Source of the DNA: Tissierellia bacterium | Lineage (GTDB): Bacteria; Bacillota; Clostridia; Tissierellales; Tepidimicrobiaceae | Length of the DNA: 64,000 bases | Direction: 5' to 3' | Assembly (NCBI GenBank): GCA_012839745.1 | Contig: DUMS01000081.1 | Coordinates: 1-64,000 of the forward strand | In this document: positions 1 through 64,000 of the stretch, in pieces | Layout: the number at the start of each line of letters is the position of its first letter | Numbering within the stretch: the first letter of the stretch is position 1 | Made by a program: the position numbers and the translations under genes | The notes under the pieces: generated by a model | The model's database searches: none | Seen by the model: the letters and a program-made list of their open reading frames with translations, nothing else | Told to the model about the DNA's origin: nothing

Positions 1-1
1 G

Positions 2-523
2 AACAATCCAGTAATTGAGGACCTGTATAAAAAGCATGGAAAGGAACTGAATTTTGTAGGAGTTATTATCACAAATGAAAATGTATATCTGGCAGATAAG
101 GAAAGGTCATCAAACTGGACTGCTAAATTGGCAGAATACCTTGGATTAGATGGAGTAATAATATCCCAGGAAGGATTTGGAAATCCAGATACAGACTTAA
201 TAATGAACTGTAAGAAAATTGAGCTAAAGGGAATCAAGACTGTAATCATTACTGATGAATATGCAGGTAGAGACGGCTCAAGCCAATCACTGGCTGATGC
301 AGATAAACTAGCAAATGCTACAGTAACTGGTGGAAACGCAAATGAAGTTATAGTATTGCCACCAATGGATAAGGTAATAGGCCATATAGAAAATGTAGAC
401 ATTATAGCTGGAGGATTTGCTGGCAGCTTAAGAGAAGATGGCAGCATAATGGTTGAAATTCAGGCTATAACAGGTGCTACAAACGAAATGGGATTTAACA
501 AGATGTCTGCTAAAGGATTCTAA
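2..523 (+). CDS. grdE: Glycine reductase component B, GrdE C-terminal (beta) part, 5'-truncated by window edge
   Basis: Open frame from base 2 (NNPVIEDLYKKHGKELNFVGVIITNENVYLADKERSSNWTAK...) continuing into the listed 128..523 ORF; directly upstream of grdA/grdB. Confidence 0.85.
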   Translation, partial: NNPVIEDLYKKHGKELNFVGVIITNENVYLADKERSSNWTAKLAEYLGLDGVIISQEGFGNPDTDLIMNCKKIELKGIKTVIITDEYAGRDGSSQSLADADKLANATVTGGNANEVIVLPPMDKVIGHIENVDIIAGGFAGSLREDGSIMVEIQAITGATNEMGFNKMSAKGF

Positions 524-552
524 TGTTAAAATACTGAGAAAGGAGTGTTAGA

Positions 553-1032
553 ATGTCATTATTCGATTCAAGCAAAAAAGTAATAATCATTGGCGACAGA
601 GATGGAATACCAGGACCAGCCATTGAAGAATGTGTTAAGACTACTGATGCAGAAGTAGTATTTTCATCCACTGAATGCTTCGTCTGAACTGCTGCAGGAG
701 CAATGGACCTGGAGAACCAGAAGAGGGTTAAGGAGTTAACAGAAAAATATGGTGCTGAAAACATGATAGTGTTAATAGGTGGTGCTGAAGCAGAAGCTGC
801 AGGCTTGGCAGCTGAAACTGTAACAGCAGGAGACCCAACTTTTGCAGGTCCATTGGCAGGAGTCCAGTTAGGACTTAGAGTTTATCACGCAGTAGAACCA
901 GAATTTAAGGAATCAGTAGATCCAAATGTATATGAAGAGCAAATAGGCATGATGGAAATGGTACTTGACGTTGATGAAATAATCAAGGAAGTTAAATCAA
1001 TAAGAGAACAGTATTGTAAATTTAATGACTAA
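553..1032 (+). CDS. grdA: Glycine reductase selenoprotein A (in-frame TGA at 685-687 = Sec45)
   Basis: ATG 553 with RBS-like AGGAG at 541; reads [56 protein letters not shown]..., the hallmark Grd[16 protein letters not shown] motif. TGA is in frame with ATG 553 and the listed 703..1032 ORF. Confidence 0.96.
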
Positions 1033-1067
1033 TTCCCTAAAACAAAATACAGAGAGGGGGGAAAATA

Positions 1068-2378
1068 ATGGGGAAATATAGAGTTGTCCATTATATAAAC
1101 CAGTTCTTTGCCGGAATTGGCGGAGAAGAAAAGGCTGATTACAGACCAGAAGTAAGAGAAGAAGTTGTTGGACCAGGAATGGCCCTAAATGCAGGTTTTA
1201 AAGGAGAAGCTGAAATAGTAGCAACTATTATTTGCGGTGACAGCTACTTCAATGAAAATATAGAAGAAGCCAAAGCTGAAATACTGGAAATGGTTAAGAA
1301 ATACAATCCAGATTTATTCATAGCAGGACCAGCATTTAACGCAGGTAGGTATGGTGTAGCATGCGGTACAATTACAGATGCTGTTCAGAAAGAGCTTGGA
1401 ATTCCAGCATTAACAGCTATGTATGAGGAAAACCCCGGAGTTGACATGTTTAAGAAGAGCATATATATAGTAGCTACAAAGAACAGTGCTGCTGGAATGA
1501 GAGACGCAGTTTCTAAGATGGTGCCATTAGCACTGAAATTGGCTAGAGGTGAAGAAATAGGTTCCCCAGAAGAAGAAAACTATATTGCTAGAGGCATAAG
1601 AAAGAACTTCTTCACAGACAAGAGGGGATCTGAAAGAGCTGTTGAAATGCTCATTAAGAAACTTAAAGGCGAGGAATTCGTAACTGAATATCCAATGCCT
1701 GACTTTGACAGGGTTAAACCAAATCCAGCAGTAAAGGATATTACAAAGGCTACAATTGCCTTAGTAACATCTGGTGGTATTGTACCAAAGGGAAATCCAG
1801 ACCATATCGAATCATCTTCAGCTTCTAAATACGGTAAATATGATATAGAAGGATTTAACAACCTGACAAGTGAAGACCATCAAACAGCTCATGGTGGATA
1901 TGACCCAGTATATGCAAACGAGGATCCAGACAGGGTACTGCCAGTAGATGTTCTAAGAGAAATGGAAAGAGAAGGAAAGATAGGCAAGCTTCACAGATAC
2001 TATTATGCAACAGTAGGAAATGGAACTGCTGTTAAGAGTGCAAAAGCCTTTGCAGAAAAAATAGGAAAAGAACTAAAGGAAGCCGGAGTTGACGCAGTTA
2101 TACTAACTTCCACCTGAGGTACCTGTACACGTTGCGGTGCAACGATGGTAAAAGAAATTGAACGTGCAGGATTGCCTGTAGTTCATATATGTACAGTAGT
2201 ACCAATTTCACTGACAGTTGGAGCAAATAGAATTGTACCAGCAGTAGCTATACCTCACCCACTAGGAAACCCAGCCTTAAGTCCAGAGGATGAAAAGGCT
2301 TTGAGAAGGAAGTTAGTTGAAAAGGCATTAAGAGCTTTACAGACAGAAGTAGAAGACCAAACTGTATTTGAAGATTAA
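1068..2378 (+). CDS. grdB: Glycine reductase component B, selenoprotein GrdB (in-frame TGA at 2115-2117 = Sec350)
   Basis: Listed ORFs 1068..2117 and 2145..2378 share one frame; joined read ...VILTST-U-GTCTRCGATMVKEIERAG..., the GrdB Sec site. A CGTTGC-GGT-GCAACG hairpin (2130-2144) lies 12 nt after the TGA, a good SECIS candidate. Confidence 0.95.
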
Positions 2379-2380
2379 TA

Positions 2381-2420
2381 TTTCTAAAAATGGGTGATTT
2401 TCATCACCCATTTTTAGAAA
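2381..2420. terminator. Strong intrinsic-terminator-like hairpin between grdB and grdC
   Basis: Perfect 18-bp inverted repeat TTTCTAAAAATGGGTGAT (2381-2398) / ATCACCCATTTTTAGAAA (2403-2420), tetraloop TTTC; GGGTGAT stem followed by ATTTTT. Confidence 0.8.
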
Positions 2421-2455
2421 TCAACCCTAATTACTATAATGCTGGAGGTGGCTGT

Positions 2456-3994
2456 ATGAATTATGCAGTTGTAAAAGGAACTAGCTATATTTTAGTACAT
2501 GCTAGGGATATGGTACTAAATAACGGAACAACACAAACTACAGAGAGAGTAATAAACCCTAATTCAGAATACCTAAAAAAGTTACCAAACCATTTACGTA
2601 GCTATGAAGAGGCAGTAGGCTATCTGCCAAATCAGGTATACATTGGGAATTTCAAGCCTGAAGAGCTTAATAATCATCCACAGCCCTGGTATGAAAACCT
2701 TTTAGAGGGAGCAGACAGAAACGGAAAATATGGGGAAATAATGCCAGAAGATGAATTCATAGGCCTTATGAAGATTGTAGATACTTTTGATTTAGTAAAA
2801 CTTACTGATGAATTTACAAAGGAAGTAAAGGCAAAATTAGAAGCTCATCCATTAATGAGGGAAGATCTGATTGCCAGATTGAAATCCGGAGAAGATTTGA
2901 ATGTTATCGAAAAGCTGATTGAAGAGCAGGGAGCAGAGCCTATAGTATTGGATGGGAAAACTGTAGGATGCGTAAAGAGAGCTCATGATGTGGATCAAAA
3001 CCTGAATGCCCATGTTCTATTTGAAAACCTTGTCGTGAAGGCTTCAGGAGTATTAGCAGGTTTGAACCTTATAGCAAAGAACAATATAAATCCGGATGAT
3101 ATAGAATATGTAATTGAGTGTTCAGAAGAAGCATGCGGAGATATGAATCAAAGAGGCGGAGGAAACTTTGCAAAATCCATAGCTGAAATAGTAGGATTCA
3201 AAAATGCCACCGGTTCAGATACTAGAGGATTCTGTGCAGCACCAACCCATGCATTGATAATAGCTGCGTCCTTAATAGAATCCAAGGCTGCTAAAAATGT
3301 AGTAGTACTTGCAGGTGGTTCAACAGCAAAGCTTGGCATGAATGGCAAAAGCCATGTAGAAAAGAATATGCCAATATTGGAAGACGTAATAGGAGGTTTT
3401 GCAGTATTATTGGGTGAAAATGACGGAGTAAATCCAATATTAAGAACAGACCTGATTGGAAGACATACAGTAGGAACAGGCTCATCACCACAGGCTGTTA
3501 TGACTTCTCTGGTAACTGTTCCATTGAACAAGGCTGGATTAAAGATAACTGACATAGATAAGTATTCAGCAGAAATGCAAAATCCTGAAATAACAAAACC
3601 AGCAGGAGCTGGAGATGTTCCAATGGCTAACTTCAAGATGATAGGAGCATTGGGAGTAACAAGAAAGGATATTGAAAGAGCTGAAATAAATGACTTTATA
3701 AAGAAGCATGGTATGACCGGATGGGCACCAACTCAAGGCCATATACCATCAGGAGTTCCATATCTAGGATTTGCAAGAGAGGATATACTTGAGGGTAAAA
3801 TACAAAGGGCTATGATAATAGGAAAGGGTAGTCTATTCTTAGGCAGAATGACCAATCTGTTTGATGGAGTATCAATAATTATTGAAAAGAATCCAGGAAA
3901 AGTTGAGGAAGAAAAGGGCGTATCAGAAGAAGAAATAAGAAGGCTTGTTGCTGAAGCTATGAGAGATTTTGCTTCTCATCTACTTCAGGATTAG
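2456..3994 (+). CDS. grdC: Glycine reductase component C subunit beta, GrdC
   Basis: KAS-like GrdC protein (MNYAVVKGTSYILVHARDMVLNNGTTQTTERV...). ATG 2456 preceded by GGAGGTGG; the listed start at 2390 lies inside the hairpin and is unlikely. Confidence 0.92.
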   Translation: MNYAVVKGTSYILVHARDMVLNNGTTQTTERVINPNSEYLKKLPNHLRSYEEAVGYLPNQVYIGNFKPEELNNHPQPWYENLLEGADRNGKYGEIMPEDEFIGLMKIVDTFDLVKLTDEFTKEVKAKLEAHPLMREDLIARLKSGEDLNVIEKLIEEQGAEPIVLDGKTVGCVKRAHDVDQNLNAHVLFENLVVKASGVLAGLNLIAKNNINPDDIEYVIECSEEACGDMNQRGGGNFAKSIAEIVGFKNATGSDTRGFCAAPTHALIIAASLIESKAAKNVVVLAGGSTAKLGMNGKSHVEKNMPILEDVIGGFAVLLGENDGVNPILRTDLIGRHTVGTGSSPQAVMTSLVTVPLNKAGLKITDIDKYSAEMQNPEITKPAGAGDVPMANFKMIGALGVTRKDIERAEINDFIKKHGMTGWAPTQGHIPSGVPYLGFAREDILEGKIQRAMIIGKGSLFLGRMTNLFDGVSIIIEKNPGKVEEEKGVSEEEIRRLVAEAMRDFASHLLQD

Positions 3995-4004
3995 AGGTGA
4001 TAAA

Positions 4005-5186
4005 ATGGCAGAAAAAGATATAAGAAAACTGATAGGTAATGTGTTTAACGATATAGCTGATGCTATTGAAACTGGTCAATTTGGCAAAAAAGTAAGAGTA
4101 GGCATTACCACTTTAGGAAGCGAACACGGAGTAAAAAACGTAATTGAAGGTGCAGAAATGGCACAGAGCAGGGATTCTTCAATAGAAGTAGTATTAATTG
4201 GGCCAAAATCCGACTCCAGGTTAACCCAGGTAGTTGTGGAAAATGAAGAAGAAGGTTATAAGAAGATGGAGGAGATGCTAGATAGCGGTGAAATAGATGC
4301 ATGCGTAACAATGCACTACAGCTTTCCAATAGGAGTTTCAACAGTAGGAAGAGTTATAACTCCAGGGAAAGGCAAGGAAATGATTATAGCAACTACAACT
4401 GGCACTTCATCACCTCATAGGGTGGAAGCAATGGTAAAGAACGGCATATACGGCATTATTACCGCTAAAGCACTGGGAATTGAAAACCCTACAGTTGGAA
4501 TATTAAATGTAGATGGAGCAAGACAGGTTGAAAGAGCCTTTTATGAATTAATAGAAAGAGGCTACAACATCAACCTGACAGAATCCATAAGGGCTGATGG
4601 TGGAAGCGTAATGAGAGGAAATGACCTGCTTGCCGGAGTGCCTGATGTAATGGTTACTGATACTTTGACAGGGAATATTCTCATGAAGGTGTTTTCCTCA
4701 TATACAACTGGTGGAAGCTATGAATCCCTAGGATATGGATATGGACCTGGAATAGGCGAAGGATATGAACGGCTTATATTAATTATATCCAGAGCTTCAG
4801 GTGCACCTGTAATTGCAAATGCCATAAGCTACGGTGCTAGCATAGTAAAAGGAAATATTAAAGACATTGCAAAATCTGAATTTGAAAAGGCTAACAAGGC
4901 AGGATTAAAGGAAGTGCTGGAAGGATTGACAAAGGCTGAAAAGAAATCAGAGAGCAGTGAAAATGTTGAAGCACCACCAAAGGAAGTTGTTACAGAAGGA
5001 ATTGCAGGTGTAGATATTATGGACCTTGAGGATGCCGTCAGGGCTTTATGGAAAGAAGGCATATATGCTGAAAGCGGAATGGGATGTACAGGTCCGGTAG
5101 TAATGGTGAATGGAAACTCTCTTTCAAAGGCTGTTGAAGTATTGACTAAAGCAGGATATCTGGCTGGAAAATCTAATATATGCTAA
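4005..5186 (+). CDS. grdD: Glycine reductase component C subunit alpha, GrdD
   Basis: MAEKDIRKLIGNVFNDIADAIETGQFGKKVRVGITTLGSEHG..., PlsX-like GrdD; contains ESGMGCTGPVVMV near the C-terminus; RBS AGAGGTG; ATG 4005 preferred over 3969. Confidence 0.92.
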   Translation: MAEKDIRKLIGNVFNDIADAIETGQFGKKVRVGITTLGSEHGVKNVIEGAEMAQSRDSSIEVVLIGPKSDSRLTQVVVENEEEGYKKMEEMLDSGEIDACVTMHYSFPIGVSTVGRVITPGKGKEMIIATTTGTSSPHRVEAMVKNGIYGIITAKALGIENPTVGILNVDGARQVERAFYELIERGYNINLTESIRADGGSVMRGNDLLAGVPDVMVTDTLTGNILMKVFSSYTTGGSYESLGYGYGPGIGEGYERLILIISRASGAPVIANAISYGASIVKGNIKDIAKSEFEKANKAGLKEVLEGLTKAEKKSESSENVEAPPKEVVTEGIAGVDIMDLEDAVRALWKEGIYAESGMGCTGPVVMVNGNSLSKAVEVLTKAGYLAGKSNIC

Positions 5187-5193
5187 TATGATT

Positions 5194-5226
5194 CCGCTCC
5201 TGATTAAATTGGGAGCGGTATTTTGT
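5194..5226 (+). terminator. Terminator after grdD
   Basis: CCGCTCC (5194-5200) ... GGAGCGG (5212-5218) followed by TATTTTG. Confidence 0.75.
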
Positions 5227-5248
5227 GCTTTAATACATACTTTATTCA

Positions 5249-5277
5249 TTGAAAATAACAAAAAAGTATTATATAAT
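5249..5277 (+). promoter_or_regulatory. Sigma-A-type promoter for the BMP/ABC operon
   Basis: TTGAAA (5249-5254), 17-nt spacer, TATAAT (5272-5277). Confidence 0.7.
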
Positions 5278-5321
5278 ATAACTGCTAAACTTGTTTGTAC
5301 ATAGTATTAGCTTATATTTTC

Positions 5322-5356
5322 ATATATATAATTTATTCAGAATAAATTATATATAT
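5322..5356. repeat. AT-rich inverted repeat in the leader of the BMP gene
   Basis: ATATATATAATTTATTC (5322-5338), 1-nt centre, GAATAAATTATATATAT (5340-5356); 17-bp perfect arms. Confidence 0.75.
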
Positions 5357-5393
5357 AAATGTTTATTAAACAAGATGAGAAGGGGGAGTTAAA

Positions 5394-6539
5394 ATGAAAA
5401 AAATATTAGCAATTTCCTTAGTAATGGTGCTAATGATTGCAACTTTGACAGGATGTGGCGGAAACAAGCAATCATCTGAAGGCTATGAAATTGCCCTGAT
5501 TACAGACAAGGGTAACATCGATGACAAATCCTTTAACCAGGGTTCATGGGAAGGTGTAGTAGAATTTGCAAAAAAGGAAGGTATTTCACATACTTACATC
5601 AAACCTGAAGAAGCTTCAGATGCCGGTTATTTGGCAGCTATAGACCTTGCTGTTCAAGGTGGTGCAAAAGTAATTGTTACTCCTGGATACCTATTTGAAG
5701 TACCAATATATGAAGCCCAAAATAAATATCCAGATGTTAAGTTCATACTTCTAGATGGCGCTCCACATAATCCAGACTATACAGATACTACAATAAAGGA
5801 TAATGTTGCAAGTATCATGTATGCTGAGGAGCAATCAGGATATTTGGCAGGATATGCAGCAGTTATGGATGGAATGAGAAAACTTGGATTTATGGGTGGT
5901 ATGGCAGTACCAGCTGTACAAGCTTTTGGTTATGGATACCTACAAGGAGCTGAAGATGCTGCCAGAGAACTTGGTCTTCCAGATGGATCAGTACAGGTAA
6001 TTTATCACTATACCGGAAACTTTGAAGAAAACGATACAAACAAAGCAACTGCAAGAACAATGTATCAGGAAGGTACAGAAGTAATATTTGCATGTGGTGG
6101 TTCTGTTGGAAAATCAGTAATGTCAGCTGCCAGTGAAGCAGGAGCAAAGGTTATAGGTGTTGACGTTGACCAAAGATATGATAGCGAAACTGTTATTACA
6201 TCAGCTACAAAGGGTCTTGCAGCTTCAGTAATACAAGTTCTTGAGTCCATATACAAGACCAACAGCTGGGATAAATACGCTGGAAAGACAACATATTTCA
6301 ATGCTGCTAATGGCGGTGTAGGACTTCCAACAACAGTAATTGGCGATGAAAATGCAGATGCATTTGACAGATTTGAATCCTTTACAAGAGAGCAATACGA
6401 CGAAGTATTTGCTAAGCTTGTTGATGGCACTGTAAAACCAATCCGTACAATAGAAGTAAAAGACCCATCAGGCTATGCTACAGCTGAAGAGCTTACAAAT
6501 GGATTAAACCTTGTGAAGGTTAAGGTTATTACTAGATAA
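5394..6539 (+). CDS. BMP-family ABC transporter substrate-binding lipoprotein (nucleoside uptake)
   Basis: Lipobox ...ATLTGCGG; BMP motifs ALITDKGNIDDKSFNQGSWEG, GVGLPTTVIGDENADAF; followed by a sugar/nucleoside-type ATPase and two permeases. Confidence 0.9.
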   Translation: MKKILAISLVMVLMIATLTGCGGNKQSSEGYEIALITDKGNIDDKSFNQGSWEGVVEFAKKEGISHTYIKPEEASDAGYLAAIDLAVQGGAKVIVTPGYLFEVPIYEAQNKYPDVKFILLDGAPHNPDYTDTTIKDNVASIMYAEEQSGYLAGYAAVMDGMRKLGFMGGMAVPAVQAFGYGYLQGAEDAARELGLPDGSVQVIYHYTGNFEENDTNKATARTMYQEGTEVIFACGGSVGKSVMSAASEAGAKVIGVDVDQRYDSETVITSATKGLAASVIQVLESIYKTNSWDKYAGKTTYFNAANGGVGLPTTVIGDENADAFDRFESFTREQYDEVFAKLVDGTVKPIRTIEVKDPSGYATAEELTNGLNLVKVKVITR

Positions 6540-6571
6540 TTGAGAATCCTGTTTTAGATTTTTAGCAAGTA

Positions 6572-6616
6572 TTATATTAAAATGGAGGGCAATTAAGCCA
6601 CTCCATTTTAATATAA
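6572..6616. terminator. Hairpin between the BMP gene and ABC ATPase gene (attenuator/partial terminator or mRNA stabiliser)
   Basis: TTATATTAAAATGGAG (6572-6587) / CTCCATTTTAATATAA (6601-6616), 16-bp perfect, with an inner GGC/GCC pairing. Confidence 0.65.
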
Positions 6617-6669
6617 ATATTTAAAATTAGGTATAATAAACTAAAAAATAAATGGTGAAAGTGGTTGAT

Positions 6670-8223
6670 ATGGGAGACTATATTATTGAAATGCTTAATA
6701 TAACCAAAAAATTTCCGGGTGTTGTTGCTAATGACAATATTACCCTTAAATTGAAAAGAGGAGAGATTCATGCATTATTAGGAGAAAACGGTGCAGGAAA
6801 ATCTACTCTTATGAGTGTGCTGTTTGGACTTTATCAACCTGACAGCGGGGAGATAAGAAAGAACGGTCAAGTGGTGAAAATCAACAATCCAAATGATGCC
6901 AATGCTTTGGGTATCGGGATGGTTCATCAGCATTTTAAGCTGGTAGAGATTTTTACTGTACTTGAAAACATCATTCTTGGCGTTGAGCCTAGCAAAATGG
7001 GATTTATTCAGAAAAACGAAGCCAGAAAAAAGGTTATGGAGTTAAGTGAAAAATATGGACTTAGGGTTGATCCTGATGCCTATATTGAGGACATAACTGT
7101 AGGAATGCAGCAGAGAGTTGAAATTCTGAAGATGTTATACAGAGACAACGAAATACTTATATTTGATGAGCCTACAGCAGTTCTGACGCCTCAGGAGATT
7201 AGAGAGCTTCTTCAAATCATGAAAGGATTTGCCAGGGAAGGAAAATCCATACTATTCATTACGCATAAGCTCAACGAAATAATGGAAGTTGCCGACAGAT
7301 GTACAGTACTTAGGAAGGGAAAATTAATAGGTACTGTAAATGTAAAGGATACTACCAAGGAAGAGCTTTCAAGGATGATGGTAGGCCGGGACATAAGCTT
7401 TAGCGTAAATAAGAAGGAGAAGAAACCAGGGAAGGTTGTTCTTTCAGTTAGAAATCTAAACGTAGTTTCAAAAATTCACGGGAAGAATGTAGTAAAGAAT
7501 GTATCCTTTGATGTCAGGGCTGGAGAGATAGTTTGTATAGCAGGCATTGATGGAAATGGCCAGACGGAGATTGTAAATGCCATTACAGGGTTGGAAAAAC
7601 CTACTTCAGGTAAAATTATGCTCAATGGCCACGATATAACCAGAGCCTCTATTAGGGAGCGCTCCATCAGAGGAATGAGCCATATACCAGAGGATAGGCA
7701 TAAACATGGTCTGGTTCTGGATTATAAATTAGAGGAAAATCTGGTACTTCAAAGGTACTGGCAGCCAGAGTTTCAAAACAGGGGATTTATTAAGTTTGAT
7801 TCAGTCAGAAAATATGCAGAAAAGCTTATTGAGAAATTTGATATAAGGTCTGGTCAGGGACCTGTGACAATAGTAAGGAGCATGTCTGGAGGTAACCAGC
7901 AGAAAGCTATTATTGCCAGGGAGATTGACAAGGACCATGACCTTTTGATTGCTGTGCAGCCTACAAGAGGGCTTGATATAGGCGCTATAGAATATGTGCA
8001 CAAACAGCTTGTTGAAAGACGGGATGCAGGAAAGGCAGTACTTCTGGTATCACTGGAACTGGATGAAGTCATGGACATAAGTGACCGCATTCTGGTTATA
8101 TATGGGGGAGAGATTGTAGGGGAGCTTAACCCTAAAACAACAACTATGGAAGAGCTTGGACTTTACATGTCCGGCGCAAAACGGGATGTTGTAAAGGAGA
8201 TTAACGATGCAGGAGAGGAATAG
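6670..8223 (+). CDS. Nucleoside ABC transporter ATP-binding protein (dual ABC domain)
   Basis: Walker A GENGAGKST, GIDGNGQTE, second-domain signature MSGGNQQK, VQPTRGLDIGAIEYVH; start 6670 or 6652. Confidence 0.9.
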   Translation: MGDYIIEMLNITKKFPGVVANDNITLKLKRGEIHALLGENGAGKSTLMSVLFGLYQPDSGEIRKNGQVVKINNPNDANALGIGMVHQHFKLVEIFTVLENIILGVEPSKMGFIQKNEARKKVMELSEKYGLRVDPDAYIEDITVGMQQRVEILKMLYRDNEILIFDEPTAVLTPQEIRELLQIMKGFAREGKSILFITHKLNEIMEVADRCTVLRKGKLIGTVNVKDTTKEELSRMMVGRDISFSVNKKEKKPGKVVLSVRNLNVVSKIHGKNVVKNVSFDVRAGEIVCIAGIDGNGQTEIVNAITGLEKPTSGKIMLNGHDITRASIRERSIRGMSHIPEDRHKHGLVLDYKLEENLVLQRYWQPEFQNRGFIKFDSVRKYAEKLIEKFDIRSGQGPVTIVRSMSGGNQQKAIIAREIDKDHDLLIAVQPTRGLDIGAIEYVHKQLVERRDAGKAVLLVSLELDEVMDISDRILVIYGGEIVGELNPKTTTMEELGLYMSGAKRDVVKEINDAGEE

Positions 8224-9370
8224 TTTATTAAATAAAACCAAATTTAATTTAAAGGATATTACAGATAACAGTGTATTTTCCTCGTTTTTATCAGCGCTTT
8301 TGGCTATATTTCTGGGGTTAATATTTGGATTTATAGTAATGCTGGTTGCAGCACCAGCTAATGCTTTAACAGGTTTCAGGCTTATTGTATTAGGAGGTTT
8401 TAGGCGTATTGGTGATGTTTTCTATTTTGCCACACCAATACTGATGACCGGTTTGTCCGTTGGATTTGCATTTAAAATGGGGTTATTCAATATAGGAGCA
8501 TCCGGTCAGTATACCATGGGAATGTTCTTTGCACTATATGTAGGCTTTATGTGGGATTTGCCCGATAGCATTCACTGGATTGTAGCATGTATAGCAGGAT
8601 TTATAGGAGGAATGCTGTGGGGAATAATACCAGGACTTTTCAAAGCCCTGCTAAATGTAAACGAAGTTATTACATCGATAATGTTTAACTATATTGGAAT
8701 GTATCTGGTAGATATGCTTATACAAGGCAATTCGGTAATGTATGTGTCTGACAAGACCAGAACCAGATATTTGCCGGCAGAAGTGCAGATACCATCATTG
8801 GGTATTCCAAACTCCAATGTGAACCTTGGAATTATTCTGGCAATAATAATAGGAATAATCCTATATATAGTGCTTCAAAAAACCATTTTTGGTTATGAGC
8901 TGAAAGCTACTGGATACAATAGATTTGCCAGTGAATATGCAGGAATGAAAGGCAAGAGAAATATTATTATCACCATGGCAATTGCAGGCGGACTTTCAGG
9001 CCTTGGAGGAGCCTTTGCTATACTTGCCCCATCTGCCATAGCAGGTAGCAGTATGACCTATGAGCCTATAAATATAATAGCTGCTAACGGTTTCAATGGT
9101 ATAGCCGTTGCTCTTTTAGGAAACGCTCATCCAATAGGAACTATTTTTTCAGCTGTGTTTATCTCTCATATACAGCGTGGAGGTACTTTGGCAAGCCTTG
9201 TAGGATATAAGCCTGAAATAATAGATGTTGTTATAGCTGTTATAATATATTTCTCTGCATTTTCCATGATAATGAACTCAGCATTTATAGGCTTTATCAA
9301 AAGGTACTTTGGTAAAGGAAAAAAGGATTTTGATGACAATATGGATAATGAAATAAAGGAGGCGGAATAA
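8207..9370 (+). CDS. Nucleoside ABC transporter permease
   Basis: Multi-TM; GFAFKMGLFNIGASGQYTMGMFFALYVG; overlaps neighbouring genes in operon order. Confidence 0.88.
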   Translation: MQERNSLLNKTKFNLKDITDNSVFSSFLSALLAIFLGLIFGFIVMLVAAPANALTGFRLIVLGGFRRIGDVFYFATPILMTGLSVGFAFKMGLFNIGASGQYTMGMFFALYVGFMWDLPDSIHWIVACIAGFIGGMLWGIIPGLFKALLNVNEVITSIMFNYIGMYLVDMLIQGNSVMYVSDKTRTRYLPAEVQIPSLGIPNSNVNLGIILAIIIGIILYIVLQKTIFGYELKATGYNRFASEYAGMKGKRNIIITMAIAGGLSGLGGAFAILAPSAIAGSSMTYEPINIIAANGFNGIAVALLGNAHPIGTIFSAVFISHIQRGGTLASLVGYKPEIIDVVIAVIIYFSAFSMIMNSAFIGFIKRYFGKGKKDFDDNMDNEIKEAE

Positions 9371-10335
9371 TGGAAATAGTATATTATCTGATTCAAAATA
9401 CGCTTCCTGTAGCCATTCCGCTGCTTCTTGTTGCACTAGGCGGTATGTTTAGTGAAACAAGTGGTGTAGTAAATATAGCCCTTGAAGGAATAATGCTTTT
9501 TGGGGCTTACTTTGGAGCTTTATTTGTCTATTTTGTACAGGACTTGGGATTGAACCCTCAGACAATTTTGCTGTTGGCAATGTTAGTTGCAGCAGTAGCA
9601 GGTGTAATTTATTCTCTGCTTCTTTCATTTGCAGCAGTTAACATGAAAGCAAATCAGGTTATTACCGGAACTTCACTCAACATGTTAATACCGGCAGTTA
9701 TACTGCTGTTTTCAAAGATGTACTTTAACAGTGATGGAGTCACAACAGCTGTCAACTTCTATATTCAGAAGATACCTGTATTAGGCGATATTCCTGTAAT
9801 AGGAAGAATGTTTTTCCAGAAAACATACCTGACAGTTATGATAGGAATACTTTTCCTTATAATATCTACTGTTGTATTCTATAAAACGAAATTCGGATTA
9901 AGGCTTCGTGCCTGTGGGGAGCATCCACATGCTGCTGATTCTGTAGGTATCAATGTATATAAAATGAGATATGCAGGAGTAACTATTTCAGGTATTCTTG
10001 GAGGTATTGGAGGATTTTTCTACTCTGTCGGGGTTATGGATGGAAATGTAAATGGCCACACAGGTGTAGCTGGATTTGGATTTTTAGCTTTAGCAGTAAT
10101 GATATTTGGACAATGGAGGCCGGGAAAGATATTTCTGGCATCATTATTCTTTGCTTTTTTAAGAACCTTGGCTTATTCAATTTCCCTGATACCATTCTTA
10201 TACAATCTGGGAATTAATCAGACTTATTATAAGATGTTGCCATATGTTGCCACAATGGTAGTCCTTGCATTTACTTCCAAGAAATCAAGAGCTCCTAAAG
10301 CTGAAGGAATTCCATATGATAAGTCTTCGAGATAA
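9370..10335 (+). CDS. Nucleoside ABC transporter permease
   Basis: GGMFSETSGVVNIALEGIMLFGAYFGA motif; ATG overlaps the upstream stop. Confidence 0.88.
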   Translation: MEIVYYLIQNTLPVAIPLLLVALGGMFSETSGVVNIALEGIMLFGAYFGALFVYFVQDLGLNPQTILLLAMLVAAVAGVIYSLLLSFAAVNMKANQVITGTSLNMLIPAVILLFSKMYFNSDGVTTAVNFYIQKIPVLGDIPVIGRMFFQKTYLTVMIGILFLIISTVVFYKTKFGLRLRACGEHPHAADSVGINVYKMRYAGVTISGILGGIGGFFYSVGVMDGNVNGHTGVAGFGFLALAVMIFGQWRPGKIFLASLFFAFLRTLAYSISLIPFLYNLGINQTYYKMLPYVATMVVLAFTSKKSRAPKAEGIPYDKSSR

Positions 10336-10348
10336 ATACTAAGACATG

Positions 10349-10385
10349 AAACTTTTAGTCTCTTTGGAGGCTAAAAGTTTTTTTA
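10349..10385 (+). terminator. Terminator after nucleoside transporter operon
   Basis: AAACTTTTAG ... CTAAAAGTTTTTTTA. Confidence 0.8.
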
Positions 10386-10392
10386 TTGGTTT

Positions 10393-10421
10393 TTGAACTT
10401 TATTCATATTTTTGGTATAAT
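10393..10421 (+). promoter_or_regulatory. Promoter of rpoN
   Basis: TTGAAC (10393-10398), 17-nt spacer, TATAAT (10416-10421). Confidence 0.65.
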
Positions 10422-10490
10422 ACTATTATAACCTAAATAGATATGTACTAGAATTGCATATAACAATTTGAAATTTTGGGAGTGAGCTCA

Positions 10491-11873
10491 ATGAAATTAG
10501 GATATAACCTAGCTCTGGAGCAGGTACAGAAATTAGTAATGACACCCGAACTAAGACAAGCCATACAATTGCTGCAATTCAACTGTCAGGAATTAAATGA
10601 GTATTTAAAAAGGGAAATCGAAGAAAATCCAATGCTGGAACCTGTTAATATAGAAATGGAATATGAGAACATAGATGACTATCATCAGGAGAAGGATGAA
10701 ATAGACTGGAAGGATTTTATTGAAAAATATGATGATATAAGTTACAAGCCACCAGTGGACAAGAACGAAAAGGAATATAACTATGAGAATTTTGTCAGCG
10801 TTTCATCTTCACTTAAGGATTATTTGTTGTTTCAGTTAAATGTACTGAAGTTAAACCCTGTTGACCTTATGATTGGCAGGATGATTATAGAAAATATTGA
10901 TGACAATGGGTACTTAATGGCTTCCGTGGAACAGCTGTCAGAAGAAACAGGGATGAATCCTAAAAGAATTGAAAACGTTTTAAGTATTATACAGACTTTT
11001 GACCCTCCTGGAGTAGGTGCAAGAAACCTTAAGGAATGTCTTCTAATTCAGATTCGAGAAGACAAGTCAGTGAATCCCAATGTAGAAATTGTTATAAATA
11101 AATATCTGGATGAACTGGCATATAACAGACTTTCAAAGATTGCCAACGATTTAGGTATAGATGAAATGGAAGTTCAGGAGATATATGATTATATTAAGAC
11201 ATTGGAACCTAAACCTGGAAGATGCTATGGGGATAGCCTAGGAAGTGTAAGATACATTATTCCAGATGTAATAGTAGACTATGTTGATGGGGAATATATA
11301 GTAAATTTAAATGACATAACTGCTCCAAGGCTGAATATAAATAAATTCTATAGAGAGATGATAAGAAAGGAAAACGATTTGGAAGCAGCTGAATTTCTCA
11401 AGGAAAAACTGGCATCAGCCATGTGGCTCATAAGAAGCATTGAGCAGAGAAGGATGACCATATACAACGTAGTCAAATCCATTATAAAGCATCAGAAGGA
11501 ATTCTTTGAGTTTGGTGAAAAAGCCCTTAAACCATTAACACTCAAGGAAATTGCAGAGGATATCAACATGCATGAATCAACAGTTAGCAGAGCCACCAAT
11601 GGTAAATATGTACAGACCCCGAGAGGATTGTATGAGCTTAAATATTTTTTCTGCAGCGGCCTTTCTACCAATGAAGGAAGCGACATATCATCTACAAGCA
11701 TAAAGGCTATGATTAAGGAAATTGTAGATGGAGAAAATCCCAAGAAACCATTAAGTGACCAGAAGATATCAGATTTATTAAAGGACAGGGGAATTAGCAT
11801 TTCAAGAAGAACTGTTGCCAAGTATAGGGATGAAATGAACATCCCGCCATCTTCAATGAGAAAGAGATATTAG
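10491..11873 (+). CDS. rpoN: RNA polymerase sigma-54 factor
   Basis: LEQVQKLVMTPELRQAIQLLQF N-terminus, RAT NGKYVQTPRGLYELKYFF, and RpoN box ISRRTVAKYRDEM. ATG 10491 has GGGAG upstream. Confidence 0.95.
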   Translation: MKLGYNLALEQVQKLVMTPELRQAIQLLQFNCQELNEYLKREIEENPMLEPVNIEMEYENIDDYHQEKDEIDWKDFIEKYDDISYKPPVDKNEKEYNYENFVSVSSSLKDYLLFQLNVLKLNPVDLMIGRMIIENIDDNGYLMASVEQLSEETGMNPKRIENVLSIIQTFDPPGVGARNLKECLLIQIREDKSVNPNVEIVINKYLDELAYNRLSKIANDLGIDEMEVQEIYDYIKTLEPKPGRCYGDSLGSVRYIIPDVIVDYVDGEYIVNLNDITAPRLNINKFYREMIRKENDLEAAEFLKEKLASAMWLIRSIEQRRMTIYNVVKSIIKHQKEFFEFGEKALKPLTLKEIAEDINMHESTVSRATNGKYVQTPRGLYELKYFFCSGLSTNEGSDISSTSIKAMIKEIVDGENPKKPLSDQKISDLLKDRGISISRRTVAKYRDEMNIPPSSMRKRY

Positions 11874-11906
11874 GTAATATTGGAATTATAGTTCTATTAT
11901 TATCAG

Positions 11907-11932
11907 AAAGACCATGTAAAATGGTCTTTTTT
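11907..11932 (+). terminator. Terminator after rpoN
   Basis: AAAGACCAT gtaaa ATGGTCTTTTTTATT. Confidence 0.8.
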
Positions 11933-12088
11933 ATTGTTATTCATTTTGCAGTATATTATCTGCCTGATGTGAATGATAAATAATTATCAGGTTATTTTAG
12001 CATTGTAAATAGAAAATGAGCAAAATAAAGGAAATGATATATACAAAAAAGAATGTAAAACATTAGAACGAAAAGATTTGTAAGTATA

Positions 12089-12125
12089 AGAATAAGCTCT
12101 GTATTTCAAATACAGAGCTTATTCT
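12089..12125. repeat. 18-bp inverted repeat, intergenic
   Basis: AGAATAAGCTCTGTATTT (12089-12106), centre C, AAATACAGAGCTTATTCT (12108-12125). Confidence 0.75.
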
Positions 12126-12186
12126 ATTATAAGAAGTAGCATAAGTTTGTTAATAAAGTAACTAAATTGAGAAAATTTAAAATATA

Positions 12187-12242
12187 TTGACAAAACAAAA
12201 AATTAGTAATAGAATAAATGTATACAAAAATACATGTATACA
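12187..12242 (+). promoter_or_regulatory. Promoter plus tandem TGTATACA palindromes upstream of TRAP cluster
   Basis: TTGACA (12187-12192), 17 nt, TAGAAT (12210-12215), then ATGTATACA at 12218-12226 and 12234-12242 (16 bp apart). Confidence 0.6.
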
Positions 12243-12346
12243 GGAATACGTTATCAAAGAAAGGAGGGCATGTAATTTTTTGAAGGCATTATATAGAGAT
12301 TTGATCAACATTCATTATTCATTAGAATAATAAGGAGGATTTGTTA

Positions 12347-13369
12347 ATGAAGAAAAGCAATTTGTTTCCTATTTTAGTATTGGTTATCGTTCTTTTGACT
12401 TCAGGTATTTTTTATAAGGAGTATTACAACAAAACTCATCCTACTTCATCAGGTCCAATAGTTATCAGACTATCACATGTTGCCAATGAAACATCACCTA
12501 TTCATCTATCCTGCGTTTATTTTGAAGAGATATTAGAAGAAAGGTCCAATGGTCAATTTGATGTACAAGTTTATCCCAACAGTCAATTAGGCGGAGACAG
12601 GCAAGCTGTAGAAGCTGTCAGTATCGGTTCAATAACAGCCACTTTCCCTGGTACTGCAGTATTGGCAGGATTTGAACCAAAGTTTATGGTTGGTGACTTG
12701 CCTTTTATATTTAAAACTCGTGAATCTGCATATCAGGCACTTGATAATGAGCTAGGTACTGAATTGAATAAACTTCTCGAAAAACACAATCTAGTGAATT
12801 TGGGATTTGGGGAAACAGGATACAGGCATATTACAAACAATGTAAGACCTATTACCAGCCCAGAAGATTTAAAGGGGATTTCTATAAGAACCATGGAAAA
12901 TCCAATCCATATGGCTTCCTTTAGGGCTTGGGGAGCAAATCCAACACCAATAAGTTTCTCAGAACTATTTACAGCGCTACAGCAGAATACTATAGATGCT
13001 CAGGAAAATCCACTCCAGATTATCAGCTCTTCAAGATTTTATGAAGTGCAGAAATATCTATCCCTAACAGGACATTTCTTTGCATCAGGCAGTGTTTTAA
13101 TCAATAAAGAGTTTATGGACAATCTACCTGAAGACCTAAGGGATTTGGTGTATGAATGCGGTAGAGATATGGTAGAGTATGAAAGAAAACTTACTCAGGA
13201 AATGGAATCCCAATTCCTTGAAGAACTTAAGGCTAATGGAATGGAGGTAAATGAATTAACACCAGAGCAAAAGGATAAGTTCATTCAAATGGCACAGTCT
13301 GTTTATGAACAGTATAAGGATATGTTGGGAGAAGACCTGATTAAATTAGCAATGAAATATAATGATTAA
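12347..13369 (+). CDS. TRAP transporter substrate-binding protein DctP family
   Basis: IRLSHVANETSPIHLSCVYFEEILEERSNGQFDVQVYPNSQLGGDRQAVEAVSIGS; ATG 12347 with AAGGAGG upstream. Confidence 0.9.
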   Translation: MKKSNLFPILVLVIVLLTSGIFYKEYYNKTHPTSSGPIVIRLSHVANETSPIHLSCVYFEEILEERSNGQFDVQVYPNSQLGGDRQAVEAVSIGSITATFPGTAVLAGFEPKFMVGDLPFIFKTRESAYQALDNELGTELNKLLEKHNLVNLGFGETGYRHITNNVRPITSPEDLKGISIRTMENPIHMASFRAWGANPTPISFSELFTALQQNTIDAQENPLQIISSSRFYEVQKYLSLTGHFFASGSVLINKEFMDNLPEDLRDLVYECGRDMVEYERKLTQEMESQFLEELKANGMEVNELTPEQKDKFIQMAQSVYEQYKDMLGEDLIKLAMKYND

Positions 13370-13386
13370 ACTGGGAGGGGAAACTA

Positions 13387-13884
13387 TTGAAAATACTAAA
13401 ATGGTTGGATAAGAACTTTGAAACCTATTTTTTAATTACAACTCTAGTTGTAATGGTATTTATAGTTACATTGCAGGTAGTCTTAAGATCCTTCTTTAAG
13501 TATTCTCTCACATGGGCAGAAGAGTTTACAAGATATGTCATGTTATACCAGATTTGGGTAGGTGCATCTATAGCAGTTAAAGAGGATGCTCATTTGAGGA
13601 TTACCTCCTTCAGAGATAGCCTGTCACAAAAAGGGCAAGCTATAGTTGAACTGATTGTAATAGTATTATGGACTGTGTTTGCTGTATTTTTAGCTATTAA
13701 ATCAGGACAATTAGTTAATATACTGTTTACAAGAGGACAGCTATCTGCCGCCATGAGATTACCAATGGGATATGCCTATGCTTCTGTTACAGTAGGTTGT
13801 GCATTAATGGCAATAAGGCTAATTCAAAAATTATATAAACTGGTTAGAAAATTTGAGAATAAAGAATTAGAGATAAAAAATTAG
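13387..13884 (+). CDS. TRAP transporter small permease (DctQ family)
   Basis: 4-TM, SLTWAEEFTRYVMLYQIWVGASIAVKEDAHLRI; TTG start with GGGAGGGG RBS. Confidence 0.88.
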   Translation: MKILKWLDKNFETYFLITTLVVMVFIVTLQVVLRSFFKYSLTWAEEFTRYVMLYQIWVGASIAVKEDAHLRITSFRDSLSQKGQAIVELIVIVLWTVFAVFLAIKSGQLVNILFTRGQLSAAMRLPMGYAYASVTVGCALMAIRLIQKLYKLVRKFENKELEIKN

Positions 13885-13904
13885 AGAATCTGGAGGGTTA
13901 ATAT

Positions 13905-15170
13905 ATGATAATACTTTTGTTTGTATTACTGGCCATATTTGTTACGCTTAGTATACCAATTGGAATAGCTTTAGGGCTGGCAACATTGATTACAGTTTTG
14001 TTTGCTACCAACATTAATCCACTTATGATTGCTCAAACAGCCTTTACAGCGTTGGATTCATTTACTCTGATGGCAATTCCATTTTTTATACTTGCAGGCA
14101 ATTTTATGAGATATGGCGGAATATCAAAGAGATTGCTGAATTTAGCTGATAAATTAATAGGATTCGTGACAGGCGGCCTTGGAATGGTAACTACATTAAC
14201 CAGTATGTTCTTTGCAGCAATTTCAGGCTCTGGACCAGCTACAGTATCCTCCATTGGTTCCTTTATGATTCCTGCCATGGAAGAAAAAGGCTATGACAAG
14301 GGATATGCTGCAGCACTTACCTCTGCTGCTGGAACAATAGGTGTAATCATACCACCATCAATACCTTTTGTAGTATATGGTGTTGTTACCAGCACATCAA
14401 TTGGGGACCTATTTATTGCTGGTATAATTCCAGGTATAATAATGGGATTGGCTATAATGATATTAAACTATTATATTGCTAAGAAAAAAGGGTGGACTGG
14501 CAGCGGTGAAAGACCTGATTTTAAAGGTGTTTTAAAAGCATTTATAGATGCTTTCTTTGCATTATTAAGTCCAGCCATCATACTTGGAGGTATATACAGC
14601 GGTATATTTACTCCAACGGAAGCAGCAGCAATTTCATGTGTCTATACTTGGATTATCGGTACTTTTGTGTACAAGGAAATTCATAAAAAGGAACTTTTTG
14701 ATTGCTTGAAAGATACTGTAGTAATAGCTGGTGCAACTTCCTTTATGATAGGATTATCCTCAGGTTTCGGTACATTGCTTACTATGGAACAGGTTCCTGT
14801 TAAAGTTGCAAATGCACTACTTGGTTTCTCAAATAGTAAAATTGTAATTCTGTTATTGATAAACCTTTTCCTATTAATAGTTGGTATGTTTATCGACAAT
14901 ATTTCAAGCTGTACAATATTGGCACCAATATTCTTACCAGTTGTAAAGGCATTAGGTGTAAACCCGGTTCACTTTGGAATCTTCATGACAATAAACCTGG
15001 CAATAGGATTTATTACTCCTCCATATGGTGCTAACCTGTTCATAGGTTCTGCAGTTGGAAGAGTTTCTATGGATAGAATAATCAGATATATTTGGCCATT
15101 AATTGGTGTTTTGGTTTCTGTATTGCTATTAGTAACATATATACCACAGCTGTCATTGATGTTATTATAA
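13905..15170 (+). CDS. TRAP transporter large permease (DctM family)
   Basis: SGSGPATVSSIGSFMIPAMEEKGYDKGYAAALTSAAGTIGVIIPPSIPFVVYGV. Confidence 0.92.
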   Translation: MIILLFVLLAIFVTLSIPIGIALGLATLITVLFATNINPLMIAQTAFTALDSFTLMAIPFFILAGNFMRYGGISKRLLNLADKLIGFVTGGLGMVTTLTSMFFAAISGSGPATVSSIGSFMIPAMEEKGYDKGYAAALTSAAGTIGVIIPPSIPFVVYGVVTSTSIGDLFIAGIIPGIIMGLAIMILNYYIAKKKGWTGSGERPDFKGVLKAFIDAFFALLSPAIILGGIYSGIFTPTEAAAISCVYTWIIGTFVYKEIHKKELFDCLKDTVVIAGATSFMIGLSSGFGTLLTMEQVPVKVANALLGFSNSKIVILLLINLFLLIVGMFIDNISSCTILAPIFLPVVKALGVNPVHFGIFMTINLAIGFITPPYGANLFIGSAVGRVSMDRIIRYIWPLIGVLVSVLLLVTYIPQLSLMLL

Positions 15171-15194
15171 GAATCAGATTGAGGAGGAAAAATT

Positions 15195-16364
15195 ATGAAA
15201 TCTTGTAATAAACGTTTAGAAGCCATGCCCTTTGGCGGACTATATGAAATATTTACAAAGGCTAATAAACTGGAGGCTCAAGGTAAAAGAATAATACATA
15301 TGGAAATTGGAAGACCAGATTATGATTCGCCTGATTTTGCAAAGGAAGCCGTAAAAGAAGCCTTAGACCGTGGACAAGTTCATTATACAGATGTAAACGG
15401 TATTGAACCTTTGAGAAAAGCCATTTGCAATAAGGAAAAAAGGCGTTTTGGTTTGGAATATGATTATGAGACAGAAATAAGCGTTATGAGTGGAGCAGCT
15501 GAGGCAATAGGGGTTATAATGCTGACTATGATGAATCCCGGAGAGGAGATAATTGTTCCAAGTCCTTTCTTTTCAGCATATAGGGAGCAGGCACTAATTG
15601 CAGGAGTTAAGCTGGTAGAAGTGCCAGTAAGGATGGAAGACAACTGGCAATTAAATGTTGAAGAAATAGAGAAGAGAATAACTCCAAATACTACAATGCT
15701 TCTTATAAATACTCCTAATAACCCTGCAGGATACGTATTGGACAGGGATAACCTGGAGAAAATTGCAGATCTGGCTAAGGAAAGAGATTTAATAGTAATA
15801 TCTGATGAATGCTATGATGAGTTTATATATGGTGAGGAGCATGTTTCCATTTCAACCTTAGATGATATGAGGGAGAGAACATTAGTAGTCAAATCAACTT
15901 CTAAGCAGTTTTCGATGACTGGATGGAGAATTGGGTATGTACTAGGGCCAGCAAATGCTATAAAATATATTAATAAGGTTCATCAGAATTTCTCCACTTG
16001 CGCTACAGCCTTTGCTCAATGGGGAGCAGTAGAAGCTTTCAATAATGGTGATAGTTTTATAGAAGATATGGTTAAAGAATTTAAGAGAAGGGGAGACTAT
16101 CTATATGAGGCTTTCACCAAAATAGATGGTTTAAAAATAGTCAAGCCAAAGGGAGCATTCTATGCATTTCCAGATATAACAGCCTTTGGGATGGATGAAA
16201 GGGAATTCTGCAATTACCTTATGGAAGAGGCTGGAGTAGTTGGAGTTCCAGGCACTTCCTTTGGAGAATATGGAAAAGGACATATAAGGCTTGCTTATTG
16301 CTGCTCCTATGAGGATGTAGTTGAAGCATGTGAGAAGATTAAGATTGCCTTAGGAAAACTATAA
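15195..16364 (+). CDS. PLP-dependent class I/II aminotransferase
   Basis: NTPNNPAGYV, SDECYDEFIY, STSKQFSMTGWRIGY (PLP lysine). Confidence 0.88.
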   Translation: MKSCNKRLEAMPFGGLYEIFTKANKLEAQGKRIIHMEIGRPDYDSPDFAKEAVKEALDRGQVHYTDVNGIEPLRKAICNKEKRRFGLEYDYETEISVMSGAAEAIGVIMLTMMNPGEEIIVPSPFFSAYREQALIAGVKLVEVPVRMEDNWQLNVEEIEKRITPNTTMLLINTPNNPAGYVLDRDNLEKIADLAKERDLIVISDECYDEFIYGEEHVSISTLDDMRERTLVVKSTSKQFSMTGWRIGYVLGPANAIKYINKVHQNFSTCATAFAQWGAVEAFNNGDSFIEDMVKEFKRRGDYLYEAFTKIDGLKIVKPKGAFYAFPDITAFGMDEREFCNYLMEEAGVVGVPGTSFGEYGKGHIRLAYCCSYEDVVEACEKIKIALGKL

Positions 16365-16385
16365 TATTTAGAAAGAAGGGGTCTT

Positions 16386-18047
16386 ATGAAGTTTGACAAA
16401 GATAATATGAAAAACATAATTGAAGAGAATATATTGAAATATGTAGGTACAAGAACTGATACAAATTCCAAGGAAGAAAGAAATGTTGAGAAATTTTATG
16501 AAGAATGGTTCAACAAGGTAGAGTACTTTAGAAATAATCCTGATAAACGCGGATTGTTTGATATACCTGGTGACTACCTGGACAGGAAGGTTCCATGGTG
16601 CCTATTAAAGGGACAAGGAAACGATACCATAGTTTTCATTCACCATTATGATACTGTAGAAACAAAGGATTATGGATTACTGGAGCCATTATCCCGAAGC
16701 CCCTATGAGCTTATGGAAGCATTTAAGGAAGGCAAAATGGAGCTTTCAGATGAGGCAAAGGAAGATCTATTCAGCGATAAATGGCTATTTGGACGTGGAG
16801 TTAGCGATATGAAGGGCGGAGGCTCAATACAGCTTTCACTAATTGAGGAATACAGCAAAGATCCAAACTTTAAGGGAAACATTGTTTTAATAGCAGTACC
16901 GGATGAAGAAAACCTATCAGCTGGAATGAGGGGAGCTTGTGTCCTTTTGAAATCCCTCAAGGAGAAATATGGTCTTGAATTTAAGCTAATGCTTAATTCA
17001 GAGCCTCATGAAAGGGAAAAAGACTTGCGCCCAACCATATATGACGGCTCCATAGGTAAAATCATGCCTGTATTCTATGTACGCGGGAAGCTGGCTCATG
17101 TAGGACAGGTGTATTCAGGATTAAATCCAATTAATCTGCTGTCAGAAATAATCAGAAGGACTGAATTAAATCCTAACTTCATAGAGAAGGTAGGAACAAC
17201 AACAAATCCGGCACCTACCTGGCTGTACCACAAGGACAGGAAGATGGTATATGATGTATCATTGCCAATTGCCACCTGCGGATATATGAGCATATTGCCT
17301 TTAGCCAGGTCACCAAGATCCATTATGGAAGAGCTTAAGGAAATCTCCATAGAATCATTTAAAAAGGTAATAGACGATATGAATAGACACTATAAAGCAT
17401 ATACCGAAATTGCAGGAATAGAATTTGAGCCATTGCCATGGGAGCCTAAAGTTAAGTTCTACTCTGAATTGTATAATGAAGCAGTTGCTGATTCAGGAGA
17501 GGAATTCAAAAAGGCCTTTAAGGATTTGATGGATGAAATAAAAGAGAGATTTAACAGAAATGAAGTTACAATTATAGAATCAGCAAACATGATTATTGAA
17601 AAAACCCTTGAATATATAAAGGATAAATCACCAATGGTAATAATTGCTTTAACACCTCCATATTATCCAAGTACGAATAATCTAATGCTAGGTGAGAGGG
17701 CAAAGGAGATTGAGGCAGTAATTGAGGATATTAAATCCTATGCAAAAAATAATTTCAATGAAGACTATAAGGTTGAAAACTACTTTACTGGAATATCTGA
17801 TTTAAGCTATGCCATGCTGGTTTCAAGCAAGGATGATATTGATTATATAGAAGAAAACATGCTTATGTGGGGAGATATATACTATATTCCATTGGAAATT
17901 ATAAAGGAAATATCCATGCCTGTGTTAAACGTAGGGCCATGGGGGAAAGACCTACATAAGTATACAGAGAGAGTAAACAAGGATGACTTGTTCTACAGGA
18001 CACCACAATTATTGGATTTAGTTATAACTAAATTGCTGGACAAATAG
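16386..18047 (+). CDS. M20-family peptidase/amidohydrolase, RocB-like
   Basis: VFIHHYDTVE, GRGVSDMKGG, AVPDEENLSAGMRG metallopeptidase-type motifs; length and layout like RocB proteins. Confidence 0.75.
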   Translation: MKFDKDNMKNIIEENILKYVGTRTDTNSKEERNVEKFYEEWFNKVEYFRNNPDKRGLFDIPGDYLDRKVPWCLLKGQGNDTIVFIHHYDTVETKDYGLLEPLSRSPYELMEAFKEGKMELSDEAKEDLFSDKWLFGRGVSDMKGGGSIQLSLIEEYSKDPNFKGNIVLIAVPDEENLSAGMRGACVLLKSLKEKYGLEFKLMLNSEPHEREKDLRPTIYDGSIGKIMPVFYVRGKLAHVGQVYSGLNPINLLSEIIRRTELNPNFIEKVGTTTNPAPTWLYHKDRKMVYDVSLPIATCGYMSILPLARSPRSIMEELKEISIESFKKVIDDMNRHYKAYTEIAGIEFEPLPWEPKVKFYSELYNEAVADSGEEFKKAFKDLMDEIKERFNRNEVTIIESANMIIEKTLEYIKDKSPMVIIALTPPYYPSTNNLMLGERAKEIEAVIEDIKSYAKNNFNEDYKVENYFTGISDLSYAMLVSSKDDIDYIEENMLMWGDIYYIPLEIIKEISMPVLNVGPWGKDLHKYTERVNKDDLFYRTPQLLDLVITKLLDK

Positions 18048-18057
18048 GGGGGACATT

Positions 18058-19032
18058 ATGGGTAAAAAGGTTGTATTAAGCAGTGTAATAGTAGAGGACC
18101 CTGCATATGAAAGGGGATTTATTGAAGGTGCAGGACTTCAACTGGTATTTGTTCCTAATGATGACCAGGAAACATTTCTTAAGGAGATAGTAGATGCAGA
18201 TGCAATTATTACAGCTGATAAAAAGATTACTAAAGAGATGATTGACTCTTTAAATAATTGCAAGGTAATTGTAAGGCAGGGAATTGGGTATGATACAATA
18301 GATATTCAAAGAGCAAAAGAAAAGGATATAGCAGTATGCAATATACCTGATTACTGTATAGAAGAAGTTTCAGAATTTACTGTAGCACTGATATTGAATT
18401 TATTGAGACACATAAATACTTATGATAAGCATACCAGAGAAGGAATATGGGATATTCAAAGCATTTATAAAATAAATGGCTTTCCGGAAATGAGGAGATC
18501 CTCAACTCAGACTTTAGGAATAACAGGATTTGGGAAAATTGCAAGACTAGTTGCTAAAAAAGCAAAGCCTTTTGGATTTAGGATAATAACATCAGACCCA
18601 TATATAGATCCCAAGATTCCTGAAAAAATGGGAGTAGAGCTTGTTGATTTTGATACCCTTATTAGGGAATCAGATATAATATCAGTTAATACTCCGCTGA
18701 CTCCAGAGACAAAGCATATGTTCAACATGGATGTGTTTAAAAAGATGAAAAACACAGCTTACATTGTAAATACAGGAAGGGGACCTCTTATCAAAGAAGA
18801 TGACCTGTATGAAGCATTGAAGAATAAAATAATTGCAGGAGCAGCTTTAGATGTTACAGAAACTGAGCCATTACCACCTGATAATAAACTTTTTACTCTA
18901 GATAATTTAATTATAACTCCTCATGCAGCATTTTTCACTAAGGATTCATATCTGGAGATGAGAAGGAGAGCCTGTGAAGAGGTAATTAGGGTGCTTAGTG
19001 GTATGGAACCTGAAAACAGGGTTAATAAATAA
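18058..19032 (+). CDS. D-isomer-specific 2-hydroxyacid dehydrogenase (CtBP-like)
   Basis: LGITGFGKIARLVAKKAKPFGF, NTGRGPLIKEDDLYEALK, LDVTETEPLPPDNKLF, HAAFFT. Confidence 0.88.
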   Translation: MGKKVVLSSVIVEDPAYERGFIEGAGLQLVFVPNDDQETFLKEIVDADAIITADKKITKEMIDSLNNCKVIVRQGIGYDTIDIQRAKEKDIAVCNIPDYCIEEVSEFTVALILNLLRHINTYDKHTREGIWDIQSIYKINGFPEMRRSSTQTLGITGFGKIARLVAKKAKPFGFRIITSDPYIDPKIPEKMGVELVDFDTLIRESDIISVNTPLTPETKHMFNMDVFKKMKNTAYIVNTGRGPLIKEDDLYEALKNKIIAGAALDVTETEPLPPDNKLFTLDNLIITPHAAFFTKDSYLEMRRRACEEVIRVLSGMEPENRVNK

Positions 19033-19042
19033 GTTTTTGGGG

Positions 19043-19075
19043 AATAAGCTGGATACTAAATCTAGCTTATTTCCT
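19043..19075 (+). terminator. Terminator after hydroxyacid dehydrogenase
   Basis: AATAAGCTGGAT ... ATCTAGCTTATTT. Confidence 0.6.
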
Positions 19076-19140
19076 TATCTTGACAAAGTATAAAAAACTA
19101 TGTACCATATAGATTAGAAAAATATAGAAAGGATATTAAA

Positions 19141-19809
19141 ATGAAATTACCAGATGTGAAGTTAAAGGGGACTCTAGCAGACAGAACCTATATTGCTTTA
19201 AAAAATGCAATAATAGATTTGGAACTAAAGCCAGGACAGCTAATAACTGAAGAGGAGTTATCAAGTATGTTGGGTGTTTCCAGGACGCCAATTAGGACAG
19301 CCCTAAACAATCTTCAATATGATGGTCTTATTAAGGTTATACCGGGCAAAGGGACTTATGTCACCGAAATAACAGAGAAACAAGTTCTGGATTTAATGAG
19401 TGTTAGAGAGCTGTTGGAAGGTCTTTCTGTACAACTGGCAGCCAGGATGAGAACTGAAGAGGATATAGAAAATTTAAAATTCATACTATATAAGCAGGAA
19501 GAAACCTTTAAAGGTAAATTCAAAAACAAAAAGGCCTTTCTTGACATAGACTATGATTTTCATAGATATATAGCCAGCATTAGTAAAAATGAATATTTAG
19601 AGAGGCTATTATCTAATGTTTTAATGAATTCCCGAAGATTTTTAAATGCTTCTACGATGGAGGCATTCTTAGATTGTGTAATTGATGAGCACAATATGAT
19701 ATTTGAATGCATTATAATTCAGGATGAATATAAAGCAAAGGAGTATATGCAAAAACATATAGATAATATAAAGATGAGAATGTATGATAGTATAATCGAA
19801 GTTAAGTAA
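19141..19809 (+). CDS. GntR-family (FCD) transcriptional regulator
   Basis: ALKNAIIDLELKPGQLITEEELSSMLGVSRTPIRTALNNLQYDGLIKVIPGKGTYV winged-HTH plus FCD domain. Confidence 0.88.
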   Translation: MKLPDVKLKGTLADRTYIALKNAIIDLELKPGQLITEEELSSMLGVSRTPIRTALNNLQYDGLIKVIPGKGTYVTEITEKQVLDLMSVRELLEGLSVQLAARMRTEEDIENLKFILYKQEETFKGKFKNKKAFLDIDYDFHRYIASISKNEYLERLLSNVLMNSRRFLNASTMEAFLDCVIDEHNMIFECIIIQDEYKAKEYMQKHIDNIKMRMYDSIIEVK

Positions 19810-19840
19810 AGCTCTATATAATAATATGGAGCTTTTATAT
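19808..19840 (+). terminator. Terminator after gntR
   Basis: AAAGCTC ... GAGCTTTTATATTTTT. Confidence 0.65.
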
Positions 19841-19846
19841 TTTTCC

Positions 19847-19875
19847 TTGAAATTAATAAGCATATAGTTTATAAT
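19847..19875 (+). promoter_or_regulatory. Promoter of cggR-glycolytic operon
   Basis: TTGAAA (19847-19852), 17-nt spacer, TATAAT (19870-19875). Confidence 0.75.
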
Positions 19876-19913
19876 ATTACTGTCAGGATATGGCATATAT
19901 TTTTTATACAAAC

Positions 19914-19951
19914 CGGGACGAAAAACAAACACGAGGGACATTACACGACCC
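19914..19951 (+). promoter_or_regulatory. CggR operator
   Basis: CGGGACGAAAAACAAACACGAGGGACATTACACGACCC: two GGGAC half-sites 20 nt apart, between promoter and cggR start, resembling the Bacillus CggR operator. Confidence 0.7.
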
Positions 19952-20012
19952 AAATAATAATTATTGTCTAATTTTACATACTATAAGTTATACACTACAA
20001 GAGGTGTTGTAT

Positions 20013-21047
20013 ATGAATCTAATAGAACTGGAGAAGAAAATAGTTCCTGAAATTATCGATATATTAGAGTTGAGATACAATATTCTGAGAAATATTTTAT
20101 ATAATGAGCCTATTGGGAGAAGAGGACTTGCCGTTAAATTAAATATGGGAGAACGGACAATTCGAACTGAAGTTAACATTTTAAAGGAACAAGGTTTAAT
20201 AACTATTGGAACAATGGGTATGTATGTTACTGAAGAAGGGAAAAATCTTATTGACAGTCTGGATGATGTTGTAAGGGAATTAAGAGGTATTTCTGAATTG
20301 GAGAAGGCTTTGAAGGAGATATTAAATGTTAAAAATGTAATAATAGTACCGGGAAATGCTGATGAAAATGAATTGGTACTGAAGGATATGGGAAAAACTA
20401 CTTCTGTATACATGCGAAATCTGATTAAGGACAATTTCATATTAGGAGTTACAGGTGGAACTACCATGGCTAGAGTTGCTGAAGAAATGCCACCAGGCAA
20501 GGTATCTGAAAATGTACAGGTTATTCCTGCAAGAGGCGGATTAGGAAAGGATATGGAAACCCAGTCCAATAGCATTGCAGCCAGGATAGCCAAAAAGCTG
20601 GATGCTAACTATAAACTCCTTCATGTCCCTGATAATATTGACCAGAATACATTAAATGCCCTTTTGGAGCTGCAAGATATTAAGGAAGTAATAGAGCTTC
20701 TAGATAAGATGAACATGCTTGTATTTGGCATAGGAAGGGCAGATGTAATGGCTGGTAGAAGGCATCTTTCCAAGGAGCAGATAGAGCTTTTAAATAGAAG
20801 GGAAGCAGTAGGGGAAGCCTTTGGCCATTATTTTGATATCAATGGCTCTGAGGTTTGGAATACATTAACTGTAGGCATAACTCTTGAATCCTTTAGAAAA
20901 ATACCATTAGTCATTGGAGTGGCAGGTGGAGAGAGAAAAGCAGAGGCCATTATGGCTGTTTCTTCTTTAAGAAAGGACATGACCATTATTACAGATGAGG
21001 CAGCAGCAAATAGAATTATTAAAATTGTCAATAAAGCTACTAAGTAG
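20013..21047 (+). CDS. cggR: Central glycolytic genes regulator (SorC/CggR family)
   Basis: N-terminal HTH plus sugar-binding domain (FILGVTGGTTMARVAEEMP, VQVIPARGGLGKDMETQSNSIAARIAKKL); immediately upstream of gap. ATG 20013 with GAGGTG. Confidence 0.93.
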   Translation: MNLIELEKKIVPEIIDILELRYNILRNILYNEPIGRRGLAVKLNMGERTIRTEVNILKEQGLITIGTMGMYVTEEGKNLIDSLDDVVRELRGISELEKALKEILNVKNVIIVPGNADENELVLKDMGKTTSVYMRNLIKDNFILGVTGGTTMARVAEEMPPGKVSENVQVIPARGGLGKDMETQSNSIAARIAKKLDANYKLLHVPDNIDQNTLNALLELQDIKEVIELLDKMNMLVFGIGRADVMAGRRHLSKEQIELLNRREAVGEAFGHYFDINGSEVWNTLTVGITLESFRKIPLVIGVAGGERKAEAIMAVSSLRKDMTIITDEAAANRIIKIVNKATK

Positions 21048-22085
<1,038 letters not shown>

Positions 22086-22113
22086 ACTTATATAGGTTAT
22101 CAATAGAATGGCA

Positions 22114-22141
22114 GGGATGGTTTCCATGCCATCCCGTTTTT
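22114..22141 (+). terminator. Hairpin with T-tract between gap and pgk (internal attenuator/processing site)
   Basis: GGGATGG (22114-22120) tttccatg CCATCCC (22129-22135) GTTTTTG. Confidence 0.6.
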
Positions 22142-22173
22142 GCAAATGATATTAGTTTCCAAGGGGTGATTAT

Positions 22174-23367
22174 ATGCTAAACAAGAAGACTATTAAGGAT
22201 CTGAATGTAAAGGGAAAAAGAGTGCTGGTAAGATGTGATTTCAATGTACCTATGGACGAAAGCTTAAATATTACAGACGATAGAAGAATAAGAAGTTCAC
22301 TTCCTACTATTAATTACCTCATTGAAAACAATGCAAAGGTAATATTGATGTCACACTTAGGAAGGCCAAAGGGTGAACCAAGTCCCAAGTTTAGCCTGGA
22401 ACCTGTGGCAAAAAGGCTGTCAGAGCTGTTAAACAGGGAAGTAATATTTGCTAAGGATGATAGGGTAGTAAGTGACAATGTAAGGGAAATAGTTTCAAAT
22501 ATGAAGGAAGGAGATGTAGTTTTACTAGAAAACACCAGATTTAGAAAGGAAGAAACCAAAAACGGAGAGGACTTTGCAAGAGAACTAGCTTCCTTAGGCG
22601 ACTTATATGTAAATGATGCCTTTGGAACCTGCCATAGAGCCCATGCATCAAATGTGGGAGTTGCAAATTTATTGCCTTCAGCTGTAGGATTCCTGGTAGA
22701 AAAAGAGATTACCGTAATGGGCAATGCCCTAGAGAGTCCAGAAAGGCCATTTTTGGCTATCTTAGGTGGAGCCAAGGTTTCTGACAAGATTGGTGTAATA
22801 GATAATCTGCTGGATAAAGTAGATACAATAATAATCGGCGGTGGAATGGCTTATACATTCTTTAAAGCTCAGAATTATGAAATTGGTACAAGTATTGTAG
22901 AAGAGGATAAACTGGAACTGGCTAGAGAATTAATGAAAAAAGCTGAGGGAAAGGGCGTTAAACTATTGTTGCCTGTAGATATAGTTGTTGCTTCTGAATT
23001 TAGAAATGATTCCGAATTTAAGACTGTAACCATAGATAAAATACCTGAAGATATGATGGGAATGGACATAGGAGAAGAAAGCATCAAAGCCTTTGCAGAG
23101 GAGATTAAAAAGTCCAAGACCATAATATGGAATGGGCCTATGGGAGTATTTGAAATGGAGAATTTCAAAAAAGGTACAGATGCAATAGCTAAGGCAATGG
23201 CAGAAGCAGATGCCATAACCATTGTAGGTGGAGGAGACAGCGCTTCTGCAGTGGAAAAGGCAGGATATTCCAATAATATGACCCATATATCAACTGGAGG
23301 AGGAGCTTCCTTAGAGTTCCTGGAAGGAAAGATATTGCCCGGAATTGCTGCCATTGATGATAAATAA
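22174..23367 (+). CDS. pgk: Phosphoglycerate kinase
   Basis: [51 protein letters not shown]. Confidence 0.97.
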
Positions 23368-23378
23368 GAGGTGATTAA

Positions 23379-24125
23379 ATGCGTATTCCAATAATAGCAG
23401 GAAACTGGAAGATGAACAACACTATATCTGAGTCTATAGATTTAGTAGAAAAGATAAAGAGCAGAAATCTAAATAATATGGTTGAAGTAGTAGTGGCAGT
23501 TCCTTTTACCAGCCTTTATGAAATAAAAAAGCACTTAGAAGGTACTAGTATCAAATTAGCTGCGCAAAACATGCACTGGGAAGATAAGGGAGCCTTCACA
23601 GGAGAAATATCCCCGCTGATGTTGAAGGAAATAGGTGTTGACTATTGTATAATAGGCCATTCGGAAAGAAGGCAGTATTTTAACGAAACCGATGAAACTG
23701 TAAATATGAAGATTAAATCAGCATTAAAGCATAATATAAAACCTATAGTATGCATTGGAGAAACTTTGAAGGAAAGGGAAGAGAATATTCAGGAGGACAT
23801 AGTAAAGAATCAGATCATAAAAGCCTTTGAAGGTATAGATAAAATATATATAAAGGATATCGTTATTGCTTATGAGCCTATATGGGCCATAGGTACAGGA
23901 AAAACTGCAACAAGTGAAGAAGCAAATAAAATGTGCGGTTTCATAAGGAATGTAATAGGAAATATGTATGATGAAGAGTTAAAGAACAATATAAGAATCC
24001 AATATGGAGGAAGCGTTAAGCCAAATAATATTAAAGAGCTAATGGAAAAAGAGGAAATAGATGGAGCTTTAGTGGGAGGAGCCAGTTTAATAGCTGAAGA
24101 CTTTATTGATATTGTAAACTATTGA
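23379..24125 (+). CDS. tpiA: Triosephosphate isomerase
   Basis: [36 protein letters not shown]. Confidence 0.97.
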
Positions 24126-24138
24126 TGGAGGAAATGAT

Positions 24139-25674
24139 ATGAAGAAAAATCCAGTAATGTTAATAGTACTAGATGGCTGGGGCATTGGAAAGAGCTATGA
24201 AGGCAATGCCATTTATTTAGCCAGAACCCCAAATTTTGACAGGCTGATGAGGGAATATCCCAATACCAGGCTGAAAGCAAGCGGATTAGCTGTAGGATTG
24301 CCTGAAGGGCAGATGGGAAACTCTGAAGTAGGGCATTTAAATATTGGCTCAGGCAGGATTGTATATCAGGAATTGACTAAAATTACCAAATCCATTGAGG
24401 ATGGAGATTTCTTTAAAAAGGAAGAGTTCCTGAATGCCATTAGAAATGCAAGGGAGAATAATTCAAAGCTCCACATAATGGGATTGGTATCTGATGGTGG
24501 AGTTCACAGCCATAATACCCATCTATATGCATTGCTTAAGCTATGCAGTAAGGAAAACTTTAAAGAAGTATATATACATGCTTTTTTGGATGGAAGAGAT
24601 GTACCGCCAACTATTGGGAAGGCACACTTATTGGAATTACAGGATAAGATAGCTGAAATTGGTATAGGAAGGATTGCCACTGTTTCAGGCAGATACTATG
24701 CAATGGATAGGGATAGGAGATGGGACAGGACAGAATTAGCATATAAGGCTATGGTGCAGGGAGAAGGCATATTAAACAGTTCTCCCATTGATGCTGTACA
24801 AAAATCATATAATGAAGGTATAAATGATGAGTTCATTGTACCAACGGTGATAACAGAAAATGGGCGTCCTGTTGCAACAATAGACAGTGGTGATTCCATA
24901 ATATTTTTCAATTTCAGGCCTGATAGGGCAAGACAGATAACAAGGGCTATAGTAGATAAGGATTTTAATGGATTTGTCAGAGAAAAAGAAGTAGATACCT
25001 ATTTTGTTACTATGACTGAATACGATAAGACTATTGAAAATGTTCATGTTGCATTTAAGACTGAAATGCCTGAAAATACATTGGGAGAATATATCAGCAA
25101 ATTGGGTTTAAGCCAGCTTAGAATTGCCGAAACAGAAAAGTATGCTCACGTTACCTTCTTCTTCAACGGAGGAAGGGAAAAGCCCTTTGAAAATGAGGAC
25201 AGGGTTTTAATTCCTTCACCTAAGGTGGCTACCTATGATTTAAAGCCTGAAATGAGTGCCATTGAAGTTAAGGATGAGGTACTGAACAGGTTGAATATGG
25301 ATAAGTACGATTTAATTATACTGAACTTTGCCAATCCGGATATGGTTGGGCATACCGGTAAGGTGGATGCTGCTATTAAAGCTGTAGAAACGGTAGATAA
25401 GTGCTTGGGAGAGATAATTGACCTATTACTTGAAAAAGGCGGAAAGGCATTGATAACTGCGGACCATGGAAATGCAGAAATGCTAATTGATGAAAGGGAT
25501 AACAGCCCGGTTACTTCCCATACAACAAATATGGTCCCATTGATAGCTGTAGGAGTAGGAGATGTTAAGCTAAAGGAAGGTATATTGGCAGATTTAGCCC
25601 CAACTATACTTGATATAATGGGACTTGAAAAGCCTAAGGAGATGACAGGAGAAAGTCTGATATGCAGGTGCTGA
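24139..25674 (+). CDS. gpmI: 2,3-bisphosphoglycerate-independent phosphoglycerate mutase
   Basis: [45 protein letters not shown]. Confidence 0.97.
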
Positions 25675-25690
25675 CAAGGTGTTATTCTGA

Positions 25691-27046
<1,356 letters not shown>

Positions 27047-27155
27047 TTTTGGCCTATAATTAATTTATTGATTTTAGAAGGCTTGTATGTTAAAATATTC
27101 TTGTTTATGGCAATAATAAATAGATAATATCATTTATATATAGGAGGTGTAGAGA

Positions 27156-27380
27156 TTGACAACTTTATTTTCAGCAATATTTTTGATATCAAGCATAGCC
27201 CTGATTATATCAGTGTTGTTGCAGGAAGAGAAGTCAGAGGGTTTAGCAGCTTTATCTGGAGGTAGGGATAGCGTATTTGGAAGTTCAAAATCAAGGGGTA
27301 AAGAATATCTGCTTAATAGAATAACCACAATTTCAGCAATTGTGTTTATGATATCTGCGCTAGTATTAGCAGCTATATAA
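27156..27380 (+). CDS. secG: Preprotein translocase subunit SecG
   Basis: Short 2-TM protein with [31 protein letters not shown] start with GGAGG RBS; position before rnr/smpB/ssrA is typical. Confidence 0.88.
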
Positions 27381-27400
27381 TAATAGGGAGGTATGTTTAT

Positions 27401-29404
27401 ATGGATTTACTATTAATATCTGCTCCCATAGTAGGTATATTAGCCCTTGTTTTTGCTATGTATAAAGCTAACTATGTTGAAAAGATGAGTCCAGGGACCG
27501 ATAGGATGAAAGAGATAGCTTCTTACATAGAACAGGGGGCAATGGCTTTTTTAAAGAGGGAGTACAAAGCAGTATCAATTTTCGTTATTGTTCTTTTTGT
27601 TATCTTAATTTTCGCTATAAACTGGCAAACAGCAGTATCGTTCGTATTTGGTGCTTTATTTTCAATTCTTGCAGGATACAACGGCATGACTGTTGCTACT
27701 AAAGCCAATGTAAGGACTGCTAATGCTGCCAGAGAAGAAGGCATGAATAAAGCGTTAAATATCGCTTTTTCAGGTGGCTCTGTAATGGGAATGAGCGTTG
27801 TTGGATTGGGATTATTAGGTGTAGGAGCTTTATATTTAATATTTCAAGATGCAAGCATAATTACTGGATTTAGTTTAGGAGCTTCATCAGTAGCCCTTTT
27901 TGCTCGTGTAGGCGGAGGTATCTATACAAAGGCTGCTGACGTTGGAGCTGACCTGGTAGGTAAGGTTGAAGCTGGAATTCCAGAAGATGATCCAAGAAAT
28001 CCTGCAGTTATTGCAGATAACGTAGGAGATAACGTTGGAGACGTAGCTGGAATGGGTGCTGACTTATTTGAGTCCTATGTTGGAGCAATTGTTTCAGCTA
28101 TAACTTTAGGAGTAGTAGCTTATGGGGATGCTGGAGTAAAATATGCTTTTGCATTAGCAGCAGTAGGTATTATAGCTTCAATATTAGGAGCATACTTTGT
28201 AAGAGGAGATAGAGATCCTCAAAAGGCACTTAATAGCGGAACTCTTGCAAGTTCAATAATTACTATTATAGCAGCATTTGTATTAAGCAATATGATAATT
28301 GGATCATTGAAGCCATTTATATCCATTGTTTCAGGATTGGTAGTAGGATTGATTATAGGAAGGATTACTGAGTACTATACTTCAGCAGATTATAAGCCTG
28401 TTAAGAAGATTGCAAAGGAATCTGAAACTGGTTCAAGCACAAATATTATAGGTGGTTTATCTGTTGGTATGATGTCTACAGCAATACCAATTGTAGTTGT
28501 ATGTATTGGAATATTAGTTGCTTTCTATGCTGCAGGCATGAGTGATAATGGAATAGATGTAAATGCAGGATTATATGGAATAGCTTTGGCAGCAGTAGGT
28601 ATGCTGTCCACTACCGGTATGACTGTTGCAGTAGATGCCTACGGTCCAATTTCAGATAATGCTGGTGGTATTGCCGAAATGTGTGAACTGCCTGAAAGCG
28701 TTAGACAGATTACTGATAAGCTTGATGCTGTTGGAAATACAACTGCAGCTGTAGGTAAGGGATTTGCTATAGGCTCTGCTGCATTAACAGCATTAGCGTT
28801 ATTCTCATCTTATACTCAGGCGGTTAATTTAAGTGGAATCAATCTTATGAATCCAACAGTAATAGTTGGAGTATTTATCGGTGGAATGCTGCCATTCCTG
28901 TTCTCTGCCATGACAATGGATGCAGTAGGTAAGGCAGCAAACGATATGATTGAGGAAGTTAGAAGACAGTTTAGGGAAATCCCAGGAATAATGGAAGGAA
29001 AAGCAAAACCAGAATATGCTACTTGCGTTGATATAAGCACAAAGGCTGCCTTAAGAGAAATGATAGTACCAGGATTATTGGCAGTAATAGTTCCTATAGC
29101 TGTCGGATTTATATTAGGTGCAGAAGCTCTAGGAGGTCTGCAGGCAGGTGCTTTAATAACAGGTGTACTGATGGCTATATTCATGTCCAACTCTGGTGGT
29201 GCATGGGATAATGCTAAGAAATACATTGAAGAAGGAAACCATGGAGGAAAGGGAAGCATGGCTCATAAATCAGCTGTAGTAGGAGATACAGTAGGAGACC
29301 CATTTAAGGATACTTCAGGACCTTCACTAAACATTTTAATTAAGCTTATGACAATAGTAAGTTTGGTATTTGCAGGACTATTCAGTGCTGGCGGTTTATT
29401 CTAA
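27401..29404 (+). CDS. hppA: Membrane-bound ion-translocating pyrophosphatase
   Basis: [83 protein letters not shown] suggests K+-dependent subclass. Confidence 0.95.
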
Positions 29405-29418
29405 TTTGATGTTGCAAT

Positions 29419-29449
29419 AAAAGCTCTCCAAATGGGGAGCTTTTTTATT
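29419..29449 (+). terminator. Terminator after hppA
   Basis: AAAAGCTCTCC AAAT GGGGAGCTTTTTTATT. Confidence 0.8.
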
Positions 29450-29640
29450 GCAAAATAATTGTTATATAAGTATATAAATAGCTAATAATATCTATTACAG
29501 TGATAAAGTATGAGAAAAATAAAAATGGATGAGATTTAAGGTAATATAGTTTAAACTGGCTTAGATACATTATAGATAATAGACTTAATACATGTTAAAA
29601 TTATTAGATAAAAACTAAAGGATAAGGAATGGAGGTAAAT

Positions 29641-31752
29641 ATGGGGATAAAATCAAATATTATAGATTTTATGGAAGAAAAGCTTTATAAGCCAATGCTG
29701 AAAGAGGAACTGGCTATTCAGTTTGGCATTGAAGGCCCGGAAATCAGGGAGTTCTATAGAATACTTGAGGAAATGGAAAATGAGGGCATTATAATACAGA
29801 CGAAAAATGGAAGATATGCTCTTGTATCAAAATTGAATCTGATTGTAGGAAAGCTTGAAGGAAATCAAAAGGGGTTTGCTTTCCTTATACCTGATGATAG
29901 GGAACGTGAAGATATATTTATACCAGCAGAGGCAACCAATGGAGCAATGCATGGTGACAGAGTAATAGTACAGCTTACCAATACTGGTATTTCCAGTAAA
30001 AAGGATGAAGGAGAAGTAATAAGGATACTTTCCAGAGCAAACAATACACTGGTTGGTACCTATGAAGATAGCAAGAACTTTGGATTCGTAATACCGGATG
30101 ACTCCAGAATTGCATATGACATATTCATACCAAAGGAACATATCAACGGGGCTAAAACAAACCAGAAGGTTGTTGTGGAAATAACCAGGTGGCCTGAAAA
30201 AAGGAGAAATCCGGAAGGAAAGATTGTTGAAATATTAGGGAATATTGGAGAAAAGGGAGTAGATATCCTCTCATTAATTAAGCAGTTTAAACTTCCGGAA
30301 GATTTCCCTGATAAGGTTAAAAAAGAAGCAAGGAAGATTGAAAAGACCATAAGCCAGGAAGAAATAGAAAGAAGGGTGGACTTAAGACGGTTAAATACAT
30401 TTACTATAGATGGACCTGATGCAAAGGACTTTGATGATGCAGTTTCCATAGAGAAAATTGGAGACAATTACAGGCTAGGAGTCCATATTGCTGATGTTTC
30501 ACATTATGTAAAGGAGAACTCTGCCCTGGATAAGGAGGCTTTAAGGAGAGGAAACAGCATATATCTGATAGACAGGGTAATACCTATGCTGCCTGAGGAA
30601 CTATCCAATGGAATTTGCAGCCTGAAGCCAAATGAAGATAGGCTTACTCTATCTGTTTTCATGGATATTGATAATAAAGGAAATGTAATAAGGCATGAAA
30701 TAGTAGAGTCTGTTATAAACAGCAAGGCAAGGCTTATATATGATGATGTATCAGATTTGCTGGAAAACAATGACGATACTGCATTTAAAGGAATGGAAGA
30801 AATAGTAAGGGACTTAAAGATAATGGAAGAGCTATGCCATATACTCAAAGAAAAGAGAGACAGAAGGGGAAGCATTGATTTTGATTTTCCAGAAGCAAGG
30901 ATAATATTGGATGAGAATGGCAAACCTATTGAGATAGTAAAAGAAGAAAGAAGAATTGCAAATAGAATGATAGAGGAGTTTATGCTTGTTTGTAATGAAA
31001 CTGTTGCAGAGGAAATGTACTGGGCGGAGGTACCATTTCTATATAGGATTCACGAGGAGCCTGATGAAGAAAAGATAGAAGCATTGAATAAAATACTGAG
31101 CAATTTTGGATATCTAATAAAGGGAAGTCAGGAAATACACCCAAAGGAATTACAGAAAATTACCAAGGAAATAAAGGGCAAAAAGGAGGAAGTTTTGATA
31201 AACACAATTATATTAAGGTCTTTGAAAAAGGCCAGATATAGCAGCAGCCATGATATCCATTTTGGATTGGCAGCAAAATACTATGCCCATTTCACTTCTC
31301 CAATAAGGCGTTATCCAGACTTGCAAATCCATAGAATAATAAAGAAGTTTAATAAGGGACAGCTGACTCCAAAAGAAATAGCAAAGCTTAACAACATACT
31401 GCCAAAGGTGGCAGAACAGACATCGGCTACTGAAAGAATGGCTGAAGAGGCAGAAAGAGAAGTTGATGACTTAAAGATTACAGAATATATGACTGAAAGG
31501 ATAGGAAACGTTTACGAGGGTATGGTATCATCCCTAACCCCCTATGGTATGTATGTGCAGCTTGAAAACACTGTCGAGGGGCTGGTACATTTTGAAAATA
31601 TGATAGATGATTACTATATATTTGATGAAGAAAAATATTATATCATAGGTGAAGTAACCAAAAAGATATACAGATTAGGGGATATAGTGAAAGTAAGAGT
31701 ATTAGATACAGATCTTATAAACAGAACCATAGACTTTATGCTTGAGCCATAA
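29641..31752 (+). CDS. rnr: Ribonuclease R
   Basis: TIDGPDAKDFDDAVSIEK, RGNSIYLIDRVIPMLPEELSNGICSL, HFTSPIRRYPDLQIHR, C-terminal S1 domain; ATG 29641 after GGAGG. Confidence 0.95.
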   Translation: MGIKSNIIDFMEEKLYKPMLKEELAIQFGIEGPEIREFYRILEEMENEGIIIQTKNGRYALVSKLNLIVGKLEGNQKGFAFLIPDDREREDIFIPAEATNGAMHGDRVIVQLTNTGISSKKDEGEVIRILSRANNTLVGTYEDSKNFGFVIPDDSRIAYDIFIPKEHINGAKTNQKVVVEITRWPEKRRNPEGKIVEILGNIGEKGVDILSLIKQFKLPEDFPDKVKKEARKIEKTISQEEIERRVDLRRLNTFTIDGPDAKDFDDAVSIEKIGDNYRLGVHIADVSHYVKENSALDKEALRRGNSIYLIDRVIPMLPEELSNGICSLKPNEDRLTLSVFMDIDNKGNVIRHEIVESVINSKARLIYDDVSDLLENNDDTAFKGMEEIVRDLKIMEELCHILKEKRDRRGSIDFDFPEARIILDENGKPIEIVKEERRIANRMIEEFMLVCNETVAEEMYWAEVPFLYRIHEEPDEEKIEALNKILSNFGYLIKGSQEIHPKELQKITKEIKGKKEEVLINTIILRSLKKARYSSSHDIHFGLAAKYYAHFTSPIRRYPDLQIHRIIKKFNKGQLTPKEIAKLNNILPKVAEQTSATERMAEEAEREVDDLKITEYMTERIGNVYEGMVSSLTPYGMYVQLENTVEGLVHFENMIDDYYIFDEEKYYIIGEVTKKIYRLGDIVKVRVLDTDLINRTIDFMLEP

Positions 31753-31788
31753 GACAGAGTAAGACAGAGGGACGGTTCTCTTGTCTTA
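31750..31788. repeat. REP-like palindromic element overlapping rnr stop codon
   Basis: Tandem TAAGACAGAG (31750-31759, 31760-31769) and imperfect palindrome TAAGACAGAG-GGACGGTT-CTCTTGTCTTA. Confidence 0.6.
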
Positions 31789-31797
31789 TTTCAGTAC

Positions 31798-31827
31798 AGG
31801 GCAAACTTGAAAGTTTGCCCTATACAT
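31798..31827 (+). terminator. Hairpin after rnr
   Basis: AGGGCAAACTT GA AAGTTTGCCCT; weak T-tract. Confidence 0.55.
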
Positions 31828-31918
31828 TTGCTGCTGTTAACATAATGGATTTTAAACTATTGACAAGTATCTAAAAGGCTGATAAACTTTTCCTTAGACT
31901 AATAAAAGTGGTGATAGC

Positions 31919-32386
31919 ATGAAGAAGGAAGAGGTAAAAGTAGTTGCTACAAATAGAAGAGCCAGACATGAATACTTTATTGAGGATACTGTGGAGGCAG
32001 GGTTAGTTTTAACCGGCACAGAGGTAAAATCAATTAGGCAAGGTAAAATAAATGTCAAGGAAAGCTATGCAACTATAGAAAATGGAGAAGCTTTCGTATA
32101 TGGCATGCATATTAGTCCTTATGAACAAGGGAATATATATAATGTGGACCCGTTGAGAAAAAGAAAATTGCTTCTGCACAAAAGGGAGATAAGGAAGCTT
32201 AATTCCTTTATAATGCAAAAAGGGTATACTCTTGTGCCCTTAAGCATATATATAAAGAATGGATTAGTCAAGATGGAACTGGCAGTAGCAAAGGGCAAGA
32301 AGCTATATGATAAGAGGCAGGATATAGCCAAAAGGGATGCTGAAAGAAGAATGAAGCAGCATCTATCAGAAAAATACAGTGGATAA
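31919..32386 (+). CDS. smpB: SsrA-binding protein
   Basis: [40 protein letters not shown]; immediately upstream of ssrA. Confidence 0.96.
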
Positions 32387-32406
32387 TCCAAAAAATGTCT
32401 AGTTGG

Positions 32407-32435
32407 TTGACATAATATATATTATTTGCTATAAT
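32407..32435 (+). promoter_or_regulatory. Promoter of ssrA
   Basis: TTGACA (32407-32412), 17-nt spacer, TATAAT (32430-32435): full consensus. Confidence 0.85.
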
Positions 32436-32456
32436 AATTCTACACAAAAATAACAT

Positions 32457-32808
32457 GGGGGCGAATTTGGTTTCGACGGGGATATAGAAGCAGAAGTAGC
32501 GAGTCGTTGTCGCCAAGCAACGTTAAAAGTGGCACCTAAAAATAAACGCAAACGATAATTACGCATTAGCTGCTTAATTAAAGCAGCTCGTCCTACCTAA
32601 AGTGCCCACGCTTTAGGATAGGGCGTCAATATAGTGGGGTACCGAGCCTGGCAAAGCTTTGAGCCAGGAACGGAATCTATGAAGCTACCAAGGCTTAAAT
32701 CCTGTCAGTAGGAGTTAAGCCGAGGGAATGTTAAAATACTGACTGCACTCGGAGAAGCTTCTGTGGAAATATTTTCGGACGTGGGTTCGACTCCCACCGC
32801 CTCCACCA
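32457..32808 (+). ncRNA. ssrA: Transfer-messenger RNA (tmRNA)
   Basis: 5' GGGGGCGAATTTGGTTTCGACGGGG; tag ORF 32548-32577 GCA AAC GAT AAT TAC GCA TTA GCT GCT TAA = ANDNYALAA*; 3' GTGGGTTCGACTCCCACCGCCTCCACCA. Confidence 0.97.
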
Positions 32809-32814
32809 TTACAT

Positions 32815-32855
32815 AAAGCCTTAACTAGGTTAGAATCTAGTTAAGGCTTTTTATA
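32815..32855 (+). terminator. ssrA terminator
   Basis: AAAGCCTTAACTAG (32815-32828) ... CTAGTTAAGGCTTT (32837-32850) TTATATTTT. Confidence 0.88.
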
Positions 32856-33255
32856 TTTTCATAAAATCAATATAGAATTGTTCCTTTTTTTCGCATTTCA
32901 GCTGAATATTTTCCATTTCTAGGAGTTACTGATTTATAGTTATTTAATATAAATCTAGCTCTTAATTTTTTTTGTGAATGACTAAATAAGGTTCTATCTC
33001 CTCTAATAGTCTAATAGCATCATTATATATTACTCTGTATGTAAAAGAATCTAAATGCTTTTCTTTATTATAGTTCTTTTTACTTATGATTCTCCCCATT
33101 TTTGTAGTATGTTTAATCCATTCTAGTAGTTCCATATCAGTAGATGAAATAGAAACACAAGGCGATGGATATTGATTCTTGTGAGATCTTGTTAGCATAA
33201 TGCTGCCTTCACCATCAATTATACCAGCTATGTAAGCTTTTTCTGTTTAAAGCAT
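32851..33255 (-). pseudogene. LAGLIDADG-family endonuclease-like gene, degenerate (nonsense plus two frameshifts)
   Basis: Minus strand: AAGGAGG-N6-ATG CTT TAA ACA GAA AAA GCT TAC ATA GCT GGT ATA ATT GAT GGT GAA GGC = ML*TEKAYIAGIIDGEG; continues as listed ORF (SISSTDMELLEWIKH...NDAIRLLEEIEPYLVIHKK), then after frameshift RARFILNNYKSVTPRNGKYSAEMRK, then KEQFYIDFMKI*. Confidence 0.82.
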
Positions 33256-33281
33256 AGTAAACCTCCTTAACCTTAAATCGA

Positions 33282-33334
33282 GAACAAGCGTTCCTTATTG
33301 ATACTATTATATATTAATTCAAGATTTAGTTCAA
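33282..33334 (-). promoter_or_regulatory. Minus-strand promoter with LexA/DinR-like box for the LAGLIDADG pseudogene
   Basis: Minus strand TTGAAC-17 nt-TATAAT (complement of 33306-33334), then 11 nt, then GGAACGCTTGTTCT (complement of 33281-33294); GAAC-N4-GTTC core. Confidence 0.55.
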
Positions 33335-33484
33335 GTATAGTATATATATATCATTCAAAAACTAGGAATAAATAAGAAACTTAATTTTTGATATATAAAT
33401 TTATGTGCTTATTATATCCATTAAGATGAGATAAACAATGTTTGCATTTTAATCTAAAATTGCATTTTCTTATTGCAAATGTTT

Positions 33485-33680
33485 ATGGACATACTTTTAG
33501 GAGGACATACCAGAACAGGGCTATAGGATACAATTTTATATGATAAAGGCATACTGGCTACCAATGCTGGTGGAGAGAGTAATTAGAATTGCCAAGGAAC
33601 TAGGCAGAGAAATAGCTACTCCGGATGAAGCTAGAGAAATACTTGGGCTTAGCAAAAAGGCAAAAAGCTGTACGCTTTAG
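33485..33680 (+). pseudogene. C-terminal remnant of a BKACE/3-keto-5-aminohexanoate cleavage enzyme gene
   Basis: Reads LLGGHTRTGL*DTILYDKGILATNAG, then a small frameshift to [36 protein letters not shown]; resembles the conserved BKACE C-terminus GGHVRVGLEDN...[33 protein letters not shown]. Confidence 0.75.
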
Positions 33681-33763
33681 TGCAGCCTTTTTTGAGATAT
33701 TTTTAAAAGAAAAGAAGGATTTTTATCCATTGATATAGAAGATATATCATGGAGGTGAATAAG

Positions 33764-34111
33764 GTGAGGCAGGTCCGTGATTTTGGAGAGGACACAGTAT
33801 ACTTTGTATCTTATGCGAAACTGCCTGAAAATACTTCAGTAACCTACCTCCATAAATTTGTTGGGGTAGGATTTCTGATAAATACCAAAACAGGCATAAT
33901 AGAAGATGTAATGGTGACTTTAATATCAGACCTGTGCAAGGAGTTTCTGGCTTACTTAATGATAGGGCACAATATAGAAAGAGATGGCGTAGATGCCCTT
34001 GTGGAAAAAGTAGAAAAGAGATTTTTTGGAGCTTCGCAAAAAGCAGTAATTGTTGCCATTAAGGGGGTTTATAAGAGATACCTGCAGTGGAAACAGGAAA
34101 CAAATCAATAG
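33764..34111 (+). CDS. DUF3870-like domain protein
   Basis: VYFVSYAKLPENTSVTYLHKFVGVGFLINTKTGIIEDVMVTLISDLCKEFLAYLMIGHNIERDGVDALVEKVEKRFFGASQKAVIVAIKGVYKRYLQW; GTG 33764 has GGAGG upstream (ATG 33749 overlaps the RBS). Confidence 0.7.
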   Translation: MRQVRDFGEDTVYFVSYAKLPENTSVTYLHKFVGVGFLINTKTGIIEDVMVTLISDLCKEFLAYLMIGHNIERDGVDALVEKVEKRFFGASQKAVIVAIKGVYKRYLQWKQETNQ

Positions 34112-34170
34112 AAATACTGATTTATTTGAGACAATAAGGATAAAACCAAATTGTATATCAAATAAAACCC

Positions 34171-34206
34171 AGTACTAATGGCTTATTGGCATTAGTACTT
34201 TTTTTC
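34171..34206 (+). terminator. Terminator
   Basis: AGTACTAATG ... CATTAGTACTTTTTTTC. Confidence 0.8.
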
Positions 34207-34339
34207 AGGATTGCACACTAATTAGTGGAATAATGAAAAAGATAATGATGAGGTTATCAATTTTATTAATACTCATAATGTTATGTATGGGCCTTAATAA
34301 AACTGATAACTTATTAAATATATAACAAGAGGTGATATT

Positions 34340-34852
34340 ATGGATGTTTTATCTGCTATAAAAGGAAGGAGAAGTATAAGAAAATACAAGGACAAGTCTA
34401 TAGAAGAGGAAAAACTGCAAAAAGTACTCGAGGCCGCAAGGCTTTCTCCATCAGCTAAAAACATGCAGAACTGGAAGTTCATTGTTGTAAGAGATGAGGA
34501 AATTAAAAAGAAACTTGTTGATGAAGCAATAAAGCAGCCTTTTGTTAATGAAGCTCCTGTAATATTGGTTTGCTGTGGAACTGAAACTGAAAGCCGTATG
34601 AAATGCGGGCAATACAGGTACACAGTAGATTTGTCCATAGCAACAGCATATATGATACTTGAAGCTTATGAACAAGGTCTGGGTACCTGCTGGCTAGGCA
34701 GCTTTGATGAAGAAAAGGCTAAAGAGATATTAGGAATACCTGAAGGCGTAAGGATAGTTACAATTACTCCTTTAGGTTATCCCGATGAGACTCCTTCTCC
34801 AAGGTCAAGAAAAGCCCTTGATGATATAGTATGCTATGATAGGTACAAGTAA
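34340..34852 (+). CDS. Nitroreductase-family protein
   Basis: [81 protein letters not shown]. Confidence 0.9.
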
Positions 34853-34869
34853 TAGAAAATGAATTTATT

Positions 34870-34903
34870 AAAGGTTCTGAAACTATATTCAGAACCTTTT
34901 TTG
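34870..34903 (+). terminator. Terminator
   Basis: AAAGGTTCTGAA ... TTCAGAACCTTTTTTG. Confidence 0.82.
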
Positions 34904-35026
34904 TATTTATAAACACCAATGGTGAAAATATTATAATTTACATACTAGAAATCATTACTTTTTTCGTTTACAATAGCATTTGTAACAACATATATACTTA
35001 AGAATATAATATGAGGCGGTGTAGAT

Positions 35027-35923
35027 ATGATACTTAAAAATTTGGGAGAATTAGCAGCACTAGCTACAGCAATCTGCTGGAATATTAGTGGTATTTCCTT
35101 TGAAAGTGCAGGGAAAAAGGTAGGCTCTTTATCTGTTAACTATATTAGGCTGATACTGGGTTTTTTGTTTGTAGGACTTTATTCCTTTGCTACAAGAGGG
35201 CTATTTTTTCCGCTGGATGCCACTTTACACAACTGGATTTGGCTTAGCATATCGGGGTTAATAGGATTTACCTTAGGAGATTTATTTCTCTTTCAAGCCT
35301 ATGTTGAAGTAGGTACGAGGATTTCAATGCTGATAATGGCATCAAGCCCACCTTTGACAGCCCTGCTTGGATTTATATTTCTTAGGGAAAGACTGGATTT
35401 ATTTAATGTATTGGGCATGTTAATTACCATCTCTGGAATAGCCATTGTTATTTTAGGCAAGGAAGAAGGAGAGAATAAGCTTAAGCTCAATCATTCCAAA
35501 AAAGGTTTAATTTTTGCTTTCTTAGGTGCTTTCGGACAGGCACTTGGACTTATAGTAAGCAAAATAGGCATGGGAAATTACAACGCACTGGCATCAACGC
35601 AGATAAGGATCATTGCAGGGTTTGTTGGGTTCACAATCCTGATATCAATTCTTAGGAAGTTTCAGGATTTACGGATAGCTTTTAAGGATAAACAGGCAAT
35701 GAAGAGTATAACCATTGGTGCGTTGTTTGGACCCTTTATTGGGGTAACATTATCCCTGGTATCCCTGCAATACACCACTGCTGGTATTTCCTCTACAATT
35801 ACATCAATTACACCAGTAACCATAATACCTTTCTCTGTTTTCCTGTTAAAGGAAAAGATAAAGCCAAAGGAAATATTAGGAGCAGTGTTATCTGTAATTG
35901 GAGTTGCTATTCTATTCCTCTAG
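35027..35923 (+). CDS. EamA/DMT-family membrane transporter
   Basis: 10-TM protein with two EamA repeats (SPPLTALLGFIFLRERLDLFNVLGMLITISGIAIVIL). Confidence 0.85.
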   Translation: MILKNLGELAALATAICWNISGISFESAGKKVGSLSVNYIRLILGFLFVGLYSFATRGLFFPLDATLHNWIWLSISGLIGFTLGDLFLFQAYVEVGTRISMLIMASSPPLTALLGFIFLRERLDLFNVLGMLITISGIAIVILGKEEGENKLKLNHSKKGLIFAFLGAFGQALGLIVSKIGMGNYNALASTQIRIIAGFVGFTILISILRKFQDLRIAFKDKQAMKSITIGALFGPFIGVTLSLVSLQYTTAGISSTITSITPVTIIPFSVFLLKEKIKPKEILGAVLSVIGVAILFL

Positions 35924-36016
35924 TATAAAATGCTAAGCTTAATTTATATATCATTGTTATTTTTTTTAGTTTTGGGTATCATTTTATATATAATTACAAG
36001 AGAAGGAGAAATGTAT

Positions 36017-36517
36017 ATGATAAGAGATTTAAAAGGGATTAAACCGGAAATTCACGAGGATGCTTTTATTGCAGAAACTGCCAGTATTATTGGAAATGTA
36101 AGCATTGGCAAAGGTTCTAGTGTATGGTATGGGGCAGTGATAAGAGGGGATATTGAAAAAATTACAATTGGTGAATTTACAAATATTCAGGACAATTCCG
36201 TAGTCCATACTGAAACGGGAATACCTACTGAAATTGGAAACTACACAGTAGTGGGGCACAATGCAATAGTACATGGATGTACAATAGGGAACAACTGCCT
36301 GATAGGCATGGGAGCCATTGTTTTAAACAAAGCTGTAATAGGTGACAACTGCATAATTGGAGCAGGTGCCTTGGTGCCTGAAGGAAAAGTTATACCGCCA
36401 AATTCACTGGTGTTAGGTGTACCAGGCAAAGTAGTTAGACAGGTTACAGATGAGGAAATTGAAAGCATTAGAAAAAATGCTTTAAGGTATAATGAGCTTT
36501 ATAAAAAACATTTGTAA
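36017..36517 (+). CDS. Gamma-carbonic-anhydrase-like hexapeptide repeat protein
   Basis: VWYGAVIRGDIEKITIGEFTNIQDNSVVHTETGIPTEIGNYTVVGHNAIVHGCTIGNNCLIGMGA; AGAAGGAG RBS favours ATG 36011/36017 over 35930. Confidence 0.88.
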   Translation: MIRDLKGIKPEIHEDAFIAETASIIGNVSIGKGSSVWYGAVIRGDIEKITIGEFTNIQDNSVVHTETGIPTEIGNYTVVGHNAIVHGCTIGNNCLIGMGAIVLNKAVIGDNCIIGAGALVPEGKVIPPNSLVLGVPGKVVRQVTDEEIESIRKNALRYNELYKKHL

Positions 36518-36521
36518 TAGC

Positions 36522-36560
36522 AAAAAGGCTTTGGCTTGGGAAAAGTCAGAGCCTTTGAAT
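36522..36560 (+). terminator. Terminator after hexapeptide protein gene
   Basis: AAAGGCTTTGGCTT gggaaa AGTCAGAGCCTTTG stem with mismatches. Confidence 0.5.
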
Positions 36561-36580
36561 TTATTGTTGGAGATGAGAAT

Positions 36581-37333
36581 ATGTTTAAAATAGTAAAATG
36601 TATAAAGGCAATAGAAGAATTGAATGTAGGTGAGTTTAACAGTTTAAATATTGGAGTGGAAATCCAGGATTTTATAAGGATTTCCCTTGATGATAAATGT
36701 AATGAATCCAAAGTCAATGCATACAAGGAATTGCTTAGAAATTTCAGAAATATCGTATCCCTCCATGGGCCATTTTTAGATTTAAGACCTGCAAGCCCTG
36801 ACCCTGATATAAGAAGGATAAGCTGTAACAAATATTTAAAAGCAATAAATATAGCAAAGGAATTAAAAGCAAATTATATTGTATTCCATAGTCAGATAAA
36901 TCCTCATATTAATGAGCCAAGTTTAAAGCGTACCTTATATTTACAGACCAGGGATTTTTGGATTGATATTATTACTGAATCAGGCTATGAAGGAGTGATA
37001 TTAATAGAAAATGTATTTGAAGATACCCCTCGATTGTTAAGAGAGTATATCGAAACTATTAATATGCCAAATGTAAGGATAAATCTTGATATAGGTCATG
37101 CAATGTTAAAGGAAAGTCCGCTTGAATATTGGATAGTTGAACTAAAGGACTATATTGAATACATACATGTTCATTCAAACAATGGCATTTATGATGAGCA
37201 TAAAGCCCCAAATACAAATGAAATTAAAGAGTTAAAAGATCTGTTGCAAAAATATAATATAAACCCTGTATTATCCCTTGAATACGTTTTTGATGACTTA
37301 AAAGATGAAATAAATAGGCTAAACCTGTGTTAA
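36581..37333 (+). CDS. Sugar phosphate isomerase/epimerase-type TIM barrel (AP endonuclease 2 superfamily)
   Basis: VSLHGPFLDLRPAS, YIVFHSQ, GVILIENVFEDTPRLL, VRINLDIGHAMLK, IEYIHVHSNNGIYDEHKAP, LSLEYVF metal-binding pattern. Confidence 0.72.
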   Translation: MFKIVKCIKAIEELNVGEFNSLNIGVEIQDFIRISLDDKCNESKVNAYKELLRNFRNIVSLHGPFLDLRPASPDPDIRRISCNKYLKAINIAKELKANYIVFHSQINPHINEPSLKRTLYLQTRDFWIDIITESGYEGVILIENVFEDTPRLLREYIETINMPNVRINLDIGHAMLKESPLEYWIVELKDYIEYIHVHSNNGIYDEHKAPNTNEIKELKDLLQKYNINPVLSLEYVFDDLKDEINRLNLC

Positions 37334-37434
37334 ATATTGACTTTTGGCTATAAAAAGGATAAAATATGTATTAAAAAAAATTACTATTAGTAAAATAATA
37401 TTAAACTATAGTAATAAAATCTGGAGGTACGACA

Positions 37435-38220
37435 TTGGAAAAGGATAAGACAGTGAAAGAGAAAAAAGTCATAGGCTCTGTTATTAAAGCAATAGAAGTA
37501 ATAGAGTTTATTGCTAATTCAAAGGGAGAAGTTGGTGTTACTGAAATCAGCAAGGGATTGAATTATGGAGTAAGCGCTACATATCATTTGTTAAATACAT
37601 TGAAGGAATGCAACATTATTGTACAAGACAGAAAGACCAAAAAGTTTAAGCTAGGATTAAAGCTTTGGCAAATTGGGATGATGGCATATGAGCAGAATCA
37701 TTTATCTATTATAATGAAACCTTATTTAAGAAAGTTGAAGGAGCTAACAGGAGAAACAGCAAATCTAACTATTATGGATAATAATCAAATAGTATATATA
37801 GCCCAGGAAGAAAGCGACAGATTAGTGAAGATGTTTACAAAAACAGGTGCAACTGCTCCATTGCACTGTACTGCAGCAGGAAAAATATTCTTAGCTTATA
37901 AGCCTGAAGAAATCAGAAACTCAATAATGGATAGAATAGAACTGACCAAATTTACAGATAATACTATTGTAAACAGGGATGAACTGATAAAGGAATTACA
38001 GGAAATAAGAAAAAATGGCTATGCATTTGATAATGAGGAGAGGGAACTGGGAGTTAGCTGCATAGGTTCACCTATTTTTGACTTAAATGATGAAACTATA
38101 GCATGTATTACAATATCAGGGCCAACAGCCAGATTTACTGATGAAAATAAGAAAAAGTGGATAAAGGACGTTGTGCAGATAGCTAAAGAAGCAACAAACT
38201 ATCTTAAGACAATAAACTAA
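37435..38220 (+). CDS. IclR-family transcriptional regulator
   Basis: VIKAIEVIEFIANSKGEVGVTEISKGLNYGVSATYHLLNTL; C-terminal GAATAPLHCTAAGKIFLAY, FDNEERELGVSCIGSPIFD. Confidence 0.9.
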   Translation: MEKDKTVKEKKVIGSVIKAIEVIEFIANSKGEVGVTEISKGLNYGVSATYHLLNTLKECNIIVQDRKTKKFKLGLKLWQIGMMAYEQNHLSIIMKPYLRKLKELTGETANLTIMDNNQIVYIAQEESDRLVKMFTKTGATAPLHCTAAGKIFLAYKPEEIRNSIMDRIELTKFTDNTIVNRDELIKELQEIRKNGYAFDNEERELGVSCIGSPIFDLNDETIACITISGPTARFTDENKKKWIKDVVQIAKEATNYLKTIN

Positions 38221-38239
38221 ATAAACTTAGCAATAACAG

Positions 38240-38275
38240 TCTCTTATTTTGACAAAAATAAGAGATTTTTATTTT
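38240..38275 (+). terminator. Terminator after iclR-type gene
   Basis: TCTCTTATTTT gaca AAAATAAGAGATTTTTATTTT. Confidence 0.75.
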
Positions 38276-38285
38276 GTTGAAATAG

Positions 38286-38334
38286 TTGTATACAAGAATT
38301 ATACATTGACTTTATTTAATAAATAAAATATAAT
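38286..38334 (+). promoter_or_regulatory. Promoter and TTGTATACAA palindrome upstream of class V aminotransferase
   Basis: TTGTATACAA (38286-38295); TTGACT (38306-38311), 17 nt, TATAAT (38329-38334). Confidence 0.65.
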
Positions 38335-38428
38335 AAATTTAACAAGGTAAAAATAAATTTACTAATGGTAAATAAGTTAGATTGTTTGTTATAATTTATT
38401 ATATTAATATAAATAGGGGGTTTATAAG

Positions 38429-39574
38429 ATGAAAAACAGAAAGCTTGTTATGATCCCAGGCCCTACACCTGTGGCAAGGTCAATACAGGACCAGATGGGC
38501 AGGGAAACAGTTGCATTTGGCGACCCGGATTTTGTAAAGGACTTAAAAGAAGTAGTCAATGACCTGAAGGAGATATTCAGGACAAAGGGAGAAGCCTTTG
38601 TTGTAGCAGGTACGGGAACCTTGGCTATGGAAATGGGAATAGCCAACGTTGTAAAGGAAGGGGATAATGTATTGGTAATATCCCATGGCTACTTTGGTGA
38701 CAGATATGCTGAAATCTGCCAAAGAAAAGGGCTAAATGTAGATGTATTATCATCTGAATGGGGAACTATAGTGCCAGTAGAGGAAATAGAAAAGAAATTA
38801 AGCGAAAAGAATTACAAGGCAGTTACAGTAACCCATGTGGATACTTCAACAGGTGTATGTGCACCAGTAGCTGAAATAGGAGAGGTAGTAAAGAAATATG
38901 AAGATACTGTGCTTGTAGTAGATGGTGTATGTGCTACAGCGGCAGAACCAGAATACCTGGATGAAATGGGAATAGATGTGCTTATAACAGGTTCACAGAA
39001 AGCCTTTGGAGTAGCACCAGGGCTTGCAATAGTACTAGCAGGGCCAAAAGCACTGGAAAGAAGGAAGTCCCTTGGAACAATAAGAGAATATTATATAGAC
39101 TTCGAGAAATGGATTCCAATAATGAATGACCCATCAAAATACTTTGGAACACCAGCAGTTAATATGATATGGGCATTACAGGAATCCCTTAGGTTAATTA
39201 AGGATGAAGGAGTAGAGAATAGATATAAACGACATATAAAAGTGGCAAGGGCAATGCAGGCTGCATTAGAAGCATTAGGATTTAAGATATTAGCAGAAAA
39301 AGACCATAGAGCAGTTACATTATCAAACGTATTATATATGGATGGAATAGAAGATGCAGAATTTAGAAAGGTGCTGGCAGAGGAAGGAGTAGTTGTAGCA
39401 GGAGGATTAGGAGCATATGCAGGTAAGATGTTCAGACTGGGTCATATGGGTAACATTGATACTCATTACTTAGTATCCACCATATCAGCTATTGAGAGGA
39501 CACTATATAGATTAGGCAAAAAGGATGTACTTGGAAAAGGAGTTAAAGTTCTTACAGAAGAATTAGCTAAATAG
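38429..39574 (+). CDS. Class V aminotransferase, alanine/serine-glyoxylate aminotransferase family
   Basis: MIPGPTPVARSIQDQMGRETV, GTGTLAMEMGIANVV, VTHVDTSTGV, LITGSQKAFGVAPGLAIV. Confidence 0.85.
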   Translation: MKNRKLVMIPGPTPVARSIQDQMGRETVAFGDPDFVKDLKEVVNDLKEIFRTKGEAFVVAGTGTLAMEMGIANVVKEGDNVLVISHGYFGDRYAEICQRKGLNVDVLSSEWGTIVPVEEIEKKLSEKNYKAVTVTHVDTSTGVCAPVAEIGEVVKKYEDTVLVVDGVCATAAEPEYLDEMGIDVLITGSQKAFGVAPGLAIVLAGPKALERRKSLGTIREYYIDFEKWIPIMNDPSKYFGTPAVNMIWALQESLRLIKDEGVENRYKRHIKVARAMQAALEALGFKILAEKDHRAVTLSNVLYMDGIEDAEFRKVLAEEGVVVAGGLGAYAGKMFRLGHMGNIDTHYLVSTISAIERTLYRLGKKDVLGKGVKVLTEELAK

Positions 39575-39627
39575 AAGATAAGAGGTTACAAGAAGGTTTA
39601 ATCATAATTGCATGTGATTTATATTAA

Positions 39628-39665
39628 AAACAGAAAGTTTTTTATAAAAACTTTCTGTTTTTGCT
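39628..39665. terminator. Bidirectional terminator between aminotransferase and lysR genes
   Basis: AAACAGAAAGTTTTT (39628-39642) / AAAAACTTTCTGTTT (39646-39660). Confidence 0.8.
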
Positions 39666-39672
39666 TTGCAGC

Positions 39673-40572
39673 TTAAAGATTGTTAAGAAATGGATTTTCA
39701 TTAACAAATTGCTGTAGATATGAATCAAAAATTTTTAGAGGTTTTATTACTCTTGGCAAGGGATCTCTATGTACAACCTTGTAATATATTCTTTCAGGAG
39801 GGGATTCTATAAATTCAGATATTTTATAGTTATGTATTTTTTCGTAGGTTCTTGCAATAGATTCAGGTAAAATAGCCCATGCTTTAGGCCTATTTAAAAA
39901 GTTAAAAATAAGTCCAACAGTATCTACTGCTATTTCGATTGCTTCTGCTGGATCCCACCAGCTATCATGCCAAGTTTGAAAACTTGCTCCCCAATCTAAA
40001 AAAACTTCTTTTCTTACGTCTAGATTTTCAGGATGAACAAAGTCATCATAATCAGAATAGTAAGGGTTACTAACAAAGACTAATTTTTCACTAAACATAG
40101 GCTTACCTAAAAGATTCTTTGTCCTAATCATACGTGGGACAATGCCTATATCAATTTCATAACATTCTAATAAATCAAATATTGTTCTTGACCAATGGGA
40201 GCTTATGTTTAGTTGGAAAGAAGTTTCATTTTGTAAAATATCTCTATAAACTTTTGTTAGTAAATAGGTATTAATACTATCTACAGAACCTATATTCAAC
40301 TTAAGAGGGCTTTCGTTGTTAATCCACATATCTGTATCTCTTTGTAAAGCAATCCACCTTTTAGCAATATTAACAAACTCTTCGCCTTTATTAGTTAATC
40401 TAATAATTTGCTGCCCTTGGTCTCTTTCAATTAATTTTGTGTTTAACTCCTTTTCCAATGTGTTTAATCGATAGCTGACAGTTGATTGAGATAAAAATAG
40501 TTTTTCTGCAGCTTTTGATAGGCTTTGAGTTTCTACAATAGCAAGAAAAGTTTTTATTCCGGTTAGGTTCAT
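39673..40572 (-). CDS. LysR-family transcriptional regulator
   Basis: MNLTGIKTFLAIVETQSLSKAAEKLFLSQSTVSYRLNTLEKELNTKLIERDQGQQIIRLTNKGEEF; minus-strand AGGAGG before ATG at 40572. Confidence 0.9.
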   Translation of the reverse strand: MNLTGIKTFLAIVETQSLSKAAEKLFLSQSTVSYRLNTLEKELNTKLIERDQGQQIIRLTNKGEEFVNIAKRWIALQRDTDMWINNESPLKLNIGSVDSINTYLLTKVYRDILQNETSFQLNISSHWSRTIFDLLECYEIDIGIVPRMIRTKNLLGKPMFSEKLVFVSNPYYSDYDDFVHPENLDVRKEVFLDWGASFQTWHDSWWDPAEAIEIAVDTVGLIFNFLNRPKAWAILPESIARTYEKIHNYKISEFIESPPERIYYKVVHRDPLPRVIKPLKIFDSYLQQFVNENPFLNNL

Positions 40573-40992
40573 GAGATCTATCCTCCTGATAAGCAATATA
40601 TTTAAATATTAGATATTATATTACAAAATTATGAAATATTCAAACTTTTGAAGCGGTGATATACTATTAACAAAGATATTATAAAAGAGGAATATATAAT
40701 AATTTTTAATAAAATTAAAGGTTATTACTTATTTACGTATGCAGCTTGAGATTAAATATACTATAATTCCATATAAAATATTATAAGCTATATATACAAT
40801 CAATTTTAATTCTCATTCTAAATTAAAGAAGGGAAAAGGTTTAAATAAAGCTTTAAGGAATTTTGACATATTAATTAAATGCTAGAATTCTTGCTGAGTA
40901 GAAATTGTAAAAGCTTACAAATATTCATGTATAATTGATTTTAAATAGCTACAAACATGATGATTAATTATCATATCAAGGAGGTTGTAAAA

Positions 40993-41889
40993 GTGGCATA
41001 TTTTAAGATTAAAGGAGTTATACCACCAATGATTACACCTTTCGATGAAAGGGGTGAAGTGGATTATGAAAAACATGTGAAGAACATGGAAAAATGGAAT
41101 GAATATGATTTAGCAGGATATTTAGCACTAGGTTCTAATAGTGAAACTCCATACTTAACTGAAGAAGAAAAACTTAAATTAGTGGAGCTAACAGTAAAAC
41201 ATAAAAAAGAAGGTAGGGTAGTATTAGCAGGTACGGGTTTAGAATCAACAAAAGCCACTATAGAATTAACTAACAAAGCAGCAGAACTTGGTGCAGATGC
41301 AGCTTTAATATTAACCCCATCATACTATTCAAGCAAAATGAATGACGAAGCATTAATAAATTACTTTACTGAAGTTGCAGATAATGTAAAAATACCAGTA
41401 ATGATTTATAATGTCACAAAGTTTACCCACATTAATATATCACCTTATGCAGTTGGAGTATTAAGTAAGCACCCAAATATTATTGGAATGAAAGATAGCT
41501 CAGGAAGTATACCTCAATTAGTTGAGTATAAGAGTGTTATAGGTGAAAGTAAATTTAACTTATTGGTTGGAACAGCATCTGCTTGGTATCCAGCATTAAC
41601 AATTGGAATAGATGGAGCTATTATGGCATTAGCAAATTGTTGCCCACAAGAATGTATAGAAGTGCAAGAGTATTATGAAAAAGGGGACTGGGAAAAATCC
41701 AGAGAAATATATGAAAGAATGTATCCTGTCAACAAAGCAGTTACAGGCACTTATGGAATTGCAGGCTTAAAATATGCATGTAGTCTGTTAGGATTTGAAG
41801 GTGGATATGTAAGAAAGCCATTGTTAGAGCTTAAAGAGGAAGATAAGACTAAACTTAGAGAAATATTATCAAAAGCACAGGCGTTATAA
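40993..41889 (+). CDS. DapA-family (DHDPS/NAL) aldolase/dehydratase
   Basis: GVIPPMITPFDERGEVDYEKHV, YLALGSNSETPYLTEEEKLKLVE, IYNVTKFTHINISP, NIIGMKDSSGS (Schiff-base Lys); GTG 40993 after AAGGAGG. Confidence 0.85.
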   Translation: MAYFKIKGVIPPMITPFDERGEVDYEKHVKNMEKWNEYDLAGYLALGSNSETPYLTEEEKLKLVELTVKHKKEGRVVLAGTGLESTKATIELTNKAAELGADAALILTPSYYSSKMNDEALINYFTEVADNVKIPVMIYNVTKFTHINISPYAVGVLSKHPNIIGMKDSSGSIPQLVEYKSVIGESKFNLLVGTASAWYPALTIGIDGAIMALANCCPQECIEVQEYYEKGDWEKSREIYERMYPVNKAVTGTYGIAGLKYACSLLGFEGGYVRKPLLELKEEDKTKLREILSKAQAL

Positions 41890-41971
41890 AAATAAAGTTA
41901 TAAAGGGATGTGCCTAAATGAAATGGTAGTTTGGACAAGAATTACATATATGAATTACTAATTTTCTAGCT

Positions 41972-42007
41972 AAACAGAAAGTTTTTTCAACAAACTTTCT
42001 GTTTTTT
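41972..42007. terminator. Terminator after dapA-like gene
   Basis: AAACAGAAAGTTT (41972-41984) ... AAACTTTCTGTTTTTT (41992-42007). Confidence 0.78.
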
Positions 42008-42359
42008 ATCATTGGAACAATTGATTTTAATATTTTTTTCAAAGCAAAAAAGGTTTTTTATCATAAATGTCGAATAATTAAGTTACATCAAAGTCGTTCT
42101 ATAGGAGTAAACCACTTAATATGTATACTTATCATCCAACTCTTATTTCCTTTCATGAAATTTTATATTTTGAACCAATTTGTGCTTTTATTAGTACTAG
42201 AACAAATTGATATATTCATACATGTTAATGTATATTAAGGAAAAAGTGTACTTCCAAAGAACTAAAAGGATATAGTAAAATAACCTCATTGAAAGATTAA
42301 TTTTGTTATTTACTTGACTAGTGTTGTTAATTGACATAATTATTACAGGGAGGAGAATT

Positions 42360-44255
42360 ATGCAGAATATTGATGATTATTATAATATCCTGTTTATTTC
42401 TACATATGAAGAAATGGCGAAGAGAGCTGAACTAGTTAGTAAAGATTTAGGGATTGAAGTTGACATAATAAGAGGCTTAAATCTATCTAATAGTGTACAA
42501 GCTGTTAGAAAAAGGATACAAAACAGAGTGGTAGATGCAATTATTACTAGAGGTGGTACTGCTTTAAAGATGAAGGAAGAATTTAATATTCCTGTTATAG
42601 AGATAGAAGTGACAATCCTCGATATATTAAAAGCCATAGGAAAAGTTAAAAAACATGTTAAGAGGATTGGGGTTATTGGGTTTCCAAACATAATAGGTAA
42701 TATATCATCATTATCTGAATTTCTTGATATTGAAATAATTGAAATTCAAATAAATAGTATACAAGAAAGTACTGAAGCAGTGAGAAAAGCATCTCAATTA
42801 CAAGTAGATGCGATTGTTGGTGATAGGATTGCAGTGGAAACTGCTGCTGAGTTTGGCATCTATGGCGAACTTATTGTGACGGATTCGTATGAATGTATTG
42901 CCAAATCATTTTATAAAGCTATAGAGATTGCAAATATGAGAAAAAACCAGCTGGCTAAAGCTGAAGAGTTAAGGTTAATAACAGAACTTACTCAAAGTGG
43001 AATAATAGCTATTGATAAGGATGGAATGATTACCCTATTTAACGCTAAAGCAGGGAGAATTTTAAATATAAAACCTGAACTAGCTCTTAATGAACCTGTT
43101 GATAAAATAATTCCAGGTTTTAATTTAACAAGAACTCTTGTAAGAAAGCAAAATGAATTTGATGAAATTGTTAATGTAAATGATAAATATATTGTTCTTC
43201 ATAAAGCTCCCATTTTAATAAACGAAGTTGCATTAGGCGCTGTAGCAACTTTCGACAATTTGGAACAGATACAGTTAATTGAAAAGAAAGCTAGGAAGAA
43301 ATTAAGCGAAAAAGGGCATGTTGCTAAGTTTACTTTTGATTCAATTTTAGGTAATAGTAAAATTATGAAAGATATAAAAGAAAGAGCCAAAAAATATAGT
43401 TTAGTTGATTCAGCTATTTTAATTCATGGTGAAACAGGAACTGGTAAGGAAGTTTTTGCACAGAGCATACACAATCATAGCCTAAGACGGAATGGGCCTT
43501 TTGTTGCAGTAAATTGTGCGGCCCTTCCATATTCATTATTGGAATCAGAGCTTTTTGGATATGTAAAAGGTGCATTTACTGGCGCTAAAGAAGAAGGGAA
43601 AGCAGGTTTGTTTGAACAGGCTCATAAAGGAACTATTTTTTTGGATGAAATCGCTGAAATACCGTTAGATGTACAAGCTAGACTACTAAGAGTATTACAG
43701 GAAGGACAGGTGCAAAGAATAGGTGACGATAGGATTATAAATATAGATATTAGGATTATAAGTGCTACAAATAAAAACTTAGCTGATCTAATTAAATTAA
43801 ACAAATTTAGAGAGGATTTATATTACAGACTAAATGTATTAAATATAAACTTACCGAGCCTTAGGGAAAGGATAGAGGATATACCTATTTTCATAGATCA
43901 TTTCATAACCTTAAAATCTAAAGAGCACAAGAAAATAATAACCAAAGTTGACGATATTGTTATATTAAAACTCTCAACTTATTCTTGGCCAGGTAATGTA
44001 AGACAATTAGAAAATATAGTTGAAAGATTAGTTGTAGAGAGTAGTAATGGGGTAATTTCAATAAATGACTTAAATAATGTATTGGGAGATGAGGTAACGG
44101 AAAATATGAGTGTATTAAATATAGATGAAATTACTAAAAAAACTATTGAAACAGCACTTAAGTTATCAAACAACAACAAAACTTTGGCTGCTAAAACACT
44201 AGGAATTGATAGAACTACACTATGGAGGATGATGAAAAGATATAATATGAGCTAG
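42360..44255 (+). CDS. Sigma-54-dependent activator with PrpR-type N-terminal domain, PAS, AAA+ and Fis HTH
   Basis: GFPNIIGNISSL sensor domain, HGETGTGKEVFAQSIH Walker A, GAFTGAKEEGKAGLFEQA, C-terminal HTH LAAKTLGIDRTTLWRMMKRY; ATG 42360 after GGGAGGAG. Confidence 0.92.
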   Translation: MQNIDDYYNILFISTYEEMAKRAELVSKDLGIEVDIIRGLNLSNSVQAVRKRIQNRVVDAIITRGGTALKMKEEFNIPVIEIEVTILDILKAIGKVKKHVKRIGVIGFPNIIGNISSLSEFLDIEIIEIQINSIQESTEAVRKASQLQVDAIVGDRIAVETAAEFGIYGELIVTDSYECIAKSFYKAIEIANMRKNQLAKAEELRLITELTQSGIIAIDKDGMITLFNAKAGRILNIKPELALNEPVDKIIPGFNLTRTLVRKQNEFDEIVNVNDKYIVLHKAPILINEVALGAVATFDNLEQIQLIEKKARKKLSEKGHVAKFTFDSILGNSKIMKDIKERAKKYSLVDSAILIHGETGTGKEVFAQSIHNHSLRRNGPFVAVNCAALPYSLLESELFGYVKGAFTGAKEEGKAGLFEQAHKGTIFLDEIAEIPLDVQARLLRVLQEGQVQRIGDDRIINIDIRIISATNKNLADLIKLNKFREDLYYRLNVLNINLPSLRERIEDIPIFIDHFITLKSKEHKKIITKVDDIVILKLSTYSWPGNVRQLENIVERLVVESSNGVISINDLNNVLGDEVTENMSVLNIDEITKKTIETALKLSNNNKTLAAKTLGIDRTTLWRMMKRYNMS

Positions 44256-44276
44256 TGATGCACAAGAAAAAAAGTA

Positions 44277-44345
44277 GTTGCAAAATGCAACGTTAAAGAT
44301 TTGCTAATATAAGCAAATCTTTATTTTTATGCTGCAAATAGCAAC
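44277..44345 (+). promoter_or_regulatory. Paired upstream activator sites for the PrpR-like activator
   Basis: GTTGCAAAATGCAAC (44277-44291, perfect palindrome arms GTTGCA/TGCAAC) and GCTGCAAATAGCAAC (44331-44345), centres about 54 bp apart. Confidence 0.6.
44293..44327 (+). terminator. Terminator after prpR-like gene
   Basis: AAAGATTTGCT aatata AGCAAATCTTTATTTTT. Confidence 0.7.
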
Positions 44346-44396
44346 ACAAAATAGAGAGAAAATTAAGAAAATACTGTATTAGTCTAAATTCTATAT

Positions 44397-44413
44397 TTGG
44401 CATAATAATTGCA
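44397..44413 (+). promoter_or_regulatory. Sigma-54 (-24/-12) promoter of the tct/dehydratase operon
   Basis: TTGGCATAATAATTGCA: GG and GC separated by exactly 10 nt, 64 nt before the tctC start. Confidence 0.82.
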
Positions 44414-44476
44414 ATAAAAATATTGAAAAAATTAGTTTATTTTATAACAAAGTAATTCAAAAAAGGAGGAATAAAA

Positions 44477-45031
44477 GTGATTAAAAGAAACCATTTGCTT
44501 AGTTTAGTTAGTTTCATCATGGTTTTATCAGTTGTATTATCAGGTTGTAGTAGCAAAGAAACTGGAAGTGATATTAATTATCCAGAGAAGCCCATTACTG
44601 TATTACAAGGGTTCAAACCTGGCGGGGGTAGCGATACTTTAGCTCAACTAACACAACCTTATTTAGAAAAAATTCTAGGGCAAACATTTGTTAATCAATA
44701 TATACCAGGTGCTACTGGAGCAATTGCTTGGACAGAACTTTGCAAAAAAACTAAGAATGATGGATATACGCTTAGTATCACAAATACTCCTATGCTTATG
44801 ACAAACTATATTATGAATGAGGAAATAACATATACTATAGAAGAATTAGATCCAATTGCTAATGTTGTTACTGATCCAGGTGTGATAGTTGTAGGTAAAG
44901 ATAGTAAATATGAAACCATTCACGATTTTTTGGAAGATGCAAAAGCTAATCCAGGGCAGGTTACTGTTGGAAATTCTGGAGTAGGCGGAGATGATTTCTT
45001 TACAACTTTGTATGATACAAGTGTATGTTAG
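44477..45031 (+). pseudogene. Truncated TctC-type solute-binding lipoprotein (C-terminal part missing)
   Basis: Lipobox VVLSGCSS; PEKPITVLQGFKPGGGSDTLAQLTQPYLEKILGQTFV...GNSGVGGDDFFTTLYDTSVC*; about 184 aa against roughly 320-330 aa in the family. Confidence 0.78.
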
Positions 45032-45350
45032 TGAAACGAAAATTGCTAAAGCAAATAGAATTCAAAATAAAGAACCAGGGGAAGAAAAAGATGACAGCGA
45101 AGAAAAATTTGAGCCTATAAATTATAGACAGGCAATAATATTTACTATTATGATTGCAGCTTACATATTCCTTCTGGAACCCATAGGATATTTTATAATA
45201 ACTCCAATTTACATAGTTTCTACTTATATTTTTCTAAATGCAACAAAAGTAAGAAATATAGTCTTTATATCAATAGGATTCACGGCATTTGTATACTTTT
45301 TGTTTGTTGTATTTTTGAAATTACCAATTCCTATGGGGTTATTGCAATAA
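45021..45350 (+). pseudogene. C-terminal remnant of TctB-type small permease
   Basis: FEPINYRQAIIFTIMIAAYIFLLEPIGYFIITPIYIVSTYIFLNATKVRNIVFISIGFTAFVYFLFVVFLKLPIPMGLLQ; N-terminal TM region absent; overlaps truncated tctC in another frame. Confidence 0.72.
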
Positions 45351-45362
45351 GGAGGGTAAAAG

Positions 45363-46880
45363 ATGATATTTGAAAATTTATTACTGGGTTTAAAAAATGT
45401 AATGTCAATTTCAAGTCTTTTGTCAGTCATTATTGGAACAGCCTTAGGATTATTTGTAGGAGCCATGCCTGGATTGTCAGCAACAATGGCTATTGCTCTT
45501 TTATTGCCAATTACTTTTGGAATGAATCCTGCTACTGGTATCAGTATGTTAGCTTCTCTATACATGGGAGCTATGTATGGAGGCTCAATAGCTGCTATAC
45601 TAATAAAAACTCCAGGTACACCTGCAGCAGCAGCAACAGTAATGGATGGATATCCATTAATGCAGCAAGGGAAAGCTGGAAAGGCTCTTGGAGTTTCATT
45701 AGTTGCATCTTTAATAGGCGGAGTTTTGTCTAGTATAGCTTTATTGACTATTGCGCCTGCTTTAGGAAACTTAGCACTTCAATTTGGACCTGTAGAGCTC
45801 TTTGCTGTTGCTGTATTAGGAATCACTATAATTGGATCATTATCTCAAGGATCCACACTATTAGGACTTTTATCGGGTGCTATTGGTCTATTATTAGCTT
45901 TAGTGGGAATGGATCCTATAACCGGTACTCCAAGGTTTACATTTGGATCAATTTATTTATTCTCAGGAGTTCCTTATACAGTAGCATTAATTGGACTTTT
46001 TTCTATACCACAAGCTATTAAACTAATTCAGAGAGATGAAGAGGAAAAAAAGACAATAAGTAAATTTACAGATAGAATGTTGCCAACATTGCAAGAATTA
46101 AAATTAATGATTCCAAATACTATTAGGTCGTCTATTATAGGTATCGTAACAGGTATTATACCAGGAACTGGTGGAGATACTGCTTGCTGGTTTGCTTATA
46201 ATGAAGCAAAAAGATTTTCAAAGGATAAGGATAAATTCGGAAAAGGCAGCATAGAAGGCCTATCAGCTGCTGAATCAGCAAATAATGCTGTGGTTGGTGG
46301 AGCTTTAATACCTACTCTTACTTTAGGAATTCCAGGCAGTTCTGCAACAGCTATAATTATGGGTGGGCTTATGGTACACGGAATTATGTCTGGTCCTACA
46401 CTTATGACAGAGTATGCAGATGTTACATATACATTAATATGGGCTTTGATGATTAGCAACATTGCAATGTTCGCATTGGGGCTTTTATTTACTAGATTAG
46501 CAATAAACGTAACAAAAATAAGTGATAAAGTGCTGGCACCTATAATAATTGTTCTATGTGTAATAGGTTCCTTTGCTATAAATAATAGTATATTTGATGT
46601 TTACCTAATGTTTGCATTTGGAATCTTAGGATATTTTATGAACAAGATAAATATGCCTACAGCACCTATGGTAGTTGGGATGATTTTAGGACAGATGTTG
46701 GATACAAGTTTACATCAATCTTTGCTAATAGGCCAAGACAGTTGGGCAGTGTTCATTAAGAATCCTATTTCAGCAGCATTATTGTTTATTGCTTTAGTTT
46801 CAATATTGCAGTCAACACCTTTGTTTTCAATAATTAAGAGAAAGATAAAGTCTAAAAAAAGCGATGAAGCTTTAGGCTAA
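45363..46880 (+). CDS. Tripartite tricarboxylate transporter large permease (TctA family)
   Basis: GAMPGLSATMAIALLLPITFGMNPATGISMLASLYMGAMYGGSIAAILIKTPGTPAAAATVMDGYPL. Confidence 0.93.
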   Translation: MIFENLLLGLKNVMSISSLLSVIIGTALGLFVGAMPGLSATMAIALLLPITFGMNPATGISMLASLYMGAMYGGSIAAILIKTPGTPAAAATVMDGYPLMQQGKAGKALGVSLVASLIGGVLSSIALLTIAPALGNLALQFGPVELFAVAVLGITIIGSLSQGSTLLGLLSGAIGLLLALVGMDPITGTPRFTFGSIYLFSGVPYTVALIGLFSIPQAIKLIQRDEEEKKTISKFTDRMLPTLQELKLMIPNTIRSSIIGIVTGIIPGTGGDTACWFAYNEAKRFSKDKDKFGKGSIEGLSAAESANNAVVGGALIPTLTLGIPGSSATAIIMGGLMVHGIMSGPTLMTEYADVTYTLIWALMISNIAMFALGLLFTRLAINVTKISDKVLAPIIIVLCVIGSFAINNSIFDVYLMFAFGILGYFMNKINMPTAPMVVGMILGQMLDTSLHQSLLIGQDSWAVFIKNPISAALLFIALVSILQSTPLFSIIKRKIKSKKSDEALG

Positions 46881-46896
46881 ATTATAGGAGGTTAAG

Positions 46897-48555
46897 ATGG
46901 TGGATCTTAGGAGTAAGAATATGTTAGATGGCCTTTCAGGAGCTTATCCTCGTAGCATATATAAGGCTATGGGGTACGAAGAGAAGGACTTTAAGAAACC
47001 TTTAATTGGTGTGGTTAATTCTTGGACAGAAGCTAATCCAGGACATGCACATCTTAGACAATTAAGTGAATATGTAAAAAGAGGAATTTGGTCTAATGGT
47101 GGAATGCCTGTAGAATTCAACACTATAGCACCATGCGATGGCATAGCACAGGGCAAAGGGATGCATTATATTCTACCTAGTAGAGATATCATATGTGCAT
47201 CTATAGAGTTAATGGTAGAAGCCAATCAATTCGATGGATTAGTAATGCTTTGTTCATGCGATAAGATAGTGCCAGGAATGCTTATGGCAGCTGCTTCTTT
47301 GAATTTGCCTACTATATTTTTGACTGGCGGTCCAATGGAGCCTTATACACACAATGGCGAAGATTTAATTCTAAGTGATGTCAAAGAAGCCATGGGAAGA
47401 TTTAAAGCAGGAATTATTGATGAAAAGGAGTTTAAAACAATTGAAGATCAAACATGCCAAACCTGTGGAGCTTGTGGCATGATGGGCACAGCTAACACTA
47501 TGGGGACTGTTGTAGAAGCTATGGGGTTGTCACTTCCAGGTTGTGGAACAATTAGTGCAGTAGCTTCAGCAAGGCTAAGACTTGCAAAGATGACAGGTGA
47601 AAGAATAGTTGATATGGTAAGGGAAGGCTTAAATTCAAATAAGATAATGACTAAAGATAATATAGAGAATGCCATTAAATACATATTGGCAATTGGTGGA
47701 TCATCAAATGCTATACTACATATACCTGCTATAGCAAAACAGTTAGGCGTGGAATGTAATATTGAGTTATTTGATAAATTGAGTAGAGAAACTCCTTTAT
47801 TAGCAAAATTCAAACCTGCATCGAAATATACATTGAAAGACTTCCATAATGCTGGTGGAGTACAGGCTTTGCTTAAATCATTGTCACCAAAACTTAATCT
47901 TAATGTTTTAACGGTTACAGGTAAGACTATTGGTGAAAACCTAGAAAAAGTAGACTTTATCGAAACTGATGTTATACGTAGCTTAGACAATCCTTTAGCT
48001 TCAGAAGGAGGAATAGCGGTTTTAAAGGGAAATTTAGCTCCTAAAGGAGCAATAGTAAAGCAATCAGGAGTATCAGATAAAATGATGGTTCATAGAGGAC
48101 CTGCTAAAATTGCGAATTCGGAAGAAGAAGTAAGAGAACTATTGCTTAATGGCAGAGTAAAGCATGGCGATGTATTAATAATTAGATATGAAGGCCCTAA
48201 AGGTGGTCCAGGGATGAGAGAATTATCTATTCCTGCAGCCTTATTAGTTGGAATGGGATTAGGCGATTCTGTTGCTATGGTTACTGATGCAAGATATTCA
48301 GGAGCAACTAGGGGCCCATGTATTGGTTATGTAACTCCTGAGGCTGCTGATGGTGGGCCTATAGCCATTGTTGAGGAAGGAGATATTATAAGCATAGATA
48401 TCCCTAATAGATCTATTAATATTGAAATTTCTGATGAAGAAATAAATGATAGATTATCAAAGTGGAAGTACGAACCAAAGAAAGAGTTAAAAGGTTTTTT
48501 GAGAACATATCAAAAGATTGTAAGTGCTGCAAATGAAGGAGCTACTATCTATTAA
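46897..48555 (+). CDS. IlvD/EDD-family dehydratase (dihydroxy-acid or sugar-acid dehydratase)
   Basis: [97 protein letters not shown]. Confidence 0.88.
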
Positions 48556-48569
48556 GGGGGATAGACAAC

Positions 48570-48836
48570 ATGTATAAAAAGATGCTTATAATAAATGAAA
48601 AAGATAATGTTGGAGTTTTACTAGAAGATTGTAAAGCAGGCGAAGTTTGTCGTTATAGGGATATAGATGTAAAGGCTCTAGAAGATATTCAATTTGGCCA
48701 TAAAATAGCATTAAAGGATATGTCTAGTGGAGACATAGTCTATAAATATGGAGAAGAAATAGGATATGCACTAGAGAATATAGCAAAAGGACAGTGGATT
48801 CATAATCATAACATGGGTTGTAGAAGAGGAAAATAG
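48570..48836 (+). CDS. UxaA-family hydrolyase N-terminal SAF domain protein
   Basis: 88 aa, IQFGHKIALKDMSSGDIVYKYGEEIGYALENIAKGQWIHNHNM. Confidence 0.85.
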   Translation: MYKKMLIINEKDNVGVLLEDCKAGEVCRYRDIDVKALEDIQFGHKIALKDMSSGDIVYKYGEEIGYALENIAKGQWIHNHNMGCRRGK

Positions 48837-48848
48837 GGGGCGACAGTT

Positions 48849-50012
48849 ATGCAATTTATGGGTTATAAAAGAAAAAACGGACAAGTCGGAGTTAGAAATT
48901 ATATAGGTATTATTCCTTCTGTATTTTGTGCAAATAGAGTGGCTAAATTAATTGCAGAGCAAGTAGAAGGTGCAGTTTATTTAAATCATCCTGTGGGATG
49001 CAGTCAAGTGGGTGAAGATTTAGAAATTACAGCAAGAACTCTAATTGCCATGGGTAACCATCCTAATATTGCTGCTGTATTAGTGGTTGGGTTAGGATGT
49101 GAAAGATTTACACCAGATGAATTTGTAAGAAGAGTTTCAAAATCTCTTAAACCTGTTGAAAAAGTAGTAATTCAAGAAGAAGGGGATACTTTAAAAGCAA
49201 TTGAAAAAGGTGTGAGAATAGCAAAAAAATGGGCAGCAGAATTTTCGATGCAAGAAAGAGTTCCTTGTGATATAAAAGATTTGATTGTTGGTGTAAAATG
49301 TGGAGGTACCGATGCTACATCTGGAATAGCTGCTAACCCAGCGGTAGGAGTAATGTCAGATTTGGTTGTAGATAATGGAGGTACTGTTTTATTTTCTGAA
49401 GTTACTGAGTTGCTGGGAGCAGAACATATTTTGGCAGATAGAGCAGTCAGCGAAGAAGTAGCTAATGATATTAGAAATACTATTCTAAAAACGGAAGATA
49501 AGCTGAGGGAAATAGGAACAAAAAAAGAGTTTTGTCATAGAGGAGCACTAATATCTACTGGAAATTTTGATGGTGGAGTAAGCTCAGTGGTAGAAAAAGC
49601 CTTAGGTGGAATATATAAATCAGGTACAAGGCCTATTGAAGGTGTGGTAGGGTATGCTGAAAAACCAGAAAAGCTGGGTGGAGTATATTTAATGAATTCC
49701 CCAGGTCATGATGGTGAAGTTGTAACAAGTTTTGTTGGTGGAAGCGCACAAGTTATTGTATTTACTACAGGTAGAGGTACTCCTACAGGATTTCCATTTG
49801 TTCCGGTAATTAAGGTTACTGGTAATTCTTATACATTTGAAAAGATGAATGAGAACATTGATATAAATGCTGGTACTATAATTAGCGAGGGTGAAAGTAT
49901 TGAATCAAAAGGGAAAGAAATATTCAATTTTTTAATTGAAGTTGCTTCAGGTAAAAAGACTAAAGCAGAAATATTAAAGCATGATGAATTGTTCTGTATA
50001 ACTAGGGTTTAG
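48849..50012 (+). CDS. UxaA-family (altronate dehydratase-like) C-terminal subunit
   Basis: GYKRKNGQVGVRNYIGIIPSVFCANRVAKLIAEQVEGAVYLNHPVGCSQVGED; VGVKCGGTDATSGIAANPAVG. Confidence 0.87.
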   Translation: MQFMGYKRKNGQVGVRNYIGIIPSVFCANRVAKLIAEQVEGAVYLNHPVGCSQVGEDLEITARTLIAMGNHPNIAAVLVVGLGCERFTPDEFVRRVSKSLKPVEKVVIQEEGDTLKAIEKGVRIAKKWAAEFSMQERVPCDIKDLIVGVKCGGTDATSGIAANPAVGVMSDLVVDNGGTVLFSEVTELLGAEHILADRAVSEEVANDIRNTILKTEDKLREIGTKKEFCHRGALISTGNFDGGVSSVVEKALGGIYKSGTRPIEGVVGYAEKPEKLGGVYLMNSPGHDGEVVTSFVGGSAQVIVFTTGRGTPTGFPFVPVIKVTGNSYTFEKMNENIDINAGTIISEGESIESKGKEIFNFLIEVASGKKTKAEILKHDELFCITRV

Positions 50013-50052
50013 CAATTAACGATTAAAAAATGTTAGCAGTGAGGGGAAAACA

Positions 50053-51321
50053 ATGGATATTTTTGAAAAGCTATTAGGAGATGTGCCTATACCAAAATTT
50101 GTAAAGGTTAGACAGAATTTTGAGAGACCTAAAATAGAAAACCTAGAGGAGGAAATAACACAACAACTTAAAAATAAATCATTTTTAAATAAAGTTAATA
50201 AGGGAGATAAAATTGCTATAACTGCTGGTAGTAGGGGTATAGCAAATATAAATAGAGTTATTAAGGAAGTTGTAAGAAATATTAAAGAGGTTGGAGGAGA
50301 ACCTTTTATAGTTCCCGCCATGGGTAGTCACGGCGGTGCTAATGCAGATGGGCAAATTAAAGTTTTATATAGTTTAGGGATAACAGAAGAATTTTGCGGA
50401 GCTCCAATCAGGTCTTCTATGGAGGTAGTAGAATTAGGCAAAACTAAAAATGGATTACCTGTATATATGGATAAGTATGCCAATGAAGCCGATGGTATTG
50501 TAGTAATTAATCGTATTAAACCTCATGTTGGATTTCGTGGACCTTATGAAAGTGGCATAGTGAAGATGATAACCATTGGATTAGGGAAGCAAAAAGGTGC
50601 TGAAGTTTGTCATCAATTAGGATTTGGAAAAATGGCTACAAATTTACCTGAAATAGCTAGTGTAGTTATTGAAAAGAAAAATATCATATTTGCCATGGGA
50701 TTATTAGAAAATGCTTATGATGAAACATATAAAATTGTAACTATGAATAAAGATGAAATTTTAGACTTAGAACCTATGCTACAAGCCGAATCTAAAAGGA
50801 TGACAGCAAAAATTTATTTTGATAAGTTTGATGTTTTAATTGTAGACGAAATAGGAAAGAATATTACGGGAACTGGCATGGATACAAACACTATAGGTAG
50901 ATATCATACTCCTTATGCTACTGGGGGGCCTGAAATTAAAAAAATAGTTGTTCTAGATTTAACTGATGAATCCCATGGTAATGGAAATGGTATTGGGTTG
51001 GCAGATTTTACGACAAGAAGATTTTTCAATAAGATGAAATTTGACCAAACATATCCAAACTCTATTACATCTACTGTTCAAAAGACAATAAAAATTCCTA
51101 TGGTTTTAGACACAGATAAGCTTGCCATACAAGGTGCAATAAAGACTAGTAATTTAGAGGATAAAACTAAAGTTAAAATAGTAAGAATCAAAAATACTTT
51201 AAAATTGGAATATATATTCATTTCGGAAAGCTTAATAGAAGAAGCTAAAGCAAATCCTAATTTAGAAATATTAAGCGAACCAGCAGAATTAAATTTTGAT
51301 ATAAATGGAAATCTTTTTTGA
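50053..51321 (+). CDS. LarA-like (DUF2088, lactate racemase homolog) protein
   Basis: KGDKIAITAGSRGIANINRVIKEVV, FIVPAMGSHGGANADGQ, VVINRIKPHVGFRGPYESGIVKMITIGLGKQKGAEVCH. Confidence 0.78.
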   Translation: MDIFEKLLGDVPIPKFVKVRQNFERPKIENLEEEITQQLKNKSFLNKVNKGDKIAITAGSRGIANINRVIKEVVRNIKEVGGEPFIVPAMGSHGGANADGQIKVLYSLGITEEFCGAPIRSSMEVVELGKTKNGLPVYMDKYANEADGIVVINRIKPHVGFRGPYESGIVKMITIGLGKQKGAEVCHQLGFGKMATNLPEIASVVIEKKNIIFAMGLLENAYDETYKIVTMNKDEILDLEPMLQAESKRMTAKIYFDKFDVLIVDEIGKNITGTGMDTNTIGRYHTPYATGGPEIKKIVVLDLTDESHGNGNGIGLADFTTRRFFNKMKFDQTYPNSITSTVQKTIKIPMVLDTDKLAIQGAIKTSNLEDKTKVKIVRIKNTLKLEYIFISESLIEEAKANPNLEILSEPAELNFDINGNLF

Positions 51322-51426
51322 TAAAATTATATAAGGTGTTCATCGTAACAGAAAGCTAATAGAATAATTTTATGATTGCATAGTAAAAATAGGTAATATA
51401 AATAACAGATGATAAAAAATAGAGAT

Positions 51427-51467
51427 AATACTCCCTTCATATGATAAATATGGAAGGGAGTATTATA
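51427..51467. terminator. Terminator after the larA-like gene
   Basis: AATACTCCCTTC (51427-51438) ... GAAGGGAGTATT (51453-51464) ATATT. Confidence 0.75.
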
Positions 51468-51535
51468 TTATGTTATAATATAAAAAGCTAATAAGGGGAA
51501 ACTTATGGTAAATAATGAATTATAGGAGGTTTGGC

Positions 51536-53227
51536 ATGGATTATATAGAAAAATACAAATACTGGGTAACGAATGAATTTTTTGATGCTGACACAAAAAA
51601 GGAGCTGGAAGCTATTAAGGATAACGAAGAGGAGATAAAAAGCAGATTTTACAAGGACTTAACCTTTGGAACTGCTGGGTTGAGAGGGATTATTGGTGCT
51701 GGCACCAATAGAATGAATAGATATACTGTAGCCTTAGCCACCCAGGGATTGGCAGATACCATATTGGGGAAGGAAGGCAATGCCAAGGATAGGGGAGTGG
51801 CAATAGCCTATGATGTAAGGCATTTTTCCAGGGAATTTGCAGATATAGCAGCAAGAGTTCTGGCAGCCAATGGGATAAAGGTATATCTATTTGATGATAT
51901 AAGGCCAACGCCTTTACTGTCCTACACCATTAGGAAGCTAAACACCATTTCAGGAATAGTTATAACTGCCAGCCATAATCCAAAGGACTATAACGGATAT
52001 AAGGTCTACTGGGAGGAAGGGTCTCAAATACTAGACGATATAGCAACAGAAATACTTAGTAATATAAACAAAATAAAGGATTTTTCAGATATTAAGCTTA
52101 TAAGCCTAGAAGAGGGACTCGAAAATGGACTTGTAGAGTATATTGGTAAGGAAATAGACGAACAGTACATAGAAGATGTAGTGAATTCAAGCCTAAGAGA
52201 TGATGTGGATAAGAATATAAGTGTAGTATACAGCCCCCTCAACGGAACAGGAAATAAACTTGTAAGAAGAGTTCTTAAGGAAAGAGGATTTACTAACGTA
52301 TTTGTAGTACCTGAACAGGAAAACCCGGACCCAGATTTTAAAACAGTAGGCTACCCAAACCCTGAGGATGTAAAAGCCTTTGAGTATTCTGAAAGGTACG
52401 GAAAGGAAAGGAATGCAGACATACTATTGGCTACAGACCCTGACTGCGACAGAGTAGCATGTATGGTCAAAGATAAAAGAGGAGAATTTGTACCCCTAAA
52501 TGGAAATCAGATTGGTTCATTGCTGGTAAACTATATATTGTCTTCAAGGCATGGATCAGGTACTATTCCCCAAAATGCTGCTATAGTGAAGAGTATTGTA
52601 ACCGGAGACTTAAGCAAGGCTATAGCAGAAAAATATAATGTAAAAACCATAGAAACACTGACAGGATTTAAGCATATATGCGGTAAGGCCAATGAATTTG
52701 ACAGAACCGGGGAATACACATTTATATTTGGATATGAAGAGAGCATTGGGTATGTATACGACACATTTGTAAGGGATAAGGATGGAGTCATATCATCAAT
52801 GCTAATAGTTGAAATGGCAGCATATTATAAAAAACAGGGAAAAACGCTACTGGATGTATTGGAAGAGCTATACAATGAGCATGGGTATTATTTGAACAAT
52901 CTCATATCAATAGTTCTTGAAGGCATAGAGGGAAGCGAAAGGATTCAGCGCATAATGGAATCCTTCAGAAATAATCCTATTACTGAAATTGGGGATATGA
53001 AACTTATAAACACTATTGATTACTTAAAGGATGAGACTGATACTCCTAAATCAGATGTGTTAAAGTACTACTTTGATGATGGTTCCTGGTATGCCATTAG
53101 GCCTTCAGGAACGGAGCCTAAATTGAAAATATATATCTATTCAAAGGGAAATGATAATTTCTTGGCTGAGAAGAAGATAAAGGATATTGAAAAGAGAGTT
53201 ATGGAGAAAATAGAATCTGTGAAATAG
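51536..53227 (+). CDS. Phospho-sugar mutase (phosphoglucomutase/phosphomannomutase)
   Basis: FGTAGLRGIIGAGTNRMNRYTVALATQG, ITASHNPKDYNGYKVYW, TDPDCDRVA, RPSGTEPKLKIYIY; ATG 51536 after TAGGAGG. Confidence 0.93.
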   Translation: MDYIEKYKYWVTNEFFDADTKKELEAIKDNEEEIKSRFYKDLTFGTAGLRGIIGAGTNRMNRYTVALATQGLADTILGKEGNAKDRGVAIAYDVRHFSREFADIAARVLAANGIKVYLFDDIRPTPLLSYTIRKLNTISGIVITASHNPKDYNGYKVYWEEGSQILDDIATEILSNINKIKDFSDIKLISLEEGLENGLVEYIGKEIDEQYIEDVVNSSLRDDVDKNISVVYSPLNGTGNKLVRRVLKERGFTNVFVVPEQENPDPDFKTVGYPNPEDVKAFEYSERYGKERNADILLATDPDCDRVACMVKDKRGEFVPLNGNQIGSLLVNYILSSRHGSGTIPQNAAIVKSIVTGDLSKAIAEKYNVKTIETLTGFKHICGKANEFDRTGEYTFIFGYEESIGYVYDTFVRDKDGVISSMLIVEMAAYYKKQGKTLLDVLEELYNEHGYYLNNLISIVLEGIEGSERIQRIMESFRNNPITEIGDMKLINTIDYLKDETDTPKSDVLKYYFDDGSWYAIRPSGTEPKLKIYIYSKGNDNFLAEKKIKDIEKRVMEKIESVK

Positions 53228-53230
53228 GGA

Positions 53231-53266
53231 AAACCTCCAGGATGATAAATCCTGGAGGTTTTTATA
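53231..53266 (+). terminator. Terminator after mutase gene
   Basis: AAACCTCCAGGAT gataa ATCCTGGAGGTTTTTATA. Confidence 0.88.
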
Positions 53267-53331
53267 TGTATAAAAAAAGTTCCTAAGTACAAAATAGATT
53301 ATATCACTATTATGTTAAGGGAGTGATTGCC

Positions 53332-55755
53332 ATCAAAGCAGTAATTATGTCTGGCGGAAATGGTACCAGGCTTAGACCATTAACTTGTGACCTTCCTAAG
53401 CCAATGGTACCTATTTTTAACAAACCGGTGATGGAATACGGAATTGAGCTTTTAAAAAAATACAATATAGATGAAATAGCAGTTACTCTGCATTATTTGC
53501 CTAATATGATTATGGATTATTTTGGAGATGGAAGCAAATTTGATGTAAAAATCAATTATTATATAGAGGATACTCCACTGGGAACAGGAGGAAGCGTAAG
53601 AAATGCCGAGGATTTTCTGGATAGCACAATAGTGGTTATTAGCGGAGATGCCTTTACGGATATAGATATACGAAAAGCCTATGACTTCCATAGGGAAAGG
53701 GGTTCAAAGGCAACTTTAGTCCTTAAGAGGGAACCGATGCCATTGGAATATGGAATTGTAATAACTGATGAGAATGGGAGAGTAATAAGATTTTTGGAAA
53801 AGCCAAGCTGGGGTGAGGTGTTCAGCGACACTATAAATACAGGCATCTATATACTTGAACCTGAAGTATTCGACAACTATAAAAAAGGACAAAACTTCGA
53901 CTTCAGTAAGGATTTATTCCCTAAACTATTGGAAGACAATGTACCAATGTATGGATATATAGCTGATGAGTACTGGTGTGATGTAGGGGATTTAAACAGC
54001 TATATTCAAACCCATATTGATATTCTGCAAGATGAAAAAAAGCATGTGCTCCTTGGAAGAAATAAGGGAAAAGGAATATGGGTAGGTGAAGGAACAATAA
54101 TAGAAAAGAATGCAAGAATATATCCACCTGTATACATAGGAAGGAATTCTACAATTAAGTCTTCTGCAGTTATTGAGCCTTACACTGTTATAGGTGATAA
54201 TTGCATAATAGGTGGAGGTACTTCCATAAAGAGGAGTATAATTTGGAATAATGTTTCCATATTAAATGGCTGTGAAATAAGAAAATCTGTACTGTGCAAT
54301 GATATAAAAGTTGATGAAAAGGTAAGAATATTTGATAGCTGTGCCATTGGAGCTTATACCAGGATAGGCAAAAATAGCACCATTAGACCAAAGGTAAAGA
54401 TATGGCCTCATAAGGTGGTTGAGGAAAACATTACAGTATCAGACAATCTGAAATGGGAAGAAAGAGCGTCAAAAAAGCTGTTTGGATATAGGAGTATATC
54501 CGGAAAAGTAAATGAAAGCATAACTCCAGAAATAGCATCGAAACTGGGGGCTTCTTTTGCAACCACAATAAATGCCAATGGTACTTTTGTTGTAAACAGC
54601 GATGAGCATAATACATCAATACTTGTAAAGAACTCCATTATAACAGGCATTATGTCTACAGGTGCCCTAGTAATAGATATAAAGAACAGCACATTGCCTA
54701 TGTGCAGATTTGGAGTTAAGTACTATAAGGCAGACGGCGGAATTCAGATTAGGACAGACTGCAATGACAAAAGTACTGTATACCTGGAGTTTATTAACAG
54801 GAATTGTGCTAACATTGATAAGGATACCGAAAGGAAAGTGGAAAACACGTTTATATTAGAGGATTTCATCAGATGTCAGGGGCATGAGATAAAAGATGTA
54901 GTAAATGTTTACAACTTTCATCAAATATATCTGAAAGAAGGAATATCCAAAATAAGCAATACAGAAAAAATAGCAAAAGAAAAGCCTTATATAGTCATAT
55001 CCTCTCCCTCTAAGAATCTATTGGAGCTTGCCAGGGCATATTTAAGCGCCATTGGATGCCAGGTAAGAACAGTAGAGTTTGAAAAGGGTATGACCATAGA
55101 GGATATAAAAGAAATTGTGCTGGATGAAAATGGATATATGGGAATTTTGTATAATGACGACGGAGAGAGGCTGGCTTTGACAGACGGATTTAATGTAGTA
55201 GAAGACGACAGGTATTATATGCTGGCTATGTTAATAGGGTTTAAGACTGGTGCTGTAAAGGAAGCTGTTGTTCCATACAATTATCCGAGGGTAATGGAAA
55301 GGCTGGCAAAGGAATATAGAGGGAGGACGATATATAGCAAATCCAATATAACGGATATTATTGAAACTATATTAAAGAAAAATGATGATTTTCAATATAT
55401 TATTAGCTTTGATTCCCTGTGGGCAACAGGAAAAATACTGGATTATTTAATAGGCAATGGTGTAACAATAAACAAATTGCTCCATGAGCTTCCTCAGTAC
55501 TACTATTTTAAAAAGGAAATACCCTGCAGGTGGGATGATAAGGGGAAAATCATAAGAAGCCTTACATTGGACAGAAAGCAGGGAATAGAGCTTGTTAAAG
55601 GGGTAAGGTTTATTGATGATAAGGGATGGGTGCTCATTGAGCCTGATGACGAGAATCCTAAATTTAACCTATATATAGAAGGCTATAATGAAGAATACGC
55701 AGAGGAACTTTGGACACAATACAATGAAAAAGTCAACAGTATAATGAGGAAATAA
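53332..55755 (+). CDS. Sugar nucleotidyltransferase (mannose-1-P guanylyltransferase-like) fused to a phosphomannomutase-like domain
   Basis: KAVIMSGGNGTRLRPLTCDLPKPMVPIFNKPVMEYGIELL, left-handed beta-helix repeats, C-terminal PMM-like region. Start ambiguous (ATC 53332 versus GTG 53323). Confidence 0.85.
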   Translation: MKAVIMSGGNGTRLRPLTCDLPKPMVPIFNKPVMEYGIELLKKYNIDEIAVTLHYLPNMIMDYFGDGSKFDVKINYYIEDTPLGTGGSVRNAEDFLDSTIVVISGDAFTDIDIRKAYDFHRERGSKATLVLKREPMPLEYGIVITDENGRVIRFLEKPSWGEVFSDTINTGIYILEPEVFDNYKKGQNFDFSKDLFPKLLEDNVPMYGYIADEYWCDVGDLNSYIQTHIDILQDEKKHVLLGRNKGKGIWVGEGTIIEKNARIYPPVYIGRNSTIKSSAVIEPYTVIGDNCIIGGGTSIKRSIIWNNVSILNGCEIRKSVLCNDIKVDEKVRIFDSCAIGAYTRIGKNSTIRPKVKIWPHKVVEENITVSDNLKWEERASKKLFGYRSISGKVNESITPEIASKLGASFATTINANGTFVVNSDEHNTSILVKNSIITGIMSTGALVIDIKNSTLPMCRFGVKYYKADGGIQIRTDCNDKSTVYLEFINRNCANIDKDTERKVENTFILEDFIRCQGHEIKDVVNVYNFHQIYLKEGISKISNTEKIAKEKPYIVISSPSKNLLELARAYLSAIGCQVRTVEFEKGMTIEDIKEIVLDENGYMGILYNDDGERLALTDGFNVVEDDRYYMLAMLIGFKTGAVKEAVVPYNYPRVMERLAKEYRGRTIYSKSNITDIIETILKKNDDFQYIISFDSLWATGKILDYLIGNGVTINKLLHELPQYYYFKKEIPCRWDDKGKIIRSLTLDRKQGIELVKGVRFIDDKGWVLIEPDDENPKFNLYIEGYNEEYAEELWTQYNEKVNSIMRK

Positions 55756-55782
55756 ACGCTTACATGAAAGGAAGGAAAGAGT

Positions 55783-58700
55783 ATGAGAAGTAGCTTTAAC
55801 AGGTTAACAGTCCAGGGAGAAGAAATTCATACTCTGTATAGAACAGAAAGAAAATCTAATGCTAAAAAGTTTATATTAAATAAGCTGGAAACAAGCTTTA
55901 AAGATATAGAAAATGCATATGTAAACTTAATCAGAGAATCTGCAGGAAGCCGCTCCTATCCAAAAGGAGCAGAATGGCTTCTGGATAATTTCTACTTTAT
56001 AGAGCTGGCATATAGAAGGCTAAAAAATACAATAAAAGAAGAGAAAATCATAATTCTGAACATGGTAAAGGATGGACCCTACAGAGGCTATCCAAGAATA
56101 TATGCATTGGCAGTAGAACTGATTAATGATTCAACAGGGAACATTACTGAGGATAGATTGATAAGGTTCATTAATAGCTTCCAAAAGGAAGAGATACTGT
56201 CAATGGATGAAATAAGCTGGTTTCCAGGCTTCCTTGTTTTAGGCCTTATAGAATACATAAAAAACATATCCATAAGCTTATTGGACATGAAAAGGAAATG
56301 GGATGAAGCGGATAAATTGGATATTCTCACTGATGAATCAATGGAAAAGATAATAGAAGAAGCTCCTAACATGGATTCCATTAAACTGGAAAGAGTAATA
56401 AGAAGAATAAGAGAAGAACGTGATGATTTTCAGACAATAATCGATAGTATAGATGAAAAGCTGGATTATGCCGGAAGAAGCATTGAGAACATACTGGAAA
56501 GGGAATACATGTTACAATCCAAATATAAGGTGTATTTAGGATATGGCATAACTTCCCTAAGAAATGTTACCGTATTTGATTGGGAAAACATATTTAAATC
56601 CATAAGAGCCATAGATAATATACTTTCCATGGATCCATTAAACATATATGATAAGATGGATTCCCAATCAAAGAATTACTATAGGTATTATATAAAAGAA
56701 CTGGCAGAGAAATTTAACACTCAGGAGATATTTGTTGCCAAAAAGGCATTGGAATTTGCTGAAGAAGAATACGAAAACGGTGCAAGGGATAAAAAAGCTC
56801 ACATTGGATACTATTTGATAGATGAAGGCAGAAAAAAGCTTTTTGATTATTTTGGATGTAGAAATGCGAATCATACTTTATATGTGAGAAGGTTTGGCTA
56901 CTATTCCTTGCCCATAATTGCTATATCTCTGCTCATTACGTATATAGTAATGAGGATAGCTGCAGTTGACGGCAATCCATATCTAAATGCATTTGGGTTT
57001 TTAATATTGTTTATACCGTTGGAATCCATTGTATTGAACATAGCAAACAGCATATATATAAAGAGGTTTAAGCCTAAATTAATACCAAAGATAGAGTATT
57101 TCGGAGCAATTCCCGAGGATAAGGCAACACTGGTGGTGATTCCAACTCTTATTGTGGACAAAAGCCATTTGGAGGAGCTGGTTGAAAAATTAGAAGTATG
57201 CTATCTTTCAAACAATGAAGATAATATATATTTTGCCATAATGGGAGATTTCAAGGATGCAGATGAAAAGGATAAACCTGAGGATGCTGAGATCATAAAT
57301 AGGGGAGTAGAGCTGATAGAAAAGCTAAATAGGAAATATTCGAAAGGCAAGGACATATTCTTCTATCTTCACCGGGAAAGGGTATTTTCAGATGCACAGG
57401 GAAGCTGGATAGGCTGGGAAAGAAAGAGAGGAGCTTTGGTAGAATTAAATAACCTTCTGACAGGTGATGAAAACACAAGATTTAAAGCCATAAGCGGGGA
57501 CATATCAGGTATAAGGGGAAAAATAAAGTATGTAATAACAATAGATGCTGATACCCACCTTCCAATAGACTCAGCAAAGAAGCTTATAGGTGCCATTTCC
57601 CATCCTTTAAATAAAGCAGTAGTAGATGAAGAGAAGGGCATTGTAGTAGAAGGGTATGGCATCATACAGCCTAGAATACTTGTTGACATAGAAAGCAGCA
57701 ATAAGACTCTATTTACAAGGATATTTGCAGGCCATGGGGGAATGGACATCTATGGCAATGCGATATCAGATATATACCAGGACCTCTTTGGGGAAGGCAT
57801 ATTTACGGGAAAAGGCATATATGATTTGGAAGTCTTCCAGAGATGCTTAAAAGGCGCTATCCCTGAAAACATGGTATTAAGCCATGATTTATTGGAGGGG
57901 AGCTATATAAGGACAGGGCTGGCAACTGATATAAAGCTGTTGGATGGGTATCCTGAAAAGTATATATCCTATTTAAAAAGGCAGCACAGGTGGGTTAGAG
58001 GCGATTGGCAGTTACTAAGATGGATAACTGAAAGCTTAGGAAGGAATCTATCTATTCTTTCAAAGTGGAAGATGATTGATAACTTAAGAAGAAGCCTGTT
58101 ACCCATATTTTTGTTTATTGCTGTATTCCTTGGAACAGCTTTTTTTGAGGAAGGCAGATGGATATTTATTGGAGTGGCAGTTGCTAACCTCTTTCTGCAA
58201 TTTATAATGGAGTTTATACAAAACTTGTTTAGAGGCAAAACTGGATTCAATAATGTAAAATACAATGGAAATATAATTGTAGGGTATAGAAGTACATTGT
58301 ATCAGGGCATGCTGAATTTAATGTTCCTGCCTACAGAGGCATTTTTTATGGCAGATGCTATAATAAGGACTCTGTATAGAGTCTATATCTCTAAAAGAAA
58401 TCTTCTGGAATGGACAACAGCTTTTGAGGCTGAAAGAAATTCAAAAAATGATCTATCAGGCTATATTTCCATGATGAAGGGAAATATAATTTTTTCAGTT
58501 TTATTAGTTTCCATAGTTTTATTCAGGGATTTAAGTGCTTTTTTATCTGGGTTTATCTTCTCCATGCTGTGGCTATCAGGCCCTTTTATAGCCTTCAACA
58601 TAAGCAGGGGAGAAATGGAAGTGTTGGAAAAGAAAGAGGAAGACAAGAGGATTCTTTTGGATATTGCAAGTAAGACCTGGAACTACTACAGGGAGTTTAC

Positions 58701-61700
58701 TGATAAAGAAAACAACTATTTACCTCCAGATAATTATCAGGAATATCCATATAATGGTGTAGCCAACAGGACATCACCTACAAATATCGGGTTTTACCTG
58801 CTGTCAGTGCTATCTAGCAGGGATTTAGGATTTATTGACACAAAAGAGATGATTGCATTAGTAAATCGTACATTGGATACAATAGAAAGGCTTGAAAAAT
58901 GGGAGGGGCATCTGTACAACTGGTATGATACTACAAATTTAGAACCCTTAAGACCTATATTTGTTTCAACAGTGGACAGCGGAAATTTCATAGCTTATCT
59001 GATAGTTCTTAAGGAAGGAATTAAGGAGTATATGCATGAACTGGAAAATAAAGAGGACGCAGAGAAAACAATTGAAAGAATAGAGAATATCATTAACAAC
59101 ACCAATTTCAAGCCTCTGTATGATGAGTCAAAAGACCTGTTCTATATAGGATATAATGTTGGTGAGGGCAAGACGCTTAACAACTATTATGACCTGTTGG
59201 CTTCTGAAGCAAGGATTTCCAGTTATATAGCAATATCAAGAAGGGAAGTTCCAGTAAGAAACTGGGAGAGGCTGGGAAAATCTTTAGTCAAGGAAAATGG
59301 AAGCCTAAGTCTTGCCTCATGGTCCGGAACCATGTTTGAATACCTAATGCCAAGTTTGGTAATGAAGAACTATAAAAATACATTACTGGATGAAACCTAC
59401 AGGACAACAATAAATGTACAAAAGGAATATGGAAAGAAAAACAATGTGCCCTGGGGAATATCGGAATCCGGTTTTTTTGCCTTTGATAATGTTCTCAATT
59501 ATCAATACAAGGCTTTTGGTGTGCCATCCCTGGGGTTTAAGAGGGGATTAAAGGAGGAACTTGTTGTATCTCCATACTCTACTTTTCTGGCATTGAATTT
59601 TGATTACCAGGGTGTTATGGACAATATAAAGAGATTAATAGACGAGGGAATGGAAGGGCCTTATGGATTTTATGAAGCAGTAGACTATACTGTAAAAAGG
59701 CTTCCTCCCCATCTTAATAAAGGCATAGTAAAATCCTATATGAGCCATCATCAGGGCATGATATTTGCAGCAATAAACAACTTCATCAATGATGGCATAT
59801 TGATAAAGAGGTTTCACAGGGATCCTCTGATGAAATGTGGAGAGTTTCTGTTACAGGAAAGAATACCTGACGTTCCTGTAATATCAAAGGGTAGAGAAAA
59901 CCTGGAGCAGGTAGAAATCATAAGGAAAAGAGAGGATACATGGGAAAAGATTGCATACTCGAAAGAACATGTCGAGTCCATTAGATGCCACCTTTTGTCT
60001 TCCTGTAGCTATACACTGATGATTACAAACAGAGGAGAGGGATTTTCAAAGGATGGAAATACCTATATAAACAGGTGGAGAAGAGACTACCTTACAAATC
60101 CTTACGGTCAGTTCATATATATTAAGGACATAAAGAATAACAAATGCTGGTCTGCTACCTATGCTCCTTATTATTCTGAGCCTGATTCATATGATGTTGA
60201 GTTCCACCAGTACAAGGCTGTATTCAGAAGAAGGGATGGATGTATTGAAACCAGAATGGATATATATCTATTGCCTGAAGAATCCGGTGAAATAAGGAAG
60301 GTTAGAATAACAAATGATAATGATGAGGAAGCGCTGATTGAAAGCATAAGCTATTTTGAGGTAGTAGGAGAAAATATAAACTCTGACCTGGCACATCCTG
60401 CCTTCAGCAACCTATTTATAAGAACAGAGGTTGTTGAGGATTTGGAGGGGTTACTAGCATACAGAAGAAAAAGGCATGATGATCAAAGAGACGTATGGAT
60501 AGTGCATTTTGTTAGGGTTTTCCAGGAGGGAGACGAGAAATTTCAATATGAAACCAGCAGGCTGAATTTCATAGGTAGGTCCAATTCACTAAGTAATCCA
60601 AAGGCTATGGAAAAAGGCCTAACCAATACTACAGGTGTTGTATTGGACCCTGTAATGAGCATTGGTAAGAAAATAAAAATACCTCCTAAAGGGAAATTTG
60701 ATATATTCTATATTACAGCGTTGGCTAATAGCAAAAGTGAAGCTTTGGATATATTGAAGAAATACAGCGATAAAAATAACATAAAGCTGGCAGTAGACCT
60801 CTATAGAACAAAATCTCAGACTGAAATGGGATACCTGAACCTGAATCGAAGAAAAGCAAATCCCTACGAAGAACTATTGCCTAAGCTAATATATCTTACA
60901 GATAATAATAAATCAAGGTATTCATCTATTATCAGAAAGAATACTAAAGGTAAGGAAGGGCTATGGGCCAGGGGTATTTCAGGAGATAATCCTATACTGC
61001 TTGTAACTATCAGCTCTATGAAGGGAATGGCAAATCTGGTCAAGATACTGGAAGCTCATGAGTACTGGTCCTATAGGGGTATTCCTGTTGACCTGATAAT
61101 ATTGAACAAAGATGAAAGTGCTTATTATCAACCCCTTTATGAAAGCATAAGAGAGGAAGTATATGAAAAAAGGGGAATTGCAGGAAGAGTATTTATCATC
61201 AATGAGAACACAATACCCGAAGAAGACAGGGTGCTTTTATATAAATTTGCAAATGTAATAGTTAAGGCAGAAGAAAGCTTTAAGAATATGGATTCCACTA
61301 AGCATAACATACCTTATAAGACCTTTGTTAAAGATAGGAAGGTTTATGAAAAGAAAGAAATCAATCTGGATTTAAAATATTTTAACGAATACGGCGGATT
61401 TTCGAAGGATGGAAGGGAATATATAATAAAGCTGTCCAAGGGGATAAATACTCCAATGCCATGGATAAATGTAGTTTCTAATAGGGATTTTGGATTCATA
61501 ATTACAGAACAGGGCAGCGGATTTACCTGGTCAAAGAACAGCAGGGAAAACAAGCTTACACCATGGTATAATGACCCTATAACTGACCATCAGGGAGAGA
61601 TTATCTACTTAATGGATGAAGATTCAGGGGAAGTGTTTACTATTACTCCAAAGCCTGTTAGAGATGATAATGACTATATTGTAATCCATGGACAGGGGCA

Positions 61701-63777
61701 TACTAGATTTTACCACAACTGCCATGGAATTGAACAGAATCTGATGGTATTTGTTCCTAAAGAAGACAATATCAAAATAAGTTTAATCAGGTTAAGAAAT
61801 GAATCCAATGAAACCAGAAAATTAAGCCTGTATTACTATATAAGGCCTGTATTGGGGGTAACAGATGAGGAAACTGAAAAGCTGCTGGAAACAGATGTTA
61901 AAGATGATGTGCTTATTGTAAGGAATACTGCAAACAGTGAATTCAAGGGAAGCACTATGTTTGTTGGCTCATCGGAGAGTATAGATTCCTATACTGGAGA
62001 TAGGATAGAGTTTTTGGGCACCATACCAAATTATGAGATGCCAGAAGGATTAAAAAGGCAAAGACTGTCCAATACCCTTGGATTAGGCTATAATCCCTGC
62101 ATTGCCTTTAAGGTCAATTTGCTCCTTTCTCCTGGAGAAGAGAAGGAATTGACACTGTTAATGGGAGAATCTAATGAGATCAATGAAGGACTTCAGCTAA
62201 TAAATAAATACAGGGATGTACAGCTGTCCAAAAAAGCATTGGAAGAAGTTAAAGCCTTGTGGGATGAAATCCTTTCCAGGATATATATAGAAACTCCAGA
62301 TGATACATTAAACTTCATGATGAACAGCTGGCTTATGTACCAGACCATAGCAAGCCGTATATGGGGTAGAACAGGGTTTTATCAGGTTGGAGGTGCTTTT
62401 GGAGCAAGGGATCAGATGCAGGATGTGACAAATATTATCTATCACATGTCTGATTTGACTAAAAATCAGATTATAAGAAACTGCGCACATCAATACAAGG
62501 AAGGAGATATTCAACACTGGTGGCATCCTATACCTGGAAGTGAAGTGCATAAAGGAATAAGAAGCAAATATACAGATGACCTTTTGTGGCTGCCATTAGG
62601 TGTAGCTAAATATATAAAGGTAACTGGAGATACTGATATACTGAATGAAAGGATACCTTTTATAGAAAGCGGGATTTTGAAGGAAAATGAAGAGGAAAGA
62701 TATGAGGTTCCCAAAATATCCCAGGACACAGGCACAGTCTATGAACACTGCATAAGAGCAATTGACAGGTCCCTAAGATTTGGTAAAAGAGGATTGCCCC
62801 TCATGGGGGGAGGAGACTGGAATGATGGAATGAACAAGGTAGGATACAAAGGAAAGGGAGAGTCAGTATGGATGGGGTGGTTTTTAGCCACAGTTTTGAA
62901 AAGCTTTATTCCAGTATGTGAGATTATGAAAGATGAAGAAAGAATTAGAAAATATGAGGAAGCAATATCTGCATTAAAGAAATCCCTTGAGGAAAATGCT
63001 TGGGATGGGGAATGGTATAGAAGAGCTTATTTTGACAACGGCACTCCATTAGGCTCCAGGGAAAATAGTGAATGCATAATAGATTCCATAGCTCAATCAT
63101 GGGCAGTGATATCAGGACTTGGAGATGAAAAAAGGGTTAGAATTGCCTTGAATTCAGTTGAGAAGTACCTGATAGATGAAAATTCAGGTACAATATCGCT
63201 TCTTTCCCCTCCATTTGACTCTGCTGAATTAGACCCTGGGTATATTAAATCCTATGTGCCTGGGGTTAGAGAAAATGGAGGACAGTATACCCACGCAGCA
63301 ATTTGGGTTGTAAAAGCCTTTGCAATGATGGGTGATGGAGATAGAGCCTATAGCTTGTTTAAAATGATAAACCCCATCAACCACAGCAGAACTTTTCTAG
63401 AGGCTTCCAATTATAAGGTAGAACCCTATGTAGTGGCTGCTGATGTGTATACCAATCCTCAGCATAAGGGACGTGGAGGATGGACCTGGTATACCGGTTC
63501 CTCTGGCTGGATGTACATTGTGGGATTAGAGGACATAATAGGATTCTCCATTGAGAAAAACAGGCTGTATATTAACCCATGTATTCCAAAAAGCTGGAGA
63601 GGATTTAATATTCGGTATAGATACGGAAATACCATGTATCTGATTGAAGTTAAAAATGAGAACAAGGTAAATAAAGGGGTAAAAAACATTTTTGTTGATA
63701 ATGTGGAGATTAATGAAAAATTTGTTGAGCTTACTGATGATGGAAATGAACACCATGTATTGGTCAATATGGAATAA
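55783..63777 (+). CDS. Very large membrane glycosyltransferase/phosphorylase-like protein (cyclic beta-1,2-glucan synthase/NdvB-like; GT84 plus GH94-type C-terminus)
   Basis: 2664 aa; GT segment (ITIDADTHLP, LKRQHRWVRGDWQLLRW), TM segments near residues 380-430 and 770-830, C-terminal GGDWNDGMNKVG and GRGGWTWYTGSSGWMY typical of GH94. Confidence 0.85.
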   Translation: MRSSFNRLTVQGEEIHTLYRTERKSNAKKFILNKLETSFKDIENAYVNLIRESAGSRSYPKGAEWLLDNFYFIELAYRRLKNTIKEEKIIILNMVKDGPYRGYPRIYALAVELINDSTGNITEDRLIRFINSFQKEEILSMDEISWFPGFLVLGLIEYIKNISISLLDMKRKWDEADKLDILTDESMEKIIEEAPNMDSIKLERVIRRIREERDDFQTIIDSIDEKLDYAGRSIENILEREYMLQSKYKVYLGYGITSLRNVTVFDWENIFKSIRAIDNILSMDPLNIYDKMDSQSKNYYRYYIKELAEKFNTQEIFVAKKALEFAEEEYENGARDKKAHIGYYLIDEGRKKLFDYFGCRNANHTLYVRRFGYYSLPIIAISLLITYIVMRIAAVDGNPYLNAFGFLILFIPLESIVLNIANSIYIKRFKPKLIPKIEYFGAIPEDKATLVVIPTLIVDKSHLEELVEKLEVCYLSNNEDNIYFAIMGDFKDADEKDKPEDAEIINRGVELIEKLNRKYSKGKDIFFYLHRERVFSDAQGSWIGWERKRGALVELNNLLTGDENTRFKAISGDISGIRGKIKYVITIDADTHLPIDSAKKLIGAISHPLNKAVVDEEKGIVVEGYGIIQPRILVDIESSNKTLFTRIFAGHGGMDIYGNAISDIYQDLFGEGIFTGKGIYDLEVFQRCLKGAIPENMVLSHDLLEGSYIRTGLATDIKLLDGYPEKYISYLKRQHRWVRGDWQLLRWITESLGRNLSILSKWKMIDNLRRSLLPIFLFIAVFLGTAFFEEGRWIFIGVAVANLFLQFIMEFIQNLFRGKTGFNNVKYNGNIIVGYRSTLYQGMLNLMFLPTEAFFMADAIIRTLYRVYISKRNLLEWTTAFEAERNSKNDLSGYISMMKGNIIFSVLLVSIVLFRDLSAFLSGFIFSMLWLSGPFIAFNISRGEMEVLEKKEEDKRILLDIASKTWNYYREFTDKENNYLPPDNYQEYPYNGVANRTSPTNIGFYLLSVLSSRDLGFIDTKEMIALVNRTLDTIERLEKWEGHLYNWYDTTNLEPLRPIFVSTVDSGNFIAYLIVLKEGIKEYMHELENKEDAEKTIERIENIINNTNFKPLYDESKDLFYIGYNVGEGKTLNNYYDLLASEARISSYIAISRREVPVRNWERLGKSLVKENGSLSLASWSGTMFEYLMPSLVMKNYKNTLLDETYRTTINVQKEYGKKNNVPWGISESGFFAFDNVLNYQYKAFGVPSLGFKRGLKEELVVSPYSTFLALNFDYQGVMDNIKRLIDEGMEGPYGFYEAVDYTVKRLPPHLNKGIVKSYMSHHQGMIFAAINNFINDGILIKRFHRDPLMKCGEFLLQERIPDVPVISKGRENLEQVEIIRKREDTWEKIAYSKEHVESIRCHLLSSCSYTLMITNRGEGFSKDGNTYINRWRRDYLTNPYGQFIYIKDIKNNKCWSATYAPYYSEPDSYDVEFHQYKAVFRRRDGCIETRMDIYLLPEESGEIRKVRITNDNDEEALIESISYFEVVGENINSDLAHPAFSNLFIRTEVVEDLEGLLAYRRKRHDDQRDVWIVHFVRVFQEGDEKFQYETSRLNFIGRSNSLSNPKAMEKGLTNTTGVVLDPVMSIGKKIKIPPKGKFDIFYITALANSKSEALDILKKYSDKNNIKLAVDLYRTKSQTEMGYLNLNRRKANPYEELLPKLIYLTDNNKSRYSSIIRKNTKGKEGLWARGISGDNPILLVTISSMKGMANLVKILEAHEYWSYRGIPVDLIILNKDESAYYQPLYESIREEVYEKRGIAGRVFIINENTIPEEDRVLLYKFANVIVKAEESFKNMDSTKHNIPYKTFVKDRKVYEKKEINLDLKYFNEYGGFSKDGREYIIKLSKGINTPMPWINVVSNRDFGFIITEQGSGFTWSKNSRENKLTPWYNDPITDHQGEIIYLMDEDSGEVFTITPKPVRDDNDYIVIHGQGHTRFYHNCHGIEQNLMVFVPKEDNIKISLIRLRNESNETRKLSLYYYIRPVLGVTDEETEKLLETDVKDDVLIVRNTANSEFKGSTMFVGSSESIDSYTGDRIEFLGTIPNYEMPEGLKRQRLSNTLGLGYNPCIAFKVNLLLSPGEEKELTLLMGESNEINEGLQLINKYRDVQLSKKALEEVKALWDEILSRIYIETPDDTLNFMMNSWLMYQTIASRIWGRTGFYQVGGAFGARDQMQDVTNIIYHMSDLTKNQIIRNCAHQYKEGDIQHWWHPIPGSEVHKGIRSKYTDDLLWLPLGVAKYIKVTGDTDILNERIPFIESGILKENEEERYEVPKISQDTGTVYEHCIRAIDRSLRFGKRGLPLMGGGDWNDGMNKVGYKGKGESVWMGWFLATVLKSFIPVCEIMKDEERIRKYEEAISALKKSLEENAWDGEWYRRAYFDNGTPLGSRENSECIIDSIAQSWAVISGLGDEKRVRIALNSVEKYLIDENSGTISLLSPPFDSAELDPGYIKSYVPGVRENGGQYTHAAIWVVKAFAMMGDGDRAYSLFKMINPINHSRTFLEASNYKVEPYVVAADVYTNPQHKGRGGWTWYTGSSGWMYIVGLEDIIGFSIEKNRLYINPCIPKSWRGFNIRYRYGNTMYLIEVKNENKVNKGVKNIFVDNVEINEKFVELTDDGNEHHVLVNME

Positions 63778-63817
63778 AAACCTTCTTCTCTCTTAGCGAG
63801 GGAAGAAGGTTTTTTTA
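63776..63817. terminator. Bidirectional terminator
   Basis: AAAAACCTTCTTC ... GAAGAAGGTTTTTTT. Confidence 0.8.
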
Positions 63818-64000
63818 CTCTTTTTCCTTTATAAGTCTGTTAAACAGTATCTCCTCTTCAAATTGCAGATGAGATATTATATTAATATGAAAATCCTTCA
63901 GCAGTTCATAAGCCCTGGCATATGTTGCACATCCATCACGGGGAGTTGTGTACCCATCTGTAATAGATATAAGCTTTTCCAATAGCTCCATTGTATTATC
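63815..64000 (-). CDS. Iron-sulfur cluster repair di-iron protein (RIC/ScdA/YtfE-like) C-terminus, truncated by window edge
   Basis: Minus strand reads DNTMELLEKLISITDGYTTPRDGCATYARAYELLKDFHINIISHLQFEEEILFNRLIKEKE*; hemerythrin-like pattern. Not in the ORF track. Confidence 0.65.
   Translation of the reverse strand, partial: DNTMELLEKLISITDGYTTPRDGCATYARAYELLKDFHINIISHLQFEEEILFNRLIKEKE

Follow-up and report, generated by a model that had tools for sequence, protein, structure and literature searches.

The tripartite tricarboxylate transporter genes in the window, as the 64,000-nt stretch of contig DUMS01000081.1 (Tissierellia bacterium) analysed here is called, have likely been interrupted by a single recent deletion of about 657 bp, which fused tctC and tctB out of frame, each in mid-gene, within a hydroxy-acid or sugar-acid catabolic cluster that is otherwise intact. 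The system is a known one (TctCBA, TC 2.A.80), and the locus of Schnuerera/[Clostridium] ultunensis DSM 10521 (G011; locus L017 on NZ_AZSU01000001), a member of the Tepidimicrobiaceae and the closest relative with the cluster, represents its intact ortholog. On sequence grounds, the transporter has very probably been disabled, and recently so, with loss of transport as the expected consequence. The truncated genes and the junction were located as follows.

44477..45031, + strand: tctC stump, an ORF of 184 aa with a lipoprotein signal and the N-terminal part of TctC (PF03401 positions 6-116 of 274)
44991-45350, + strand: tctB stump, an ORF of 119 aa (PF07331 positions 49-137 of 137)
45009..45012, + strand: deletion junction, from tblastn and sequence comparison; blastn against S. 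ultunensis breaks at 45009

The first 178 codons of the tctC stump aligned, at 84% identity, with residues 1-180 of the 334-aa TctC of S. ultunensis; its final six codons (YDTSVC) were tctB sequence read out of frame and followed by a stop. The tctB stump consisted of seven out-of-frame residues, mostly tctC-derived, and the C-terminal 112 residues of TctB, with homology beginning at residue 51 (window position 45012) and matching S. ultunensis TctB 51-159. Thus, neither a complete binding protein (about 300 aa in two lobes; 178 codons here versus 334 in S. ultunensis) nor a complete small membrane subunit with four transmembrane segments (residues 1-50 gone) is encoded. TctC relatives of solved structure, found in a PDB search, align along most of its length, and the second half is missing here; TctA gave no match by sequence in PDB. 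Translation of the tctB stump is conceivable, as its ATG at 44991 is preceded at a distance of 9 bases by a GGAG.

As judged from tblastn and comparison of the sequences, tctC homology stopped at about 45010 and tctB homology started at 45011/45012 in another frame; a whole-gene global DNA alignment, which scattered the gap, was left out in placing the breakpoint. By subtraction, the segment absent relative to S. ultunensis corresponded to L017 4000-4656 (657 bp), comprising TctC residues 181-334 and the stop codon, the 43-base intergenic gap, and TctB residues 1-50 (S. ultunensis numbering). The 657 bp are a multiple of three, but because tctC and tctB occupy different frames the join does not preserve the reading frame, and tctC ends after six foreign codons. 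The initial annotation had described a deletion fusing tctC and tctB in different frames, with TctC breaking off at about 184 aa and roughly 0.6 kb lost; Pfam coverage and the S. ultunensis alignment bear out each of these points, the 184-aa ORF having homology over 178 codons. It had also placed a few tens of bases between the two parts, which has to be corrected, as the parts abut with zero bases between them and the two ORFs overlap at 44991-45031.

An alternative, which appears unlikely, is that the junction arose in assembly or from a mixture of strains, and that the real or majority genome carries intact tctC and tctB. The genome is a draft, probably metagenome-assembled, of 89 contigs and 86% completeness, and a chimeric join or a minority strain would be compatible with everything in the sequence. 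However, the junction was clean, without N, and the longest exact word shared by the breakpoint regions, with S. ultunensis as a proxy for the ancestor, was 6 bp; a misassembly by repeat collapse is therefore not favoured, and a repeat-mediated deletion or misassembly was rejected for want of any longer exact direct repeat. Microhomology of 1-3 bp may nevertheless have been present at the breakpoints, S. ultunensis being only a proxy for the ancestral sequence. We infer from the assembled sequence that the deletion is present in living cells.

The window and the S. ultunensis locus have in common the gene order sigma-54 regulator, tctC, tctB, tctA, and IlvD/EDD dehydratase, as well as the promoter and activator sites, but tctC (334 aa) and tctB (159 aa) are full length in S. 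ultunensis, as would be expected of the counterpart of a gene pair recently inactivated by deletion. Around related tctA genes of other genomes, the tctC match ran through the lost region in 26 of the 27 loci; the lost part of tctB was also covered by matches in the loci with the tctB start on the contig, the N-terminus being only partly aligned in some. One locus (L033) was uninformative on truncation because its contig begins inside tctB. The same short proteins in relatives, proposed previously as the observation that would speak against a disabling deletion, were looked for in these 27 loci and the truncated form was not seen. A tctC homolog match in a genome of the same order (locus L015, G020) lay in a short open frame (130 aa) that contains an internal TAG and may represent a second degenerate tctC. 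Among 20 genomes of the family, a close ortholog of the cluster was observed only in S. ultunensis, which indicates that the cluster was patchy to begin with.

The remainder of the cluster comprised the following features.

42321..44255, + strand: PrpR_N/sigma-54-interacting regulator, upstream of the transporter, intact (PF06506, PF00158, PF02954)
44277..44353, + strand: two TTGCA-n-TGCAA-like inverted repeats, TTGCAAAATGCAA and TGCAAATAGCAA, with position and sequence kept in S. ultunensis
44398..44412, + strand: sigma-54 (-24/-12) promoter-like site TGGCATAATAATTGC, upstream of tctC, intact (pattern match)
45363..46880, + strand: tctA, large permease, intact (505 aa; PF01970 1-422 of 423, E 1.8e-156; 89% identical to that of S. 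ultunensis)
46897..48555, + strand: IlvD/EDD-family dehydratase, intact (PF00920 and PF24877 full length)
48570..50012, + strand: two-gene galactarate/altronate-dehydratase-like enzyme (SAF and GD_AH subunits), intact (PF08666, PF04295, PF20629)
50053..51321, + strand: nickel-pincer-nucleotide-dependent isomerase, group 22 (LarA homolog), intact (NF052515, 555 bits, cut-off 400)

Across residues 21-643, the regulator shared 79% identity with its S. ultunensis ortholog, which occupies the corresponding place, and the SAF and GD_AH subunits were 85% and 90% identical, respectively, to their counterparts. On profile coverage, TctA is predicted to be a large permease of the 12-transmembrane TctA family. 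Every other cluster gene aligned with S. ultunensis over nearly its full length, so that TctA and the rest of the operon are intact as had been stated; no break comparable to that in tctC-tctB was found in the other cluster genes, which argues against an artefact, although an intact cluster would equally be expected if the transporter genes were whole in the cell. The sigma-54 pattern was weak by itself, since 2 matches were found in the window versus 0.69 expected by chance, but TGGCATAATAATTGC was conserved at the same place in the S. ultunensis alignment. The inverted repeats TTGCAAAATGCAA and TGCAAATAGCAA are probable activator sites. With the regulator intact, and the sigma-54-like site and the repeats conserved with S. 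ultunensis, transcription of the operon can probably still be activated.

The cluster also encoded a class-V aminotransferase and a DHDPS-family aldolase or dehydratase, and as a whole likely specifies a catabolic route for a sugar acid or other hydroxy acid; in Halomonas, according to the available text of PMC5812351, a TTT system has been linked to galactarate/glucarate. The group 22 isomerase sits among sugar-acid-type dehydratases, a context that could perhaps hint at its substrate. Two differences in arrangement were observed: the DHDPS-family gene (40957-41889) is upstream of the regulator in the window, whereas S. ultunensis has it downstream of the isomerase gene, and the gap between the IlvD/EDD and SAF genes is 14 bases in the window versus about 3.9 kb (partly masked) in S. 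ultunensis.

Purifying selection was still visible in the remaining tctC and tctB sequence, as in recent pseudogenes. Measured against S. ultunensis, the tctC stump had a dN/dS of 0.046, falling to 0.026 when the signal peptide was excluded, and lay below tctA (0.085); the tctB stump gave 0.164 and the dehydratase 0.045, all rough values with synonymous sites near saturation. None of 71 invariant columns was broken in the tctC stump and one of 18 in the tctB stump. Derived changes, polarised with six outgroups, numbered 6 in the window versus 5 in S. ultunensis for the tctC stump and 8 versus 14 for the tctB stump. That the tctB stump is poorly conserved is normal for this fast-evolving subunit, since the outgroups share 38-44% identity with S. 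ultunensis TctB versus 63-71% with its TctC. For TctA, no sign of relaxed selection was seen in dN/dS or in derived changes, which were about equal in both lineages (14 versus 13).

The undecayed stumps indicate either a very recent event or an assembly or strain-mixture artefact, for genes intact in the cell would likewise be free of decay. A hand calculation, in which the window branch carries about 0.7 synonymous changes per site, a codon has about 2.3 nonsynonymous sites, and 71 invariant codons are unbroken, would date the deletion to roughly the final 3% of that branch; the same pattern would be expected of an assembly artefact. On the favoured reading, one deletion of roughly 657 bp would have taken away the latter half of tctC together with the beginning of tctB, leaving the two middles joined out of frame with loss of uptake, and the promoter, regulator, TctA, and enzymes would not yet have had the time to decay. 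The previous suggestion that the cluster is newly disabled for uptake is thus supported by the intact ortholog, the 26 untruncated loci, and the undecayed stumps.

Whether uptake could be rescued was considered from other copies in the genome. The search for orphan TctC genes, recommended earlier as a check, returned none in the 86%-complete draft, where no other TctC (PF03401) or TctB (PF07331) was found, the missing 14% lying outside the search; a search for the lost tctC and tctB pieces, backed for tctC by a positive control, did not recover them elsewhere in the assembly, and a plasmid search gave distant TctC matches only. A search for TctA returned, besides the copy in the window, only a divergent stand-alone TctA-like protein (452 aa, E 2.6e-24) on contig C41 (locus L046), which had neither a recognisable TctB nor a TctC as neighbour and adjoined a 330-aa ORF that resembled by eye a GHMP-family (mevalonate) kinase; being without a TctC partner, it was set aside as a further transporter copy. 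Uptake by Comamonas TpiBA was reported, on the basis of deletions, to require both the TctA and the TctB homolog (Hosaka 2013 as cited in PMC5812351). Because TctB is cut as well and was essential where tested, supplying only a binding protein from an orphan gene would probably be insufficient to restore uptake; with no other TctC or TctB found in the assembly, such rescue would depend on an unseen TctC and, probably, on a TctB too. The idea that a distant binding protein complements the cluster therefore finds no backing in this draft.

The window also contained a second solute uptake cluster (12341-18047), in which a TRAP transporter (DctP, DctQ, DctM) is followed by an aminotransferase and an M20-like peptidase. 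The TRAP system is complete (12341-15170), with the gene for its binding protein (12341-13369) adjoined by a DctQ and a DctM of its own. A different type of transporter might take over uptake, but nothing ties the TRAP system to the substrate of the cluster.

It is very improbable that the short proteins are stable and functional, with TctA working with the truncated subunits or with a binding protein that belongs to a different transporter. The frames of both stumps are open, that of the tctB stump with the GGAG mentioned above, the TRAP binding protein is at hand in the window, and an SBP-independent TctA has been raised as a possibility for rare orphans in the available text of PMC5812351. 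However, the short forms occurred in no relative, half of TctC and the N-terminus of TctB are gone, the TRAP binding protein adjoins its own membrane subunits, and the Comamonas homologs of TctA and TctB were both essential. Hardly to be expected at all is a minimal TTT transporter for the cluster substrate, in which the truncated TctC and TctB would be expressed and TctA would work with them or alone.

Truncated tctC genes have already been described, and gene loss by short deletion is common. As far as the available text of PMC5812351 goes, Rosa et al. 2018 looked at six genomes that have tctA and lack tctC; in four of them, all complete genomes, a truncated tctC was the only one adjoining tctA. 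The window resembles these four cases, with the difference that tctB was cut by the same event as tctC. The orphan TctC/Bug proteins reported for Bordetella and Rhodoplanes (available text of PMC5812351 and PMC5994714) provide a precedent for the idea of a distant complementing binding protein; unlike there, no second TctC was found in this draft and TctB is damaged too. The deletion is thus an ordinary recent pseudogenisation, another case of the known truncated tctC with a clear junction and an intact ortholog. If real, it would show a catabolic cluster caught soon after losing uptake, with enzymes, regulator, and promoter intact and the importer broken, and it would predict that the strain no longer imports the substrate via the TTT system.
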